From an uncultured Cohaesibacter sp. (GTDB lineage: Bacteria; Pseudomonadota; Alphaproteobacteria; Rhizobiales; Cohaesibacteraceae), in NCBI RefSeq assembly GCF_963682185.1, contig NZ_OY821667.1, positions 5,035,501 through 5,099,500 on the forward strand: DNA of 64,000 nucleotides, written 5' to 3'. Shown piece after piece: positions 1-64,000 of this stretch. Numbering within the stretch: position 1 is the first letter of the stretch; every line of letters starts with the position of its first letter. Below the pieces are notes generated by a model. The model did no database searches. It had not been told where the DNA came from and worked only from the letters and a program-made list of their open reading frames with translations. Made by a program: the position numbers and the translations under genes.

Positions 1-403
1 TTTTTAGCTCTTTGGCATGGTCTGCAATGGAAGCAAAGTCTTTGATCCCGAGTTCTGCACCCACAGCATTGGTTGCCAGCGTATATTTGGCGCCTTCCAA
101 GTTGGCGCGGACGGTCTCAACGCTTCCCTTTTCCCGATAAGGTTTGATGTCAGCTTCCATCGTCGGCATCCAGTTGCCAAGAAACACATCCACTTTGCCT
201 TCTTCCAAGGAGATGTAGGTAACCGGCACGGATAGCACCCGGGTTTCTGTTTTATAGCCAAGAGTTTTCAGCACTGTTGAAGTGGCTGCGGTCGTCGCGG
301 TGATGTCTGTCCAGCCGACGTCCGAGAATGTCACTGTCGAACAATCAGCAAATGCAGCAGTGGTGGACAGGGCAAGGATGGAGGCGGCGGTTGCCAGTTT
401 CAT
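1..403 (-). CDS. choX: Choline ABC transporter substrate-binding protein ChoX (N-terminal part)
   Basis: Periplasmic choline-binding protein of the ChoXWV importer, cut by the window edge so that about 134 N-terminal residues are visible. The frame reads from an ATG at 403. It starts with a signal peptide (MKLATAASILALSTTAAFA) and continues into the mature protein with FSDVGWTDITATTA, the GNWMPT segment and KYTLATNAVG. This is the pattern of the OpuAC/ProX superfamily, in which Trp and Tyr residues form the aromatic box for the quaternary ammonium group. It is divergent from betI-betB-betA and shares the BetI-type operator. choW and choV would be expected beyond the window edge (inference). 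A glycine betaine binder is the main alternative; the bet genes favour choline. Confidence 0.85.
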   Translation of the reverse strand, partial: MKLATAASILALSTTAAFADCSTVTFSDVGWTDITATTAATSTVLKTLGYKTETRVLSVPVTYISLEEGKVDVFLGNWMPTMEADIKPYREKGSVETVRANLEGAKYTLATNAVGAELGIKDFASIADHAKELK

Positions 404-451
404 AACGTCTCTCGCTTTCAAATCGCTAGGTGTAGGAATAAAAAGTTATTG

Positions 452-465
452 ATTGACTAGTCAAT
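452..465. promoter_or_regulatory. Palindromic BetI-type operator between choX and betI
   Basis: ATTGACTAGTCAAT is a perfect 14-bp palindrome. It lies inside a longer AT-rich near-palindrome (TTATTGATTGACTAGTCAATAA, 446-467 by halves) in the 111-bp gap between divergent choX and betI. BetI of other proteobacteria binds AT-rich dyads containing TTGA/TCAA in the choline gene promoters. Its position lets one bound dimer control both directions, with choline as the expected inducer. The repeat is seen; the BetI assignment is inference. Confidence 0.7.
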
Positions 466-514
466 AAATAACAGGGTAAATGATTTTTGCAACCCTCAAT
501 CAGGATTTCCCATT

Positions 515-1162
515 TTGGTTAGAAAAGCAGAACATGAAAGACGCGCAGAGCTGATTGCAGCAACAATCCGCGAGATAGCTGCCGTCGGGTCGCTGAATGT
601 AACGACGAGTCAGATCGCCAAGAGTGCTGGTGTGTCGTCAGGATTGGCCTTTCACTATTTCAAGGATAAGGATAGCCTGTTTCTTGCGGCTATGCGTGAC
701 ATTCTAATGCGTTACGGCATGGAAGTACACGAAGAGTTGCGCAAGGCGAACTCGCCCGAAGAAAGACTGAAGGCCATCGCCTATGCCAGTTTTGAGCATA
801 AGAACTTTCGCCGCGAAACCATTGCTGCATGGCTCAATTTTTACACATTAGCCCTCAAATCAGCCGAGGCGCGCAGGCTGCTTTATATCTACCAGCGCCG
901 TCTGCACAGCAATCTTGTCTATGATCTGCGCTCTCTGGTGGGGGAGCGTGCGCCCGATGTCGCTCGTCGAATCGCCGGTCTCATAGACGGTCTCTACCTT
1001 CGTTATGCCCTCGATGGGACTGACAATATGGGGCACGAGGCTGGCGAGCATGTGCTTAGAGCTCTTGCCGCCGAATGCACTGAAATCCACGAAAATGAAG
1101 ATATTTCCATCGAAGATGCCGATCCGAGCCCGATGGATCCAATTGCCAAACCGCAGGAGTAA
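515..1162 (+). CDS. betI: TetR-family choline-responsive repressor BetI
   Basis: Repressor of choline uptake and oxidation genes, released by choline. The 215-residue protein has a TetR DNA-binding domain at about residues 10-55; the recognition region [20 protein letters not shown] matches BetI closely. The C-terminal all-helical domain includes [11 protein letters not shown], typical of BetI. The start is TTG: no in-frame ATG or GTG lies before the conserved [13 protein letters not shown] segment. It is first in betI-betB-betA, five bases before betB, and probably represses itself through the palindrome at 452-465. The C-terminal 20 residues are acidic and variable. Confidence 0.9.
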
Positions 1163-1167
1163 TTTGC

Positions 1168-2628
1168 ATGAGTATGGTCTATCAGCCACCCGCAAGCCAT
1201 TTTGTGAATGGGCAATATGTTGAAGATGATAGCGGAACTCCGATACCGGTTATCTATCCGGCGACAGGTGAAGAGATCGCGCGTATCTATGCGGCAACGC
1301 CTTCCATCATCGATCAGGCCATCGCTTCGGCCATGGCAGCTCAAAAGCAATGGGCTGCGCTTTCGGGCACTGAACGGGGCCGCGTGCTCACCCGAGCAGC
1401 CCATATCATGTGGGAAAGCAATCAGGAGCTTTCCGAAATTGAAACCCACGATACCGGTAAACCGCTATCCGAAACCCTGATTGCCGATGCGGCTTCCGGT
1501 GCAGATGCTCTGGAATATTTCGGCGGATTGGCCGGAACCCTGACAGGAGAATATATCCCGGTTGCCGAGGAAGACTTTGTCTATACCCGCAGGGAACCGC
1601 TTGGGGTCTGTGTCGGGCTCGGCGCCTGGAACTATCCTATTCAGATCGCCTCATGGAAGGCCGCTCCAGCCTTGGCTTGTGGCAATGCCATGATCTTCAA
1701 GCCCTCCGAGGAAACCACGCTGACTGCGCTGAAACTGGCCGAAATTCTGAAAGAAGCCGGTGTGCCCGCCGGGCTTTTCAATGTCATTCAGGGCTATGGC
1801 GAAGTCGGTGCCGCGCTTGTTGAAGACCCGCGCATTGCCAAGGTGTCGCTCACCGGTTCTGTGCCAACCGGGCAGAAGGTTTACGCCAGCGCAGCATCTA
1901 CGCTCAAACACGCAACCATGGAATTGGGCGGCAAATCTCCGATCATCATCTTTGACGATGCCGATTTGGAAAATGCCGTGTCCGCCGCAATCAATGGCAA
2001 CTTTTATTCCACCGGACAGATTTGCTCTAACGGCACGCGTGTTTTCGTGCAAAACGGCATTAAGGATGCCTTCCTTGCGCGCCTGACCGAGCGGATGAAA
2101 GGGGCCGTCATTGGAGATCCGATGAATGAGGCCACCACAATCGGTCCCATGATTTCCGAAAAACAGCGCTCCATCGTGGAGGGTTACATCAAGAAAGGCA
2201 TAGAAGAAGGCGCTCGCCTCGTCGCTGGCGGCAACGCCATCTCTGGCGACGGCTTCTATATGGAGCTGACCGTTTTTGCCGATGTGATGGACGATATGAC
2301 CATCGCGCGTGAAGAGATTTTCGGCCCCGTTATGTCGGTTCTCTCCTTCGAGAGCGAAGAAGAGGCCATCCTGCGAGCCAATGATACCGCCTTTGGTTTG
2401 GCCGCAGGCGTCTTTACCAAGGATCTAAGCCGCGCCCATCGCGTGGCAGCTCAATTCGAAGCAGGCACCTGCTACATCAACACCTACAATCTTACACCGG
2501 TGGAAGCGCCCTTCGGCGGCATGAAAATGTCCGGCGTTGGCCGCGAGAATTCCAAGGCTGCCATCGAGCACTATAGCCAGATGAAATCCGTTTACGTGTG
2601 TATGGGCGACACGGAGGCGCCATTCTAA
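1168..2628 (+). CDS. betB: Betaine aldehyde dehydrogenase
   Basis: Cytosolic NAD(P)-dependent oxidation of betaine aldehyde to glycine betaine, the second step of the choline pathway. The 486-residue length is normal for BetB. Visible aldehyde dehydrogenase residues are Asn155 in GAWNYP, Lys178 in FKPSE, the general base Glu252 in MELGGKSP and the nucleophile Cys286 in [11 protein letters not shown]. The C-terminal part has [10 protein letters not shown] and [15 protein letters not shown]. It lies five bases after betI, and its TAA overlaps the betA ATG (TAATG), so it is co-transcribed and coupled. The choline context separates it from other aldehyde dehydrogenases. Confidence 0.95.
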
Positions 2629-4283
2629 TGCAAGCTGATTATGTAATTATCGGGTCCGGCTCCGCCGGCAGCGCAACCGCTTATCGTCTCGCAGAAGCGG
2701 GCAAATCCGTCATCGTCATCGAGCAGGGGGGGACCGATATCGGGCCCTTCATCCAGATGCCTGCCGCCTTGTCCTATCCCATGAATATGCCAATCTATGA
2801 TTGGGGATTTGCCAGTGAACCGGAGCCCCATCTTGGCGGCCGCAGCCTCGTCACTCCACGTGGCAAGATCATTGGCGGGACGTCTTCCATCAACGGTATG
2901 GTCTATGTGCGCGGGCATGCTTGCGACTATGATCATTGGGATGAAAATGGCGCCTCCGGTTGGTCCTATGCTGATGTGCTTCCCTATTTCAAACGCATGG
3001 AAAACTGGCATTCGGGCGGCCATGGGGGGGATCCTGAATGGCGCGGCAAGAGCGGTCCGCTGCATGTGACCCGTGGTCCGCGTGACAATGTACTGATCAA
3101 GGCCTTTGAGCAGGCTGGCAAAGACGCTGGCTATGAAATGACCGCCGATTATAACGGCGAAAAGCAGGAAGGCTTCGGCCCACTGGAAGCCACGATCTGG
3201 AAGGGTGACCGTTGGTCATGCGTCAAGGCCTATCTCAAACCGGCCATGAAGACGGGCCGCTGTGAGTTGGTCAAAGCCTTTGCTCAGAAAATCGTGATCG
3301 AAGATGGGCGTGCCAAGGGCGTAGAGGTGCTGCGCAAGGGCAAAACCGAGGTCATCATGGCCAACAGCGAGGTGATCGTCGCTGCGTCCTCCATCAATTC
3401 CCCCAAGCTGCTCATGCTTTCGGGCATTGGGCCAGCGGAGGAATTGAAGGGGCACGGAATTGATGTGATCGCCGATCGCCCCGGCGTTGGCAAGAATCTG
3501 CAGGACCATCTGGAACTCTATATCCAGCAGGCATGCACCAAGCCGATCACCTTGTACAAATACTGGAACCTCTTCGGAAAGGGGCTTGTGGGAGCGCAAT
3601 GGCTCTTCACGCGGACTGGTCTTGGCGCATCCAACCAGTTTGAAAGCGGTGCCTTTGTTCGCTCGGCTGCTGGAGTCAAATATCCGGATATCCAGTTCCA
3701 CTTCCTGCCAATCGCCGTGCGCTATGATGGGCAAGTGGCAGCCGAAGGCCATGGTTTCCAGGCCCATGTTGGCCCGATGCGCTCCAAATCCCGCGGCGAG
3801 GTAACGCTTAAATCCGCAGATCCGAAAGAAGATCCGCGCATCCTCTTCAACTATATGTCCCATGAGGATGACTGGCGCGACTTCCGCATTTGCATCGAGT
3901 TGACCCGTGAACTGTTTGGGCAGGAAGCCTTCGCTCCTTATCGGGGCAAGGAAATCCAGCCTGGCTCTCATGTGACGAGCGAAGACGACCTCAACGAGTT
4001 CATTCGCGCCAATGTCGAGAGCGCCTTCCATCCATGCGGCACTTGCAAGATGGGCGCAAAAGACGATCCGATGGCCGTGGTTGATCCAGACCTCAAGGTG
4101 ATTGGTGTTGAAGGGCTGCGCGTGGCTGACAGCTCGATCTTCCCGCGCATCAACAATGGTAATCTCAATGGGCCTTCTATCCTCGTTGGAGAAAAGGCAG
4201 CCGATCACATCTTGGGTAAAATGCTGCCCCGTGATGAGGCTGAGCCATGGATTCACCCCAATTGGCAAAACAGCCAGCGATAG
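2628..4283 (+). CDS. betA: Choline dehydrogenase (GMC oxidoreductase)
   Basis: Flavoprotein oxidising choline to betaine aldehyde, probably membrane-associated and feeding the respiratory chain. I chose the ATG at 2628, which overlaps the betB stop by one base, over an upstream in-frame start inside betB, because [14 protein letters not shown] begins exactly at the FAD-binding strand. The protein has 551 residues. The Rossmann motif GSGSAG is at 9-14, followed by the GMC signature [18 protein letters not shown]. The C-terminal catalytic motif HPCGTCKMG is at 468-476, then [18 protein letters not shown]. Last gene of the operon, with a terminator 38 bases downstream. Confidence 0.95.
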
Positions 4284-4321
4284 GGCGTTGGGCTGCTAAT
4301 GATAGTCCTAAGCGAATAAGC

Positions 4322-4357
4322 AAGGCCGACGCGCACAAGCTGCAGTCGGCCTTTTTT
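4322..4357 (+). terminator. Intrinsic terminator of betI-betB-betA
   Basis: AAGGCCGAC (4322-4330) pairs perfectly with GTCGGCCTT (4345-4353), and the stem is followed by a run of six T. It lies 38 bases after the betA stop. Confidence 0.9.
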
Positions 4358-4480
4358 CAATCAAGAGCGCGAATTCAGTCATCCTCACATGAAATTCAGC
4401 ATTTGCATTCGGTTTGAGTTTGTGAGAAACGATCCCGACACCAAAGCCCTCAAGAACAAATCCGATGGAATAAAGCGGAA

Positions 4481-5470
4481 ATGACCGAAAAGCACCCAGA
4501 CCATTTCGAAGTCAAAGGCCAAATCTTCTCCGTTGCCCCCATGATGGAGTGGACGGATCGGCATTGTCGGTATTTCCATCGGCTGCTTTCCAAGAAGGCT
4601 TTGCTCTACACTGAAATGGTAACGGCGCCTGCTGTCATTCATGGCGACAGGGAGCATTTGATCGGGTTTGACGGGGCAGAGCATCCTGTGGCGCAGCAGC
4701 TCGGGGGCTCGGATCCGGAACAATTAGCCGAAGCAACACGGATTTGCGCAGACTTTGGCTATGATGAAATCAACCTCAATGTGGGCTGTCCGTCAGATCG
4801 CGTGCAGTCGGGCATGTTTGGGGCTTGCCTGATGGCTGAGCCGGATCTTGTTGCGCGCTGTGTTGAAGCCATGAAGAAGGTGACGAATGTACCCATCACG
4901 GTGAAATGCCGCATCGGGATTGACGACCAGAATGAAGAAGAAGCGCTCGATATTTTGGTCGACAAGGTGCTTGGAGCAGGCTGCGATGGACTGACAGTGC
5001 ATGCACGCAAGGCCTGGCTGCAGGGACTGAGCCCGAAGGAAAACCGTGATATTCCGCCCCTGAATTATGATCGAGTCTATCGTCTTAAACAGCGGCTTCC
5101 GAACGTGCATATCGCGATCAATGGTGGCGTCAAGACACTGGAAGAATGTGAAGAGCATTTCCAGCATGTCGATGGTGTGATGCTTGGTCGGGCGGCTTAT
5201 CAAAGCCCCGCTCTGTTGGCGCGAGTGGATTGTGATTTGTTCGGGGAAGGGGAACCGGTCGACCCGTTCGCGGCGGCTGAAGGCATGATTCCTTATATCG
5301 ACGCGCATATCGCACGGGGAGGCCGCGTCAGTCAGGTGACGCGGCACATGATTGGTCTGTTTCAAAGCCGCCCGGGCGCCAAACGCTGGCGCCAGATTCT
5401 GACCGTGGAATCGGTCAAGCCCGGCGCAACATCAGATCTCGTGCTTGAGGCGCTCAAGGCCTTGCGCTGA
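4481..5470 (+). CDS. dusA: tRNA-dihydrouridine synthase DusA
   Basis: FMN enzyme that reduces uridine to dihydrouridine in the D-loop of tRNAs (DusA acts at positions 20/20a). The 329-residue protein has APMMEWTDRHCR at 19-30, the DusA-type form of the Dus N-terminal motif. The catalytic Cys103 lies in LNVGCPSDRVQSG, followed by VKCRIGID and the Arg/His-bearing VHARKAWLQGLSPKENR characteristic of DusA. The GVMLGRAAYQSP phosphate-binding region follows. It stands alone after the bet terminator and converges on the protease gene at 5494 with a 23-base gap. Confidence 0.95.
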   Translation: MTEKHPDHFEVKGQIFSVAPMMEWTDRHCRYFHRLLSKKALLYTEMVTAPAVIHGDREHLIGFDGAEHPVAQQLGGSDPEQLAEATRICADFGYDEINLNVGCPSDRVQSGMFGACLMAEPDLVARCVEAMKKVTNVPITVKCRIGIDDQNEEEALDILVDKVLGAGCDGLTVHARKAWLQGLSPKENRDIPPLNYDRVYRLKQRLPNVHIAINGGVKTLEECEEHFQHVDGVMLGRAAYQSPALLARVDCDLFGEGEPVDPFAAAEGMIPYIDAHIARGGRVSQVTRHMIGLFQSRPGAKRWRQILTVESVKPGATSDLVLEALKALR

Positions 5471-5493
5471 TGGTGTAAATCGGTAAAGGAATG

Positions 5494-6180
5494 TCAGCGC
5501 GACATCGTCAGGCGATCTCCGCTGACAGACCAACTGCCCAAGCGATCCAGATAGCTCATGCCCAGAAGACTTTCCTGCAAGGCCCCATCCTGCGCCACCA
5601 TGGCGCGGACATTGTTGGCCTGAAGGCCTCCTACCGAGATGCTATCCAGAACAATGGGGGCCGTGAAAGAGCGCCCGTTCGCCGTGCTGACGGGGGCGAT
5701 ATAATTAAGGCGCGTCGTATCGATCCCTATCGCTTCTGCATCGTCTCTGGTCAAGACAACGGCGCTGGCTCCACTATCAACAAGCATCGAAAGAGACGAG
5801 CCATTGACATCAGCGCTCACCTGAAAATGTCCACCGGCAGAGCGGCGGAAAGATACGGTGCCATCGCTCGAAACCATTGCTGAGCCGGGAACCAGTTCGC
5901 CCGTTACGCGGCTGATCAGCATGCGGGCATCGTCCTTGTAGCTGTAACCAAGCACCAGTAATATGCCCAAAGCCGCCCACATGACGAGATATTTCAGAGA
6001 CTTTAGAGGGGACGCGCTGCGTCTAGGGCCGCGGCCCGATAGCAGAAACAGCAGCAATGTCGAAAGCACAGCGACGCTGCCTATGGCTTCGATTGGATAG
6101 CCGAATAGCTCGCCGGACTGATGATTATACATCAGTATGGCCACTGCCGTGACGACAATCCCCATCAGCGCATAGAACAT
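5494..6180 (-). CDS. Membrane-anchored retropepsin-like aspartic protease (TIGR02281 type)
   Basis: Predicted membrane protein with a single-lobe clan AA aspartic protease domain, function unknown. I chose the ATG at 6180 (MFYALMG) because GGGGAG lies eight bases upstream; longer readings run into cobS. The 228-residue protein has three hydrophobic segments (about 1-17, 29-48, 62-78) and then a periplasmic protease domain. The catalytic motif is LVDSGASAVVLT with Asp135, followed by ALLGMSYLDRLGSW-like folding elements (ESLLGMSYLDRLG). Such domains act as dimers. It lies 91 bases downstream of cobS on the same strand. The substrate cannot be inferred. Confidence 0.8.
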   Translation of the reverse strand: MFYALMGIVVTAVAILMYNHQSGELFGYPIEAIGSVAVLSTLLLFLLSGRGPRRSASPLKSLKYLVMWAALGILLVLGYSYKDDARMLISRVTGELVPGSAMVSSDGTVSFRRSAGGHFQVSADVNGSSLSMLVDSGASAVVLTRDDAEAIGIDTTRLNYIAPVSTANGRSFTAPIVLDSISVGGLQANNVRAMVAQDGALQESLLGMSYLDRLGSWSVSGDRLTMSR

Positions 6181-6271
6181 GAAACATCTCCCCGATAACT
6201 CTTTGTATGTCATATAGGGATTGAACTGTGTCAAATCCATGGGGACGGCAAAGGTGGGCTCTGCTTGACCA

Positions 6272-7135
6272 TCACCCGATGGAGGCAAACAGCAGAAGGC
6301 CAATGCCGAAGAAGATCTCGCCCACCTGTTGTGAAGCACCCAAAACATCGCCGGTCTGGCCTTTGATATGGTGATTTGCCAGCTTGACCATCATCAGGCT
6401 TGCTAGAACAATCATGACGAAGGCAGCAATACCTGAGGCCAACCCGAAATTGGGCACAATCAACAGAGCGGTCGCAAGTGCACCCATGGCGATGGAAATG
6501 GCATAAGAACGAGTGGAGGGGGCTCCAAGACCAGCTGAAAGCCCGTTCATGCGTGCGGCTGGCAGGGTATGCCAAACATGCATAAGCGGCACGCGAGAAA
6601 CAATGCCCGCTGCCAGATATGCAAGGCCGCCGCGAGTTACACCATAATTTTCAAAGAGATAATAGACGATACTGATGCGCATCAAGAGCGACATGCAGAG
6701 GGCTGTGGCGCCATAGCTGCCGAGTCGGCTGTCCTTCATGATTTCGAGTTTGCGCGCAATGGTATGTCCGCCCCAAAAGCCATCTGCGACATCTGCCAGC
6801 CCGTCCTCGTGCAATCCGCCAGTGACGATCGACATGGATAGAATGGTCATGCAGGCAAGCAGAAAAGAAGGGAGAGGCGCAGTCCACGCCAAGGCATCAA
6901 AGATCGTGGCTGGAATCAGTGCAAAAAAGGCGAGAAAAAAGCCGATGAGTGGCATCGCCCTCGACGTGCGGTGCATCGTAGGCATTCCCTCGCTGGGCTT
7001 GCCCAAAAACCCGGGCACCGGTAGGCGGGTGAAAAAGGCAAAACAATCCAGAATATCCTGCCACCAACCCTGAATATATCGGATTACACTCGTAAGAAGA
7101 GAAGGCTTTCTATTTGGCGTGGACTTTTCCGGCAT
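6272..7135 (-). CDS. cobS: Adenosylcobinamide-GDP ribazoletransferase (cobalamin synthase)
   Basis: Inner-membrane enzyme that joins adenosylcobinamide-GDP and alpha-ribazole to make cobalamin. The ATG at 7135 has GGGAGGA a few bases upstream and was chosen over an earlier in-frame start. The 287-residue protein has FFTRLPVPGF near the N-terminus, the Mg2+-binding GGLHEDGLADVADGFWGG, and several membrane segments. GDVLGASQQVGEIFFGIGLLLFA lies at the C-terminus. It is divergent from cobT, whose product makes the ribazole phosphate precursor, so the two genes form the lower-ligand assembly pair. I saw no B12 box in the 257-bp gap between them. Confidence 0.93.
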   Translation of the reverse strand: MPEKSTPNRKPSLLTSVIRYIQGWWQDILDCFAFFTRLPVPGFLGKPSEGMPTMHRTSRAMPLIGFFLAFFALIPATIFDALAWTAPLPSFLLACMTILSMSIVTGGLHEDGLADVADGFWGGHTIARKLEIMKDSRLGSYGATALCMSLLMRISIVYYLFENYGVTRGGLAYLAAGIVSRVPLMHVWHTLPAARMNGLSAGLGAPSTRSYAISIAMGALATALLIVPNFGLASGIAAFVMIVLASLMMVKLANHHIKGQTGDVLGASQQVGEIFFGIGLLLFASIG

Positions 7136-7392
7136 TTGATCCTCCCTAAGGACCGTTCGTGACAATTGCGTATTGCTCAGTGAGAGACCGCTCAGTATAT
7201 CTCGTGGCAAGAATGATCCGAAATGAGCAAATTCGGCAAGGAGAGGCAAGCGCTTTTCGCAAGACTATGCTAAACGCAAGATAACACTGTGACTTGTGAG
7301 CTCCAAGGGGCTGGATTCGGATACTCAGCTTGATCGGCCGTCGCATACCTCCATCGCGACCGTTGTACCAACAATCTAAAAGGTAGAATAAA

Positions 7393-8406
7393 ATGATTCC
7401 TACTTCCTCCGCTCTCCCTTTTGATGACATCTTGGCATTGCTGGACAAGATGCCGGCGCCAGATGAAGAACTGCGTGCCAAAGTTCGTGAGAGAGAGTTG
7501 TCCCTGACCAAGCCTGCTGGCTCTCTTGGCAAGCTTGAAGAACTGGCTGAATGGGTTGCTGTCTGGCAGAATCGCGAAAAGCCGCAGATTCTCCGTCCGC
7601 TCGTTGGTGTCTTTGCTTGCCAGCATGGGATTGCAAAACATGGCGTATCCGCTTTCCCGAACGAGCTGAATCAGCTGATGGTCGATAATTTCAGTCAGGG
7701 TGGCGCTGCCATCAACCAGCTCTGCACGGCCTATGATCTTGGCCTCAAGGTTTTCGACCTCGCCATTGAGCATCCAACTGGTGACATCACTGTTGAACCG
7801 GCCATGTCCGAGAAAGACTGCGTTGCGACCATGGCATATGGTATGGAAGCGATTGCTGGCGGCACTGACCTGCTGTGCCTTGGCGAAATGGGCATTGGCA
7901 ACACAACCATTTCAGCCGCTCTGTTTACGGCTCTGTTTGGTGGTTCCGCTGAAGACTGGTGTGGTCGTGGCTCAGGGGTTGACGACAAGGGCATCCAGCT
8001 GAAAGTGGATCTCGTCAACAAGGCTCTGGAAACCCACAAGGATCATCTCGACAAGCCTCTCGAAGTGCTTGCACGCCTCGGTGGTCGCGAGTTTGCAGCC
8101 ATGGCAGGTGCCGTTCTGGCTGCCCGCATCAACAATGTCCCCGTAATTGTCGATGGCTTCAACACCACTGCGGCTGTGGCCGTGCTTCACAAACTGGACC
8201 CGCGCACTCTGGATCACTGCATTTTCTCCCATTGCTCTGCTGAAGGCGCCCATCGTCGTGCTCTGGATGCCATGGGTAAAACAGCTTTGCTCGATCTGGG
8301 CATGCGTCTTGGTGAAGGCACCGGCGCTGCAATGGCTGCAGGTGTCGTCAAGGCAGCCTGTCAGGCTCATAACGGCATGGCAACCTTCGCTGATATCGGC
8401 CTTTAA
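7393..8406 (+). CDS. cobT: Nicotinate-nucleotide--dimethylbenzimidazole phosphoribosyltransferase
   Basis: Cytosolic enzyme that transfers phosphoribose from nicotinate mononucleotide to 5,6-dimethylbenzimidazole, giving alpha-ribazole phosphate for the B12 lower ligand. The 337 residues include LTKPAGSLGKLEELAEW near 40, GEMGIGNTTISAAL, and FSHCSAEGAHRRAL. The catalytic glutamate lies in RLGEGTGAAMA (Glu308). Start ATG follows AAAAGGTAGAATAAA. It is divergent from cobS and followed by a terminator. Confidence 0.95.
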   Translation: MIPTSSALPFDDILALLDKMPAPDEELRAKVRERELSLTKPAGSLGKLEELAEWVAVWQNREKPQILRPLVGVFACQHGIAKHGVSAFPNELNQLMVDNFSQGGAAINQLCTAYDLGLKVFDLAIEHPTGDITVEPAMSEKDCVATMAYGMEAIAGGTDLLCLGEMGIGNTTISAALFTALFGGSAEDWCGRGSGVDDKGIQLKVDLVNKALETHKDHLDKPLEVLARLGGREFAAMAGAVLAARINNVPVIVDGFNTTAAVAVLHKLDPRTLDHCIFSHCSAEGAHRRALDAMGKTALLDLGMRLGEGTGAAMAAGVVKAACQAHNGMATFADIGL

Positions 8407-8440
8407 GCAAACTTAGCTTAGGCATTGTCAAACCAATTCC

Positions 8441-8464
8441 AAAGCCGGCCGCGTGCCGGCTTTG
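8441..8464 (+). terminator. Terminator after cobT
   Basis: AAAGCCGGC and GCCGGCTTT arms form a stem with a short GCGT-type loop, followed by TTGTTGTGT. It lies 35 bases after the cobT stop and separates cobT from the riboswitch unit. Confidence 0.75.
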
Positions 8465-8543
8465 TTGTGTCTAGTCACAGGCAAGTCAAAAACTTTGTCG
8501 CCAGATTTACAAAAACGGGAGGGACTGCTAACCTCCTTGCAGC

Positions 8544-8651
8544 CTATCCATGTTCAGCTAGGGTTCCGCTGCCTTTGGCAGGTCTGGACCGAGCGCTGCT
8601 AAGAGCCCAAGTGGGCAGACACCTGAAAGATCAAAAGACTAGGGGGGATGG
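8544..8651 (+). promoter_or_regulatory. ykkC-class riboswitch, probably guanidine-I
   Basis: The region carries the ykkC signature elements in order: CTAGGGTTCCG at 8558-8568, GGTCTGGACCGAG at 8581-8593, then ACACCTG at 8619-8625, an AAAAG linker at 8633-8637 and a GGGGGG run at 8642-8647. CTATCC (8544-8549) pairs with GGATGG (8646-8651), one wobble, to close P1 around the aptamer. A terminator-like hairpin follows at once and the next gene is an EamA transporter. ykkC subtype 1 binds guanidine; subtype 2 binds ppGpp, PRPP or nucleotides, and the sequence alone does not fully separate them. The exporter context favours guanidine (inference). Confidence 0.85.
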
Positions 8652-8654
8652 AAA

Positions 8655-8680
8655 GGGCACGCTAGACGTGCGCCCATTTT
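8655..8680 (+). terminator. Riboswitch expression-platform hairpin
   Basis: GGGCACG-CTAGA-CGTGCGCCC forms a GC-rich hairpin with a small bulge, followed by ATTTT. It begins three bases after the aptamer P1 stem and ends about 20 bases before the EamA start codon. This is the expected place for a transcription attenuator controlled by ligand binding. The T-run is short, so control of translation is an alternative. Confidence 0.6.
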
Positions 8681-8700
8681 AGTCTTGAAAGGTTTTTCTC

Positions 8701-9555
8701 ATGTCCCTTCTTGGATTCATGCTTGTCTTGGCTGCTGCTTTTTGCCATGCCACCTGGAATTTCTTCGTTAAACGCATCAATGCCGGACCAGAACTGGTGT
8801 GGACATTCTCCGCTATAACGGTGGTTATCTATAGCCCGTTGGCGGTGTATTTTTTTCTGCAAATGCCAGCCTTCAATACGCTCAATATCAGCTTCATCAT
8901 CGGTAGCTGCATTTTGCATCTGGGCTATTTCCTTCTGCTGCAAAAAGGATATCGAACAGGAGATCTTTCTGTCGTCTATCCCACGGCCCGCGCCACAGGC
9001 CCCATGCTCTCAACAATCTTTGCTGTCGCCATTCTTGGCGAGCAGGCAACTATACAGGGCGCATTGGGCGCGCTGGTCATCATCTTCGGTGTGTTGATGT
9101 TGGCTGGTGGCTTGAAGATCAAGTCGATGGCGCAGGCAACGTCGTTGCTTTTTGGGGTTGGAGCAGGGGTGCTGATCGGTAGCTATACAGTCTGGGATGC
9201 CTATGCAGTGTCCGTGCTCGCTTTGCCGCCGTTGCTGCTCGACTATAGCTCAAGTCTCGGGCGGTCCATTCTTCTGGCACCCGTCGCAGCAAAGCGCGCA
9301 GGGTCTGTCAAAAAGATCTGGCAGGAGCATAAAGCTGGCCTGCTGGTCATCGCGATTTTCAACCCCTTGGCCTATATCCTCGCGCTTGTTGCGATGACAT
9401 TTACGCCCGTTATTTACATCGCACCTATACGTGAGGTCAGCGTTGTCTTGTCGGTCTTATTGGGAAGTTTGGTCTTGGGCGAGGGCAATTTGAAAGATCG
9501 GCTTATTTGGTCCTGCACGATCCTTCTGGGTGTGTCGATACTGGCGAGTGCCTAA
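8701..9555 (+). CDS. EamA/DMT-family transporter under a ykkC riboswitch
   Basis: Inner-membrane transporter of the drug/metabolite superfamily. The 284-residue protein has about ten hydrophobic segments arranged as two EamA repeats (roughly 1-140 and 150-284). Conserved EamA features are HATWNFFVKR in the first helix, VYPTARATGPMLSTIFAVAILGE at the end of repeat 1, and YIAPIREVSVVLSVLLGSLVLGE in repeat 2. The ATG at 8701 follows AAAGGTTTTTCTC. The preceding ykkC riboswitch suggests export of guanidine or a related compound (inference), as established for the small SMR exporters under guanidine riboswitches. It is monocistronic and converges on the kinase gene. Confidence 0.85.
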   Translation: MSLLGFMLVLAAAFCHATWNFFVKRINAGPELVWTFSAITVVIYSPLAVYFFLQMPAFNTLNISFIIGSCILHLGYFLLLQKGYRTGDLSVVYPTARATGPMLSTIFAVAILGEQATIQGALGALVIIFGVLMLAGGLKIKSMAQATSLLFGVGAGVLIGSYTVWDAYAVSVLALPPLLLDYSSSLGRSILLAPVAAKRAGSVKKIWQEHKAGLLVIAIFNPLAYILALVAMTFTPVIYIAPIREVSVVLSVLLGSLVLGEGNLKDRLIWSCTILLGVSILASA

Positions 9556-9567
9556 GGGGAGAAACGA

Positions 9568-11097
9568 CTATCCAGCTCTCTTGAGACGAATGCGGTTCTT
9601 GGAGGGCTGGATCATGTCCATCACGCGGCTTGGTGGGAAGCTGGCCGTAACAGTGGTGCCCTTGCGCAATTCCGATTGCAGATCGAATTTGCCGTCATGC
9701 ATGCTGACCAGCGCCTGAACGATAGAAAGGCCTAGACCCGAACCTTCCTCGGCACTTTGAATGGCGGCAGCTCCCTGACCAAAGGCACTCAGTACAGTTT
9801 CAATTTCATGCTCAGGAATGCCCATGCCGGTATCCTTGACGGAAACCATCTGGCCGCCACCTTCAATGCCCTTTACCGTAAGGGTAATGTTGCCGCCATT
9901 GGGCGTGAACTTCACGGCATTGGTGAGCAGATTGAGGATAATCTGGCGGATTGCGCGTTCGTCAGCCCAAAGCTTGGGCAGCGTCTGGTCGGCATCTAGC
10001 GTTATCGATATATCCTTGGCCTTGGCCCGAATGCGCAGGAGATTTTCGCAGTCTTCCGCGATATAGGCCAAAGTCACCGCTTCTTCATTGAGGCGATAGC
10101 GTCCTGCCTCAATGCGCGAGAGATCGAGAATCTCGTTGATCAGATTCAAGAGGTGCGAGCCAGATGCGTGAATGTCATTTGAATATTCACGATATTTGTC
10201 GTTTGGAAGTGGGCCGAAAACTTCCGTTTTCATCATCTCGGAAAAGCCGAGAATGGCGTTCAGTGGCGTGCGAAGCTCATGGCTCATGGTGGCCAGAAAA
10301 CGGCTTTTTGCCGTATTGGCCTCTTCTGCCTGACGACGGGACTCATCCGAGATAGCCTTGGCTTGTTCCAGCTCGGTGATAAGATAATCCTTCTCGAGCC
10401 TGAAATTGAGCATAGCCAGCGTGGAGCTATAGAGGCGCTTGGAAAGGAGAATAAAGAAGACAATCGCCCCGATGGACATCAGAGACAGGGTTGGATCTGT
10501 ATCTTTTGAATGCATCAGGATCGAATGATTGATAACGATCGCAATGGGCAGCGAACCAGCCCAAACCGCTGAGGGAATGGGAAAGCTGAGCATTGTCGTA
10601 ACGGCGATAACCACCAGCATTACCGCAAATTGATACTCTTCCAGATAGCCGACATCTTTGGTTGTCGGCAGCAACAAAATAGCGGCCCAGACAAAGCCCG
10701 CCAATGCTTCCATGAATAAGAAGCGTCTTTGCCAATCATTCAGCTTGATATCGCTTTCTGAATGTTTCTTGAAGCTTTTCACGAATAGCGTGGCGACAAG
10801 GTGAACCAACAATGCTGAAATTACCCATAGAAGGGCGTTGATTGGTGTCGTCCAGAGCGTGGAAATGGCCGCGGATATCAGGAAAAGCACCGGCATGGCA
10901 TAAGCCGCAGAGATGCGGTTTTCTGCATACATCAGCATCAGCTCATGACGAAAGCTCGGGCGATATCCATCTTTGTTGTTGAGTTGCTCACGCACATCGT
11001 GGACGGTGCGCAAAACGGCACGCCTCTTCGCAGCACGGGCGCTGTTGGCCTGCTGGGAATTCTTCTTTGACCGATCAGTGCTATAAACACCGGTCAT
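9568..11097 (-). CDS. Membrane sensor histidine kinase (PleC/DivJ-like)
   Basis: Two-component sensor kinase of 509 residues. After a charged N-terminus there are about six membrane segments (roughly 67-85, 88-107, 129-145, 155-172, 178-193, 206-220). A short coiled coil precedes the HisKA domain MSHELRTPLNAILGFSEMM with phospho-acceptor His273. The ATPase domain has the N box LLTNAVKFTP, the G1 box DTGMGIP and the G2 box GSGLGLSIV. The segment EVFGPLPNDKYREYSNDIHASG after the His is typical of the alphaproteobacterial PleC/DivJ/PdhS group that controls cell-cycle phosphorelays. No response regulator is adjacent. The exact PdhS-family role is not decidable here. Confidence 0.85.
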   Translation of the reverse strand: MTGVYSTDRSKKNSQQANSARAAKRRAVLRTVHDVREQLNNKDGYRPSFRHELMLMYAENRISAAYAMPVLFLISAAISTLWTTPINALLWVISALLVHLVATLFVKSFKKHSESDIKLNDWQRRFLFMEALAGFVWAAILLLPTTKDVGYLEEYQFAVMLVVIAVTTMLSFPIPSAVWAGSLPIAIVINHSILMHSKDTDPTLSLMSIGAIVFFILLSKRLYSSTLAMLNFRLEKDYLITELEQAKAISDESRRQAEEANTAKSRFLATMSHELRTPLNAILGFSEMMKTEVFGPLPNDKYREYSNDIHASGSHLLNLINEILDLSRIEAGRYRLNEEAVTLAYIAEDCENLLRIRAKAKDISITLDADQTLPKLWADERAIRQIILNLLTNAVKFTPNGGNITLTVKGIEGGGQMVSVKDTGMGIPEHEIETVLSAFGQGAAAIQSAEEGSGLGLSIVQALVSMHDGKFDLQSELRKGTTVTASFPPSRVMDMIQPSKNRIRLKRAG

Positions 11098-11314
11098 GCG
11101 TGACGCCCTTTTTCATTTTTATTAAAATGCTCCTGAAAACATCTTTTCCCATTTGTATTAAAATCCGCCTGAAGAAGATGGTTAATAAAGAATGAAATGG
11201 TGAAAAGATGTGGGCTATTTGTCATGGCAGGCAAAGAGAAGGCGTTGAATATGTTTAATATTTGGATCAAATATTTGTTATTGCTTGCAAAGCCTTTAGT
11301 CTCTGAGAGGGACC

Positions 11315-11941
11315 ATGTCGAACGCAAACGCGCTTACTTGCCTAAGCAAAAAGATCGAGAATTGTCGTATCTGCCGTGATACCCCCGATGGTGCTATGTT
11401 ACCCCACGAACCGCGGCCCGTGGTGCGCCTGTCTTCAACGGCGCGCATTTGCATTGCAGGGCAAGCTCCGGGCATGAAGGTGCATAAAACCGGAATCCCC
11501 TTTAACGATCCTTCGGGAGATCGTCTGCGCGACTGGATGGGAATTGACCGTGATTGTTTTTACGATCAACGCAAGATTGCCATAGTGCCAATGGGGTTCT
11601 GCTTTCCCGGCTATGATGCAAAGGGAGGAGATCTGCCACCGCGCAAGGAGTGCGTGAAGGCCTGGCACGACGAAATTTTTGCAGGCATGCCGCAATTGGA
11701 GGTGATTCTGGTGATTGGACAATATGCCCAGCGCTATCACCTGGGCAAAAGGCGTGCCAAAACGCTTACGCAAACCGTGGAGCAAGCCAAGGCCGTCTGG
11801 AATGAAACAGCCGCTCCCCGAATTCTGCCGCTGCCGCATCCCTCTTGGAGGAATACAGCCTGGTTGAAGAAGAACCCTTGGTTTGAAAGAGACATTTTGC
11901 CATTTCTGAAAGAAGAAGTGCACAAACTATTGGCCGCGTAG
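11315..11941 (+). CDS. Uracil-DNA glycosylase superfamily protein with Fe-S-type cysteines
   Basis: Member of the UDG superfamily, 208 residues. Motif 1 is GQAPGMKVHKTGIPF (49-63) and motif 3 is PLPHPSWRNTAW near the C-terminus. Four cysteines, Cys17, Cys20, Cys96 and Cys113, have nearly the spacing of the [4Fe-4S] ligands of family 4 UDGs (C-X2-C, then C-X15-C; here C-X16-C). The catalytic acid position of motif 1 is occupied by a GQAPG variant, as in several uncharacterised groups. DNA repair activity is likely but unproven. It stands alone, divergent from the kinase gene. Confidence 0.75.
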   Translation: MSNANALTCLSKKIENCRICRDTPDGAMLPHEPRPVVRLSSTARICIAGQAPGMKVHKTGIPFNDPSGDRLRDWMGIDRDCFYDQRKIAIVPMGFCFPGYDAKGGDLPPRKECVKAWHDEIFAGMPQLEVILVIGQYAQRYHLGKRRAKTLTQTVEQAKAVWNETAAPRILPLPHPSWRNTAWLKKNPWFERDILPFLKEEVHKLLAA

Positions 11942-12150
11942 CAACAGAAAAATTTTCTGCAAAACTATGGCTCGACAAAAGGATGAGTGGCATTTCTCAC
12001 ATATTGACATTGATTTGAGAATTTTCTTTCGATATCATTTTGTTAATGGGGCGATTAAGAGAAAATCTTTGTCCAAGGAGATTGTCTCGACGCCATAAGC
12101 CCAGTCTGAAGATCGGGTAGATATCGCTCCTTAAGGGATCGGAGAAAGCC

Positions 12151-12630
12151 ATGCTGGATCGTTTGGATCGGCGAATTCTGCAAATCCTGCAGGAAGACGC
12201 CACTATGCCTGTCGCTGAAATCGGACGTCGGGTGGGCCTGTCCACGACGCCATGCTGGCGACGCATTCAGAAAATGGAAGAAGAAGGGGTTATCACCGGT
12301 CGCGTCGTGCTACTGGACCCCGACAAGGTCAACACGAGGGTCACCGCTTTTGTTGCCGTAACCACCAATGAGCATTCTTCCGATTGGCTCAAGCGTTTTG
12401 CAGATGTGATCAGGGATTTCCCCGAAGTCGTTGAATTCTATCGCATGGCCGGGCAGGTGGACTATCTGTTGCGCGTGGTTGTGCCCGATATTGACGCCTA
12501 TGACGCTTTTTACAAAAAGCTGATTGCACGCATCGAGGTGGGAGACATCTCAACGACATTTGCCATGGAGCAGATAAAATACACGACCGCTTTGCCACTC
12601 AACTATCTGCCCGATAAGGAAGCGCGATAG
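12151..12630 (+). CDS. Lrp/AsnC-family transcriptional regulator
   Basis: Feast/famine regulator of 159 residues. It has an AsnC-type helix-turn-helix at about 5-50 (LDRLDRRILQILQEDATMP, then AEIGRRVGLSTTPCWRRIQKM). The RAM ligand-binding domain follows from about 65 to 150, with VVEFYRMAGQVDYLLRVVVPDIDAYD. It probably assembles into octamers responding to an amino acid. There is no adjacent transporter or catabolic gene on the same strand, so its targets are unknown. A strong terminator follows. Confidence 0.9.
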   Translation: MLDRLDRRILQILQEDATMPVAEIGRRVGLSTTPCWRRIQKMEEEGVITGRVVLLDPDKVNTRVTAFVAVTTNEHSSDWLKRFADVIRDFPEVVEFYRMAGQVDYLLRVVVPDIDAYDAFYKKLIARIEVGDISTTFAMEQIKYTTALPLNYLPDKEAR

Positions 12631-12675
12631 CGCGTTCGCCGCGCAGCTTTCGCATATTGCGTTCTGCGAGAGTCA

Positions 12676-12707
12676 AAACCCGCGAGCCTTGGGCGTCGCG
12701 GGTTTTT
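12676..12707. terminator. Terminator between the Lrp gene and the dehydrogenase gene
   Basis: AACCCGCGA (12677-12685) pairs with TCGCGGGTT (12696-12704), followed by T residues to 12707. The A-run on the left gives a short T-run on the minus strand, so it could serve both converging genes. Confidence 0.85.
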
Positions 12708-12760
12708 CTATGGTTTCGAAAGGCAGCAATCAGGCGACACCTTCGTCGCTCATCCTGCGT

Positions 12761-13633
12761 TTATTTGCGGTCCAGAAGAGCAATCAGGGACGATGTGTCC
12801 CAACGATTGCCACCAAGGCTCTGGACTTGCCCGTAGAATTGATCAACTGCGGCAGTGACCGGGAGGTGAGCCCCATTGCTGCGGGCTTCGTCCAGAACAA
12901 TGGCCAGATCCTTGCGCATCCAGTCCACCGCAAAGCCGAAGTCGAACTCGCCTTTCGCCATGGTGGACGCGCGGTTTTCCATCTGCCATGACCCGGCGGC
13001 GCCTTTTGAGATGACGTCAACGACGGCTTCCACATCAAGCCCGGCTTCCTTGGCGAAGTGCACGCCTTCCGAAAGGGCTTGCACAAGCCCTGCAATGCAG
13101 ATCTGGTTGACCATCTTGGTTAGCTGGCCCGCTCCGGATGGGCCCATCAGGCCAACCATCTTGGCAAAAGATTCGATAACCGGTTTGGCCTTGGCAAAGA
13201 TATCCTCATCACCGCCGCACATGACAGTGAGCACGCCATTCTCTGCGCCAGCCTGTCCGCCGGAAACCGGAGCGTCGATAAATCCAACATCCTGTGCCTT
13301 GGCAACTTCATAGAGCTCGCGCGCCACTTTGGCGCTGGCAGTGGTGTTGTCTACAAAGATAGCGCCTTCCTTCATGGTGGAAAGGGCTCCGTCTTCGCCG
13401 ATGGTCACTTCGCGCAAATCATCATCATTGCCGACACAGCAAAATACAAAGTCGGCGCCTTCGGCCGCCGCCGCTGGTGTCGTTGCCATCGAACCGCCAT
13501 GCTCTGCGACCCATTTTTCGGTTTTTGCAGCTGTGCGGTTATAGACCGTGACATCATGACCACCCTTATGCATAAGGTGAGCAGCCATTGGATAGCCCAT
13601 GACACCAAGACCGAGAAAAGTAACTTTGGCCAT
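12761..13633 (-). CDS. NAD(P)-dependent beta-hydroxyacid dehydrogenase (HIBADH family)
   Basis: Soluble oxidoreductase of 290 residues in the 3-hydroxyisobutyrate/tartronate-semialdehyde reductase family. The Rossmann motif is GLGVMGYPMAAHL (about 8-20). The substrate-binding motif FIDAPVSGGQAGAENG lies near 117-132, and the catalytic lysine is in GAGQLTKMVNQ (about 170). The C-terminal domain includes DFGFAVDWMRKDLAIVLDEA. Candidates include 3-hydroxyisobutyrate, tartronate semialdehyde and succinate semialdehyde; the sequence does not decide. It is transcribed from just after the glyS terminator, with GAGGAT upstream of the start. Confidence 0.88.
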   Translation of the reverse strand: MAKVTFLGLGVMGYPMAAHLMHKGGHDVTVYNRTAAKTEKWVAEHGGSMATTPAAAAEGADFVFCCVGNDDDLREVTIGEDGALSTMKEGAIFVDNTTASAKVARELYEVAKAQDVGFIDAPVSGGQAGAENGVLTVMCGGDEDIFAKAKPVIESFAKMVGLMGPSGAGQLTKMVNQICIAGLVQALSEGVHFAKEAGLDVEAVVDVISKGAAGSWQMENRASTMAKGEFDFGFAVDWMRKDLAIVLDEARSNGAHLPVTAAVDQFYGQVQSLGGNRWDTSSLIALLDRK

Positions 13634-13682
13634 ATCAAAATCCTCATATCGTTAGAGCGGAACATGCTTGTCTGCAAATAAG

Positions 13683-13710
13683 AAAAAGGGGCGGCTTGAT
13701 AAGCCACCCC
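13683..13710 (-). terminator. Terminator after glyS
   Basis: Read on the minus strand, GGGGTGGCTT and AAGCCGCCCC form a ten-base stem (one G-T style mismatch position) with an ATC loop, followed by TTTTT. It lies 17 bases after the glyS stop. Confidence 0.9.
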
Positions 13711-13726
13711 ATTCAAGAATTCATTG

Positions 13727-15799
13727 TCAGCCGGCGATCTTCGAAAAGTCTGCGACTGTGTGAGTCGTTGCTCGGATCTGGGTTAACATCTTGAGGCGGT
13801 TCTCGCGAACCTCAGTGCGTTCGTCATTGACGAGAACCTTCTCAAAGAAGGCGTCCACTGGTGCACGCAGGGTTGCAAGAGCTGACATGGCGCCAGCAAA
13901 GTCTTCCGCCTCGACGGCCTCTGCGGCAGCAATCCGTGCCTTTTCAATGGCGGAGGCGAGGGCAATTTCTTCCGGCTCATGCAAATGAGCGCCCTCGATA
14001 ACACCTTCAAAGTTGGTGCCAGATTTCTTTTCTTCAGCCCGCAAGATGTTCGCTGCACGGCGATACCCCGCCAGCAAGTTGGCGCCATCATCGCTGGCAA
14101 GGAACGAACCCAGCGCTTCCACGCGTTTTGCGATCATGACGATGTCATCCTGACCACCAAGAGCGAACACGGCGTCGAGCAGATCATGACGCGCGCCTTT
14201 GTCTCTGAGATACACGCTCAGTCGATCAGCAAAGAAGGAAAGCAGGTCATCGCCCTGTTCAAAACCCGCACGGGCCTTGGCAAAGATCTCTTTCAGTGGC
14301 AGGCGAATGTCATTGTCCACCAGAATGCGGATGACACCCAGCGCAGCACGCCGCAGAGCGAACGGGTCTTTCGAACCGGTCGGCTTTTCATCGATAGCCC
14401 AGAAACCGGTCAGAAGATCGAGTTTGTCGGCCAATGCAACGGCGATAGAAACAGGTTCTGTCGGGACAACATCACTCGGACCCTGCGGCTTGTAGTGCAT
14501 TTCGATCGCATCAGCGACCTTGGGGTCCTCATTCAGAGCCAGCGCATAATAGCGGCCCATAAGCCCTTGCAGCTCGGTGAATTCGAACACCATGTCGGTA
14601 ACAAGGTCGGCCTTGGCGAGCTTGGCGGCGCGTGCGGCTAGGGCCTTATCGGCGCCAACGGTCGGAGCCAGTGCTTCGGACAGAGCAACAAGACGCTCGA
14701 CGCGTTCGCTCTGAGTGCCCAGCTTTTCATGGAACACCATGGAATCGAGTTTATAGAGGCGGGTTTCAAGACCGGTTTTGAGGTCGGTTTCCCAGAAGAA
14801 CTTGGCGTCGGACAAGCGCGCACGAACAACCTTCTGGTTGCCGGCAACGATGGTCTTGCCATCATCCGGAGCAATCAGGTTGGAAACCAGAACAAACTTG
14901 TTGGCCAGCTTGCCGGTTTTGGCATCTTTGAGAACGAAGCATTTCTGATGTTCGCGGATCGAGGTCTGGATGACTTCGTCTGGCATGTCGAGGAACGCTT
15001 GTTCGAATTCACCCATCAAAACAACCGGCCATTCGACAAGGCCGCCGACTTCTTCAAGCAGGCCCATATCTTCAACCAGCTCCAGACCTTGCGCAAAGGC
15101 AAGGGTCTTGGCGTCGTTGAGGATGATCTCTTTGCGTTCATCAAGATCAAGCACGACCTTGCGCTCTTTGAGGCCAGCCACATAGTCGTCAAAACGCTTG
15201 ACGGCAAAGTCTTCCTTGCCGTGGAAGCGATGGCCCTGCGTCTTGTCTGAGCTTTCAATGCCTTCGACAGTGAAAGGAACCACTTCAGACCCTTCGCCTT
15301 CAACTGAAAGCGTGCACAGGATGGAGTGCAACGGGCGAACCCAGCGCAGGGCGCCTTCGCCAGCCTGTCCCCATTTTTGGCTTTTCGGCCAAGGGAACTT
15401 GCGCACGACATCTGGAACGAGTTCGGCGATAATATCTTCTGCTTTCCGGCCCGGCTTATTGATGACGGCCACATAGAAGTCGCCTTTTTTCGGGTCGGTC
15501 TGCACTGTGGCTTCTTCAATTGAGGAAAGGCCAGCGCCACGCAGGAACCCTTGAAGCGCTTTCTCAGGAGCGCCGACGCGCGGACCCTTGCGTTCTTCTG
15601 AAATATCAGGAGAGGAGGCGGTAAGGCCGGTGATGGACAAGGCGAGGCGGCGAGGGGTGGCGAATTCGCGGGCGCCCTCGTAGGTCAAACCGGCATCCAC
15701 CAGACCCCCGGTGATCAGTTTTTTCAAATCTTCAGCAGCCCGGCGCTGCATACGGGCCGGGATTTCTTCGGAAAATAGCTCAAGCAGAAGGTCTGGCAT
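13727..15799 (-). CDS. glyS: Glycine--tRNA ligase beta subunit
   Basis: Beta subunit of the heterotetrameric bacterial glycyl-tRNA synthetase; it binds tRNA-Gly, while the alpha subunit (GlyQ) carries the active site. The 690 residues begin with the family hallmark [18 protein letters not shown]. Further family segments are [32 protein letters not shown] and [17 protein letters not shown], with a C-terminal anticodon-binding-like DALR region ([18 protein letters not shown]). glyQ is not adjacent: a tetR-type gene lies upstream on the same strand, 120 bases away. Confidence 0.96.
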
Positions 15800-15919
15800 G
15801 GTCTTCTCTATTTACATCGATAATTGGTAAGGTCTTTGGGGTTTTGACCTAGCAAGACGGGGCGGCTTTGTCACTGATAAAATGAAGGTTTGGCTAAACT
15901 GCAGCACAAAGCGCACAAG

Positions 15920-16483
15920 TCAGTCTGCATTATTGCCTATCTTTTTGCCATTCATTTGCAAATGGGCTTTTGCCATCGACGCGAGAAGAGCCAGCCGGGT
16001 CTCAATGGCCTTACGACTTCCAGAGTAATGCTTGATGCCTTCTGCTGAGAGCGCCAGAACCTGACCGACTTCGTCTTCTGCGGAGAGATTGAGCAGAGAG
16101 TTGAGGTTACGCACGAGTCTGTCATGAGCAGCATGTCGCACATTTCCATTGGATTTGTGGTTTTCCTGCAGAAGTTCCTCTGAATGCGGCCCTTTGTTGA
16201 GCAGATCATGGAAATAGAGATTGTAAGCGGTCAGGTAGCTGCGAATTTGCTCATGGGGCTGCTGACCTTCCCGCAAGGCCCTTTCCGCTTTTGCAAAGGC
16301 TTCATTGATGACCATCTCGCTGACCGCGTTGAAAATGGCTTCCTTGCTTTTGAAATATTGATAGACCGCAGGTCGAGAAAAGCCGGTCTCTTGCGCAATG
16401 TCATCCATTGAGCTGCGGCGGTAGCCGTAACGCAGAAAACAATCCTTTGCAGCATTTAAGATGTCATGTTCACGTGAGGTCAT
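15920..16483 (-). CDS. TetR-family transcriptional regulator
   Basis: Regulator of 187 residues. The N-terminal TetR domain covers about 5-55, with DCFLRYGYRRSSMDDIAQ and the recognition helix GFSRPAVYQYFKSKEAIF. The C-terminal ligand domain is variable and no ligand can be predicted. It is divergent from a dehydrogenase/reductase gene 171 bases away; a shared gap with repeated TGTCAG sites suggests that it regulates itself and that neighbour (inference). The downstream gene on the same strand is glyS. Confidence 0.88.
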   Translation of the reverse strand: MTSREHDILNAAKDCFLRYGYRRSSMDDIAQETGFSRPAVYQYFKSKEAIFNAVSEMVINEAFAKAERALREGQQPHEQIRSYLTAYNLYFHDLLNKGPHSEELLQENHKSNGNVRHAAHDRLVRNLNSLLNLSAEDEVGQVLALSAEGIKHYSGSRKAIETRLALLASMAKAHLQMNGKKIGNNAD

Positions 16484-16556
16484 GGGGATGTTTGTAGACC
16501 ATTTTTTGCTCCCGTATCAAGCGATCAAATCGCGTGGCGCATATTGAATAGTCGAA

Positions 16557-16610
16557 CTGACACAATATATAAAAAATGTCAGAATGTCACTGATGGGAGT
16601 GGGCTGTCAG
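16557..16610. promoter_or_regulatory. TGTCAG repeat cluster, candidate TetR operator
   Basis: CTGACA (16557-16562) and TGTCAG (16577-16582) form an inverted repeat with a 14-base AT-rich spacer. Two more copies in the same orientation follow: TGTCAC at 16585 and TGTCAG at 16605-16610. All lie between divergent tetR and the reductase gene. The repeats are seen; the operator role is inferred. Confidence 0.5.
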
Positions 16611-16654
16611 TTGGCTGGATTGCAATACAGGTCTAAAGCGTTGAGGTGTTGATT

Positions 16655-17689
16655 ATGAATAGATTGGAAAAACGGATATTGGTGACCGGGGCGTCCGGTT
16701 ATTTGGGCGGGCATGTTGTCTTGGAAGCCGTGAAACAGGGGTATTTGGTTAGAGGAAGCATCCGGTCTTTGGCGAAAGAACAAAAACTTAGGAATGCGCT
16801 AGAGCAAGCGGGGACAGACATCAGCCGGCTTGAACTGGTTGAGCTGGATCTCACAAAAGACGATAATTGGTATGAAGCAATGCAAGATGTCGACTATCTG
16901 CTGCATACCGCTTCGCCATTCATGACACATATTCCCAAAGATCCTGAAAAGGAGCTGTTTCGCCCGGCAATCGATGGGACCCGACGAGCGCTGACTGCGG
17001 CGTTGGAAGCGAAGGTTGAACATGTGGTCTTGACCTCGTCGGTAGGCTCTGTTTCTTACGGACACCCAAAGAGCCATGGACCGACCTATTCAGACGAAGA
17101 CTGGACGAATGTTTCTTCGGATATGGCAACGCCTTATCAAAAATCCAAAACATTGGCAGAAAAGAAGGCGTGGGAAATTATGCAACACGCTGAACGGCAC
17201 AATGACCTTTCTGTTGTCAATCCGGGGTTCATTGTTGGACCAATGCTGGACGATGATCCCGGGACTTCGGGTGCCGTGGTACTCAAAATGATGAAAGGTG
17301 GCTTTCCCGCAGCTCCTGATATGCACTTCAATTTCGTTGATGTAGGTGATCTTGCCAAAATTCACATTGCAGCAATGACTGCACCCGAGGCGAGAGGCAA
17401 ACGAATAATCGCAGCGGGAGACACAGTCTCGATGCTAGAGTTTGCCAGGCTGATGGCCAAAACATTTCCTAAGTACGGTAAAGCCCTACCGACCAGACCT
17501 CTGCCGTCCTGGCTATTTAATCTTGTCTCGATGTTTGATGGAGAAACCCGAGCATCACGAGGAAGGTTGGGAGAGAAGTTCAATTTTGAAACATCGCTTG
17601 CCCGCAAGCTGTTGGGAAGGGAATTTACCTCTTTGCCAGACATGGCCCAATCCATGGGGCAGGCATTGATAGACAAAGCACTGGTGTGA
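16655..17689 (+). CDS. NAD-dependent epimerase/dehydratase family reductase (dihydroflavonol reductase-like)
   Basis: Extended short-chain dehydrogenase, 344 residues from the ATG at 16655, which has GAGG eight bases upstream; GTG and TTG codons just before it are less likely starts. NAD(P) motif GASGYLG is at 12-18. The catalytic triad is visible as Ser128/129 in LTSSVGSV and Tyr161/Lys165 in YQKSK. VNPGFIVGPML and FNFVDVGDLAKIHIAAM are typical of the dihydroflavonol 4-reductase/cinnamoyl-CoA reductase branch. In bacteria such enzymes reduce various ketones or aldehydes; the substrate is unknown. It is probably controlled by the divergent TetR regulator. Confidence 0.85.
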   Translation: MNRLEKRILVTGASGYLGGHVVLEAVKQGYLVRGSIRSLAKEQKLRNALEQAGTDISRLELVELDLTKDDNWYEAMQDVDYLLHTASPFMTHIPKDPEKELFRPAIDGTRRALTAALEAKVEHVVLTSSVGSVSYGHPKSHGPTYSDEDWTNVSSDMATPYQKSKTLAEKKAWEIMQHAERHNDLSVVNPGFIVGPMLDDDPGTSGAVVLKMMKGGFPAAPDMHFNFVDVGDLAKIHIAAMTAPEARGKRIIAAGDTVSMLEFARLMAKTFPKYGKALPTRPLPSWLFNLVSMFDGETRASRGRLGEKFNFETSLARKLLGREFTSLPDMAQSMGQALIDKALV

Positions 17690-17699
17690 AAGAAACGCA

Positions 17700-17733
17700 A
17701 GACCCGCCAGCCTTGATGAAGGCAGGCGGGTCT
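17700..17733. terminator. Strong hairpin between converging genes
   Basis: AGACCCGCC (17700-17708) pairs with GGCGGGTCT (17725-17733); the inner CCTT/AAGG bases extend the stem. There is no good T-run on either strand, so termination may be inefficient or factor-aided. Confidence 0.65.
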
Positions 17734-17766
17734 AACGGTATCATTTACAAAATTTCAAAAGGGACG

Positions 17767-18624
17767 CTAACCGTTGTCGCGTCGCAAATGGCGCGTCAAA
17801 CGCGTTTCGATGACATCCCAGAGCCGACGAATGATCTCGACGCAAAGGAGATAGAAAATCGCCGCATAAATATAGGCTTGAAAATCGTAGGTTTGGGAGA
17901 AGGCGCGGCGGGTTTCGCCCATCAGATCGTATACCGAGATGATGGAAACCACAGCGGAGCCCTTGATCATCAGGATGAACTCGTTGCCGTAAGGCCGTAG
18001 TGCGACGATCAGCGCCTGTGGCAGTACGATTTTGAAGAAGGTGACAAACTTTGGCAAACCAAGGCTCTGCGCCCCTTCGATTTGGCCCTTGGGCACATTC
18101 ATGATGGCGCCACGCAGGATTTCTGCCTGATAGGCTGCTGTGTTCAGTGTGAATGACAAAAGGGCAATCGACCAGCTGTCGCGAAAAAGCCACCACAGAT
18201 GCATATCCTGCCAGAAATGGCGGAACTGACCAAAGCCGTAATAGAGCAGGAACAACTGCGCCAGCAGCGGTGTGCCGCGGAAGAAATAGATGTAGCCAAA
18301 GGCAATGCGGTTGAACAACTTGACCTTCGACATGCGCCCGAAGGCCACCGGCAACGACAACAATACACCAAAGACAACAGAAAGGGCCACCAGTTCAATC
18401 GTGGTCAGGAAGCCGTAGAGATATTTGGGGGAATAGCGCGCCATATAATCCGCATCATAACTGTCATACAAGAACCAGATGATGCTAACGAAAAAGACGA
18501 TCCAGATACCGAGCAGCAAATACCCGGTAATCTTGCTACCTGTAAAGAATTTATTCTTGATACTATCTGGCCGTGGGCGGGCATCCAGGATGGTGTCTGC
18601 TACATAGTTTGTTTGCGTGGTCAT
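17767..18624 (-). CDS. Amino-acid ABC transporter permease (HisM/ArtM type)
   Basis: Inner-membrane permease of the polar amino-acid uptake family, 285 residues, with about five membrane segments after a 35-residue cytosolic N-terminus. The ATPase-contacting EAA loop is visible in EILRGAIMNVPKGQIEGAQSLGLPK. The start overlaps the upstream permease stop by one base (TGATG), so the two are translationally coupled and should form a heterodimer. It is the last gene of the cluster of two binding proteins and two permeases. The ATPase gene that would be expected next is missing; a convergent gene follows instead. Confidence 0.92.
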   Translation of the reverse strand: MTTQTNYVADTILDARPRPDSIKNKFFTGSKITGYLLLGIWIVFFVSIIWFLYDSYDADYMARYSPKYLYGFLTTIELVALSVVFGVLLSLPVAFGRMSKVKLFNRIAFGYIYFFRGTPLLAQLFLLYYGFGQFRHFWQDMHLWWLFRDSWSIALLSFTLNTAAYQAEILRGAIMNVPKGQIEGAQSLGLPKFVTFFKIVLPQALIVALRPYGNEFILMIKGSAVVSIISVYDLMGETRRAFSQTYDFQAYIYAAIFYLLCVEIIRRLWDVIETRLTRHLRRDNG

Positions 18625-19328
18625 CAGCTCAACTCCCCACGACGTCCGCGTTTTTCAATGGACTGAAGCGCCATTGAGGAGATGAAGGTCAAAACCAGAT
18701 ACATGACGCAGGCGAGCGCGAAGAACAGGAAGGCTTCCTTGGTGTTGCGCGCTGCGAGCCCTGTGGCATACATGGTGTCGGTAAGGCCGATGACAGACAC
18801 CAGAGACGTATCCTTGAGCAAAACCAGCCAAAGGTTGGAAAGTCCGGGAAGAGCCAGCTTGATAAGCTGAGGCACAATAACAAGACGCATGGTCTTGAAC
18901 CACGGCAGGCCCAGAGCGAATGCACCTTCATACTGACCTTGCGGAATGCCCTTGAAGGCGGAAAGAAAAACCTCGCTGGCATAGGAAGAGAAGACAAAGG
19001 CCAGAGCAATTATGCCCGCGATGAAGGAATTGACCTCAATGCTGCTGCCCAGCACCTTTTGGAACAGCAAGTTTAAGAGAATCTGACCACCATAATAGAC
19101 GATAAACAACGTCAGAAGTTCCGGGAGGGCGCGAAAGATAATCGTAAAGAGCTTCGCCGCTCTCTGAATGCTTGGTTCCTTGGAATTGATGCCCAACGCG
19201 AGAAAAAAGCCCATGAACAGGCCTAGAGGCAAGGTGCATACACCAAGGGACACGGTGTAGAGAACGCCATGCGCAATCTCATCGCCCCAACCTGTGTCTC
19301 CGAAGGATAGGAGTGTCAGATAATCCAT
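18624..19328 (-). CDS. Amino-acid ABC transporter permease (HisQ/ArtQ type)
   Basis: Partner permease of 234 residues with about five membrane segments. The EAA loop reads EVFLSAFKGIPQGQYEGAFALGLPW. The N-terminal periplasmic part and short length fit HisQ. It overlaps the next permease gene by one base and lies 67 bases behind the binding-protein gene at 19396, from which it is separated by a stable hairpin. That arrangement usually gives more binding protein than permease. Confidence 0.92.
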   Translation of the reverse strand: MDYLTLLSFGDTGWGDEIAHGVLYTVSLGVCTLPLGLFMGFFLALGINSKEPSIQRAAKLFTIIFRALPELLTLFIVYYGGQILLNLLFQKVLGSSIEVNSFIAGIIALAFVFSSYASEVFLSAFKGIPQGQYEGAFALGLPWFKTMRLVIVPQLIKLALPGLSNLWLVLLKDTSLVSVIGLTDTMYATGLAARNTKEAFLFFALACVMYLVLTFISSMALQSIEKRGRRGELS

Positions 19329-19352
19329 AATTTGCTGCCAGCTTAAATGAAG

Positions 19353-19377
19353 AGCCCGGCAGGGTTGCTGCCGGGCT
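19353..19377 (-). terminator. Intercistronic hairpin between binding protein and permeases
   Basis: Read on the minus strand, AGCCCGGCA and TGCCGGGCT form a perfect nine-base stem with a seven-base loop, followed by CTTCATTT rather than a full T-run. It probably reduces read-through into the permeases or stabilises the upstream mRNA. Confidence 0.7.
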
Positions 19378-19395
19378 TGATTTTAACCGTATCGA

Positions 19396-20193
19396 TTATT
19401 CGCCGCCATAGACGTCGAAATCGAAATATTTGTCGTTGATTTCCTTGTATTTGCCATTGGCGCGGATCGCCTTGATGGCAGCGGAAAACTTGTCGGCAAG
19501 CTCGGTTTCACCCTTGCGCACGGCAATACCAGCGCCCTGGCCATAGATTTCCGGAATGGCAGGGAAAGTGCCGAGGATTTTGCAGCAAGCGCCGTCTTCG
19601 GATTTTACCCATTCGTCCAGAACGACAACGTCGTCGGTCACGCCGTCGAGGCGGCCAGCTTCCAGATCGAGTTTATATTCATCAGACGTCGGGTAAAGCT
19701 TCAGCTCGGTGTCTGGCAGTTTTTGTTCTGCAAAGTTGGAGTGCGTCGTGGAAGACTGCGCGCCGATCACAAGACCTTTGAGTTCTTCAACAGCGGCAGG
19801 CAGATCGGCAGGATCGATTGCAGCCAGCTTGGAATCTTTAGGCACAGCCAGTGCACCCGGGGTGTTGTAGTATTTCTCGGAGAAGTCGACCTTTTTCAGG
19901 CGATCTGGGGTGATGGACATGGAAGCGATCACCGCATCGAATTTGCCTGCGATCAGAGCAGGGATCATGCCATCCCAATCCTGCACGACGAATTCGCATT
20001 CGACCTTCATTTCATCGCAAAGCGCATTGGCCATGTCGATGTCGAAGCCGACCAGTTTGCCATCAGCGGTCAGTTCGTTGAACGGAGGATAGGCACCTTC
20101 AGTACCGATAAGAACCTTGTCTGCAGCCTGCGCGCCACCAGCAACCATCATGAATGCGGTCGCTGCAATAGCAATTTTGTTAAATAGACGCAT
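19396..20193 (-). CDS. Polar amino-acid ABC transporter substrate-binding protein (HisJ/ArgT family)
   Basis: Periplasmic binding protein of 265 residues with a signal peptide (MRLFNKIAIAATAFMMVAGGAQA). Mature features of the lysine-arginine-ornithine/histidine group: YPPFNELTADGKLVGFDIDMANALC, a Cys pair (NALCDEMKVEC) as in the HisJ disulphide, and MSITPDRLKKVDFS containing the Arg that binds the ligand carboxylate. The C-terminus is INDKYFDFDVYGGE. A second Cys pair occurs in KSEDGACCKIL. It is a close paralogue of the protein at 20651 and lies directly before the permeases. A basic amino acid is the likely ligand (inference). Confidence 0.9.
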   Translation of the reverse strand: MRLFNKIAIAATAFMMVAGGAQAADKVLIGTEGAYPPFNELTADGKLVGFDIDMANALCDEMKVECEFVVQDWDGMIPALIAGKFDAVIASMSITPDRLKKVDFSEKYYNTPGALAVPKDSKLAAIDPADLPAAVEELKGLVIGAQSSTTHSNFAEQKLPDTELKLYPTSDEYKLDLEAGRLDGVTDDVVVLDEWVKSEDGACCKILGTFPAIPEIYGQGAGIAVRKGETELADKFSAAIKAIRANGKYKEINDKYFDFDVYGGE

Positions 20194-20210
20194 AATATTT
20201 TCCCTCTTGC

Positions 20211-20260
20211 ATATTGTATAAAGTTAAGACCGTCGGCATTCCCGATGGGTCATACAATAT
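20211..20260 (-). promoter_or_regulatory. Extended hairpin in the leader of the binding-protein gene
   Basis: ATATTGTAT (20211-20219) and ATACAATAT (20252-20260) are a perfect nine-base inverted repeat. The enclosed segment is itself an imperfect inverted repeat (GACC.TCGG...CCGA.GGGTC). The whole forms one long interrupted hairpin of 50 bases lying 18 bases upstream of the ATG at 20193. It could be an operator, a structured leader or an mRNA stabiliser; nothing in the sequence decides. Confidence 0.5.
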
Positions 20261-20604
20261 CGAGCCTATATATAGGCCTCTCTGGATTGGGCGGTGACTT
20301 GCCGCTTAGCGCGCATATTCCCATTATTTTGCTGGATTTGACAACAGGCAATCCGGGGAAAAGGGGTTGATAGTCGGATTTTGCCCAAATATTAGACGTC
20401 TCTGGAATAATGGTGCGTTTGCGCAAACTTTTGTGAAACGATCTGTCGTATAACTCTGGCTAATCTTCAAACGGAAATGGTTCTGTACGAGTGGCTATAA
20501 AGCAGAAGTTGCGGGATAGTATAAAAAATGGGCAATTACAGAGCAGAAAAGCAAGGATCAGGCAGCAGTATGGTTGTCAGGTTGATAGTCTGTAGGGATA
20601 AAAT
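20261..20604. other. Intergenic region between the two binding-protein genes
   Basis: AT-rich stretch without a convincing coding region. It should contain the promoter of the 19396-20193 gene (minus strand), which explains the 457-bp spacing between the paralogues. A TGCGTTTGCGCAAACTT dyad (TTTGCGCAAA) lies near 20411-20425. I see no conserved RNA motif. Confidence 0.5.
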
Positions 20605-20638
20605 AGCAATTTGCCGGGAGTAGTCGGCTCCCGACAAA
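20605..20638 (-). terminator. Terminator-like hairpin after the upstream binding-protein gene
   Basis: On the minus strand TTTGTCGGGAG and CTCCCGGCAAA pair (one mismatch) around a seven-base loop, followed by TTGCTATTTT. It lies 12 bases past the stop of the gene at 20651. Confidence 0.7.
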
Positions 20639-20650
20639 TGCAATATCGGC

Positions 20651-21427
20651 TTATTCGCCACCATACACGTCGAAATCAAAGTATTTGTCATTGATTTCTT
20701 TGTATTTTCCATTCTTGCGGATTGCCGCAATGGCTGCTGTGAATTTGTCGGCCAGGTCTGTGTTGCCTTTTTTAACCGCAATACCGGCACCTTCACCATT
20801 GATCTTCGGATCCGGCGTCAACTGCATAAGCATCTTGCAGCAGTCGCCATCTTCGGATTTAACCCAGTCGGAAAGCACGACACTGTCATCGATCACAGCA
20901 TCGACGCGACCTGTTTGCAGTTCCATTTTATACTCATCCGGGGTGGGATAGAGTTTCAGATCGACATCCGGGATCTTCTGCTCGGCATAATCCGCATGAG
21001 TAGTGGACACCTGCGCGCCAATGGTGAGCCCTTCCAGTTCACTCACATCCTTGCCTGCAAGATCGCTGTCTTTCAAAACGGCGATGCCCGGAGGGGTGTT
21101 GTAGTATTTTTTGGAAAAGTCGACCTTCTTCAGACGGTCCGGCGTGATGGACATGGAAGCGATAACCGCGTCGATTTTGCCTGAGATGAGAGCGGGAATC
21201 ATGCCGTCCCAATCCTGAATGACAAATTCGCAATCAGCCTTCATTTCGGCACAAAGGGCGTTGGAGATATCAACGTCAAAACCAGACAATTCGCCAGCAG
21301 CAGAAAGCTGGTTAAACGGAGGGTAGGCGCCATCAATGCCGATGCGGATCTTTTCAGCGGCTGAAGATGCGCTACAGGCGATCATGGCTGCTGCGGCGAC
21401 AAGTGCAAATTTTGCAGTGAGTTTCAT
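20651..21427 (-). CDS. Polar amino-acid ABC transporter substrate-binding protein, tandem paralogue
   Basis: Second HisJ/ArgT-type binding protein, 258 residues, with signal peptide MKLTAKFALVAAAAMIACSASSA. It matches its neighbour almost motif for motif: GAYPPFNQLSAAGELSGFDVDISNALC, MSITPDRLKKVDFSKKYYNTP, KSEDGDCCKML and an identical C-terminal INDKYFDFDVYGGE. Differences lie in the hinge-facing variable segments, so the two may bind different ligands for the same permease. It has its own terminator and the neighbour has a long leader, suggesting separate control. Confidence 0.9.
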   Translation of the reverse strand: MKLTAKFALVAAAAMIACSASSAAEKIRIGIDGAYPPFNQLSAAGELSGFDVDISNALCAEMKADCEFVIQDWDGMIPALISGKIDAVIASMSITPDRLKKVDFSKKYYNTPPGIAVLKDSDLAGKDVSELEGLTIGAQVSTTHADYAEQKIPDVDLKLYPTPDEYKMELQTGRVDAVIDDSVVLSDWVKSEDGDCCKMLMQLTPDPKINGEGAGIAVKKGNTDLADKFTAAIAAIRKNGKYKEINDKYFDFDVYGGE

Positions 21428-21695
21428 GTTTGTTGTCCCATTTCGGAGTCCAAAAAATTGACGAGACGGTCGAACGGCTGGGCCTGAAGGACTTTAAAGC
21501 TCCCCACCCTAATTCTAAGGCCATGGAATGCCAGTCTCGCTTGGACGTAGTCTTCGACCAATCAAGCTGCTTGAACAATCAAATAATTTCAGTTTCGAAG
21601 ATATCCGGAAAGGAATTTCGATGAAATGCTGATTGGTTGACGGTTCTGTCGTCGGATTGCCGGTTTTGGCGCAAAATGTCGCTTTGGCGACAAAG

Positions 21696-22220
21696 CTAAA
21701 GCTTCATCATGTTGATAATGAAATCTGCAATTCCCTCGACATCATCTAATGAGAACAAAGGCAAGCCCTCTGGCGCGCCAAGAGTCTGGGGCGTGTCGCT
21801 CGCAACAGCGGTGATGAAATGATCTTCCGGCGCAATCGGGTCGGTCTTCATCGACTCGGCGCGCCTTACTTCGATTTTGGGAAAAGGCTCTGTTTTATAG
21901 CCCTCAACCAACACGAGATCACAAGGTTCAAGGCGGGCCAGAACGTCGCTCAAGAGAGGCTCCTGTTCATCCTTGCATTCATGCATGATTGCCCAGCGGG
22001 TGCCCGCTGCGACGAGAGCGACTTCGCCCGACCCAGCTTCCCGATGACGGAAACTGTCCGTGCCTTCCTTGTCGATGTCACATTTGTGATGGGCATGTTT
22101 GACTGACGAAATCTTGAACCCTCGTTCAGTCAGGGTCTTGATGAGAGCGATAACGAGCGTGGTTTTGCCTGAATTTTTCCAGCCGGTAACGCCGAAAATC
22201 TTGTGACCGTGAGTATCCAT
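21696..22220 (-). CDS. mobB: Molybdopterin-guanine dinucleotide biosynthesis adaptor MobB
   Basis: GTP-binding accessory protein for the last step of bis-MGD cofactor synthesis. The 174 residues include the P-loop GWKNSGKTTL near 13-22, the metal-associated KHAHHKCDIDKEGTDSFRHREAGS, and LVLVEGYKTEPFPKIEVRR, all typical of MobB. It follows mobA by 60 bases on the same strand and is probably co-transcribed with it. Confidence 0.93.
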   Translation of the reverse strand: MDTHGHKIFGVTGWKNSGKTTLVIALIKTLTERGFKISSVKHAHHKCDIDKEGTDSFRHREAGSGEVALVAAGTRWAIMHECKDEQEPLLSDVLARLEPCDLVLVEGYKTEPFPKIEVRRAESMKTDPIAPEDHFITAVASDTPQTLGAPEGLPLFSLDDVEGIADFIINMMKL

Positions 22221-22279
22221 CTGGGCAGTGTCCTTGAAAAGAATGTCCGAAGCGACCTGAAATGAAGAGGAAAGCGCGT

Positions 22280-22906
22280 CTATGCGCTCCTTATTGTCTC
22301 TGCATGTTTCAAATCGTCTGGATGATTGATGTTGAAGAATGGGTCTATCATGCGGGAGCCGATTGGCAGCGGGGCAAAATCACAATAGACGCAATGGTGT
22401 TGCTCTGCCCATAGTCTCATTTTCCTATTTCCTGCCAACAGAAATGTCTCCAGTGCATCGGCGCTAGAAACAGGCCACAGCCCGAATGTGGGGTGCAGTC
22501 CGTTATCCGTGCGGGCAATCACCGGTCTCGTTCCTTGTTCGGGTAGAAGAGCCTGGAAACGGGCCAGTAGATCATCGGGGAAAAAGGGCGTATCCACGGC
22601 AACGCTCAATACAAGATCTCCTGCGTCTTCTGCCTGTGCCCAACGCATGGCCGCAAGAATTCCGGCCAAAGGTCCGACAAATCCCTCGACTGGGTCAGAA
22701 ATAACCTCATACCCATGAGGGAATTCGGTGGAAGGTTTCGGAGCGCTGATGAGAATGTGATCCGCTTGTCCTGTGAGCCGATCAACTGCGTTTTGAATGA
22801 GTGATTTGCCATTGAGGGACAAAAGCGCTTTGTTGGCTCCTTCCATACGTCGCGATTGGCCACCGGCAAGAATAACGGCCACAGTTGACTGGTGTTGTGT
22901 CTTCAT
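22280..22906 (-). CDS. mobA: Molybdenum cofactor guanylyltransferase MobA
   Basis: Cytosolic enzyme that adds GMP to molybdopterin to make molybdopterin guanine dinucleotide. The 208-residue nucleotidyltransferase has the N-terminal signature LAGGQSRRMEGANKALLSLNGK. Mid-protein VSDPVEGFVGPLAGILAAMRWA and the metal-binding VAVDTPFFPDDLL follow, then RMIDPFFNINHPDDL near the end. First gene of the mobA-mobB pair; moaA lies 2.6 kb away. Confidence 0.93.
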   Translation of the reverse strand: MKTQHQSTVAVILAGGQSRRMEGANKALLSLNGKSLIQNAVDRLTGQADHILISAPKPSTEFPHGYEVISDPVEGFVGPLAGILAAMRWAQAEDAGDLVLSVAVDTPFFPDDLLARFQALLPEQGTRPVIARTDNGLHPTFGLWPVSSADALETFLLAGNRKMRLWAEQHHCVYCDFAPLPIGSRMIDPFFNINHPDDLKHAETIRSA

Positions 22907-23165
22907 CTTTTCAATCGCTTCATGGAATCTGATGCATCAATAGCGGTAAGAAGTTTACATGATTTACGACTGCGAAGAGAAGTCAAATCCTTATGAATGC
23001 GAACCAAAGAGGGTGTGCTTGTGCGCACATAAAATCGTTTCAATGAAAATATGAGCTTTTCAGGCGACTTATTCGCGCAGTTGTCGGCCATCGCCCTTGA
23101 CGGATGGTCCAAACCGTTCCAGCAATGGAGAACGGACAATTTCAAACCAGACGAGATAATGTGTT

Positions 23166-24326
23166 GTGTTTTGGAAAAACAAGAGTGATCAATCGGTGAC
23201 CGAAGACAAAATCCTTGAAATACTGAAGCAATTGAAACCGACCCCGGATGCGCAGGATATCGTATCGGCGGGCATGGTGTCAGATATCATCATCAAGGAC
23301 GGCTCCGTGATGTTCTCCATCTCGGTGCCAGCCGAGCAGGCGGAAAGCTTTGAGCCCTTGCGTGAACGAGCCGAGGCTGTGGTCGCTTCGCTGGATGGTG
23401 TCAAGAAAGCCATGGTGGTATTGACCGCCGAACGTGCTCCAGGGGCAGGGCAGGGGAACGCTGCGGCTACACCCAAACGCCCAACGCCCAAGAAGCCACC
23501 GCAAGGGGGTGGTAAAATCGATATTGCTGGCGTGAAGCAGATCATTGCAATCTCTTCCGCCAAGGGCGGTGTCGGTAAATCCACCACTGCGGTCAACCTC
23601 GCTTTGGCGCTACAGGCCAATGGCCTGAAGGTAGGCATTCTGGATGCCGACATTTACGGGCCGTCCATTCCGCGGCTTCTGAAAATATCTGAAAAGCCAA
23701 CGGCTGTTCCGAATTCGCGCCGTATGTATCCGATCAAGGCCTACGGCTTGATGGCCATGTCTATCGGACTTCTGGTTGATCCGGATACCCCAATGGTTTG
23801 GCGCGGGCCCATGGCCGTCTCGGCCCTTACCCAGATGATCCGCGATGTGAATTGGGACATGGAGGGAGATCTCGATGTGCTCGTTGTTGATATGCCTCCG
23901 GGAACTGGCGATATTCAGCTGACCATGGCCCAGCAGGTGCCCTTGAGCGGCTCCGTCATCGTTTCCACCCCGCAGGATCTGGCTCTCATCGATGCCCGCA
24001 AGGGAATTGCCATGTTCCAGAAGGTCAATATTCCCATTCTCGGGATCGTGGAGAATATGAGCTATTTTGCTTGCCCGACCTGCGGTACGCGTCATGACAT
24101 CTTCGGCCATGGTGGAGCCCGTTCAACCGCTGAGGAGATAAGCGTTCCGTTCCTTGGAGAGATCCCGTTGCACATGGATATTCGTGAGCGTTCAGACGCT
24201 GGCGATCCGGTGATTGTCTCCGAGCCCGAAAGCGATCATACCGCGATCTATCTTTCCATTGCCAACGATATGATGAAGGGACTGGCTGGAGCATCCAAGC
24301 CCGCACCTGCCATTGTTGTCGAATAG
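23166..24326 (+). CDS. apbC: Fe-S cluster carrier ATPase Mrp/ApbC
   Basis: Cytosolic P-loop ATPase that binds and delivers [4Fe-4S] clusters. The 386-residue protein has an N-terminal MIP18/DUF59 domain (about 12-90) and a Gly/Pro/Lys-rich linker (91-118). The ATPase domain carries the deviant Walker A SAKGGVGKST (131-140), VDMPPGTGDIQLT and the cluster-binding CPTC (Cys303, Cys306) in YFACPTCGTRHDIFGHGG. The start is GTG at 23166 with ACGAGAT upstream. Beside the Moco genes it may help supply clusters for enzymes such as MoaA (inference). Confidence 0.93.
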   Translation: MFWKNKSDQSVTEDKILEILKQLKPTPDAQDIVSAGMVSDIIIKDGSVMFSISVPAEQAESFEPLRERAEAVVASLDGVKKAMVVLTAERAPGAGQGNAAATPKRPTPKKPPQGGGKIDIAGVKQIIAISSAKGGVGKSTTAVNLALALQANGLKVGILDADIYGPSIPRLLKISEKPTAVPNSRRMYPIKAYGLMAMSIGLLVDPDTPMVWRGPMAVSALTQMIRDVNWDMEGDLDVLVVDMPPGTGDIQLTMAQQVPLSGSVIVSTPQDLALIDARKGIAMFQKVNIPILGIVENMSYFACPTCGTRHDIFGHGGARSTAEEISVPFLGEIPLHMDIRERSDAGDPVIVSEPESDHTAIYLSIANDMMKGLAGASKPAPAIVVE

Positions 24327-24441
24327 AAACGCCCCGCGCATTGTTTCATAAAGTGAGATGATGCGCGGCTTCATATGTGCCTTGGTTGGAAAGTGTGAAT
24401 GCGGCGCTGCGTGATGGTCCCGCTACAAGCCTCCAAAGGCT

Positions 24442-25449
24442 TTATTCAAATTCTGCGCGTGCCGCGACGAGGTGATCTTTCGCCTCGTCTTTTTCTTTAT
24501 CCCGCCGCATGCGCGAGACCTGCCGTTCGCGTTGGATCGTATAGATGCCTGACCCCAGAATAAGAATGATGCCGAACCATGTGAGCATGTCGGGAATATC
24601 GCCCCAGATCAGATAGCCATAAATCAGCGCAATAGGCATGGAGACATAGCGGAAGGAGGAAACAACAGACACCTCCCCATTCTGCATGGCAATCGACACA
24701 TAATATTGGCCGAGCGTAAGAAAAGCTGCGGCCATGAACAAATAGAACAGATTTTCCGGATTTGGCGGCAGCCATCCGGCATCACCCCCGACGTAAAACT
24801 GGATGAGCGCCAATATACCGCCGCCGATCATGGACACGAGCATTGTTGTGAAGGTCACGATCCAGAGCGAAATATGCGGCTTGATCTGGCGGGTGATGAG
24901 ATCACGGGTGGCAGCAAACAACACCGCGCCAACAGCAAAGAGCGAGAAGGCGTTAAAACTCTCAAGACCCGGGCGGACGATGGCCAGTACGCCAATAAAG
25001 CCAACCAAAACGGCGAGCCAGCGTCGAATGCCAACTGTTTCTCCAAGAAACAGCGCAGCGGCTGCTGTGGTGGCAAGGGGAATAGCCTGCAAAACGGCAT
25101 AGACATTGGCCAGTGGCATATATTTGAGTGCCACAAGGCAGCCGATTGCCGAAAATGTTTCACACACACCGCGCAGCAGCAAAATCGGATCGGCGAATTG
25201 ATGCATGTAGCGTAATTGCCGAAGGAAAGCGCAGAAAATCAGCACAAGAATGGTGGCGAAAATACCCCTGAAAAAGAGCATTTGCCCGGTGGTCAGGCTG
25301 CTGCCGACAAGCTTGTTGAACGTATCGTTTGTGCCGAAGCAAAAGACCGAAACCTGCATGACGAGGATGCCATAAAGGTTGCCTCTGTCGTCGCGCTGGG
25401 GTGCCCCTTTGGCGCTGTTGGCAGCACCATTTTTCTGACCAATTGCCAT
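24442..25449 (-). CDS. EamA/DMT-family transporter
   Basis: Inner-membrane protein of 335 residues with about ten hydrophobic segments in two EamA repeats. First-repeat features are MQVSVFCFGTNDTFNKLVGSSL and FFRGIFATILV; KYMPLANVYAVLQAIPLATTAAAALFLGE closes it. The second repeat has SSFRYVSMPIALIYGYLIWGD. The C-terminal 30 residues are highly charged. It lies 60 bases downstream of moaA on the same strand and could be co-transcribed, but a role in Moco metabolism is not supported. The substrate is unknown. Confidence 0.85.
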   Translation of the reverse strand: MAIGQKNGAANSAKGAPQRDDRGNLYGILVMQVSVFCFGTNDTFNKLVGSSLTTGQMLFFRGIFATILVLIFCAFLRQLRYMHQFADPILLLRGVCETFSAIGCLVALKYMPLANVYAVLQAIPLATTAAAALFLGETVGIRRWLAVLVGFIGVLAIVRPGLESFNAFSLFAVGAVLFAATRDLITRQIKPHISLWIVTFTTMLVSMIGGGILALIQFYVGGDAGWLPPNPENLFYLFMAAAFLTLGQYYVSIAMQNGEVSVVSSFRYVSMPIALIYGYLIWGDIPDMLTWFGIILILGSGIYTIQRERQVSRMRRDKEKDEAKDHLVAARAEFE

Positions 25450-25509
25450 GTGTGAGACTTTCGTGATGGAAACCGACAGAATGGGCGCTGAAATGATCCC
25501 TTGTCGCTT

Positions 25510-26538
25510 CTAGCCGCCGGTTACTGACATGTGCCTGCCAATAGAGGGGCGATTGTGAAGTCTGTCAATAACAAAATCATGGCCCTTTGGCTTTCGTTCA
25601 ATGGCATGATGGATTGCGTTGATAACCCCATCATTGCTTTCGGAAGCTCGTAAGGGAGCGCGCAGGTCGGCGGCATCTTCCTGACCAAGACACATGAAGA
25701 GAGTGCCCGTACAGGTGATCCTCACGCGGTTGCAGCTCTCGCAGAAATTATGACTGAGGGCTGTGATAAAGCCAATGCGGCCTCCAGTCTCGCCAACAGT
25801 CACATAGCTTGCCGGTCCGCCGGTTTTGTGCGGCGAGGGCGATAGGGTCCAGCGCTGTGAAAGATCCTGTTTCACTTTGGAAAGCGGCAGATATTGATCG
25901 GTTCTATCCTGATCAATTTCGCCCATCGGCATGGTTTCAATAAAGGTGATGTCCATATTGCGCTCATGGCAAAAGCGGATCATGTCGTCAAATTCATCAT
26001 CATTGACCCCTTTGAGAGCTACGACATTGAGCTTGATCTTGATCCCTTCAGCCAGAGCGGCATCAATGCCGTCCATGACTTGATGAAATCGACCCCAGCG
26101 CGTAATGGCGCGAAAGCGGTCTTCTCTAAGACTATCGAGGGAAACATTGATCCTGCGTACGCCTGCGGCCGACAGATCCTTGGCAAAACGGGAAAGCTGA
26201 GAGGCGTTGGTGGTCAGGGTCAGTTCTTCAAGTGCACCTGTTTCCAGATGACGTGACAGGGACGAGACAAGCGTCATGATGCCCTTGCGCACAAGAGGTT
26301 CGCCGCCAGTGAGCCGCAGCCGCTTGACGCCATGCTCAATGAAAACGGTGCTGAGCCGATCCAGTTCTTCCAATGTCAGGATTTCAGCCTTGGGCAGAAA
26401 ATGCATATTCTCGGCCATGCAATAGACGCATCGAAAATCGCAACGGTCCGTAACGGACAGGCGCAGATAGTTGATTGTCCGGCCAAAGGGGTCGATCAAC
26501 GGGGCACCTGTCTGTCCTTCAGCGTCACTAAAGCGCAT
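25510..26538 (-). CDS. moaA: GTP 3',8-cyclase MoaA
   Basis: Radical SAM enzyme for the first step of molybdenum cofactor synthesis, converting GTP to 3',8-cyclo-GTP. I chose the ATG at 26538 (MRFSDAEG) because GGAAGAG lies seven bases upstream; an earlier in-frame ATG adds 13 residues. The 342-residue protein has the radical SAM cluster Cys33-X3-Cys37-X2-Cys40 ([10 protein letters not shown]). The second [4Fe-4S] site is in [20 protein letters not shown]. The essential C-terminal Gly-Gly tail is present (SVTGG). moaC is not adjacent. Confidence 0.95.
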
Positions 26539-26752
26539 TGGCTCTTCCTTGCATTTAATTATGACTTGTCTCATCATGAATTGAGAAAACCGGATGTTGA
26601 TACAACCCGCCCTTACAAGTCAATCGCAGAAACCATCAATTGCCAATCTTCTGAGCGCGCTTCACAAACAAGTGACGATGGGCAGGCCCGGTCTTGCCCG
26701 GCGCTGCTTTATTGCGCATGCTCTGATTGAACGAAATAAAAGGAACGCCACC

Positions 26753-27109
26753 ATGACAAAGGCCTGGCCAACGGAAATCCGCCTAAAGAAGGACAAGAAA
26801 AGCTTGATCGTGGCATTCGATGACGATAGTGCCTACGAGTTTTCGGCTGAATTCCTGCGGGTAACATCGCCAAGCGCCGAAGTGCAGGGCCATCATCCTT
26901 CGCAGAAAAAGACCATTGGCGGCAAGCGCGATGTTGAAATCATGAAGATCGAGCCAGTTGGAAATTATGCTGTGCGGCTGTTTTTTACCGATTTGCATGA
27001 TTCGGGCTATTTCACCTGGGATTACTTCAAAAATTCAGGGGAGGCGATGGACGCAATCTGGGCCGAGTATCTGCAAGCGCTTGAAGCCCAAGGGCTTGAT
27101 CGCGGCTAG
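26753..27109 (+). CDS. DUF971 family protein
   Basis: Small 118-residue protein of the DUF971 (GBBH-like) family. The ATG at 26753 has AAAAGGA nine bases upstream; the longer reading frame starts inside the moaA promoter region. Visible family features are WPTEIRLKKDKKSLIVAFDD, LRVTSPSAEVQGH and VRLFFTDLHDSGYFTWDYF. The family fold resembles the N-terminal domain of gamma-butyrobetaine hydroxylase. In other bacteria it often sits near Mrp/ApbC or Moco genes, as here, which hints at Fe-S or Moco metabolism, but no activity is established. Confidence 0.85.
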   Translation: MTKAWPTEIRLKKDKKSLIVAFDDDSAYEFSAEFLRVTSPSAEVQGHHPSQKKTIGGKRDVEIMKIEPVGNYAVRLFFTDLHDSGYFTWDYFKNSGEAMDAIWAEYLQALEAQGLDRG

Positions 27110-27172
27110 TAGGGGGTGGCATCCCTAGCCTGTTGGATTTCCGCATTACAAACAACAAGTACCCAAAACAAA

Positions 27173-27200
27173 AAGCCGGCCCCTTAAAGGACCGGCTTTG
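27173..27200. terminator. Bidirectional terminator between DUF971 and the L,D-transpeptidase gene
   Basis: AAAGCCGG (27173-27180) pairs with CCGGCTTT (27193-27200); the loop contains a further CC/GG-type contact. Flanking A and T runs fit use by both converging genes. Confidence 0.85.
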
Positions 27201-27229
27201 AAATGTCTCGAACGAAAGGCGCTTCGCCC

Positions 27230-27832
27230 TTACTTCTGGTTCGCCTGAATGACATGCACCTTGGCGCCGACTTTTACGCGCTCATAAAGATCGATCACAT
27301 CTTCGTTGGCAAGACGGATGCAGCCGGAAGAAACAGCCTGACCGATGCTCCAAGGTTCGTTAGACCCGTGAATACGGTAAATCGTGGAGCCGATATACAT
27401 GGCACGCGCACCCAGAGGGTTGTTCGGGCCACCTTCCATGTGAGCTGGCAGGTTCGGAACACGCTTGCGCATTGCAGGAGGAGGGGTCCAGCCCGGCCAC
27501 TCAGCCTTGCGGCTCACGCGGTGGGTGCCCGTCCACTGGAAACCCGGACGACCGACGCCGATGCCATATTTCATGGCTTTGCCGTTGCCCATGATATAGT
27601 AGAGGCGACGTTCTTTGGTGTTGATGACAATGGTCCCTTCAGGCGATTTGGCAAATGGGCCTGAATATTTGACGGTCTTGCGCTTGATAGGAGACTTGCC
27701 GCCATGCGCATAGCCATTGACGTCTTTCCAAGTCTGGGATTCCATGTCGAAATATTTAGTAGCATTAGCGCTTGTGACGGCTACAGCGAGGCCGAACAGA
27801 AGACTAGCACCAAGAGTGATCAGTTTTCTCAT
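27230..27832 (-). CDS. Secreted L,D-transpeptidase (YkuD domain)
   Basis: Periplasmic peptidoglycan cross-linking or protein-anchoring enzyme. The 200-residue protein has a signal peptide (MRKLITLGASLLFGLAVAVTSANA), then a YkuD domain from about residue 65. The catalytic motif HGSNEPWSIGQAVSSGCIRL carries His155 and Cys171. IVINTKERRLYYIMGNGKAMKYGIGVG and FQWTGTHRVSRKAEWPGW are the typical Rhizobiales forms. It is monocistronic with its promoter in the AT-rich gap upstream. Confidence 0.93.
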   Translation of the reverse strand: MRKLITLGASLLFGLAVAVTSANATKYFDMESQTWKDVNGYAHGGKSPIKRKTVKYSGPFAKSPEGTIVINTKERRLYYIMGNGKAMKYGIGVGRPGFQWTGTHRVSRKAEWPGWTPPPAMRKRVPNLPAHMEGGPNNPLGARAMYIGSTIYRIHGSNEPWSIGQAVSSGCIRLANEDVIDLYERVKVGAKVHVIQANQK

Positions 27833-28201
27833 TATTTTGTCCCGAATTTTAAAATGCCAAGCCTCGCATCAACAGCCAATCAAACTGCCCCGGCTGCGCA
27901 AAGCCAAACGAAATTATTGTCTAGAGAGCGTTACGGCTATTTTCTAAATATGAAGTGACCACGCAAGACTTTTTGAATTTGTTGCTATCACATTTTTGTT
28001 TATTCTAACGAAGCGCACGCGTCTTGTGGTGCTTTTGCAACAGTTGGCTAGGTCTTTGGCTCTAATTTCATTGCTTTTAATCGCTAGTTATTTTTCGTGA
28101 GTGTCTTAAAAGGAGAAATGAGTGGAAATATCTACTTAAGATAGCGGGTCTGCTGATTCGCCAAGCGTAGGCTTTCAACGAAAGCGATCCCTCCTGATGT
28201 C
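27833..28201. other. Intergenic region between the L,D-transpeptidase gene and nudI
   Basis: AT-rich gap holding the transpeptidase promoter on the minus strand. On the plus strand there is a tiny open frame at 28118-28144 (ATG to TAG, eight codons) just after AAGGAG, and a short GCTTTC/GAAAGC hairpin at 28171-28185. No conserved gene or RNA motif is recognised. Confidence 0.45.
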
Positions 28202-28627
28202 TCAAATCAGCCCTTTGGCCTTTAGCGTCAACCTGGTCGCATCGTTCAAGTCATAACTTGATAACTCCGCGGGTGTTGCCCAGGCGATGGCTTCAAATTC
28301 TTCATTGAATGCAACATCCCGGTTGGTCGCGTGGCAATCAAAGATCAGATAGATCATGTAGATCTCTTCGGTTGAACCGTCAGGATAGGTTTTTATGCGC
28401 GTGTCATCACGGAAGGTCCATGGTGAGACGCTGTCTATTGTGAGAGCCTCTCCCAATTCTTCCCGAATTTCCCGGCGCAGGCCTTCCTCGATTGTTTCTC
28501 CCTCTTCCAATCCGCCACCCGAGAGCGCCCATTGGCCGGGAAAGACGCCGCGATGAGACGGCATCTTGCAGAGCAAATAGGCGCCGTCATTTTCGATGAG
28601 AGGGCACAGAATGGTTCTCTTGCGCAT
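28202..28627 (-). CDS. nudI: Nucleoside triphosphatase NudI (Nudix hydrolase)
   Basis: Nudix hydrolase, 141 residues from the ATG at 28627, the same length as E. coli NudI. AAAGGAC upstream supports this start over a longer frame. The sequence [20 protein letters not shown] and [13 protein letters not shown] is nearly that of NudI. The Nudix box spans 38-60 ([12 protein letters not shown] then [10 protein letters not shown]), with the metal-binding REIREE. NudI hydrolyses pyrimidine deoxynucleotides such as dUTP, dTTP and dCTP. It lies behind the fumarase terminator, so it probably has its own promoter or uses read-through. Confidence 0.88.
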
Positions 28628-28673
28628 GGCGATAGTCCTTTCATTCATTGTCACTGGGAAGAGGTAAAAGAAA

Positions 28674-28701
28674 CGGGCCCGACCATGATAGGCCGGACCC
28701 G
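28674..28701 (-). terminator. Terminator after class I fumarase gene
   Basis: On the minus strand CGGGTCCG and CGGGCCCG pair with one wobble around a 12-base loop, followed by TTTCTTTT. It lies 44 bases past the fumarase stop. Confidence 0.8.
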
Positions 28702-28744
28702 AGTGACTTGATAGTTTCAACTGTCAGGTTAACGACAGCTCTAC

Positions 28745-30358
28745 TTACAGATTGAGCTCTGCAAAGAAGTCATTGCCCTTGTCATCGACCACGATGAAGG
28801 CCGGGAAATCTTCCACTTCAATGCGCCAGACAGCTTCCATGCCGAGTTCAGGATACTCGATGCATTCAACTTTCTTGATGCAGTCCTTGGCCAAACGAGC
28901 AGCCGGTCCGCCAATGGAACCAAGATAGAAGCCACCATGTTCTTTACATGCATTGGTGACAGCCTTGGAGCGGTTGCCTTTTGCCAGCATGATCATCGAG
29001 CCGCCGAAGGACTGGAACTGATCAACAAAGCTGTCCATACGGCCAGCCGTGGTCGGGCCGAAGGAACCGGATGCGTAGTTGGACGGGGTCTTGGCCGGGC
29101 CTGCATAATAAACCGGATGGTTTTTCAGATATTCAGGCATCGGCTCGCCAGCTTCAAGACGTGCACGGATCTTGGCATGAGCAAGGTCACGGGCGACAAT
29201 GAGCGGCCCACTCAGGCTGAGGCGTGTCTTGACCGGATATTTTGACAGAACTGCAAGCTGTTCCGCCATCGGCTGGTTGAGGTCAACCTTGACGACTTCG
29301 CCGCCCAGAGCTTCCTCATCCACTTCTGGCAGATACTGTGCCGGATTGGTTTCCAGCTCTTCGATGAAGATGCCGTCTTTGGTGATCTTGCCCTTGCACT
29401 GGCGGTCAGCCGAGCAGGAAACACCGATGGAGATCGGCAGGGATGCACCATGGCGAGGCAGGCGGATGACACGCACGTCATGGCAGAAATATTTGCCGCC
29501 AAACTGTGCGCCGATGCCGGTGCCGCGTGCCAGCTTCAGAATTTCTTCTTCCATTTCCAGATCGCGGAAGGCGTTTGCCATCTCAGACCCTTCGGTTGGA
29601 AGTTCGTCATAATAGTGAGCCGAAGCAAGCTTGGTGGTTTTCAGGTTCAGCTCTGCTGACAGGCCGCCAACTGTGATGGCCAGATGGTATGGAGGGCAGG
29701 CAGCCGTGCCGAGCGTCTTGATCTTTTCTTCAAGGAAGGCAAGCAGACGATCTTTGGTCAGAAGGGAAGGGGTGCCCTGATACAGGAAGGTCTTGTTGGC
29801 GGAGCCGCCACCTTTCGCCATGAACAGGAATTTGTAGGCGTCTTCCCCTTCAGAGAAGATATCGATCTGTGCTGGCAGGTTGTTGGCCGTGTTCTTTTCC
29901 TCGAACATGGTCAGCGGTGCAAGCTGGCTGTAGCGCAGGTTCTTCTTGTCGTAAGCGTCGAACACGCCCTGGCTCAGTGCGCCTTCTTCATCGCCTTCCA
30001 CCCAGACATTCTTGCCTTTCTTGCCGACAACGATGCCCGTACCGGTGTCCTGACACATTGGCAAAACGCCAGCGGAAGAAATGCAGGCATTCTTGAGCAG
30101 GTCAAGCGCAACGAATTTGTCATTCTGGGTTGCTTCGTCATCTTCCAGAATCTTCTGCAATTGTGCCAGATGATCCGGGCGCAGCAGATGGGCGATATCG
30201 ATGAATGCCGTTTCGCTTAGAAGGCGGATGCCTTCTTCTTGGACCACAAGAACGTCCTTGCCCTTGAAAGACTCAACCGAAACAAAGTCGGAGGTCAGTT
30301 TGCGATAAGTGGTTTCATCCTTTCCCATGGGAAAGAGCTTATATGCTTTAGTGCTCAT
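28745..30358 (-). CDS. Class I fumarate hydratase (iron-sulphur)
   Basis: TCA-cycle enzyme interconverting fumarate and malate, oxygen-sensitive [4Fe-4S] type of the single-chain FumA/FumB kind. The 537 residues are close to the E. coli length. The cluster cysteines Cys102 (MCQDTGTG), Cys221 (TAACPPYH) and Cys315 ([10 protein letters not shown]) have exactly the E. coli spacing of 119 and 94 residues. The C-terminal beta domain includes [38 protein letters not shown] and [24 protein letters not shown] class II fumarase gene lies 1 kb away on the other strand. Confidence 0.95.
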
Positions 30359-30716
30359 TTTCGGTCCTTGTTTGCAGTTCCGATAACGGGTGGCCCACCC
30401 GCTTCCAAAATATGGAGATCTGATTGCATCATTTGGGAGAGCTGTCTTTGATCGGTATCACCCTGATGCAAAGGAAATTCCGCAAATCAATGAGTGCAGG
30501 GCTTCAGGCAGAATTTCAAGTCCTTCTTATGGCAAATCCTGCGCCAAATTTTGTGCAGATTTTTCCACAAAAAAGGGTGTCATGGGCTGCGGCACTTTGT
30601 TTTCTTGAAATATTCGAATATAAGAAATAAATAATATACCAGATTTTCAAGAGGCGGATCTCATAGAGGTCCAATTCGTTTTATTCTCGTTTCCATTTTT
30701 TTAGCAAGGAAAGACA
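30359..30716. other. Divergent promoter region of the fumarase and DsrE-like genes
   Basis: The gap has no convincing gene. CGGGTGG-C-CCACCCG at 30387-30401 is a perfect seven-base inverted repeat with a one-base spacer. It lies 29 bases upstream of the fumarase ATG and looks like an operator or a leader hairpin. The right half is AT-rich (TATAAGAAATAAATAATATA near 30617-30637) and should carry the promoter of the gene at 30717. Confidence 0.5.
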
Positions 30717-31091
30717 ATGGCCAAGCAAACAGATTATGTCAGCACGCTCTTTAGTAATGCAGATGACCCCAACAAAATCACAGTGGCTTATACCATGGGC
30801 GTGCAGGCGCTCGCTCAGGGGCATAGCGCAACCATCATGCTGATGGTGGATGCCGTTCATTTGGCCAAGAAGGGGGCTCTTGAAGGCATTGATATCGGTG
30901 CGCCGTTCCAGCCAGCCCAGCCTCTGCAAGAGGAGTTTCTCAAGGAAGGTGGACAGATTCTGGTCTGTAAGGCCTGCATGGTTCACAACGGCGTAGCCGA
31001 GGATGAGATTGACGAGCGCATGCAGGTGATTACGGCAGAAGAAGTGGTCCCCATGCTGATGGGCGCAAAGGGAAGCCTGCAGCTCACCTGA
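30717..31091 (+). CDS. DsrE-like protein
   Basis: Small cytosolic protein of 124 residues with the DsrE/DsrF-like fold pattern: FSNADDPNKITVAYTMGVQALAQGHSATIMLM at the N-terminus and a hydrophobic core. Cys residues occur in ILVCKACMVHNGV (CKAC). DsrE-family proteins carry sulphur or act as peroxiredoxin-like folds, but this branch is uncharacterised. The ATG has AAGGAAAG upstream. It lies between class I fumarase (divergent) and fumC (same direction) and has its own terminator. Confidence 0.75.
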   Translation: MAKQTDYVSTLFSNADDPNKITVAYTMGVQALAQGHSATIMLMVDAVHLAKKGALEGIDIGAPFQPAQPLQEEFLKEGGQILVCKACMVHNGVAEDEIDERMQVITAEEVVPMLMGAKGSLQLT

Positions 31092-31123
31092 TGGAAACAT
31101 CACAATAATTCCGACTGTTTGTT

Positions 31124-31156
31124 AAAAGGCCGTCTCCTGTGAGATGGCCTTTATTC
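31124..31156 (+). terminator. Terminator after the DsrE-like gene
   Basis: AAAAGGCCGTCTC (31124-31136) pairs with GAGATGGCCTTT (31141-31152), one wobble, loop CTGT, followed by ATTCTGTTT. Confidence 0.85.
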
Positions 31157-31339
31157 TGTTTAGGCAGCACCGCAATTGGGAGTTCAGACACTTGACGTCA
31201 CGCATATCAACCACAAATGTATGAGTGGGACCGCACTCTTTTGACTGGACCGACTGACAGGGTCGAAAGAATACCAACTGGCGTCATTTCTTGAAGCCAT
31301 TTTTACAATCATGTCCAATATCAAGGACGGGAGAGAAAT

Positions 31340-32731
31340 ATGAGCAATGTGCGCGTGGAAACCGATTCATTTGGCCCACTCGAGGTCCCTTCAAACAAAT
31401 ATTACGGAGCGCAAACCGCTCGATCCCTGATCAACTTTCCGATCGGGGAAGAAACCATGCCAGCGCCCATCGTGCGCGCACTTGGCATTATCAAACTTTC
31501 AGCCGCTCGCGCCAATCTGGCGCTGGATAACATCGAGCCCAAAATCGGCAGTGCCATCATCAGCGCGGCTGAAGAAGTAGCAGATGGCAAGCTGAACGAT
31601 CACTTCCCTCTGTCCGTCTGGCAAACAGGCTCGGGCACCCAATCCAACATGAATGCCAATGAAGTGATCTCCAACCGTGCCATTGAAATTCTGGGTGGGG
31701 AACTGGGTTCCAAAACACCCGTTCATCCCAACGATCACTGCAACCGCAGCCAATCATCCAACGATACGTTCCCCACGGCGATGCATATTGCAACCGCTGA
31801 GGAAATCAGCAACAGCCTGATACCGGCTCTGGAAAAGCTCCATGCCGCGTTGGCCGAAAAATCTGATGCCTTCAAGGACATTATCAAAATTGGACGGACG
31901 CATCTGCAGGACGCAACGCCCCTTACGCTCGGGCAGGAATTCTCCGGCTATTCGGCGATGGTCGAAAATGGCATTCGTCGTGTTTCCAGTGCCTTGCCAG
32001 CGCTTTACGCACTCGCTCAAGGGGGGACAGCCGTTGGCACTGGGCTGAATGCCAAAATTGGCTTTGCGGAGAAATTCGCAGAAGAAGTCGCCAATTTTAC
32101 CGGACTGCCCTTTGTTACCGCACCAAACAAGTTTGAAGCATTGGCCACTCATGATGCCATGGTGGAAGCTCACGCCATGCTGAACACCCTTGCTGCCAGC
32201 CTGTTCAAGATCGCGAGTGATATTCGACTGCTCGGTTCTGGTCCAAGGTCAGGTCTGGGCGAGATTTCCCTGCCGGAAAATGAGCCGGGGTCATCCATCA
32301 TGCCAGGCAAGGTCAACCCGACCCAATGTGAGGCCATGACCATGGTATGCACCCAGGTCATGGGCAACAACGCCGCCGTCGCCATGGCAGGATCGCAGGG
32401 GCATTTCGAGTTGAACGTTTTCAAACCGATCATCGCCTATAACACAATCCAGTCGATCCGGTTGCTTGCCGACGCGGCTCAAAGCTTCACGGACAAATGT
32501 GTGGTCGGGATTACTGCAAATGAAGACCAGATCGGCGCTTTGATGCAACGATCCCTGATGCTTGTAACCGCACTTGCCCCCCATATCGGCTATGACAACG
32601 CCACCAAGATCGCCAAAACGGCGCATAAGAATGGCACGACCCTCAAAGAGGAGGCCGTGAATCTGGGCTTTGTTTCAGAGGCTGATTATGACAAATGGGT
32701 CCGTCCTGAAAAGATGATCGCTCCGCAATAA
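31340..32731 (+). CDS. fumC: Class II fumarate hydratase FumC
   Basis: Oxygen-stable, cluster-free fumarase of 463 residues. The superfamily signature [15 protein letters not shown] lies near 314-328. Other active-site segments are [38 protein letters not shown] and [20 protein letters not shown]. The ATG at 31340 follows GGGAGAGAAAT. Having both fumarase classes close together suggests use under different oxygen or iron conditions (inference from the enzymes' known properties). Confidence 0.96.
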
Positions 32732-32822
32732 GGGCGTCCTGCCACATATATATGCATTGTGGAAACGCATTTTCGTATTCTCTACAATCTGCAAAAAAAT
32801 CGAGCAAAAACACGATATTTGT

Positions 32823-32849
32823 GCAGTCGGTTGCTTAACCGACTGCTTC
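32823..32849 (+). terminator. Hairpin downstream of fumC
   Basis: GCAGTCGGTT (32823-32832) pairs perfectly with AACCGACTGC (32837-32846) around GCTT, followed by TTCTATC. It lies 91 bases after the fumC stop. The T-run is weak. Confidence 0.65.
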
Positions 32850-33007
32850 TATCGGCGGAAAATCGTTTCAGCTCGTCCCTTATTGGATATTTTATGTCAT
32901 TTTTGCTCGACCCGATTGAAACTGTCGTGATAGCGTTCTGACAAGAGACCTATTCAGAAGACGGCCAACCTTACAATGCGCCGTAACCTCGATTTGGAAC
33001 CAGCCAA

Positions 33008-33658
33008 ATGGCTCGAATAGAAAGACGCACCACAACCAGCATTGTGGCTGACGAACTTAGAAATCGCATTCTCAATGGCGACATCAAAGAAGGTGCTCAG
33101 GTCCGACAGGAAGCTGTGGCGCATGAATTGGGTGTCAGCCGTATCCCTGTGCGTGAAGCACTCAGGCTTCTTGAAGCCGAAGGGTTGATAACGCTTGTCT
33201 CCCACAAGGGAGCTGAGGTGACCCGCCTTGAACCTTCCGAGATTGAGGAATTGTTTGAAATCAGGACCATGCTTGAAGTGTGGTTGTTCGAGCATTCGAT
33301 TCCCGCAATCACGGAGGAGGATTTTGCCGAAGCCCAAAGCTCTCTGGATGCCATGCGTCATGCTCCGGTCAAGGAGTGGGGGCCTCTCAATTGGCAATTT
33401 CACAGTGCCCTGTATCGCGCAGCCAACAAGCCGACCACACTTAAGCTATTGAAACGTGTTCATGACAATGCTGATCGATATGTGCGCCTTCAGTTTACGC
33501 TCTCTAAGGATGCTCAGGAACGCGCCCATCAGCAGCATCAGGCCATTGTTGATGCCGCTCATATGAAAGACAGCTATCTTGCAGGTCGGTTGCTTTCTGA
33601 TCACATCAACAATGTGAAGGGACAGATCATTGCCTCGGTCGAGGCAATGCGGGAATAA
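33008..33658 (+). CDS. GntR-family transcriptional regulator (FCD/FadR subgroup)
   Basis: Regulator of 216 residues. The N-terminal winged helix (about 8-75) has VADELRNRILNGDIKEGAQV and the recognition region ELGVSRIPVREALRLLEAEGL. The FCD ligand domain follows with EIEELFEIRTMLEVWLFEHSI and the metal-binding pattern Asp/His in the later helices (FHSALYRAAN, RAHQQHQAIVDAA). FCD regulators usually respond to carboxylates. No catabolic operon is adjacent on the same strand, so the effector is not predictable. It converges on gph. Confidence 0.9.
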   Translation: MARIERRTTTSIVADELRNRILNGDIKEGAQVRQEAVAHELGVSRIPVREALRLLEAEGLITLVSHKGAEVTRLEPSEIEELFEIRTMLEVWLFEHSIPAITEEDFAEAQSSLDAMRHAPVKEWGPLNWQFHSALYRAANKPTTLKLLKRVHDNADRYVRLQFTLSKDAQERAHQQHQAIVDAAHMKDSYLAGRLLSDHINNVKGQIIASVEAMRE

Positions 33659-33683
33659 GCTTTATAGAGCCAGGAAAGTGCTT

Positions 33684-34361
33684 TCAAAGAGACAATTCTT
33701 GAAGAGCTGTTGGAATTTGGCCAAATTCATCAAGAACCAGATCCGCTCCAAGCTCTTCTGACGGAATTGCTGTGTAGCCATAGCGCATGACAATGACGGG
33801 GATACCGGCAGCGCGTGCGGATTCCACATCTGCCAAGCTGTCTCCAATCAGGATGGATTCTTCGGTAATACCCCCGGCACGATTGATGGCAGAAAAAATG
33901 TGATCGGGGTGGGGTTTCTTGTTGGGGACGGTATCAGAGCCACAAATGGAACTGAAATAGTGGGAGACGCCGATTTGTTCCAGCAGATCCAATGACAGAT
34001 TTTCGGTTTTGTTGGTGCACACGCTCATGCGTATGCCATTGCTCTTGAAGTCTTCCAATACAGTGTCAACGCCGGGAAAAAGGGTGCTGTTCTTGCAGAT
34101 ATTCTCACTATAATGGGCAAGAAATTGTGCGTGCGCCAAATCCAGAGCCTCCTCTGAGAGCGTTTTTCCATAATGGGCAAAGCTGCGTTCGATGGTAATC
34201 CTTGCGCCAAACCCAACGGTATTTCTAACCTTCTGAACAGAGAAGGGGGCCAGATCATGCTGGGCAAGAACATGATTGAGGGCGCCCGTAAGGTCAGGGG
34301 CCGTGTCGACAAGTGTGCCATCGAGATCAAACAAAACGCAGGAAAAACGGCTGTCAGTCAT
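33684..34361 (-). CDS. gph: Phosphoglycolate phosphatase (HAD family)
   Basis: Cytosolic HAD-like phosphatase of 225 residues that removes phosphate from 2-phosphoglycolate. Motif I is FDLDGTLVDTAPDL (nucleophile Asp13), motif II CTNKTENL, and motif IV GDSLADVESARAAGIPVI. The cap domain has VGFGARITIERSF, typical of Gph. Divergent from the small-RNA candidate and rpiA. Related HAD enzymes such as pyrophosphatases are less likely but cannot be excluded by motifs alone. Confidence 0.88.
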   Translation of the reverse strand: MTDSRFSCVLFDLDGTLVDTAPDLTGALNHVLAQHDLAPFSVQKVRNTVGFGARITIERSFAHYGKTLSEEALDLAHAQFLAHYSENICKNSTLFPGVDTVLEDFKSNGIRMSVCTNKTENLSLDLLEQIGVSHYFSSICGSDTVPNKKPHPDHIFSAINRAGGITEESILIGDSLADVESARAAGIPVIVMRYGYTAIPSEELGADLVLDEFGQIPTALQELSL

Positions 34362-34452
34362 TATCTAACTTTCGTGCAACAGGTTGACGGCGGCGGCTGA
34401 ATAGTCCGCCTTATTTTCCAGTGACATATTGGATCTGTCGGATCGAATCAAA

Positions 34453-34481
34453 TAGTCAAAGAATACGAGCAAGACTAGAAT
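34453..34481 (+). promoter_or_regulatory. Sigma-70-type promoter ahead of the structured RNA
   Basis: TAGTCA (34453-34458) and TAGAAT (34476-34481) match the -35 and -10 consensus at four and five of six positions with a 17-base spacer. The predicted start near 34488 is exactly where the closing stem of the downstream RNA begins. Confidence 0.5.
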
Positions 34482-34487
34482 AGACTT

Positions 34488-34640
34488 CAAATCCCTTCCA
34501 TGACATAGCTGCAAGCCCCTTTGGGGCACTTGGCGTGTTGCTGGCTGCATGATATGAGCGGGGGTGGGTGGAACACACATTGAGCAGGGCCACTTGCTCA
34601 ACTGCCCCGGGTGGAGCCAAGCCGCTGTTTGGGAGATTTA
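34488..34640 (+). ncRNA. Candidate 6S-like small RNA between gph and rpiA
   Basis: About 150 bases able to fold into one long rod. Closing stem: AAATCCC (34489-34495) with GGGAGATTT (34631-34639, one bulged A). Next ATAGC (34505-34509) with GCTGT (34624-34628), then CTTGGC (34529-34534) with GCCAAG (34616-34621), GGGG with CCCC (34605-34608), and an apical hairpin TTGAGCA/TGCTCAA (34580-34601). An open region with a local GCCCC/GGGGC hairpin lies between the second and third helices. Length, rod shape, interior bubble and promoter position fit 6S RNA, the RNA polymerase regulator, but I could not match a sequence consensus. A long rpiA leader is the alternative. Confidence 0.45.
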
Positions 34641-34682
34641 TGGCAGTGGGCCCGATTACCGTAGAGATAAGACAGTAAAATC

Positions 34683-35381
34683 ATGAGTGAACAGCTGAAA
34701 AGACAGGCAGCGGCTGCTGCATTGGAATTTGTTGAAGATGGCATGAAGCTTGGTATCGGTACCGGCTCGACCGCCCTTCACTTTGTTGAGCTTCTGGGGG
34801 AGAAAGTGGCCGCCGGTATGAAAATCATCGGAGTGCCCACATCGGAACGCACCGCTGAACTGTGCAAGAAAAACGGCGTACCACTCACCACGCTGGAAGA
34901 AACCCCGCAGCTTGATCTTACGGTTGATGGCGCTGATGAGATCGACCCGAAGATGCGCCTTATCAAAGGTGGCGGCGGAGCACTCCTGCGTGAGAAGATC
35001 GTTGCCTCGGCTTCCAAAAACATGATCGTAATCGCCGACAAAACCAAGATCGTCGACGCGCTTGGCGCCTTTCCCCTTCCAATCGAAGTCATGCCCTTCG
35101 GGCTTGGCTCTACCATGATTGCGCTGCAAGATGTCTGCAAGCGGTTTGGCATGCAGGGCTCTCTGACCCAGCGCAAAGCAGTTGATGGCACGAATTTCGT
35201 GACAGATGGCCAGCATTTCATTATTGATGCAACATTTGGCCGTATTTCAGATGTAGAGGGACTGGACACGGCATTGCGTGCGATCCCGGGTGTGGTAGAA
35301 ACCGGATTGTTCGTTGGTATCGCCTCTAAAGCAGTTGTCGCTGGCGAAGACGGTGTGTCGATCATAGACCCCGTTAGTTAA
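34683..35381 (+). CDS. rpiA: Ribose-5-phosphate isomerase A
   Basis: Pentose-phosphate enzyme interconverting ribose 5-phosphate and ribulose 5-phosphate. The 232 residues include the phosphate-binding [16 protein letters not shown], the [25 protein letters not shown] active-site region and [13 protein letters not shown]. Start ATG at 34683 follows the structured region by about 40 bases. The DUF2059 gene lies 47 bases downstream and may be co-transcribed. Confidence 0.96.
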
Positions 35382-35428
35382 AGCACACGAATTTGATAAT
35401 CATAGGATTTTCGCAAAAGGACTGAAAC

Positions 35429-35977
35429 ATGAAAAAATCTGCCCTTGCTTCCATGCTCTCTGCTGCTGTGATTTGCGCTGGCATGTCTGCTTCGGCTTTC
35501 GCTCAGGATGCCAACGCGCAAGCTGAAAGCACAACGGAACAGTCAACACAGGTGGTTGATACCCATATGCAGGCGGCAATCGATGTTGTCGAACAGACCG
35601 GTACGGTCCCTCCGTTTGATGATACCTTGAAGCAAATTGTGCTCAATTCCAAACGCTGGTTGATCCGCGAAAATCCGTCTGCAGAAAAAGACATCATTGC
35701 CACTGTCGATGAAATTTCAAAGAAGTATGAAGATCAACGCCCTCAGATGGTGCGTGCCATCGCTGTTGCGTGGACGCGTTACCTGAAAGAGGATGAACTA
35801 AAGGAAGTTCTGGCCTTCTTCAAAACGCCAACCGGTCAGAAATTCGCAAACTATCAGCCACGAATTCTTGGCGAATCTGTACGTGGTGTTCAGGAATTTT
35901 CCGCAATTCTGACAAATATTATCGTAAAAACTGCGAAGCAAGACCTGAACAAGAAGGGTTACAAATTCTCCGAATAG
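35429..35977 (+). CDS. Secreted DUF2059 domain protein
   Basis: Periplasmic protein of 182 residues with a signal peptide ending near AFAQDA. The DUF2059 region covers about 75-145: MVRAIAVAWTRYLKEDELKEVLAFFKTPTGQKF is the characteristic segment. Function unknown. In Rhizobiales this gene regularly lies between rpiA and gor, as here (recollection of gene order, not checked). ATG follows AAAAGGACTGAAAC, and a strong terminator follows the gene. Confidence 0.88.
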   Translation: MKKSALASMLSAAVICAGMSASAFAQDANAQAESTTEQSTQVVDTHMQAAIDVVEQTGTVPPFDDTLKQIVLNSKRWLIRENPSAEKDIIATVDEISKKYEDQRPQMVRAIAVAWTRYLKEDELKEVLAFFKTPTGQKFANYQPRILGESVRGVQEFSAILTNIIVKTAKQDLNKKGYKFSE

Positions 35978-36005
35978 AATGTTTGGAAAATCGACTCTGG
36001 GTATC

Positions 36006-36041
36006 AAAAGGCGCAATTCCGTTGGGGTTTGCGCCTTTTTT
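36006..36041 (+). terminator. Terminator after the DUF2059 gene
   Basis: AAAAGGCGCAA pairs with TTGCGCCTTTT (36030-36039 region), loop TTCCGTTGGGG-like, followed by a T-run to 36041. Confidence 0.9.
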
Positions 36042-36258
36042 GTAGCCTCATGCATCGATAAGGTGGGCCGGTGAGGGCATTACTGATGACCAACATTTTT
36101 TTGATGCGTTAAAATGAGAAATATTTTCACATTCACTCTTTCAATCTTGGCATGCCTGCTTATCTTCAAAACCAGATGACTATATCGCACCGGGTTGAGA
36201 AAAGCGGCCACCCTGATCTGTAACAAACGGCGGGGTGGAAATTTTATGAGGCATGGAA

Positions 36259-37632
36259 ATGAGTGAATTTGATTATGATCTGTTTGTAATTGGGGCGGGC
36301 TCCGGTGGCGTTCGTGCAGCCCGCATGGCTGCTACCTATGGTGCGAAGGTTGCGGTCGCCGAGGAATATCGGGTCGGCGGCACGTGCGTTATTCGGGGGT
36401 GTGTTCCCAAAAAACTGATGGTTTATGCGTCCAAGTTCGCCCATGAATTTGAAGATGCAAAAGGCTTTGGTTGGACCGTTGGGGAAACATCCTTCGACTG
36501 GAAAACACTCATCGAGCGCAAGGATGCCGAGATCACGCGCCTCAATGGTCTCTATATCAAGAATCTTGAGCGCCATGATGTGGAAGTCATCCAGTCACGT
36601 GCCGAAATTCAGGCCCCGCACCGTATCTGGCTGTCTGGTGAAGAACGCCACGTAACGGCCAAATATATTCTTGTTGCGACAGGTGGCCACCCGAACATGC
36701 CGACGGATCTGCCCGGCGTGGAGCATCTCATCACCTCGAACGAAGTGTTTAATCTGGAGAAATTGCCCGAGCGGGTCGTTGTTGTCGGGGCTGGCTATAT
36801 CGCTCTTGAATTTGCTGGCATTTTCAATGGCCTTGGTGCCGAAACAACCGTTCTATATCGCGGCGAAGAAATCTTGCGCGGCTTTGATGATGACGTGCGC
36901 GAGACTTTGCATGAAGAAATGGAGAATCGCGGTGTTCAAATTCTGACACATGACAATCTCGCCTCTGTCGAGCGTCATGATGAAGGCCTGACGGTGACAA
37001 CTACCTCCGGTCGAACCCTTCAGGCAGATCAGGTGCTTTGTGCCATCGGGCGATCGCCTTATACCACCGGCCTTGGTCTGGAAACTGTAGGCGTAGACCT
37101 TGCCAGCAATGGCGCCGTCAAGGTGGACGAGTATAACCGGACCAACATTGATCACATCTTCTCTGTGGGCGATGTGACCGACCGGGTCAATCTCACACCG
37201 GTCGCCATTCGCGAGGGTGCCGCTTTGGCCGAGACCCTCTTCAATGACAATCCAACCACCATGGATTACGATAATATCGCAACAGCTGTTTTCACCCAGC
37301 CTGAAATCGGCACGGTTGGTATGACAGAAGCCGAAGCCGAGAAGGCCTATGGTAATCTGGATGTCTATGTGGCCAAATTCCGGCCCATGAAAAACACGCT
37401 CGCTGGCAATGATGAGAAAATGCTCATGAAGGTCATTGTCGCAGCCGATAGTGATAAAGTGGTTGGCTGTCACATACTTGGGCCGGATGCGGGCGAGATG
37501 TCGCAGCTGCTTGGTATTGCCATCAAGATGGGGGCAACCAAGGCGGACTTTGACGCAACGGTTGCTGTCCATCCGACAGCTGCTGAAGAGCTGGTCACCA
37601 TGAAAGAGCCGACCCGCCGTCTGCGCAAATAA
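36259..37632 (+). CDS. gor: Glutathione-disulfide reductase
   Basis: NADPH-dependent flavoenzyme that regenerates reduced glutathione. Of two ATGs I prefer 36259 (MSEFDYD), which has GAGG at better spacing than 36253. The 457-residue protein has FAD motif GAGSGGVRAAR at 12-22 and the redox-active Cys43-X4-Cys48 (GGTCVIRGCVPKK). NADPH-binding GAGYIALEFAGIFNGLG and FAD-binding FSVGDVTDRVNLTPVA follow. The catalytic HPTAAEE lies near the C-terminus. It leads a run of glutathione-related genes: a GNAT one base pair after its stop and a gamma-glutamylcyclotransferase. Confidence 0.94.
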   Translation: MSEFDYDLFVIGAGSGGVRAARMAATYGAKVAVAEEYRVGGTCVIRGCVPKKLMVYASKFAHEFEDAKGFGWTVGETSFDWKTLIERKDAEITRLNGLYIKNLERHDVEVIQSRAEIQAPHRIWLSGEERHVTAKYILVATGGHPNMPTDLPGVEHLITSNEVFNLEKLPERVVVVGAGYIALEFAGIFNGLGAETTVLYRGEEILRGFDDDVRETLHEEMENRGVQILTHDNLASVERHDEGLTVTTTSGRTLQADQVLCAIGRSPYTTGLGLETVGVDLASNGAVKVDEYNRTNIDHIFSVGDVTDRVNLTPVAIREGAALAETLFNDNPTTMDYDNIATAVFTQPEIGTVGMTEAEAEKAYGNLDVYVAKFRPMKNTLAGNDEKMLMKVIVAADSDKVVGCHILGPDAGEMSQLLGIAIKMGATKADFDATVAVHPTAAEELVTMKEPTRRLRK

Positions 37633-37633
37633 A

Positions 37634-38209
37634 GTGGCTAACGGTGAGATGGGGGACGACAAGAAAGCGAAAGACGCAAGCCAAGGGGATCAAACCCAGG
37701 ATGCGCCGCCGTTTACTTTAAGACCCATCTTGCCCAACGATGTCGAGGCCGCCACCTTGTGCGGCCTTGAAGCCTGGCAGAGCTCCATAGGGGAGTGTCT
37801 GGAAGCTTTCTCCCACGATCAGTTTATAGCTTTGCAAGAGGCCTTCCGGCTCTATCTCTGTTCTTTTGCTTCTGGTGCTGTTGAGGCCGGGGAGAGGCTT
37901 ATCGTCGCAGAGTTGGACGGTGCGATCTGCGGATTTTGTGGCTATGACGACCACAAGGGCTATCTATCAGATCTCTGGGTGTCTCCTGTCTGGCAGGGCA
38001 AGGGTGTTGCTCAGGCACTCCTGCATGAAATGCGCAGCACGATGCAAAACCAAGGGCGACGTTTTCTCACATTGGAAGTCCTCGCCCAAAATCATCGCGC
38101 CTTTGCCTTCTACAAAAAGCATGGCTTTGTTGAAACAAAGCGGCGCGTGAAATATGATCCGGTCTTGAAAAGAAGACACATGAAAATATGGATGATGCAG
38201 AGGCTGTGA
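37634..38209 (+). CDS. GNAT-family N-acetyltransferase
   Basis: Acetyl-CoA-dependent acetyltransferase of about 191 residues (GTG start at 37634; an ATG five codons later at 37649 is possible). After a 25-residue polar N-terminus the GNAT fold has LIVAELDGAICGFCGYD, LSDLWVSPVWQGKGVAQALL with the acetyl-CoA pyrophosphate loop QGKGVA, and FYKKHGFVETKRRVKYD. It starts within two bases of the gor stop, so it is probably co-transcribed. The substrate is unknown. Confidence 0.85.
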   Translation: MANGEMGDDKKAKDASQGDQTQDAPPFTLRPILPNDVEAATLCGLEAWQSSIGECLEAFSHDQFIALQEAFRLYLCSFASGAVEAGERLIVAELDGAICGFCGYDDHKGYLSDLWVSPVWQGKGVAQALLHEMRSTMQNQGRRFLTLEVLAQNHRAFAFYKKHGFVETKRRVKYDPVLKRRHMKIWMMQRL

Positions 38210-38272
38210 CCGGCGCTATGCCGCTGGTGAGACGCCAACCCTTCTTCATTGTCCGCAATCTGGAAGAAAATC

Positions 38273-38920
38273 GTGACTTTGGAAGATGTCCTCGCCAGCC
38301 CCGAAGAATGGGTGGCCTATTTCGGTTATGGCTCTCTCGTCAATGACAAAACAAGAAATGTAGAAAGCTTTGGTATTGCTGTAAGGCTGAAGGGCTATAA
38401 GCGCCATTGGTCCGTCTGGGAAGCTAGCCCGGAACGCAAGGCTCTCGGGTTGCACGGAGCCGTGGCCCTGTCTGTGACGCCTTGTGAGCAGGCCTATTGC
38501 GACGGGTTGCTTGTCTTTGATCGCAAGGAGCATCTGCCTCAAGTGGATCAGCGCGAAGCGCATTATAGCCGCGTCCGGATCAGGACAGACGATATGCAGA
38601 GTGAACAAGCTTTGACTGATCTTGTCGATTATTACATCTATGTTGGTCAACCGGCGCTGACCAATGCGTCCGATCCGAAATTCCCGATTTTGCAGTCTTA
38701 CATTGATGCCGTAATGCAAGGCTTTTTCGATAAGTTCGGCGAAGCTGGTGTTAAGAGATTCGTTGAAGAAACCGAAGGCTGGCATATTCCGGTGCTTGCA
38801 GACCGTCATCGTCCAATCTATCCGCGCAGTGTGACATTGCAGCCCGAGGAAGAAGTGATGATTGATCGCTACGTGTCTATCAGTGGTGCGCCAATGGTCA
38901 GCATGGAGCAAATCGGCTGA
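38273..38920 (+). CDS. Gamma-glutamylcyclotransferase family protein
   Basis: Protein of 215 residues with the family motif YFGYGSLVN near the N-terminus (substrate phosphate/glutamyl loop) and a later conserved Glu/His-bearing core (DGLLVFDRKEHLPQVDQREAHY). Such enzymes release 5-oxoproline from gamma-glutamyl peptides or amines. I chose GTG at 38273 because GGAAGAA lies eight bases upstream; TTG at 38249 would add eight residues. Placement behind gor suggests glutathione or gamma-glutamyl turnover (inference). A CTTCCC/GGGAAG hairpin at 38935-38951 follows, without a T-run. Confidence 0.78.
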   Translation: MTLEDVLASPEEWVAYFGYGSLVNDKTRNVESFGIAVRLKGYKRHWSVWEASPERKALGLHGAVALSVTPCEQAYCDGLLVFDRKEHLPQVDQREAHYSRVRIRTDDMQSEQALTDLVDYYIYVGQPALTNASDPKFPILQSYIDAVMQGFFDKFGEAGVKRFVEETEGWHIPVLADRHRPIYPRSVTLQPEEEVMIDRYVSISGAPMVSMEQIG

Positions 38921-39147
38921 AAAGGCGAGAACGGCTTCCCAGAATGGGAAGAAATCCCGCTTATGATGCGATGAACTTGCACAGAAAGCGTATGGTGACT
39001 TGGCGTGGCTGGAAAGGTACGTTAAAAGCTGTCTTCAAATCGGGCTTTGAAAGCTCTTTGACGATGCGCACCCTTTGGCGCAATTGCTGTAGTTTGGTTC
39101 ATGGCTTGCCAGCAAACTGCATTTGCCGGGAAGAAAGGTAGAAGCCA

Positions 39148-39849
39148 GTGACGATTATCGATTCCATCCGCAAGAGCGTGGTTCCCATTCACCCTGAAGG
39201 ACACAAGTTCATTGCGATCTTCGCCGTGGCAACGGTCATTCTCGGATGGTTCGTTTCTGCCTTGTTCTGGATCGGCCTGTTTTTGACCCTCTGGTGCTGC
39301 TATTTCTTCCGCGATCCTGCGCGTGTGACGCCTCTCAAAAAGGGACTCGTCATTTCCCCGGCAGATGGCATCGTTTCTGGAGTTGGTCTTGCCACTCCTC
39401 CCAAGGAATTGGGGCTGAGCAACGAGCCGATGATGCGTGTTTCCGTTTTCATGAATGTGTTCAACGTCCATGTGAACCGTGCCCCCATCAAGGGCAAGGT
39501 CATGAAGGTGGCTTACAAGCCGGGCAAGTTTCTCAATGCAGAACTCGACAAGGCCAGCGAAGATAACGAGCGTAACAGCTTGATTCTTGATACGGAATAT
39601 GGTCCGGTCGGAGTGACGCAGATTGCAGGGCTTGTGGCACGTCGCATTGTTTGCTGGTCCGAGGAGGGCGAAAACCTGCCTACAGGTGAACGCTTCGGTC
39701 TTATCCGTTTTGGCAGCCGCGTGGATGTTTATTTGCCTTCACACATCGTGCCGATTGTTGTGGAAGGGCAAACAATGATTGCCGGTGAAACCATTCTCGC
39801 CAACATGGAAGGCGTGCAAGAGAGCATCGGCGCCCATAGAGAGCAATAA
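39148..39849 (+). CDS. psd: Phosphatidylserine decarboxylase proenzyme
   Basis: Inner-membrane enzyme making phosphatidylethanolamine, synthesised as a proenzyme that cleaves itself to form a pyruvoyl group. The 233-residue short form is typical of alphaproteobacteria. Two hydrophobic segments lie at about 21-52. Conserved segments are [19 protein letters not shown] and [14 protein letters not shown] with the catalytic histidine. The self-cleavage site is Gly189-Ser190 in [12 protein letters not shown]. Start is GTG. pssA follows, so the two genes for successive PE steps are paired. Confidence 0.94.
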
Positions 39850-39935
39850 GGCTTGCAGACTGAAATTGAACAAGGCATGGCGCTCAACAAGCCAAAGAGC
39901 AAGATGCTCAACAAGAGTCATAACGCGAGAAGATA

Positions 39936-40814
39936 ATGGCAGACGATCAAGATCACGGCATCAACAATCCGTTTCAAGCTTTTGATCCGGATGAAAATCG
40001 CCCCAGACAGGGCTTCAAAGCCGTTCCTTTTCGCTTGATCGCTCCCAACCTTGTGACCCTTATGGCGCTATGCGCAGGCCTGACGGGTATTCGCATGGCA
40101 ATCGACGGGCGCTTTGAAACGGCGCTGGTGTCAATTGCGGCCGCTGCTTTTCTCGACGGTATCGATGGGCGCGTGGCCCGCATGCTCAAAGGGCAGTCCC
40201 GCTTCGGGGCCGAGTTGGATTCGCTGACCGATTTCGTCAATTTCGGTGTCGCTCCGGCTCTTATCCTACATGTCTGGATTCTTCATGCCTTCCAGTCCAT
40301 CGGCTGGATCGGATCCTTGCTGTTTGCCATTGCCATGGTTTTGAGGCTTGCTCGTTTCAACGTCGCTCTGGATGACAAAAACCAGCCTGCTTGGAAGAAG
40401 AATTTCTTCGTTGGCGTGCCTGCACCAGCCGGCGCACTTTGTGTTCTGGCTCCGATTTATCTGGAACTGTCCGGCTTGCCACATTCCGATCTTGCGGCGC
40501 CTATTGTGCTTGTCTATACGCTCTTCATCGCCATGCTTGTGGTCTCCACGGTGCCAAGCTATTCGGGTAAAACCGTCGGCCTGCGTATTCCGCGTGCCAA
40601 TGTGTTGCCGCTCATCCTTGGCGTAGTGGCGTTTGTTGCCATCCTCTTTTCCTATCCGTGGATGACAATGACGGTGCTCGTTTTGATCTATCTGGCATCG
40701 ATTCCGTTTGCCCGTCGCTCTTGGTATCGCCATGACAGGCAGATGCCGGAAGACAATCCGATCACGGACGGTATGGTCGCAGACGCAGATGATATGGATG
40801 ACGACGACGACTGA
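39936..40814 (+). CDS. pssA: CDP-diacylglycerol--serine O-phosphatidyltransferase
   Basis: Integral membrane enzyme producing phosphatidylserine, the substrate of Psd. The 292-residue protein has the CDP-alcohol phosphatidyltransferase motif (DG-X2-AR-X8-G-X3-D-X3-D) in DGIDGRVARMLKGQSRFGAE and LDSLTDFVNFGVAPA. About seven hydrophobic segments and an acidic C-terminal tail (DADDMDDDDD) are seen. It follows psd by 86 bases in the same direction. Confidence 0.94.
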   Translation: MADDQDHGINNPFQAFDPDENRPRQGFKAVPFRLIAPNLVTLMALCAGLTGIRMAIDGRFETALVSIAAAAFLDGIDGRVARMLKGQSRFGAELDSLTDFVNFGVAPALILHVWILHAFQSIGWIGSLLFAIAMVLRLARFNVALDDKNQPAWKKNFFVGVPAPAGALCVLAPIYLELSGLPHSDLAAPIVLVYTLFIAMLVVSTVPSYSGKTVGLRIPRANVLPLILGVVAFVAILFSYPWMTMTVLVLIYLASIPFARRSWYRHDRQMPEDNPITDGMVADADDMDDDDD

Positions 40815-40856
40815 CCCTCAGTCCCGCAAGTCTTGAGAAATTCTGGAACTTAAAAA

Positions 40857-40892
40857 GGCGCTTGCCCGCCTGGATAAAGCAGGGAAAGCGCC
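40857..40892. terminator. Bidirectional terminator between pssA and padR
   Basis: GGCGCTTGCCC (40857-40867) pairs with GGGAAAGCGCC (40882-40892) with one mismatch. On the minus strand the stem is followed by TTTTT, fitting the PadR gene; on the plus strand a weaker tail follows. Confidence 0.8.
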
Positions 40893-40939
40893 AGTTACTT
40901 TCTATCACCTCGATCTTATGAGACGCACTAATGGGTCGG

Positions 40940-41680
40940 CTAAAGCTCTTCGGCAACAGTCAGAAGCTTCTGCACAATTGTCATTGAGGCCGAAGGGTCA
41001 TCCTTTAGCTTTTGTGCTGCTGTTTCTCGCAAGTTCAACAGGGCTGTCTCGACGCTGAGCGGCAGAGACGTTGCGTTGGCCCCATGACTTGGGTCTTCTT
41101 GCTTTGCGCGTGCCACCAATGCCTTAAGCTTTTCGATAATGCGATTGGCCTCGGCCCGATGTTCATCAAGAAATGTCAGCCCTTCGGGTGTGATGGCGTA
41201 ACGCTTTTTGTTGCCATCACTCTCAACCGCGCAATAGCCGGCTTCTTCAAGATAGGTAAGGGTAGGGTAGATAACCCCCGGGCTTGGGGCGTAGAAGCTG
41301 TCCGTAAGTGCTTCCACTTCCTTGATGATGTCATAGCCATGGCGTGGTTCATGTTCAATAAGGGCCAGAGCCAACAGGCGAATGTCGCCATGGTTCAGGA
41401 AACGGCCACGACGTCGACCGCCCCCACCATTGCCAAAGCCTCGACCGCCGGAGTGACCACCACGGCCAGCTCCACGACCGCCCATGAAGCCGCCACGACC
41501 GGATGGATCTCCGGACGCTGCAAAGCCTTCTGGCCAACCATCGGTTCCGCGTCCCTTGTGTCCTCTTCCGCGCAGCATCATGGCTTGTTCTGGAAATTGG
41601 TGACCATGAGGCCCACTGGCGTCGCAATCTCTGCGCCGTCCCTGTCTGCGACCTGAGGGAGAAAATTCTTCTGTAATCAT
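40940..41680 (-). CDS. PadR-family regulator with Gly/Arg-rich N-terminal extension
   Basis: Transcriptional regulator of 246 residues. The PadR winged helix lies at about 100-175: LLALALIEHEPRHGYDIIKEVE, then SPGVIYPTLTYLEEAGYC and GNKKRYAITPEGL. The first 95 residues are unusual: low-complexity Gly/Arg/His sequence with GRGG, GGRG and GGGGRRRGR repeats, far longer than the family's usual start. The C-terminal part is helical. Three overlapping or adjacent AT palindromes precede the gene, so autoregulation is likely. It lies directly downstream of the RND pump genes, but behind their terminator. Confidence 0.85.
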   Translation of the reverse strand: MITEEFSPSGRRQGRRRDCDASGPHGHQFPEQAMMLRGRGHKGRGTDGWPEGFAASGDPSGRGGFMGGRGAGRGGHSGGRGFGNGGGGRRRGRFLNHGDIRLLALALIEHEPRHGYDIIKEVEALTDSFYAPSPGVIYPTLTYLEEAGYCAVESDGNKKRYAITPEGLTFLDEHRAEANRIIEKLKALVARAKQEDPSHGANATSLPLSVETALLNLRETAAQKLKDDPSASMTIVQKLLTVAEEL

Positions 41681-41705
41681 TTTAATTCTCCTTTATAGAT
41701 ATAAC

Positions 41706-41768
41706 TAAGATATATCTTAAATAGGCACACGGTGAGTTTGAGTCAAGATATATCTAAAATATATTTTA
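41706..41768 (-). promoter_or_regulatory. Three palindromic PadR operator candidates
   Basis: TAAGATATATCTTA (41706-41719) is a perfect 14-bp palindrome. AAGATATATCT (41745-41755) repeats its core 39 bases on. TAAAATATATTTTA (41755-41768) is a second perfect 14-bp palindrome sharing one base with it. All lie just upstream of the PadR start at 41680. Multiple TATAT-core dyads are typical of PadR operators. Confidence 0.7.
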
Positions 41769-41773
41769 AAAGA

Positions 41774-41804
41774 AAACCCACCGGCTGGATTGCCGATGGG
41801 TTTT
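41774..41804 (-). terminator. Terminator of the RND pump operon
   Basis: On the minus strand AAAACCCATCGGC pairs with GCCGGTGGGTTTT (one wobble) around AATCCA, followed by CTTTTAAAA. It lies 40 bases after the RND permease stop and just upstream of the PadR promoter. Confidence 0.85.
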
Positions 41805-41843
41805 GTCATGTTCTAGTGCCTTGGCCTAGTCGTTTCTGTCCGA

Positions 41844-44800
41844 CTATTCCGCGGCCTGTGGTGCGTGATGGGCTCTGCGTTTGAAGCCAAACAGGCGGCC
41901 TGTACGGCGCATCATCGGTTTCAGCGTAACTGTCGGGAAGGCAAGCAGAACCGGTATCAGGATCAGCGTCAGGATGGTCGAGAAACCCAAACCGGCGATA
42001 ACAGCCGTTGAGAGCTGGATCCACCATGCTGCTGTAATGGAGCCCACAGCAATCACACGATTGAAGAAGTCCAGATTGATCCCTGTTGCCATGGGAATAA
42101 GACCCGCAATCGTCGTGATGGTTGTCAACAGGATCGGGCGAATACGCTGCGCCGCCGTCTTGATGACAGCCTCGACAACCTCAACCTTCTCGGAGCGGAA
42201 GCGGTTATAGGTATCGATGAGAACAATCGCGTTGTTCACCACGATCCCTGCAAGCGCCATAACGCCCGTACCCGTCATGATGATCGAGAAGGTTTGTCCC
42301 GTCACGACGATGCCCAGAAGCACGCCGAAAATCGAGAAGACGACGGTCATCAGCGTAAGGGCGGTCTGATAGAAGCTGTTGAACTGGGTGATGAGGATCA
42401 TCGCCATGATGAACAGTGCCGCGACCGCAGCTTTGGCAAGGAACTGGCCGGACTCTTTCTGGTCTTCATCCGCGCCGCGGAATTTGAAGGTCACGCCCTT
42501 GGGCCAATCCTGAGCCTTTATCCAATCATCGATCTCGCGCACCTTGGCGTCGACAGTCGTGCCATCGCTTTGGTCGACGGTTGCCTTGACGCTCATGGCG
42601 TAGAAGCCATCCTTACGCGTGATGGACGACACTTTCTGTCGGGCTTCCACCTTGACGAAGTTGCTGATGGGCACGAGCCCGTTGCTGGTTGGCAGTTTCA
42701 GTTCATCCAGATGATCCAGATTGCGCTGATCTCTGGGCAAGCGAACGCGAATATCCACTTCATCCTCGGAATCGTCCGGGCGATATTTGCCGATCATGAC
42801 CCCGTTGGTGAGAAGCTGAACCATGGAGCCGACGGTCGCAATGGAGGCGTTATAACGTCCGGCCTGCTCACGATCGATCTTCAACTCCCATTCGATGCCG
42901 GGCAGGGGGCGCCCGTCTTCGATGTCTACCAGATTGGTGATACCATCAACATGGTCACGCACAATGCCGGTAACCTTGGAGACCTGATCATAATTGTTCG
43001 AGGTGATTTCTAGGTTGATGTCCTTACCCGTCGGAGGGCCTTCCTCGGTCTTGGCAACGGCGACAAGAATGCCCGGATATTGTTCGGTCCTTTCACGGAT
43101 CTCGGTGAAAATCTCTTCCGCCGGTCTGCGGCAGCAGAAGTCCGAGAGTTCCAATGCAAGAGACCCGATGGCATCGGACGGGCGGCTACTGTCCGAGCTG
43201 AGGCTGTTGCCGCCGCTACTCGTGCCGGAAGGCGCTGAGGTGGCCACGACATCCTTGACGCCTTTGACCTGCAAAACCTCGTCCTCGACGCTCTTGACGA
43301 TGGCTCGGCTCTCCAGAGCGGACATGTTGCCGCGAGCCGAAACATAAACCATGGCATAGCGTGGTTCTTCATTGACGAAGAGCTCTGCCTTGAACTCTTT
43401 GCCAAAGAATAGGAAGGGACTGATGATGGCAATCATGATGGCAATCACGCCAAGGATCGCGGCAATATTGCCCAGCGGATGCCGCACCAGCACATGCAGG
43501 AAACGGGCATAAACCCCGGTCATTCCCGTGACTTCCTTGGGGTTGAAATGGTGGCCACCAGACAGATGCTTGGCGTTTTCGATTTCTTCCTGAGACGCAG
43601 ATGTCTTGCCGATGAAACCGCCGACAACCGGCAGGAACACCATGGCCGTCAACAATGCAGAAGACAGAACGATGATCACCATGATCGGCAGATAGCTCAT
43701 GAACTCGCCGATGATGCCCGGCCATAGAAGCATGGGCAAAAAGGCGGCCAGCGTGGTCCCGGTCGAAGCTGCAATCGGCCAGAACATCAAACGGGCAGCC
43801 CTGATATAGGCTTCCTGACGCGACATGCCCTCGGCCACCTTGCGGTCTGCATATTCCACGATCACGATAGCGCCATCAACGAGCATGCCCACTGTGAGCA
43901 CGAGCCCATACATCACCATCGTGTTGAGCGTCATGTCGAGAAGCGACAGGATCAGAAAACCCATCATGAAGGAGGTCGGGATGGCGATGCCGATCATAAG
44001 GGCAGACCGGAACCCGAGTGCAGCCAGCACCAGCATCATCACAAGCGCGATGGCCGTCATGATGGAGGATTCCAGCGACCCCAGCGTATCGTTGACCGGC
44101 TCAGCCTGATCGAGCAGAAAACTGACCTTGATAGCCGGATTCCAGTCACTGGTTACATCATGAACAACCTTGCGAACCGCATCATTATTTTCAATGATGT
44201 TTGTGCCGAGGCGTTTGGAAATCTCAACCGTAATCGCGGTCTTGCCATTCACCCGTGTGATGGTCGTCGGATCTTTGAAGGTGCGCTTGATGGTCGCGAT
44301 ATCGCCCAGTGTTACCACACCCTCGCCATTCTGCTTGATGGGGATGGAATAGACGTCCTCAGCACTCTCGATGAGGCCGGGAACCTTCAAGTTGAAGCGT
44401 CCTTTGCCATTGTCAAGAAACCCTGCTGGTACCAACTGGTTGTTGAGGGTTACGGCATTGATCAATTCTGTCTGCGTAACATTATAGGATTCAAGGCGTA
44501 GCTGGTCGATCTCCACTTCCAGAAGCTCATCGCGGTTGCCCGACAGATTGGCTTCAAGAACAGAAGAAATCCCTTCAATCTCGTCCTTGAGCTGACGTGC
44601 ATGCTGATAGAGCGTCCTTTCCGGAACCGCACCGGAAAGGGTCACATACAGGGTTGGCTGCTGCGACATGTTCATTTCAGAAATGGTTGGCTCATCCGCA
44701 TCGGTCGGCATTTCCGCCTTGGCTTGATCAACCTTGTCGCGGACATCCGCCAGCGCAGACTCCTTGTCAAAGTCTACAGAAAACTCAAGCAGAACCCCGC

Positions 44801-45068
44801 CATGTCCTTCGGAGGCAAAGCTGGTCATTTCCTTGAGGCCATCAAGGCTTTGCAGCTTGTTTTCCATCGGCTTGATAAGAAGCCTTACGGAATCTTCCGG
44901 CGAGATGCCTTGCTGCGTAACCGAGATATAGAAAATCGGGATATCGATGTCCGGATTGGCTTCCTTGGGTACATTGATATAGCTGATGATGCCGCCAAAC
45001 AGCAGCACGATCATAAGGGTCATGACAACCCGCCTGGCGCGCAGAATGGTTTCAAGAGCGTTATGCAT
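41844..45068 (-). CDS. RND efflux transporter, inner-membrane subunit
   Basis: Proton-driven efflux pump subunit of the AcrB/MMPL superfamily, 1074 residues. One membrane helix at about 14-30 is followed by a large periplasmic loop, then helices from about 335, a second periplasmic loop and a C-terminal helix cluster (roughly 880-1050). The helix-4 proton-relay motif reads GMLVDGAIVIVEYADRK with Asp398 followed by Gly399, where AcrB has two Asp. DFFNRVIAVGSITAAWW lies in the last cluster. The start is five bases after the fusion-protein gene stop. Drug, solvent or metal substrates cannot be told apart. Confidence 0.92.
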   Translation of the reverse strand: MHNALETILRARRVVMTLMIVLLFGGIISYINVPKEANPDIDIPIFYISVTQQGISPEDSVRLLIKPMENKLQSLDGLKEMTSFASEGHGGVLLEFSVDFDKESALADVRDKVDQAKAEMPTDADEPTISEMNMSQQPTLYVTLSGAVPERTLYQHARQLKDEIEGISSVLEANLSGNRDELLEVEIDQLRLESYNVTQTELINAVTLNNQLVPAGFLDNGKGRFNLKVPGLIESAEDVYSIPIKQNGEGVVTLGDIATIKRTFKDPTTITRVNGKTAITVEISKRLGTNIIENNDAVRKVVHDVTSDWNPAIKVSFLLDQAEPVNDTLGSLESSIMTAIALVMMLVLAALGFRSALMIGIAIPTSFMMGFLILSLLDMTLNTMVMYGLVLTVGMLVDGAIVIVEYADRKVAEGMSRQEAYIRAARLMFWPIAASTGTTLAAFLPMLLWPGIIGEFMSYLPIMVIIVLSSALLTAMVFLPVVGGFIGKTSASQEEIENAKHLSGGHHFNPKEVTGMTGVYARFLHVLVRHPLGNIAAILGVIAIMIAIISPFLFFGKEFKAELFVNEEPRYAMVYVSARGNMSALESRAIVKSVEDEVLQVKGVKDVVATSAPSGTSSGGNSLSSDSSRPSDAIGSLALELSDFCCRRPAEEIFTEIRERTEQYPGILVAVAKTEEGPPTGKDINLEITSNNYDQVSKVTGIVRDHVDGITNLVDIEDGRPLPGIEWELKIDREQAGRYNASIATVGSMVQLLTNGVMIGKYRPDDSEDEVDIRVRLPRDQRNLDHLDELKLPTSNGLVPISNFVKVEARQKVSSITRKDGFYAMSVKATVDQSDGTTVDAKVREIDDWIKAQDWPKGVTFKFRGADEDQKESGQFLAKAAVAALFIMAMILITQFNSFYQTALTLMTVVFSIFGVLLGIVVTGQTFSIIMTGTGVMALAGIVVNNAIVLIDTYNRFRSEKVEVVEAVIKTAAQRIRPILLTTITTIAGLIPMATGINLDFFNRVIAVGSITAAWWIQLSTAVIAGLGFSTILTLILIPVLLAFPTVTLKPMMRRTGRLFGFKRRAHHAPQAAE

Positions 45069-45073
45069 TCCTG

Positions 45074-46192
45074 CTACTCCCCTGAAGCGTCTGCTGTGGT
45101 CAACTTGTCAGCTGGAACTGCGATCACCGGCTGACCGGATTTGACATATTCCTGACCAACGGTAATCAAATCCACCTTCTCGGGCAGACCTGTGACCCAG
45201 ATTCCCGTTTCATCGTTGGAAATGATATGAACAGGGGTAAATTGTGCTTTGCTATCAACAACCTGCATGGCGCCCACAATGCCTTCATCCGAAAGGGTCA
45301 GGTAAGCCGGGCTCATCAGGTGGGCCTTGATGGATGGCAGCTTGAGATTGGCAATAGCCGTTACCCCGTCTCGCAATTGACGATCCGGATTGGGGATCTC
45401 GATCTCGACAAGGAAGGTGCGGGTTTCTACATCAGACGCGGCGCTTACAAAGCGAACGCTCCCATCGGTCTTCTCGCCGGTAACGAGCGTAACCTCTGCC
45501 TTGTTTCCAACTTTGACCGCAGCGATGTCGCGCTCCGAGACCTGACCGACCACAAGCATGGGATCAGGATCCATCAGAACGGCGCAAGCTCCGCCGGAGC
45601 TGAGTTGATCGCCCACTTCAGCCAGATCGCTCTGCACCAGGCCATCAATTGGCGCCAGAATACGGGTTCTCTCCAACTCGAGACGGGCTTCCTTGACCCC
45701 AGCAATCGCGGCATCGCGCGCAGCGCGCAAAGCTGCGAGTTGGGTTTTGGACGCAAAGCCCTTCGTTGCCAGTTGCTCTTTGGCGGACAGGTCAAATTCT
45801 GCCTGCTCCAGAGCAGCCTTGGCCTTGGCCAGATTAGCTTCACGTGACCCCACATCAAGCTCGCAAAGCAAATCATCTTTGTGAACCCATTGGCCTTTTG
45901 AAACTTCGATAGAGCGGACAATAGCAGTGGTTTCTGCCCTTACGGTCACTTTGGTGTCAGCCTCGGTTCTGCCACGGATGGTGAGACTGGACTGTCTAGG
46001 CTTGGCATTGAAATGTTGAACGGCCACCCGAAAGGCCTCTGCTTCCTGTGCCTGATTACGAACGGCGGGAGGAGGGGTGGTGTCCCCTGTTTCCTGCCCA
46101 CTAAAAACGGCTTTACCGGTTGCCATCCACCCGACAATACCTGCCGTACACAGCAGCGCCAGGCCATAAGAGCCTTTGAGTCGCAACGCCAT
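45074..46192 (-). CDS. RND efflux membrane-fusion protein
   Basis: Periplasmic adaptor linking the inner-membrane pump to an outer-membrane channel. The 372-residue protein has an N-terminal membrane anchor (about 8-26), then the HlyD/AcrA pattern. The barrel-lipoyl start TIRGRTEADTKVTVRAETTAIV is followed by a helical hairpin (LAKAKAALEQAEFDLSAKEQLATKGFAS region) and IDGLVQSDLAEVGDQLSSGG. It forms an operon with the RND permease. No TolC-like gene is nearby. Confidence 0.92.
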   Translation of the reverse strand: MALRLKGSYGLALLCTAGIVGWMATGKAVFSGQETGDTTPPPAVRNQAQEAEAFRVAVQHFNAKPRQSSLTIRGRTEADTKVTVRAETTAIVRSIEVSKGQWVHKDDLLCELDVGSREANLAKAKAALEQAEFDLSAKEQLATKGFASKTQLAALRAARDAAIAGVKEARLELERTRILAPIDGLVQSDLAEVGDQLSSGGACAVLMDPDPMLVVGQVSERDIAAVKVGNKAEVTLVTGEKTDGSVRFVSAASDVETRTFLVEIEIPNPDRQLRDGVTAIANLKLPSIKAHLMSPAYLTLSDEGIVGAMQVVDSKAQFTPVHIISNDETGIWVTGLPEKVDLITVGQEYVKSGQPVIAVPADKLTTADASGE

Positions 46193-46293
46193 GAAATAAT
46201 CCCTCGCTATAGTAGCTCCTGCTTGCTGAGCAGCTATACAAATACCAACAAATTGTCGCAGACTGATGAAGTGCCCCGCGACGCCTGATTTAC

Positions 46294-46905
46294 TTATGAG
46301 TTGATTGCTTCCAATTCGGCTTCTGGTTGAGACGACTGGCCGGATCTTGCAACTTCAACCAGCGCGTTACCATGCATCTTCAGATAGTCAATGCTGGCCT
46401 GAACACAATAGAGGCCGTAGTTGCGAGCCCAGTCGGCAGCCTTTTTGTCCTCTTCTGTGAGCGCATATTTGCCGTCCTGCGGGCGGTTTGCCAGCTCTGA
46501 ATCATTACATGAAGTGATTACGTCAAGTTCCTCATGCAAATGGGCAAGTTGCCGTTCGATTGCTGCCTCGATAGCATCCGGCCCCACCAATCGGGCAAAG
46601 ATCGATATAAGTAGGAACTCGGACTTAAAAATATCTGGCCTGTGTGGGTGCAAAAGTTCCTGAAAAAAGACATCGCGACCGGCATCCGTGATCGAATAGA
46701 CCTTGCGCGCCGGTTTTCCTTCTTCAGACACATGCCTGCCGGTTACCAGCCCTTCCGCTTCCATTTTATTGAGAGCCGGATAGATCGAGCCGTAAGAGGC
46801 ATCGATGAAAAAGCTGAAATTGCCTTCTGTCGAAAATTTGCGGATGTCATATCCGGTCCGATCTGAACAGAAAAGAATGGCAAGGCAGATACTGCGAACG
46901 TTCAT
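46294..46905 (-). CDS. PadR-family regulator of the RND operon
   Basis: Regulator of 203 residues from the ATG at 46905 (MNVRSICLAILF); an in-frame start at 46959 is less likely because the PadR domain begins at once with this Met. The winged helix has TGYDIRKFSTEGNFSFFIDASYGSIYPALNKMEAEGLV and KPARKVYSITDAGRD. The C-terminal helical domain (PadR_C/Vir_act_alpha_C type) includes IEAAIERQLAHLHEELDVI. It lies 101 bases upstream of the fusion-protein gene on the same strand, so padR, fusion protein and pump probably form one unit. Confidence 0.85.
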   Translation of the reverse strand: MNVRSICLAILFCSDRTGYDIRKFSTEGNFSFFIDASYGSIYPALNKMEAEGLVTGRHVSEEGKPARKVYSITDAGRDVFFQELLHPHRPDIFKSEFLLISIFARLVGPDAIEAAIERQLAHLHEELDVITSCNDSELANRPQDGKYALTEEDKKAADWARNYGLYCVQASIDYLKMHGNALVEVARSGQSSQPEAELEAINS

Positions 46906-46984
46906 AAGGTGATCCAGACATTTAGGTGATGCCAGCTTATGAGTGTAATGCGCCAGCATATATCTAAAGTCTATATAACGAACC

Positions 46985-47009
46985 GATATATGTGTCTAGA
47001 GGATATATC
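46985..47009 (-). promoter_or_regulatory. Inverted ATATAT repeats upstream of the RND-linked padR
   Basis: GATATAT (46985-46991) and ATATATC (47003-47009) form an inverted repeat with an 11-base spacer. A further ATATATCTAAAGTCTATATA cluster lies at about 46959-46978. The AT core resembles the sites before the other PadR gene. A PadR operator is inferred. Confidence 0.5.
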
Positions 47010-47191
47010 AAACGAGCATATGTATTTCCACCGCGCTTCCTCCTCATAATTGACGAGATATTGACGCAAGCTGTCATTTACAGATGAGGGAAAGTAACTA
47101 TAATTGCGAACAGGTGAATGTAGCAGCGAAAGCGCAGGAGGGGATTTGATCCCGCTTCTATCTGGGAGCTGAAGAGCAGAATAGGATATGC

Positions 47192-47485
47192 ATGCCGATT
47201 ACCGATCTGGTGCCAGCCTCACGAAGACAGGAAAAAGGCTTTAAGGGTATTATTCAAAATCCCCTGATCCGATTGCTCGCCATCAATTGGCTGATCGGTT
47301 TTGTGGTCACTGTGCTGATCGTGTTGGGGCTCATCGCCACAAATGCCGCCGGATTACAGGATCTGATCTTTAATAGCGAAAATCCGCTCGTCCCCATCGC
47401 GCTGCTGTTTTTCGGTCTGTTGATTACCATTTGCAGCGTGGCCATGGGCGCGGCCGTCATGAGCCTGCCCAAAGATGATAACTAG
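47192..47485 (+). CDS. Small inner-membrane protein of unknown function
   Basis: Protein of 97 residues with two clear membrane segments (about 31-50 and 66-90: LLAINWLIGFVVTVLIVLGL and ALLFFGLLITICSVAMGAAV). Short polar termini flank them; the C-terminus is MSLPKDDN. This looks like a two-helix alphaproteobacterial conserved protein, but I do not recognise a named family. ATG at 47192 follows AGGATATGC. It stands alone between the PadR promoter and a convergent acetyltransferase gene. Confidence 0.7.
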   Translation: MPITDLVPASRRQEKGFKGIIQNPLIRLLAINWLIGFVVTVLIVLGLIATNAAGLQDLIFNSENPLVPIALLFFGLLITICSVAMGAAVMSLPKDDN

Positions 47486-47497
47486 CGGCGAGCGGCG

Positions 47498-48055
47498 CTA
47501 TTGCCCAATGGTGCTGCTGCGTCTTTCGTAAAGGGCAACGTCCCGCCAGCGACCTTTTTGAGGGCCGTTCGACATCTGGGCAATTTTCTCGCGGACGCCA
47601 ACGCAGCGAAACCCGAATTTCTCATGCAAACGAATACTGGCCGCATTGTCGGTAAAGATACCTGCCTGAAGCGTCCAGAAGCCTTCTTGCTCGGACGCTT
47701 CTACGAGCCTACCCATAAGCTCGGAGCCGACACGCTGACCCTTGGCGTGTGAGGCGATATAAATGCTGAGTTCAGCAACCCCGCGATAAACATCGCGGCT
47801 TGAATAGGCTGACAGCGCCGCCCAGCCAACAATCTCTCCCGACAAGAGCGCAGCGATGCGGCAATTTTGCAAATGCCCATGGTCCCAACCGGTCCAATCG
47901 GGTGCCTGTGCTGTGAATGTTGCGTTTCCTGTGTCTATGCCTTCCTGATAGATCTGCAGAATTGCAACTGCATCATCGGAGCGTATCGGACGGAAGGTGA
48001 GAGTGCTGGACGCAGACGTTGAAGGACTGTCCGGGGAGGGGGATATAGATGTCAT
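47498..48055 (-). CDS. GNAT-family acetyltransferase, phosphinothricin acetyltransferase-like
   Basis: Acetyltransferase of 185 residues from the ATG at 48055; longer readings add a variable, poorly supported N-terminus. The pattern is that of the PAT/MddA group: FRPIRSDDAVAILQIYQEGI, GNATFTAQAPDW, VGWAALSAYSSRDVYRGVAELSIYI, then QRVGSELMGRL and NAASIRLHEKFGFRCVGVRE. Such enzymes acetylate phosphinothricin, methionine sulfone or sulfoximine, or amino-acid-like toxins; the physiological substrate is unknown. Confidence 0.85.
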   Translation of the reverse strand: MTSISPSPDSPSTSASSTLTFRPIRSDDAVAILQIYQEGIDTGNATFTAQAPDWTGWDHGHLQNCRIAALLSGEIVGWAALSAYSSRDVYRGVAELSIYIASHAKGQRVGSELMGRLVEASEQEGFWTLQAGIFTDNAASIRLHEKFGFRCVGVREKIAQMSNGPQKGRWRDVALYERRSSTIGQ

Positions 48056-48360
48056 TACACGATTCCAAACATGAATGGCTAAATGTGGCACGACCGGGCA
48101 CGCTTTGCAATCAGATCCCACAAAGTCCAAGACACTATTAACCAAGGCCAGCAGGCAGCCTGTCTTTCTGCGCGATGGTTAAACCATTCCATAAGAATTG
48201 CGCCAATAAATTAACGAATTGAAAACCTTAATTGCCGGATTTTCGCCAATTTCCAGCAATTCCTTTCTGTGTTTATTTTTGAGATAGGCTTCTTTGTCAC
48301 CCTTTTTGCGAGATTTGACGTGAATACGCAAACAATCTGCGGAAACCGAAACAGGGTGAT
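48056..48360. other. Intergenic region between the acetyltransferase and a hypothetical gene
   Basis: No gene is supported. ATGGTT-A-AACCAT at 48175-48187 is a perfect six-base inverted repeat with one-base spacer and may be an operator. The rest is AT-rich and should carry the promoters of the two flanking divergent genes. Confidence 0.4.
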
Positions 48361-48747
48361 ATGGGGCGCTTCATGTTTTCAAAGGAATTGCAGCAAAGAA
48401 AGGACCAGATTGTCGACAATCTGCGATCCGGCGAGACGCAGGACAAAGCATGCGCAATGGGCCTTGCTCCGGGCGGAGATGCTTTGCTCGGTGCTTTGAA
48501 GCTATTGCAGAAAATCGGGAAATATACATTCCGTTATGGGGCTGCGATCAAGCTGAGGCAACTGATTTTGCAAACAGGGATCTATTGCCTTGTCATTGGC
48601 TTGGCCGTCGGTTTCACTTCCATGGGAAGCAAAATCATGTTTGGACTCATTCACCATGAAATGAGCGAAATGGGGGCTGAAGTTGCCTTTACTCATCTGC
48701 CTGCAGAAGTTGAGACAGCCAGCATACGCTCAGCCATTCGGCAATAG
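48361..48747 (+). CDS. Hypothetical protein with one or two membrane segments
   Basis: Protein of 128 residues that I do not recognise. The N-terminal half is charged and helical (MFSKELQQRKDQIVDNLRSG). A hydrophobic stretch lies at about 67-85 (LILQTGIYCLVIGLAVGFTS). The C-terminus is HLPAEVETASIRSAIRQ. ATG at 48361 follows AGGGTG; an ATG four codons later is also possible. It stands alone. Real coding is likely from length and codon pattern, but not certain. Confidence 0.55.
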   Translation: MGRFMFSKELQQRKDQIVDNLRSGETQDKACAMGLAPGGDALLGALKLLQKIGKYTFRYGAAIKLRQLILQTGIYCLVIGLAVGFTSMGSKIMFGLIHHEMSEMGAEVAFTHLPAEVETASIRSAIRQ

Positions 48748-48809
48748 GCGCGCCCTGATGCGATCTGCGCATCTGCACTAAAGAGCCCCCGTGAGGCCCC
48801 AGCCAGCTT

Positions 48810-49379
48810 CTATTCTTCCACTTTGAATGGTAGCGAGAAGTCTGCTGTCTTGTCGGAATTCTTGTCCTTGAGAAGATAGTGGGAAACATAATCGCCCGGC
48901 TTCAATCCGCTTAGATTGATCGTCATCTTCAAATGAATTTCGCGGTTATGGCGATTGAGAGGCACGCCAAGATTGACGAAATCCTCTTTTTCGAAGAGCG
49001 TGGTTCCCTTGGGGCCTTCAAGCGAATAGTCAACGCTCCAACTGGCGATGCTCTTGCCATCTTCCGTTTTGCCATAAGAAAAGGCCACAGGCTCAACATA
49101 GATCATCTGTGCTTCATCGGGCTTGAAGACCGGCTCCTTGGCTTTGAAGTTGCCATAGCCGTTGATTTCGTCAACAAACAGGGCCTTGCGAACAAACATC
49201 GGAGAGCGCTGCCAGAAGCTGTCTATGATCTTGTCGAGCGCTTCAAATGCGGGGGCCGGTTGCCCTTCGGCCAGAAGGCTCCTGGCTTCTTCAAATTGAT
49301 CCGACAGAGAATCTGCCTGAGCGTATGAAGGCATCAACGACAGGGCAAGCAACATGGCCACGGTTTGAAGGTTGCGCAT
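48810..49379 (-). CDS. Secreted hypothetical protein
   Basis: Periplasmic protein of 189 residues with a clear signal peptide (MRNLQTVAMLLALSLMPSYAQA). The first mature part is helical (LSDQFEEARSLLAEGQPAPAFEALDKI); the second part is a probable beta domain ending DYVSHYLLKDKNSDKTADFSLPFKVEE. The pattern is that of a conserved alphaproteobacterial secreted protein of unknown role. No operon partner: flanking genes are on the other strand or 120 bases away. Confidence 0.7.
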   Translation of the reverse strand: MRNLQTVAMLLALSLMPSYAQADSLSDQFEEARSLLAEGQPAPAFEALDKIIDSFWQRSPMFVRKALFVDEINGYGNFKAKEPVFKPDEAQMIYVEPVAFSYGKTEDGKSIASWSVDYSLEGPKGTTLFEKEDFVNLGVPLNRHNREIHLKMTINLSGLKPGDYVSHYLLKDKNSDKTADFSLPFKVEE

Positions 49380-49500
49380 CTTTCCAATCCTTCCAGCTTC
49401 GATAAATACTTTTCTTAGCTTGATCTTCTACATACTGGATGGCGATAAATCCATTCATTTGCTTGGAAAATTGCACATTTTTGCCAAAATTTCGGATGAT

Positions 49501-50340
49501 TCAAACAGATATTGTATGACTCTGTCGAAATTCTCGGACTGATTGCGTGATGATCAATTGTGCCGACCGTAAAAACAGCCCAGCCATCACCAGCGCGACG
49601 GCAATGTCGGGTAAAGCAGAATGGGTGAAATAGACCACAACACTGGCGCCCATTACGGCGATGTTGCCAATGGCATCATTGCGCGAACAAAGCCACACGG
49701 ACCGCACATTGGCGTCACCATCCTTGTAACGCATGAGTAGGAGGACTGAGCTGACATTGGCTGCCAGCGCCATGAAGCCGATGACCCCCATGATTTCGGC
49801 GCGCGGAACATCCAGAAAAAGGACCTGATACAGGGTTGAGCCAAAAATCCAGAGGCCCATCGCCAGAAGGCTGAAGCCCTTGATCAGTGCTGCCGTCGAC
49901 CGCACCTTGAGGCTCATGCCGATAACAGCAAGGCTGATGCCATATGTCAGAAAGTCACCGAGAAAATCCAGGGCGTCCGCCTGCAAGGCTTGTGATCCGG
50001 CCATCCGCCCTGCGATGATTTCAACAAAGAACATTCCACCATTCAGGGCGATTACGGTCCAGAGTACGGCCTTGTAGCGTTTGTCTACGCCATCGAACAC
50101 CGGGTTGCCATGACAGCCGCAGGAATCGCCACAGGAGTCTTGCTGTGATTGTGCGTGAGCATGAGTATGGTCATGGCCATGGTCATGGGAATGCTCGTGG
50201 GAATGCGCATCATGGCCGCTACAGCAGTCGGTGCCGCAACATTTCTCGCCAGTGGTGGTGTCTGAGGGGGGTGTCTGTGCAGAAGCGCTACATCCGCAGT
50301 TATCATGATCGGTTGTGCCCGAATATGCCTGGCTCATCAT
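49501..50340 (-). CDS. Cation efflux protein with His/Cys-rich N-terminus
   Basis: Inner-membrane metal transporter of the cation diffusion facilitator superfamily, 279 residues. The first 80 residues are extremely metal-binding in character: several Cys pairs (CGC, CCGTDCC, CGDSCGC) and a His-rich stretch (HSHEHSHDHGHDHTHAH). Six membrane segments follow from about 90. The metal-site helix has DALDFLGDFLTYGISL with the Asp-X3-Asp pattern. It is divergent from a MerR regulator, and its promoter has the long spacer used by MerR proteins. Zn, Cd, Co or Pb are candidate substrates. Confidence 0.88.
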   Translation of the reverse strand: MMSQAYSGTTDHDNCGCSASAQTPPSDTTTGEKCCGTDCCSGHDAHSHEHSHDHGHDHTHAHAQSQQDSCGDSCGCHGNPVFDGVDKRYKAVLWTVIALNGGMFFVEIIAGRMAGSQALQADALDFLGDFLTYGISLAVIGMSLKVRSTAALIKGFSLLAMGLWIFGSTLYQVLFLDVPRAEIMGVIGFMALAANVSSVLLLMRYKDGDANVRSVWLCSRNDAIGNIAVMGASVVVYFTHSALPDIAVALVMAGLFLRSAQLIITQSVREFRQSHTISV

Positions 50341-50377
50341 GTGCCTCTTTTTCTATTGAAAGCGTTTGATGAACACC

Positions 50378-50408
50378 AATATAATAGCTCTAGTCACTAT
50401 AGCTTCAA
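50378..50408 (-). promoter_or_regulatory. MerR-type promoter of the cation efflux gene
   Basis: On the minus strand TTGAAG (50403-50408) and TATATT (50378-50383) are separated by 19 bases, the over-long spacer of MerR-activated promoters. Inside lies the dyad AGCTCTAG-TCA-CTATAGCT (50386-50404), one mismatch between arms. The gene starts 38 bases downstream. A shared operator for merR is likely. Confidence 0.75.
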
Positions 50409-50443
50409 GACCTGAAAGACAAAATCAGGAAGGAAATGTTGAT

Positions 50444-50854
50444 ATGCTCTCGATCGGTAATCTGTCCAAGACGAGTGGCGTAAAGGTGCCCACCATACGC
50501 TACTATGAAAAGATCGGTCTGATAGCGCCGGCGGATCGCAGCCAAGGCAACCAGCGTCGCTATGAGGCAGACGATTTGAAGCGCCTGATTTTTATCAAGC
50601 ATGCCCGCGACCTCGGTTTCCATCTTGACGACATCAAGTCATTATTGACCCTCAAAGAAGATACGTCTTGTCCATGTGACGGGGCTGATGAAATCCTGAC
50701 ACGCCATCTGTCTGATGTGCGCAACCGAATCCGCCGTTTGCAGCGCCTTGAATCCGAACTTGAGCGCATGTCCCATTGCGAGGGAGAATGTGTCGCGGAA
50801 TGCTCCGTTATCGAAAGTCTTGCCGATCACAGTCATTGCCTTTATGAGCACTGA
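50444..50854 (+). CDS. MerR-family metal-responsive regulator (CadR/PbrR/ZntR group)
   Basis: Metal sensor of 136 residues from the ATG at 50444 (MLSIGNLSK), preceded by AGGAAGG; the longer frame covers the promoter. The winged helix has GVKVPTIRYYEKIGLI at 12-27. A dimerisation helix carries the ligand cysteines: Cys76, Cys78 at its start and Cys112, Cys116, Cys120 in HCEGECVAECSV, with Cys132 and His residues at the C-terminus. Positions 76, 112 and 120 match the Cd/Pb sensor pattern. It should activate the divergent efflux gene by twisting the 19-bp spacer. Confidence 0.88.
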   Translation: MLSIGNLSKTSGVKVPTIRYYEKIGLIAPADRSQGNQRRYEADDLKRLIFIKHARDLGFHLDDIKSLLTLKEDTSCPCDGADEILTRHLSDVRNRIRRLQRLESELERMSHCEGECVAECSVIESLADHSHCLYEH

Positions 50855-50895
50855 TGAACTCATCTATCTATCATCTAAGCGCGGGGGACATGTTT

Positions 50896-51348
50896 ATGAC
50901 TTGGACGATCTATCTTTCGGGAGAAATTCACACCGATTGGCGTGACCAGATCGAAGAAGGCGCAAAGGCATTGGATTTGCCCGTATGCTTTTCTGGTCCT
51001 GTTACGGACCACGCTGCTTCGGATGATTGCGGTGTCGTAATTCTGGGGCAGGAAGAGAATAAATTCTGGCACGATCACAAAGGGGCAAAGCTCAACGCCA
51101 TCAGAACCCGCACATTGCTTGAAGCCGCCGATATTGTCGTGGTGCGCTTTGGTGAAAAATACAAGCAATGGAACGCAGCCTTCGATGCAGGCTTCGCCGC
51201 AGCATTGGGCAAGCCCATTATCGTCATGCACAGTCAAGATCATCAGCATGCGCTAAAGGAAGTGGATGCCGCAGCGCTTGCCGTGACCGAAACACCACAA
51301 GAAGTCGTGCAGATCCTGCGGTATGTCATGGAAGGCAAACTCACTTAA
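50896..51348 (+). CDS. YtoQ family protein
   Basis: Protein of about 150 residues with the YtoQ pattern: WTIYLSGEIHTDWRDQI at the N-terminus, FSGPVTDHAASDDCGV, and LGKPIIVMHSQDHQHALKEVD. The fold is predicted to resemble nucleoside 2-deoxyribosyltransferase-like Rossmann proteins. Function unknown. I chose ATG at 50896 because GGGGGA lies eight bases upstream. It follows the MerR gene by 41 bases, so it may belong to a metal-stress unit (inference). Confidence 0.82.
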   Translation: MTWTIYLSGEIHTDWRDQIEEGAKALDLPVCFSGPVTDHAASDDCGVVILGQEENKFWHDHKGAKLNAIRTRTLLEAADIVVVRFGEKYKQWNAAFDAGFAAALGKPIIVMHSQDHQHALKEVDAAALAVTETPQEVVQILRYVMEGKLT

Positions 51349-51443
51349 TGCTCCGATCCTTTGCCGAGAGATGCGCAAAACATGCAACTAATCAGTTCCC
51401 GTTATGGTTTTTGTAAAACAATTGATAAGACCGCGGGCGGGCA

Positions 51444-52211
51444 ATGCCCTATAGAAGATCTATGACTGGAAAACGATTAGCTGATGACAGCATGACTCCC
51501 GGCCGTCTGTTTCTTGAAGGAATGCGGCGTGGCATTCCCGTAGTGATAACGGCTGGACCCTTCGGCGCCCTGTTCGGAGCGCTCGCCATTGACAATGGCA
51601 TGTCTGCCTTTGATGCGGTTCTGATGAGTGCGACTATTTTTGCGGGCGCAAGTCAGTTGGTGGGGCTAGAGCTGTTTGGGCAGCATATCCCCGCATGGAT
51701 CGTTATTCTTTCCATTTTCGCCGTCAATTTCCGGCACATCCTCTATTCAGCTTCGCTTGGGCAACATGTGGACAACTGGTCCTGGGTTCGCCAGATGTTC
51801 GGCTTTTTCTTTCTGGTTGATCCGGCCTATGCCGAAACGGAACGACGCGCAGAGCAGGGGGAGGATGTGCAGTTCTCATGGTATATGGGGCTGGTCTTCG
51901 TGGTTTATGTCGGTTGGGTCGGGATGACCTGGCTCGGCACCATATTCGGGAACTTTCTGGAAGATTCTCATACCTGGGGCATCGATTTCATCTTGCCGAT
52001 CTATTTCATGGCTCTGCTCATGGGATTTCGAAAAAGACCCTTCTGGTACCCGATTGTCTTTGTCAGTGCAGCCTCTTCGATAATTGCCGCCAAAACGGTT
52101 GGATCTCCCTGGCATGTTTCCATCGGCGCGGCCGTTGGTATTCTGACTGCGGCAATTTTCGCTCCGGTAGCAGATGAAGAAACCGGTGATAAACAGAAGG
52201 AGACGCGGTGA
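51444..52211 (+). CDS. azlC: AzlC-family branched-chain amino-acid exporter, large subunit
   Basis: Inner-membrane protein of 255 residues, large subunit of an AzlCD/BrnFE-like exporter for branched-chain or other amino acids. Family features are EGMRRGIPVVITAGPFGALFG, MSATIFAGASQLVGLELFG and NFRHILYSASLG, with about seven membrane segments. The start is ATG at 51444; an ATG seven codons later (MTGKRLADDS) may also be used. It overlaps azlD by one base. Confidence 0.92.
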   Translation: MPYRRSMTGKRLADDSMTPGRLFLEGMRRGIPVVITAGPFGALFGALAIDNGMSAFDAVLMSATIFAGASQLVGLELFGQHIPAWIVILSIFAVNFRHILYSASLGQHVDNWSWVRQMFGFFFLVDPAYAETERRAEQGEDVQFSWYMGLVFVVYVGWVGMTWLGTIFGNFLEDSHTWGIDFILPIYFMALLMGFRKRPFWYPIVFVSAASSIIAAKTVGSPWHVSIGAAVGILTAAIFAPVADEETGDKQKETR

Positions 52212-52507
52212 TGACTGCCACTTTCTGGATTATCATTGGCGGAGCAATTGTAACCTATCTGACGCGCATAGGCGGCCATCTCATCCTCACGCGCTTTGAT
52301 CGGATCCATCCGCGCGTTCAAGCAGGGCTGGATGCCGTGCCTGCGGCCGTGTTGACAACGTTGGTCGCGCCAGCGGTGGTTGATGGAGGCCCGAGTGAAT
52401 GGGCCGCTTTTGTTATTGCTGTTGTCGCAGGTTTGCGCGTTTCCACTATTCCAATGGTTATCATCGGAGCCGTTGCTGTGGCGCTACTGCGACAGATATT
52501 GGGATGA
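52211..52507 (+). CDS. azlD: AzlD-family amino-acid exporter small subunit
   Basis: Small membrane partner of AzlC, 98 residues, with three to four membrane segments (FWIIIGGAIVTYLTRIGGH, AVLTTLVAPAVV, and a last helix FVIAVVAGLRVST). ATG at 52211 overlaps the azlC stop (TGATG); a GTG one codon earlier is an alternative. Its own stop overlaps an ATG of the next reading frame (ATGA at 52504), so translation may continue into the amidotransferase-like gene. Confidence 0.9.
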   Translation: MTATFWIIIGGAIVTYLTRIGGHLILTRFDRIHPRVQAGLDAVPAAVLTTLVAPAVVDGGPSEWAAFVIAVVAGLRVSTIPMVIIGAVAVALLRQILG

Positions 52508-52554
52508 TTTTCCGGTCTCAGCCGGGAAAACCATTTGTCTGGAGCTATGATAGT

Positions 52555-53295
52555 ATGAAAATTGGATTGCTCGTTGCCGGGCCGCTTCCGCAGGACCTTG
52601 TCAAGCAGTTCGGAACATTTGATGATATGTTCGAAGCGTTGCTCATCAAGCAGGAGCCGAGCCTGACCTTTGCCAGTTATGATGTCTATGAGAATAATTT
52701 TCCAGCCGATGCAAAGGATTGCGATGGCTGGATTGTGACCGGATCGCTGCACAGTGCTTATGAAAAGCTGCCTTGGATGCTGCGCCTTGAAGCCTTTATC
52801 AGAGAAGCCATCTCCACCGGTCAACCAACCATCGGTATCTGCTTTGGCCATCAAATCATGGCAACGGCGATGGGTGGCGTGGTTGAAAAAGCGCCTTCTG
52901 GCAAATGGGGCGCGGCTGTCCACACCTATAAAATCTCCATGGACGGCAGGGAACGCCCCGCTTGGATGAGTGGCGATGGCGAAACTTTTGCGTTGCAGGC
53001 AAGCCATCAGGATCAAGTCACAGTTTTGCCTGAAAGCGGTTGTCTGATCGCTGGTAATGCGTTCTGCCCCAATGGCATGATCGCTTATGGAAAGGCAGGG
53101 CTCTCTCTGCAACTCCATCCCGAGCTATCCAGCGGTATCGTAGAAACCATGCTTCACAAGAGACGCGGCACTGCCATGACAGAACAAGATGCAGATGTAG
53201 CTTTATCCCATGTGAACGATCCGGTTGATGCGGACTGTGTGGCGCAATGGATGATAGAGTTTTTTCATCAGTCATGGGACGCCAAACCCGTTTGA
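52555..53295 (+). CDS. Class I glutamine amidotransferase-like protein
   Basis: Protein of 246 residues with the class I GATase triad: Cys96 in GICFGHQIMATAMGG and His188/Glu190 in LQLHPELS. It is a stand-alone domain of the GuaA-like or gamma-glutamyl-GMP group, with no synthetase partner visible. ATG at 52555 (MKIGLLVAG) begins at the first strand of the domain; an ATG at 52504, overlapping the azlD stop, would add 17 residues. It may hydrolyse gamma-glutamyl or glutamine-type compounds; the substrate is not known. Confidence 0.85.
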   Translation: MKIGLLVAGPLPQDLVKQFGTFDDMFEALLIKQEPSLTFASYDVYENNFPADAKDCDGWIVTGSLHSAYEKLPWMLRLEAFIREAISTGQPTIGICFGHQIMATAMGGVVEKAPSGKWGAAVHTYKISMDGRERPAWMSGDGETFALQASHQDQVTVLPESGCLIAGNAFCPNGMIAYGKAGLSLQLHPELSSGIVETMLHKRRGTAMTEQDADVALSHVNDPVDADCVAQWMIEFFHQSWDAKPV

Positions 53296-53363
53296 TTGCC
53301 GGTTCTGCGATTGAATCGATGCCCTAAGTGGCGCAGCGAAACAAAAAGAAAAACGAGATTAAA

Positions 53364-54410
53364 ATGGACAATGCTTCCCTGCCAATCTTTGATGGCCACA
53401 ATGACACTTTGCTAAGGCTGGAAATGGCTGCCCGTGAGGGCTCTCCCATGTCCTTTATGGATGGGGATAAACGCTTGCACATAGATTTCCCCAAAGCTCA
53501 GGAAGGCGGCTTTGCCGGTGGGCTCTTTGCCATGTTCGTGCCGCCAGTGAAGGAGTTGGGCAGTAAACCTGATTTCCAGTCCATGGTGAAACCGATCGAG
53601 CAGACATATGCCTTCGATTTGACTGACGCCATGATGGCACGCGCGATGCTTCTGGCTCGGGAATCTGGCGATCGCATTCGCATCTGCCTTTCCAGTCAAG
53701 ACATTCGCAACGCAATGGAAGATGATGCACTTGCCATCATGCTCCATATCGAAGGGGCTGAAGCGATTGATGCGGATTTCAACGCCTTGTCCATTTTGCA
53801 TGAAGCCGGTTTGCGCTCCATTGGTCCGGTCTGGAGCCGCAGCAATATCTTTGGTCATGGTGTGCCGTTTGATTTCCCCGGAAGTCCTGATTCTGGCCCG
53901 GGATTGACTGATCTTGGCAAGGAGCTGGTCAAGCGATGCAATGCGCTCAACATCCTTATCGACCTGTCACACCTCAATGAAAAAGGATTCTGGGATGTGC
54001 ATGCGGTATCCGACAAGCCGCTGCTTGCAACCCATTCCAACGTGCATGCTCTTTGCAAATCGCGTCGGAACCTGACGGACAAACAGCTTTCGGCCATTGC
54101 TGAAAGCCAGGGGCTGGTCGGGCTGAATTATTCAATCGGCTTTCTGCGCTCGGATGGAGACAAATCCCAACTGGACATGGATCTCGACATCATGGTCGAT
54201 CATCTGGCCTATCTCGTCGACAAGTTGGGAGAAGAGGGCGTAGGTCTCGGCTCGGATTTTGACGGAACGACAGTGCCGCGCCGGATTGGCTCCGCAGCCG
54301 GAAACCCAACTCTGATAGAGCGGATGCGGGCGCGTGACTTTGGTGATGAGCTTATTGCCAAGATTGCCTATAAGAACTGGCTCTCCATGCTGGAGCGTTC
54401 TGGTCTTTGA
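53364..54410 (+). CDS. Membrane dipeptidase (renal dipeptidase family, M19)
   Basis: Zinc dipeptidase of 348 residues from ATG 53364; a GTG 12 codons earlier would add a Lys-rich tail (QRNKKKNEIK). Metal ligands are seen in FDGHNDTLLRL (His12, Asp14), LHIEGAEAI (bridging Glu), LIDLSHLNEKGFWDV and ATHSNVHAL (His). The substrate-side GVGLGSDFDGTTVPR closes the barrel. Bacterial members hydrolyse dipeptides, including D-containing ones. Co-directional with the amidotransferase and azlCD genes, it may help process peptides whose amino acids are exported (inference). No signal peptide is seen. Confidence 0.9.
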   Translation: MDNASLPIFDGHNDTLLRLEMAAREGSPMSFMDGDKRLHIDFPKAQEGGFAGGLFAMFVPPVKELGSKPDFQSMVKPIEQTYAFDLTDAMMARAMLLARESGDRIRICLSSQDIRNAMEDDALAIMLHIEGAEAIDADFNALSILHEAGLRSIGPVWSRSNIFGHGVPFDFPGSPDSGPGLTDLGKELVKRCNALNILIDLSHLNEKGFWDVHAVSDKPLLATHSNVHALCKSRRNLTDKQLSAIAESQGLVGLNYSIGFLRSDGDKSQLDMDLDIMVDHLAYLVDKLGEEGVGLGSDFDGTTVPRRIGSAAGNPTLIERMRARDFGDELIAKIAYKNWLSMLERSGL

Positions 54411-54418
54411 GTTTTGGG

Positions 54419-54455
54419 CAGGCCGATGCTCTTCGGGGCATCTGCCTGTTCTTTT
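54419..54455 (+). terminator. Terminator after the dipeptidase gene
   Basis: CAGGCCGATGC (54419-54429) pairs with GCATCTGCCTG (54438-54448) with one bulge, loop TCTTCGGG, followed by TTCTTTT. Confidence 0.8.
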
Positions 54456-54488
54456 AGGAACGGTCTGGACACAGCCTTAAAGGCATAC

Positions 54489-54519
54489 AAAAAAGCCCCG
54501 TATGAAAACGGGGCTTTTT
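54489..54519. terminator. Second, bidirectional terminator before the NYN gene
   Basis: AAAAAAGCCCCG and CGGGGCTTTTT form a perfect eight-base GC core with A/T flanks, loop TATGAAAA. Suited to both the dipeptidase gene and the converging NYN gene. Confidence 0.9.
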
Positions 54520-54544
54520 CAATTGGGGTCAGACGGACCGACGA

Positions 54545-55132
54545 TCAATCGTCATAGTCTCCATCTTCATAGTCATTCTGCACGGGCATCCTTTGAGGAC
54601 GCTCACTCGCATCGCGACCAATGCGGTCTGCGATATGGGCCAGATCAATGAAATGATCTGCCTGTCGGCGAAGCTCATCGGCGATCATTGGCGGCTGGGT
54701 CGACATCGTTGAAACAACGCTGACTTTGCGCCCCTTCCGCTGCAAGGCTTCGACGAGTTTACGGAAATCTCCATCGCCAGAGAAAATTACGAAGTGATCA
54801 ACATGGTCAACAAGCTCCATCGCATCAATGGTTAGCTCGATATCCATATTGCCCTTGATTTTCCGCCGACCAGCGGAATCTGTAAATTCTTTGGTTGGCT
54901 TGGTAACAACATGATAGCCGTTATAATCAAGCCAGTCGATCAAAGGACGAATGGATGAATATTCCTGATCTTCGGCCAGGGCAGTGTAGTAATAAGTTCG
55001 CAGAAGATACCCTTTGCCGCGGAATTCTCTCAGAAGCCTTTTGTAGTCAATATCGAAGCCAAGAGTCTTGGTCGTTGCGTACAGATTGGCCCCGTCGATA
55101 AATAGCGCAACTTTTTCTCTAGGATCAAACAC
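54545..55132 (-). CDS. NYN-domain (LabA/DUF88) protein
   Basis: Protein of 195 residues with a PIN-like NYN domain: FIDGANLYATTKTLGFDIDY near the N-terminus (Asp13, Asn16), SGDGDFRKLVEAL with the second acidic cluster (near 118-124), and GRKVSVVSTM. NYN proteins are predicted metal-dependent RNases. The last 25 residues are acidic and variable. Family members near rpoZ in Rhizobiales are common (recollection). No toxin-like partner is adjacent. Confidence 0.88.
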   Translation of the reverse strand: MFDPREKVALFIDGANLYATTKTLGFDIDYKRLLREFRGKGYLLRTYYYTALAEDQEYSSIRPLIDWLDYNGYHVVTKPTKEFTDSAGRRKIKGNMDIELTIDAMELVDHVDHFVIFSGDGDFRKLVEALQRKGRKVSVVSTMSTQPPMIADELRRQADHFIDLAHIADRIGRDASERPQRMPVQNDYEDGDYDD

Positions 55133-55509
55133 GGAGTCACCCTTTATGCTGGTTTTTCGTTGGATTCAATTTCAGGATGAGTGTTGTAGATAAACACGTC
55201 TGCTCTAAGCCTTGTCTGTCGATGCAAGATTTAAAAATGCGTTATTGAATCATTAAAATATTTGAAACAATTAATTGCAATCTCGCGAAATCAAATCGAT
55301 TCTTAGTCTATACAAATTTATATTCAATAACCACCAAGAAAAACAGATTATAAACGAAATCACAAGATGATAATCATGTATATGGTATCCAAAATTTTGA
55401 CAAAAGCGTATGAAATCGGTTTCAGGCGCAGTTTTGCGAAGGTTCGCCCTTGTCAAATAAAAAAAATCGCTTTATCTAGGGGGAAAATCCCCCATTAAGG
55501 AGATCGTCT
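55133..55509. other. AT-rich divergent promoter region, NYN gene and rpoZ
   Basis: Very AT-rich gap of 377 bases with no convincing gene. It holds the rpoZ promoter near its right end and must hold the NYN promoter at the left. I see no conserved RNA or repeat array. Confidence 0.5.
55450..55493 (+). promoter_or_regulatory. rpoZ: rpoZ promoter and 5' hairpin
   Basis: TTGTCA (55450-55455) and TTATCT (55472-55477) with a 16-base spacer form a sigma-70-like promoter. GGGGGA-AAA-TCCCCC (55479-55493) follows at once, so the transcript would begin within or just before a six-base GC hairpin. AAGGAG (55497-55502) is the ribosome site before ATG 55510. Confidence 0.55.
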
Positions 55510-55914
55510 ATGGCACGCGTCACTGTTGAGGACTGCGTTGATAAGGTTGAGAATCGTTTCGAGCTCGTGCTGCTTTCCGGTCATCGTGCGCGCATGATTT
55601 CTAGTGGCTCTTCGATTACGGTTGATCGCGACAATGACAAAAATCCGGTTGTTGCCCTGCGGGAAATTGCTGATGAAACAGTGTCCCCTGGAGACCTGAA
55701 AGAAGACCTGATCCATTCGCTTCAGAAATATGTCGAGGTTGATGAACCTGAGACTGAAGAAGTCCAGCTGATCACCGCCGACGAAGCCGCAACCACCGAA
55801 TATGAGGGTGTTGCTTCTGAGAATAAAAATGAAGTTGTCTTCGATCAGATGTCTGAGGAAGAGCTTCTGCGCGGATTGGAAAGCCTCGTACCGCCTGATC
55901 GTAACGACGACTGA
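55510..55914 (+). CDS. rpoZ: RNA polymerase omega subunit
   Basis: Small subunit that aids beta' folding and is part of ppGpp response in some bacteria. The 134-residue protein has [22 protein letters not shown] and the core [27 protein letters not shown] long acidic C-terminal tail, as in other alphaproteobacteria, makes it longer than E. coli omega (91). The bifunctional RSH gene lies 256 bases downstream, matching the conserved rpoZ-spoT order. Confidence 0.95.
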
Positions 55915-55942
55915 GCGCAGCAAGGCATCAGACTTGAGTTTG

Positions 55943-55973
55943 AAAAGGCGGGCGTCATAAGTCCGCCTTTTTT
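55943..55973 (+). terminator. Terminator after rpoZ
   Basis: AAAAGGCGG (55943-55951) pairs with CCGCCTTTT (55963-55971) around GCGTCATAAGT, followed by further T residues. Confidence 0.85.
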
Positions 55974-56170
55974 ATTGGCTTTTTTACTTTGTTCTGCAAT
56001 TCTGGCTGTCCGGCAAGGTCTGGAGTCGGTTTTGCGCGTTCTGGCGAGTCCTCGCCAGCCGAACATTGTCTTCAGTTTCTAGTTTTTAGCGTTCCGGTTT
56101 CTGGTTTGGCGACAAACCGTATGGGCTCGAGTGGTTTCGGGCGCTTAACAATTGAGGTCTCTTCTTCGCC

Positions 56171-58411
56171 ATGATGCGTCAGTACGAACTCGTCGAAAGA
56201 GTTGTAAGCTATAATCCCAATGCTGACGAAGCCCTGTTGAACAAGGCTTATGTCTATTCCATGCGCAAACATGGCAAGCAGAAGCGTGCGTCCGGTGACC
56301 CTTATTTCGTGCATCCTCTCGAGGTTGCTGGCATTCTGACGGATTTGCGGCTGGATGACGGAACGATTGCCGTTGGGTTATTGCATGACACGTTGGAAGA
56401 CACGGACGCGACGCGCACCGAGATTGATTCCATGTTCGGCGAAGAAATCGGCAAGCTCGTTGAGGGGCTGACCAAGATCAGCCAGCTCGATCTGGTGTCT
56501 CGCCGCACCAAGCAGGCTGAAAATATCCGCAAGTTGTTGCTCGCCATCTCCGATGATGTGCGCGTGTTGATCGTTAAACTGGCTGACCGCCTCCACAATA
56601 TGCGCACCTTGCACTATGTGCCAGAGCACAAGCGTCATCGCATCGCACAAGAGACCATCGATATTTATGCGCCTCTTGCCGAACGCATGGGCATGCAGGA
56701 TATTCGCGAAGAGCTGGAAGGACTCTCCTTTAAATATGTCAATCCGGAAGCTTACGAAGCCATCAATGCACGTCTTGAAGAGGTACGCCAGCGCAACAAG
56801 ACCATCATCTCCGAGATTGAAGGTGAGTTGGAAAAAACTTTTGCTGAGAAGGGCTTGAAGGCAACCGTTCGCGGTCGTGAAAAGAAGGCATATTCCATTT
56901 TCCGCAAGATGCAGCGCCAGAATATCGGCTTTGAGCAATTGTCTGATATCTATGCTTTCCGCGTGCTGGTGGAAGATGTCGAAGCCTGTTACCGCACGCT
57001 GGGCATCGTGCACACCATCTGGCCGTGCGTACCTGGTCGCTTCAAGGATTATGTCTCCACTCCCAAGCCTAACGATTATCGCTCCATCCACACCACAGTG
57101 ATCGGGCCGGGGAGGCAGCGCGTCGAGCTGCAGATCCGCACGCATAAAATGCATCAGTTCGCTGAATATGGTGTCGCGGCCCACGCACTGTATAAAGACG
57201 TCAGCGGCAAGACCAAGGGCGGTCGATCTCTGGGACGACTGGCCAAGGATAGCAACGCCTATTCATGGCTGCGCCAGACTGTTGAACTGCTCTCGTCGGG
57301 CAACTCGGCTGAAGAATTCCTTGAGCACACCAAGCTGGAACTGTTTCAGGATCAGGTCTTTTGCTTCACGCCAAAAGGGCGCGTCATTGCCTTGCCGCGT
57401 GGGGCTGTTCCCATTGATTTTGCCTATGCGGTTCATACCGATATCGGGGATACCTGCATTGGCTGCAAGATCAATGGCGCCGTCATGCCTCTGGTGACCG
57501 AACTCAACAACGGCGATGAGGTAGAAATCATCTGCTCAAAGGCGCAAACGCCGCCTCCTGCATGGGAAAATATCGCAGCCACCGGCAAGGCGCGGGCTGC
57601 CATTCGCAAGGCGACACGTGCAGCTGTGCGCAAGCAATATGCCGGCCTTGGAGAGCAGATCTTGCAGAATGCCTTCAAACGGGCCGATCAGGAATATTCT
57701 GCTGAACAGATCAAGGTTACCTTGTCGCGGCTTGGTTTCCAGACATTGGATGACGCGTTGGCTGCCGTCGGGCGTGGAGAGCTTCAGTCCCGTATGGTGA
57801 TTGAGGCGGTCTTCCCGGATTATCAGGACCAGCGCGCAGCCCAGAGTGAAGGCGAGCGCGGGGAAGGGTGGTTCGGCCTGCCTCATGCCTCGGCCATGAA
57901 ATTCCGCATTCCCGGATCTGGCCGGAAACAAAATGGCAAGAACGCCCATCAGTCCGGTCAGCGATCCATCCCCATCCGCGGCCTTTCTGCCGACATTCCC
58001 GTTTCCTTTGCCCCTGAAGGGGGAGCCGTGCCAGGCGACAGGATCGTTGGCATTCACACTCCGGGGAAAGGGGTGACCATCTATCCCATTCATTCTCCGG
58101 CTCTTAGCCAGTTTGAAGACACGCCGGAGCGTTGGCTTGATGTCCGCTGGGATATCGATGAGGAGAATACAGAGCGGTTCCCGGCACGGATTGAGGTTTC
58201 CATCCTCAATGAACCGGGCAGTCTTGCGTCTATCGCCAATGTCATTGCCGAGAATGACGGCAATATCGAGAATATCAAGATGGAGCATCAGATGAGTGAT
58301 TTCCATGAAATGACCATCGATTTGTCAGTCTGGAACCTCAATCATCTTAACCGGATTATTGAACAGATCCGCAGCAAGAAAACCGTATCCAAGGCATGGC
58401 GTGTCAACTGA
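56171..58411 (+). CDS. Bifunctional (p)ppGpp synthetase/hydrolase RSH
   Basis: Stringent-response enzyme that makes and breaks (p)ppGpp. The 746-residue protein has the intact HD hydrolase domain (His48 in YFVHPLEVAG, His72-Asp73 in GLLHDTLED, and KLADRLHNMRTL). The synthetase domain carries YSIFRKMQRQNIGFEQLSDIYAFRV and KPNDYRSIHTTVIGP. A TGS domain follows (VFCFTPKGRVIALPRGAVPIDFAYAVH), then a C-terminal ACT domain from about 670 (ARIEVSILNEPGSLASIANVIAENDGNIENI). Both catalytic sites look complete, so it is the single Rel/SpoT enzyme usual in Rhizobiales. acpS follows in the same direction. Confidence 0.95.
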   Translation: MMRQYELVERVVSYNPNADEALLNKAYVYSMRKHGKQKRASGDPYFVHPLEVAGILTDLRLDDGTIAVGLLHDTLEDTDATRTEIDSMFGEEIGKLVEGLTKISQLDLVSRRTKQAENIRKLLLAISDDVRVLIVKLADRLHNMRTLHYVPEHKRHRIAQETIDIYAPLAERMGMQDIREELEGLSFKYVNPEAYEAINARLEEVRQRNKTIISEIEGELEKTFAEKGLKATVRGREKKAYSIFRKMQRQNIGFEQLSDIYAFRVLVEDVEACYRTLGIVHTIWPCVPGRFKDYVSTPKPNDYRSIHTTVIGPGRQRVELQIRTHKMHQFAEYGVAAHALYKDVSGKTKGGRSLGRLAKDSNAYSWLRQTVELLSSGNSAEEFLEHTKLELFQDQVFCFTPKGRVIALPRGAVPIDFAYAVHTDIGDTCIGCKINGAVMPLVTELNNGDEVEIICSKAQTPPPAWENIAATGKARAAIRKATRAAVRKQYAGLGEQILQNAFKRADQEYSAEQIKVTLSRLGFQTLDDALAAVGRGELQSRMVIEAVFPDYQDQRAAQSEGERGEGWFGLPHASAMKFRIPGSGRKQNGKNAHQSGQRSIPIRGLSADIPVSFAPEGGAVPGDRIVGIHTPGKGVTIYPIHSPALSQFEDTPERWLDVRWDIDEENTERFPARIEVSILNEPGSLASIANVIAENDGNIENIKMEHQMSDFHEMTIDLSVWNLNHLNRIIEQIRSKKTVSKAWRVN

Positions 58412-58499
58412 TTGAAGGTGTTTGACAGACCTGTCAGAGGCGCGGTTAAACAAAGGCCTGACCGGGGCTAGGCATGAAGAGAAAGGAAGAGGCAGACGC

Positions 58500-58916
58500 A
58501 TGATTATCGGCACCGGGAATGATCTGATCGATATCAGACGCATTGAAAAATCTCTTGATCGTTTCGGCGAACGCTTCATCCAGCGTGTCTTTACCGAAAA
58601 GGAAATCGCTCGCTCTGAGCGCAAGGCTCAGAGGGCAGCCTCCTATGCCAAACGGTTCGCCGCCAAGGAAGCCTGTTCCAAGGCATTGGGAACGGGGCTT
58701 TCTCACGGTGTCTTCTGGCGTGATATGGGCGTGAGCAACCTCTCGACGGGCAAGCCGACCATGGTGCTGACCAACGGAGCGCTTAAGCGTATGCAGTCTA
58801 TGATCCCGCCGGGTTTTGTACCTCAGATCGATCTGACGATAACGGATGAATATCCCATCGCGCAGGCCTATGTCATCATTTCGGCAATCCCGGAAAACTG
58901 GCCATCAGCACAATAG
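58500..58916 (+). CDS. acpS: Holo-[acyl-carrier-protein] synthase
   Basis: Transfers 4'-phosphopantetheine from CoA to acyl carrier protein. The 138 residues from ATG 58500 (GGAAGAGG upstream) have the metal-binding Asp8 in [13 protein letters not shown] and Glu57 in [16 protein letters not shown], positions matching E. coli AcpS. The C-terminus has [14 protein letters not shown]. First gene of the acpS-lepB-rnc-era-recO group, 88 bases after RSH. Confidence 0.95.
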
Positions 58917-59144
58917 CGCCACAATCAGGGTACAAAGACGCTTCGAACAGCTTTTTAGTTCACTTATACGGTCATATGTACACAGGAATGCCAGACTTTT
59001 CTGCCATTGTGTTTTCTTGATTGTATCGGCGGTACTGTGCCGCTATTACCAAACATGAACCAATTTGAATGGATATGACCGACAAGGCCATCGGCCAGTT
59101 TTTACAAAGACCTGCCGGTCATGATTTAAAAAAGAGAATTCAGT

Positions 59145-59912
59145 GTGTCAGACGATAGCATGAAAGAAAATGAGGGTGGCCTTGGGGAAACCATCAAGGT
59201 CATTATTCAGGCGCTGCTTCTAGCGCTCGTGGTGCGAACGCTTCTATTTCAGCCCTTCTCGATACCCTCCGGTTCCATGAAGTCGACACTTCTGATCGGC
59301 GACTATCTGTTCGTTTCAAAATATAGCTATGGCTATTCGCGTTATTCGATGCCGTTCGGTTTGCCTCTTTTCTCCGGGCGCATCTTGGCCAGCGAACCTA
59401 CGCGCGGTGACATCGTCGTGTTCAAATTGCCGCGCGATCCGTCGGTCGACTATATCAAACGCGTCATCGGGTTACCCGGCGACAAGATCCAGATGATTGG
59501 CGGTCAGCTCTATATCAATGGTACTGCTGTTCAGCATGAGCGGATTGAAGACTTCATCGATACGGACGCGCAGGGGCGCAAGACGCGGGTTGAACGCTTC
59601 CGCGAAACCCTGCCAAATGGCGTCAGCTACACCACGCTCAACCTGACGGACAACAACTATCTCGATAACACGCCGGTTTATGAAGTGCCTGCGGGCCATT
59701 ACTTCATGATGGGCGACAACCGGGACAATTCCTCGGATAGCCGCGTCTTGAGCAATGTCGGCTATGTGCCGTTTGAAAATCTGGTTGGCAAGGCTCAGGT
59801 GATCTTCTTCTCCATTGGCGATGGCAAGGCCCCGTGGGAGATCTGGAGTTGGCCAAGTGCAGCCCGTTGGGAACGTTGGTTCACAAGCCTCAAGCCCGAT
59901 ACCAACGACTAG
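59145..59912 (+). CDS. lepB: Signal peptidase I
   Basis: Membrane serine protease that removes signal peptides. One anchor helix (about 17-36) precedes the catalytic Ser44 in FSIPSGSMKSTLLIGDYL; Lys105 lies in DYIKRVIGLPGD. GDIVVFKLPRDP and YFMMGDNRDNSSDSR are further signature segments. 255 residues. GTG start at 59145 with AAGAGA upstream. It precedes rnc as in many proteobacteria. Confidence 0.95.
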   Translation: MSDDSMKENEGGLGETIKVIIQALLLALVVRTLLFQPFSIPSGSMKSTLLIGDYLFVSKYSYGYSRYSMPFGLPLFSGRILASEPTRGDIVVFKLPRDPSVDYIKRVIGLPGDKIQMIGGQLYINGTAVQHERIEDFIDTDAQGRKTRVERFRETLPNGVSYTTLNLTDNNYLDNTPVYEVPAGHYFMMGDNRDNSSDSRVLSNVGYVPFENLVGKAQVIFFSIGDGKAPWEIWSWPSAARWERWFTSLKPDTND

Positions 59913-60178
59913 AAACAGAGTTGCATGCACATGTCAGTATGGGAGTGGACGCTAGCCGCCGGTTGCTTCACTCCCAATTGTCTGTATAAATGTGACGGGA
60001 GACTTGCCAAAAAGGAGCGGTTTGGAACACATAAGACCGTCTTGATTGGCAAAGAAGAAACCTCATATATCAAGAAATATGCCGCGCAGAAGGGCTCTGT
60101 GTGGCATTCTCTATATAAGGCTCTGCAATAAATTACTGGTGCTAGAAAATACAAAGGAAGGAAACAGGTTAGGGTTAA

Positions 60179-60886
60179 ATGAAGAAAAGAGATGTGGCAA
60201 AACTCGAAGAGCATCTCGGCTATAAATTCAAGGACAGATCACAGCTGGAACGCGCTTTGAGCCACTCCAGTACTGTTGCGTCACCTCGATTGCAGGTAGA
60301 TCAAACCTACCAACGGCATGAATTTCTTGGTGATCGGGTCTTGGCAGTTACAATAGCCGATATGTTGCTGAAAGCCTTTCCCAAGGCAGATGAAGGGGAA
60401 TTGGCCCGTCGTTTCAATGGTCTTGTGCGCAATGAAACCTGCGCGGAAGTGGCCAGAGAAATCGGCCTTGGCCCCTATATCCGCCTCGGCGAGGGAGAAG
60501 CGCAGGCTGGTGGTCGCAAAAAGGAAGCGATCCTTGGTGATGTATGCGAAGCAATCATCGGTGCCATCTATATAGATGGCGGTTTCGAGAAAGCCCGCGA
60601 TATCGTAAAGCACTATTGGGAACGGCGCATGCTGGACTGGACCGGTCCGTTGCGCGACGCCAAAACCACATTGCAGGAATGGGTGCAGGGCAACAAGCTG
60701 CCACCGCCTACCTATCGGCTTGTGGAACGCACCGGCCCCGATCATGAGCCGGAATTCACATTGAATGTCGAAGTGCCGACCCTCAAGCCGGCACAGGGCA
60801 AAGGCCCGTCAAAACGTATTGCCGAGCAGGATGCTGCCCGGACGATGCTCGTAAGAGAAGGACAGTGGAGTGCGGACGTCAAGTGA
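60179..60886 (+). CDS. rnc: Ribonuclease III
   Basis: Double-strand-specific endonuclease for rRNA and mRNA processing. The 235-residue protein has the catalytic signature HEFLGDRVLAVTIADMLL near 44-61 and the second acidic site GDVCEAIIGAIYIDGG (Asp/Glu). The dsRNA-binding domain fills about 155-230: DAKTTLQEWVQGNKLPPPTYRLV and GPSKRIAEQDAARTML. ATG follows AGGAAGGAAACAGG. The gap before it (266 bases) holds only an unsupported frame. Confidence 0.95.
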   Translation: MKKRDVAKLEEHLGYKFKDRSQLERALSHSSTVASPRLQVDQTYQRHEFLGDRVLAVTIADMLLKAFPKADEGELARRFNGLVRNETCAEVAREIGLGPYIRLGEGEAQAGGRKKEAILGDVCEAIIGAIYIDGGFEKARDIVKHYWERRMLDWTGPLRDAKTTLQEWVQGNKLPPPTYRLVERTGPDHEPEFTLNVEVPTLKPAQGKGPSKRIAEQDAARTMLVREGQWSADVK

Positions 60887-60947
60887 CGTCCCCTTCGATT
60901 ACCTCACAAGGGCTTTGAAACAAAGGCCCTGAAACATAAGGACGTTT

Positions 60948-61883
60948 ATGTCAGATACATCCTCTCCAATGTCCGGTGACATGCCGGAAACAGAAACGAA
61001 ATGCGGATATGTGGCCCTGATAGGCGCACCAAACGCGGGCAAGTCGACCCTTGTCAACGAGCTGGTGGGCTCCAAGGTGTCCATCGTTACGCACAAGGTG
61101 CAGACCACTCGCTCGCTTATTCGGGGCATTGCGCTGAAGGACGAAAAGCAGGTTATTTTCGTTGATACGCCGGGTATCTTTGCCCCCAAGCGCCGTCTTG
61201 AAACGGCGATGGTCAACACCGCTTGGGGTGGTGCCAAGGATGCCGACGTCATCGGCATGATTGTGGATGCGCGCAAAGGGGTAACCGAGCAGATCGAGGA
61301 TATTCTCGATCGTCTCAAGGATATCAAACTGCCCAAGGTTCTGATCCTGAACAAGATCGACCTTGTGAAGCGCGATAGCCTGTTGGCGCTGGCCCAACAG
61401 CTCAATGATCGTATCGCCTTTGACGAAACCTTCATGGTGTCGGCTCTTAACGGCGATCGCACGGATGATCTGATGGATTATTTCGCAGATCATATGCCAA
61501 AAGGGCCCTGGCTTTATCCTGAAGACATGATTTCGGATTTGCCCATGCGCCAGCTGGCAGCCGAAATTACCCGTGAGAAAGTCTTTTTGCGCCTGCATCA
61601 GGAACTGCCCTACGCTTCAACGGTGGAAACCGAAAAGTGGGAGCAGAAAAAAGACGGGTCTGTCAGGATCGAACAGGTGATCTATGTGGAACGTGACAAC
61701 CAGAAAATGATCGTTCTGGGCAAGGGCGGCGCCACCATCAAGGCCATTTCCACCGCAGCTCGTAAAGAGCTGATGGAGCTGTTGGAAACCAAGGTGCATC
61801 TGTTCCTGTTTGTTAAAGTGCGTGAGCGCTGGGTCGATGATCCGGAACGCTATCGTGAAATGGGTATCGATTTTCCTATCTAA
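60948..61883 (+). CDS. era: GTPase Era
   Basis: Essential GTPase for 30S ribosome maturation. 311 residues: G1 GAPNAGKSTL (26-35), G2 region QTTRS, G3 FVDTPGIF, G4 LNKIDLV and a C-terminal KH RNA-binding domain with MIVLGKGGATIKAISTAARKEL. An N-terminal 18-residue tail precedes the G domain. ATG follows AAGGACG. A strong intrinsic terminator lies 31 bases behind it. Confidence 0.96.
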   Translation: MSDTSSPMSGDMPETETKCGYVALIGAPNAGKSTLVNELVGSKVSIVTHKVQTTRSLIRGIALKDEKQVIFVDTPGIFAPKRRLETAMVNTAWGGAKDADVIGMIVDARKGVTEQIEDILDRLKDIKLPKVLILNKIDLVKRDSLLALAQQLNDRIAFDETFMVSALNGDRTDDLMDYFADHMPKGPWLYPEDMISDLPMRQLAAEITREKVFLRLHQELPYASTVETEKWEQKKDGSVRIEQVIYVERDNQKMIVLGKGGATIKAISTAARKELMELLETKVHLFLFVKVRERWVDDPERYREMGIDFPI

Positions 61884-61913
61884 CGCCTGCCGCGCGATAA
61901 ATGTGAATGAATG

Positions 61914-61948
61914 AAAAGGGAAGAACCTCATTTGGTTCTTCCCTTTTT
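61914..61948 (+). terminator. Strong terminator between era and recO
   Basis: AAAAGGGAAGAACC (61914-61927) and GGTTCTTCCCTTTT (61934-61947) are perfectly complementary, 14 bp, loop TCATTT, followed by T and CG. It lies between the era stop (61883) and recO, showing that the recO start is at 61974 and not upstream. Confidence 0.85.
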
Positions 61949-61973
61949 CGTCGAACCAAAGCATCTTTGCCAT

Positions 61974-62714
61974 ATGGAATGGACTGACGAAGCGATTGTT
62001 CTGGGCACGAAAAGGCACGGTGAAACCTCCGTTTTGCTGGAGGTGATGACCCGTGACCATGGGCGTGTGCTGGGGCTCGTTAAAGGGGGGCGCTCGCGCC
62101 GTCAGCAACCCGTCTTGCAACCGGGCAACAGCCTCACGGTTGTTTGGCGTGCGCGGCTGGAAAACCATCTGGGTCAAATGACAACGGAGCTTCTGACCTC
62201 CCGCGCAGCAAGACTGATGGCCCTGCCGCTTGGTACCTATGGCATGCAGTTCATATCGGAGCTAACCCGCCTCTTACCCGAGCGGGATGCGCATCCTTAT
62301 CTGTTTCAGGCGCTCAAGGTGATCGTGGATGAGTTTGAAGAAGGCGATGTCGCCGGTGAGCTCATGGTGCGCTATGAGCTGGCGATGCTCTCCGAGCTTG
62401 GCTATGGCCTCGATCTGGAGCAATGCGCAGCCACAGGTCGAACAGACGATCTCATCTATGTTTCGCCCAAATCAGGCAGGGCGGTTTGCGCTGAAGCAGG
62501 CAAACCCTATCACGAGCGCATGCTGCCATTGCCAGCCTTTCTGCGCGGTAAAGCGTCGTCAAACCGTGTATCCTTTGAGGAATTGTCTCAGGGTTTTGAG
62601 CTGACATCCTTTTTTCTGGAGCGCCATGTCTACCGCCCTCTTGAGCGCAACGCACCGGACCTTAGAAAGAGCTTCATCGCTGCCGTGCGCAAAGATCTGA
62701 CGCTGGAAGACTAA
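61974..62714 (+). CDS. recO: DNA repair protein RecO
   Basis: RecF-pathway protein that loads RecA. The 246-residue protein starts MEWTDEAIVLGTKRHGETSVLLEVMTRDHGR, the RecO OB-fold start; the in-frame start at 61911 would run through the terminator hairpin. The helical domain includes LTRLLPERDAHPYLFQALK. A Zn-finger-like pair of Cys (ECAATG region, CAEAGKPYH) is partly present. No good ribosome site is seen. Expression may need read-through or a promoter inside the terminator spacer. Confidence 0.9.
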   Translation: MEWTDEAIVLGTKRHGETSVLLEVMTRDHGRVLGLVKGGRSRRQQPVLQPGNSLTVVWRARLENHLGQMTTELLTSRAARLMALPLGTYGMQFISELTRLLPERDAHPYLFQALKVIVDEFEEGDVAGELMVRYELAMLSELGYGLDLEQCAATGRTDDLIYVSPKSGRAVCAEAGKPYHERMLPLPAFLRGKASSNRVSFEELSQGFELTSFFLERHVYRPLERNAPDLRKSFIAAVRKDLTLED

Positions 62715-62839
62715 AAGAGCTTCCAAGATCAGAAAGGGTTATCAAGTTTTTGTGAAATATGATCCCTTCTCGTGGGTTGATCCAATGTGTGAAACCAGAA
62801 ATGCTGAGTACTACGACGGTATTTTTACGGAGACATCTT

Positions 62840-63973
62840 ATGCCTCATTTTAAATCGAAGTTTCATTCATTGTCCTTTCTTCTCAGTTTGCTGACAAGTT
62901 CTATTCTGCTCGGTTCATATGCCTCAGCGTCCAATTATGGCGATATTGCCAAAGCGACCTGTAAGGGGCGTATCAGTGGTCTAAAGGAAATTGAGTTTGG
63001 GGCTTATAACGACAAAAATATATCAGCAATGAAGTGGCTAAGATGGCTGTATGTGAATGAAGAATGCAAAAGCACTTACATTGGATATGGCGCTGAAGCG
63101 AACAAACCATTATTGATGGCCGCCGAAGCTGGCGACGCAAGCTCAGCTTTAACCTTGGGGCGTTATTTGCTACGAGGAGGCGGTGGGTTCGATGCAAGCC
63201 CGGAGGAAGCCAAAAAGTGGCTCTACAAAGCCGCCAATGGTGGCGAGGCCGGCGCAGGCATCACACTTGCTAATGAATATATTAGCGGTGAAACGCTGGC
63301 GCAGAATTTCGATCAAGCAGAAAAACTCGTTGCATGGCTCAAGAGAAATCACCCTTCAGCAAACATGATTACTGGTGGGATTGAGATTGAACTCAATATG
63401 GCAAGGCCTTCGAAGAGAAATAAGGCCAAGGCTCCTATCAAAGTCGCGAAGGTCCCTTCCAGTGAACCTTCTAGTCGTGCGCCTGCTGCACAAAAAGAAT
63501 CTGGAAATTCCTCCAAACCCGGTAGCAAGGGCGATCTGGTCTTTACGAAGCAGCCTCTACAGCGTGAATGCTGGGCCTATACAGACATTCAGTCAGCCAT
63601 TACCGATAGCCTTAGGAAAGTGTCAGTCCAGACAATGCTTCGCAAAGCGAAAAGCGAGTCTGTGTTGAAATATGGCTCCACGTTTACTGTCCGAAACTAT
63701 TTTCTCTTTGAAGTCGAGGTTCAGGATATCTTGGATAAAAGCAAATGGACAAAACGCACTGCCGTAGCCGAGAAAAAGAGTTTTTATGCCAAGAACCCGC
63801 ATCCTGAATGTAGAGCGACCTACACAGACTTCGATACCAGAGAGCAGATGCTGGAAAATGTGATGAAGATGAGCGGGCGAGCCAAGCCTGCTAAGAAGCT
63901 GAGGTGGCGCAGAGCGGAATTGTCTCAAGATACGATTGCCAAGCTTAGACAGGTCGGTGTTGTGGTGCAATAA
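62840..63973 (+). CDS. Secreted Sel1-like repeat protein of unknown function
   Basis: Predicted periplasmic protein of 377 residues from ATG 62840 (GGAGA upstream); the longer frame starts 27 codons earlier. A signal peptide ends near SYASASNYG. The first half has Sel1-type helical repeats (AEAGDASSALTLGRYLL, SPEEAKKWLYKAANGGEAGAGITLANEYISG). A low-complexity Lys/Ser/Pro linker (about 205-240) leads to an unrecognised C-terminal domain with DLVFTKQPLQRECWAYTDI. It lies behind recO but is probably independent. The function is unknown. Confidence 0.75.
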   Translation: MPHFKSKFHSLSFLLSLLTSSILLGSYASASNYGDIAKATCKGRISGLKEIEFGAYNDKNISAMKWLRWLYVNEECKSTYIGYGAEANKPLLMAAEAGDASSALTLGRYLLRGGGGFDASPEEAKKWLYKAANGGEAGAGITLANEYISGETLAQNFDQAEKLVAWLKRNHPSANMITGGIEIELNMARPSKRNKAKAPIKVAKVPSSEPSSRAPAAQKESGNSSKPGSKGDLVFTKQPLQRECWAYTDIQSAITDSLRKVSVQTMLRKAKSESVLKYGSTFTVRNYFLFEVEVQDILDKSKWTKRTAVAEKKSFYAKNPHPECRATYTDFDTREQMLENVMKMSGRAKPAKKLRWRRAELSQDTIAKLRQVGVVVQ

Positions 63974-64000
63974 GTGCAAGGGTTGACTTGCTAGAGCCGC

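Follow-up and report, generated by a model that had tools for sequence, protein, structure and literature searches.

A probable ykkC subtype 2d-type riboswitch in the 5' leader of an EamA/DMT transporter gene of Cohaesibacter

The question raised by this locus is which ykkC-class RNA precedes the EamA-type transporter gene, what it senses and how it acts on the gene. The leader lies within the window, by which is meant the whole stretch of 64,000 nucleotides analysed, and all features of the window described here are on its forward strand. The initial annotation proposed a ykkC-class riboswitch controlling an EamA transporter at 8544-8680, and the motifs on which it drew are present, with CTAGGGTTCCG at 8558-8568, GGTCTGGACCGAG at 8581-8593, ACAC at 8619-8622, AAAAG at 8633-8637 and GGGGGG at 8642-8647. 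On the 3' side of these motifs a hairpin (8655-8675) is followed by the EamA open reading frame (8701-9555), with a probable Shine-Dalgarno element AAAGG (8688-8692, from the sequence and the MFE fold) placed 8 nt before the start codon. The gene on the 5' side encodes a CobT-type phosphoribosyltransferase (PF02277) and we take it to be cobT. A terminator-like site following it (8440-8464), reported by a terminator scan, divides this gene from the riboswitch unit, and the riboswitch and the EamA gene look like a single-gene transcription unit. The general proposal is supported by a covariance model, by covariation and by the downstream EamA gene, and the element is most probably a 5' leader riboswitch of an EamA/DMT exporter that belongs to ykkC subtype 2d and is likely a translational ON switch, with ligand binding, the direction of control and export presumed.

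At the curated thresholds of Rfam no family reaches its gathering score anywhere in the 64-kb window. The only credible Rfam match is RF00442 (guanidine-I), which aligns to 8547-8647 at 39.6 bits (E = 7.6e-6 in a searched stretch of 361 bases) against a gathering score of 63, and in the whole 5.39-Mb genome the window RNA is the sole RF00442 match at E <= 0.001 (E = 2.7e-5). Twelve sister loci likewise give no ykkC match at the gathering threshold of Rfam 15. The initial annotation had held the absence of a ykkC model above threshold to count against a riboswitch, and formally this is what Rfam 15 returns, but no subtype-2d model was found in that library. Separate models for the ykkC subtypes were not found in Rfam 15 either, and the RNA at locus L129 is also a sub-threshold match to RF00442 (59.6 bits). 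A covariance model constructed from 25 sequences with Cohaesibacter excluded, termed R2, scores 8540-8659 at 117.4 bits (E = 1.8e-30). The element is a real RNA, far beyond chance. A decayed or accidental ykkC-like stretch with no functional switch would be in keeping with the lack of any Rfam family at gathering score in the window, and its probability is negligible when set against the compensatory changes, the co-occurrence with a gene and the 117 bits obtained with the independent model.

The predicted aptamer (8540-8659) is composed of helices P0, P1, P1a/P1b, P2 and P3. Its pairing was assessed in A3, an alignment of 68 distinct sequences fitted to a model termed R1 (12 sequences of the low-scoring RF00442 group, 11 from the same genus), a procedure that favours the R1 structure. 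Over the whole fold 96.7% of cells are paired in A3 and two-sided changes occur at 18 of 27 pairs, with 205 doubly changed cells compared with 55 in shuffled alignments, and none of 500 shuffles reaches either the observed covariation score or the doubly-changed-cell count. P1 is formed by 8555-8558 with 8595-8598 (98.5% of cells paired, two-sided changes at three of four pairs) and closes the P1a/P1b hairpin with its CUAGGGUUCCG core (8555-8598). The subtype marker, a C at 8594, occupies the position of A46 in guanidine-I and of C49 in the PRPP aptamer by our alignment. The P2 hairpin GCCC/GGGC (8605-8616) has 96.6% of cells paired and two-sided changes at two of four pairs. GACACC and the 5' strand of P3 extend over 8618-8633, and from duplex energies and the window fold this segment is predicted to be an anti-Shine-Dalgarno strand in the unliganded state. 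The GGGGGG run, G-rich in nearly all A3 rows, stands immediately before the 3' strand of P0, and the hairpin GGGCACG-CUAGA-CGUGCGCCC (8655-8675) lies between the aptamer and the Shine-Dalgarno element and overlaps the last two bases of P0.

The P0 helix joins CCUAUCCAU (8543-8551) to AUGGAAAGG (8648-8656) with one internal mismatch, pairing GGGGAUGG with CCAUGUU in the window and with CCAUGUG in the majority of the group. In A3 93.6% of its cells are paired. Two-sided changes affect seven of its eight pairs, a figure equalled or exceeded in 5 of 500 shuffles, and its doubly changed cells number 57 compared with 14.5 in shuffles, a count that none of 500 shuffles attains. An anchored structure-blind check, in which the alignment depends on the flanking anchors only and 70 of 71 rows (40 distinct) are usable, gives 26 doubly changed cells compared with 10.0 shuffled and 78.6% compared with 72.0% paired (0 of 2000 shuffles as high by either measure). 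RNAalifold places P0 in the same register with seven pairs on a separate 25-sequence alignment without Cohaesibacter. The closing stem CTATCC/GGATGG of the initial annotation is in the wrong register, as 84.1% of its cells are paired with two-sided change at one of six pairs, and its covariation does not stand out from that of shuffles, of which 115 and 450 in 500 are as high.

The relationship to guanidine-I RNAs is apparent from the scores across the class. RF00442 matches at E <= 0.01 in 31 of 385 class genomes and the matches fall into two groups, one at 62-98 bits and one at 33-41 bits, the lower group comprising four genomes with that of the window included. Searched against the same 385 genomes, R1 gives 143, 126 and 106 bits for three of the low-group genomes and no further match at E <= 0.01 exceeds 40.7 bits, and the fourth low-scoring row (L041, genome G354), which has GAGAG and ACACGG, is interpreted as a guanidine-I RNA that carries a long insertion. 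Among 398 phylum genomes R1 returns 143 bits for the window's own RNA and 91 bits for that of G587, with all other matches at or below 37.1 bits. Of the 27 class guanidine-I loci (L014-L040), 26 carry A at the marker position and one carries G, in contrast to the C of the window, and all 27 have CACGG where the window has GACACC. R2 scores these 27 loci at 12-38 bits compared with 117 for the window. In the available text of PMC6031431 the A/C marker separates guanidine gene contexts from the rest, with C in subtypes 2a and 2b, and a P0 helix is reported absent from guanidine-I; the available text of PMC5912903 describes use of the marker position to exclude guanidine-I RNAs. The initial annotation preferred guanidine as the ligand, in which case the window RNA would belong to guanidine-I and the EamA protein would export guanidinium without being a member of the SMR family. 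The RF00442 match speaks for this assignment, but its score is under the gathering value, the marker is C, ACACC replaces CACGG, P0 covaries and the genus-free model R2 separates the window from the known guanidine-I loci. Guanidine-I identity is rejected on score, marker, ACACC and P0, we consider a guanidine-I riboswitch here a very slim prospect, and guanidine itself is very unlikely as the ligand. The RF00442 score is only 39.6 bits because the RNA is a subtype-2 ykkC RNA.

The distribution of the RNA was surveyed with a core-pattern scan of 84,980 species genomes, which returned 84 stretches of which 80 were taken as loci. R1 matches 74 of the 80 at E <= 1 and 58 score at least 58 bits. 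In 55 of these 58 the RNA is followed by a homologue of the window EamA protein and in three by an MFS-like frame (L086:3942-4059, L121:902-1018 and L139:3543-3660, all actinobacterial, from Catellatospora, Rhizocola and Dactylosporangium), the test against Pfam MFS_1 being confined to the Catellatospora protein. By record title the 58 loci are mostly from alphaproteobacteria, with three actinobacteria, two cyanobacteria, two Anaerolineae, one Saccharospirillum and one 'Mesoflavibacter'. The latter (L098), named for a member of the Bacteroidota, groups with the alphaproteobacteria and has an EamA protein 65% identical to that of the window, and it is possibly a misnamed MAG. AGCG and GACACC were part of the search pattern and are therefore bound to be present in the 58 loci; all 13 A3 sequences found via RF00442 or R1 without the pattern, mostly from the same genus, have both. 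One locus among the 16 lower-scoring matches (L120:1190-1284) is an aptamer with its 3' end missing and an EamA homologue 360 nt downstream, possibly a decayed or interrupted copy. The other 15 are mostly from Firmicutes with purine or other genes and appear to be other ykkC subtypes.

This contrast in target genes bears on whether the window RNA might be a PRPP, ppGpp or NDP aptamer (subtypes 2a-2c) captured by a transporter gene; ppGpp, PRPP or a nucleotide were the alternative ligands offered by the initial annotation. By our alignment the equivalents of C49, C75, C77 and C78, together with P0, are common to both (available text of PMC6031431), and the L129 RNA, positioned 5' of a purC-like frame, reaches 47 bits with R2, above the 27 guanidine-I loci, although this locus was chosen by pattern. 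The P0 and junction sequence differs, however, as L129 has GAAAGUG with AGGUUUC, RNAs of this kind being the only ones compared. Directly 3' of the 58 RNAs there are zero purine, amino-acid or NUDIX genes, and a single transporter group is found across Pseudomonadota, Cyanobacteriota and Chloroflexota. The gene context therefore gives the alternative ligands no support, 2a-2c identity is rejected on P0/junction sequence and absent target genes, and capture of such an aptamer is improbable.

Subtype 2d, which was absent from the options of the initial annotation, is tied to EamA/phn_DUF6 and TauE genes in the available text of PMC5912903 and PMC7266159, and the latter describes it as an orphan as of 2020, its ligand then undetermined, left among the original ykkC RNAs. 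The window RNA has the ykkC fold with CUAGGGUUCCG and the CCGAG core together with P1, P2 and P3, carries C at the guanidine-I A46 position and is followed by an EamA gene related to phn_DUF6, and on this sequence-based comparison with the published prose description it would be placed in 2d. The correspondence is not complete. TauE targets are published for 2d and none is present behind the 58 related RNAs. In the available text of PMC5912903 the 2d consensus is closest to guanidine-I and 2d is not named among the subtypes with extra flanking conservation, remarks that fit the window RNA poorly because it has a strong P0 and ACACC. The CUAGGGUUCCG/CCGAG core and P1-P3 layout are shared with guanidine-I (RF00442), which differs in having A46, CACGG, no P0 and guanidine-related genes, the window remaining below its gathering score. 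With the PRPP riboswitch (2b, available text of PMC6031431) the window RNA shares the add-on helix P0, C49, ACACC and ON-switch logic and differs in P0 sequence, in target gene and in having U at the A5-equivalent position by our alignment; the published PRPP case uses a terminator, in contrast to the Shine-Dalgarno sequestration proposed for the window RNA.

A second ykkC variant (L061, L062 and L190, found by pattern in three of 297 order genomes) is located 5' of a neighbouring EamA group. It is alike in its subtype-2 marker C and its association with an EamA gene, and it differs by GCACCC, by P3 formed of GGG/CCC and by the absence of the UCCAU/AUGGA P0, with R1 scores of 34-38 bits. Other ykkC-type RNAs were encountered in the course of the searches. 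In Selenomonadales/Bacillota MAGs, subtype-2-like RNAs lie 5' of a LarAH10-type racemase homologue (L083 by search, L137 by eye) and of a PaaK-type CoA ligase (L089 by search, L087 by eye), and to our knowledge neither is a target of any ykkC subtype. Two ykkC-type RNAs lie within 1 kb of each other in Mediannikoviicoccus vaginalis (L140:1698-1800 and 2533-2643, minus strand), 5' of frames that are purE-like and purC-like by sequence. At L115:2844-3174 (minus strand) a ykkC-type RNA is followed by a sub-threshold T-box match and a frame resembling an acetolactate synthase small subunit by sequence.

In a search of 20 family genomes, that of the window included, the low-scoring RNA is present in 12, each time upstream of an EamA gene (start codons were located for the A3 rows, and for L005 and L009, which are outside A3, via the matching records L088 and L138). 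Seven of the eight genomes without the RNA, one of the eight being only 64% complete, lack an EamA homologue at E <= 1e-20, the eighth has one of 31% identity, and RNA and transporter thus occur together in the family searched. A genome of the same genus (L002, G010) has neither RNA nor transporter and instead matches RF00442 at 63.8 bits, slightly above the gathering score. Among 200 class genomes there are four EamA homologues at E <= 1e-25; the RNA accompanies all three whose identity is 56-100%, the protein of the window among them, and for the fourth, at 36% identity, none was found by R1 or by motif search. More distant relatives are common, with matches to TIGR03340 at E <= 1e-25 in 74 of 299 phylum genomes (above the curated cut-off in four of 299), and a few of these are RNA-linked. 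R1 finds no match at 30 TIGR03340 loci (L160-L189), four above the curated cut-off and 26 further matches. In a midpoint-rooted tree of 85 proteins with at least 230 aligned residues, the 56 RNA-linked proteins form one group (support 96/95) that adjoins the three proteins linked to the second ykkC variant and stands apart from 26 TIGR03340 homologues; the latter have long branches and are top hits rather than the nearest kin of the window protein, which makes the test one-sided.

The product of the putatively regulated gene is assigned to the EamA/DMT superfamily from its two repeats and its DMT fold match. PF00892 matches at 8.3e-18 in two Pfam stretches, corresponding to two EamA repeats, and the nearest NCBIfam model is TIGR03340 (phn_DUF6) at 110.7 bits (E = 1e-31), under the curated cut-off of 288.15. 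No PDB relative is found by phmmer at E <= 1. The AF2 model has a pLDDT of 91.2 and its best PDB matches are DMT folds, with LicB (7paf), TPT (5y78) and 5i20 among those from Foldseek. The predicted fold leaves undecided whether the substrate is a cation or an anion, because proteins as different as a choline importer, a triose-phosphate/phosphate translocator, SLC35B1 and nucleotide-sugar transporters are among the PDB matches. Arg188, in a predicted helix of the window protein, is present in 54 of 56 and in three of three RNA-linked EamA proteins and is outside the five commonest residues (covering 23 of 26) in the other TIGR03340 homologues, these being the top scorers of that family and not the nearest kin.

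Gene neighbourhoods were compared for the 58 RNA loci together with L120 and the window (each locus no longer than 8 kb with ends at varying distances, frames of at least 90 amino acids), and only EamA keeps a fixed place across lineages. The commonest other neighbour is an Lrp/AsnC-like cluster at scattered positions in six loci, a gene that we read from its sequence as MscS-like lies approximately 965 nt downstream in five Hyphomicrobiales MAGs, and cobT precedes the RNA only in the three Cohaesibacter entries. A ligand assignment from gene neighbourhood was set aside, as no gene but EamA is constant in place.

The expression platform is indicated by complementarity between the aptamer and the Shine-Dalgarno region. 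The 20 nt from GACACC form a duplex with their own leader (at most 40 nt before the start codon) of mean energy -13.41 kcal/mol over the 67 distinct leaders that remain of 71 rows once 4 duplicates are removed. Permutation of the leaders between loci gives -11.62 +- 0.26, and none of 10,000 permutations is as low as the observed mean. The permuted mean shows the complementarity to be largely common to different species. The gain over shuffled leaders is -5.42 at the GACACC segment and between -1.94 and +1.29 at ten other aptamer offsets, some of them overlapping. In 55 of the 67 leaders the Shine-Dalgarno core is inside the duplex, and compensating pairs occur between loci, such as AAAGAC with GUCUUU and AAGGAC with GUCCUU. 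By leader, z is below -2 in 34 of 67 and below -1 in 47 of 67, a count in which several start codons are misplaced, and the complementarity is weak in about a third of leaders. The window duplex is weaker than average (-9.7 for the identical L138 row compared with the mean of -13.4). The MFE fold of the window leader contains two pairings, GACA with UGUC from around the start codon and GAAAGAUC with GGUUUUUC, which together mask GG of the Shine-Dalgarno element and UG of the AUG. In stability this fold does not surpass shuffled sequences (z of -0.77, and 0.28 for a shorter stretch). The spacing from aptamer to start codon has a median of 40 nt (10th to 90th percentile 35-46).

The initial annotation described the hairpin at 8655-8675 as terminator-like, and control by transcription termination at this hairpin through the same aptamer has to be weighed. 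The hairpin is directly 3' of the aptamer with its two-base overlap with P0, and PRPP aptamers of the superfamily act on terminators (available text of PMC5912903). Similar hairpins are visible by eye in many related leaders, but a U-run follows in few of those listed (L131, L142 and L123 come closest by eye), and the window copy is without a U-tract. The terminator scan of 8380-8760 reports sites only at 8440-8464, upstream of the RNA and not at the hairpin, and the start-codon spacing and the Shine-Dalgarno complementarity favour translation. Terminator control is unsupported on these grounds and we regard it as unlikely.

A translational ON switch is likely because of the aptamer/Shine-Dalgarno complementarity, the spacing and the hairpin lacking a U-tract. 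The analysis shows the fold of the RNA with its P0, the subtype assignment through the sequence marker, the link to the transporter gene with which the RNA co-occurs and the complementarity itself; ligand binding, the direction of control and export are inferred. Without ligand the GACACC...AAAGAU strand, which contributes to the pocket and to P3, would pair with the Shine-Dalgarno region and keep the mRNA silent, and in the window the same pairing would also take up part of the start codon. Accumulation of the exporter substrate or a related metabolite would lead to its binding by the aptamer, which would lock the strand and P0, and with the strand held in the aptamer the Shine-Dalgarno element would be freed and export switched on. 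The guanidine, PRPP and ppGpp ykkC RNAs are ON switches according to the available text of PMC6031431.

In the PRPP aptamer, as described in the available text of PMC6031431, the 5-phosphate is contacted by two residues, the G preceding the marker C and the final C of ACACC; the penultimate C of ACACC contacts the ribose and, jointly with the marker C, holds the phosphate-side metal, and an extension of the pocket by P0 makes room for the larger ligand. By our alignment the phosphate-contact features are present in the window RNA, and the A5-equivalent is U in most of the group. As a first guess by analogy the ligand may be anionic (phosphate-, phosphonate- or sulfonate-like), a proposal with roughly even prospects, because P0, C8594 and ACACC are shared with the PRPP and ppGpp aptamers, in which the equivalent residues contact phosphate, ribose or the phosphate-side metal. 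This reading points away from the published ligand guess. No 2d ligand is named in the available text of the open-licence literature among the matches listed (including PMC10043782 and PMC12186494).

A further and more speculative reading is that RNAs with the UCCAU/AUGGA P0, GACACC and U at A5 constitute their own class, sensing an anionic metabolite that bears a phosphate, phosphonate or sulfonate, with the pocket strand serving as anti-Shine-Dalgarno and with EamA or MFS proteins exporting the anion. We hold this as a tentative possibility of rather low probability, and under it the more guanidine-I-like L061/L062/L190 group may be the published 2d. Were it true, EamA, and MFS in actinobacteria, would export an anion that has not yet been linked to a riboswitch.

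Under the subtype 2d assignment the riboswitch group is already in print as an orphan and the finding adds one such RNA. Added to it here are the P0 fold, the rejection of guanidine-I, the predicted expression platform, the distribution with an actinobacterial MFS target and the second EamA-linked variant, and these additions may already be in print. The 2d-type RNAs are unannotated at the curated threshold of Rfam 15, since no 2d model was returned for the window or the scanned loci. The 68 distinct covarying relatives with one transporter group provide a concrete test bed for the 2d orphan, and the predicted expression platform offers a simple reporter readout. P0 and the phosphate-contacting positions would make anions, in place of guanidine-like cations, the compounds to screen as ligands, and once identified the ligand would also hint at what is carried by this functionally uncharacterised group of EamA transporters.
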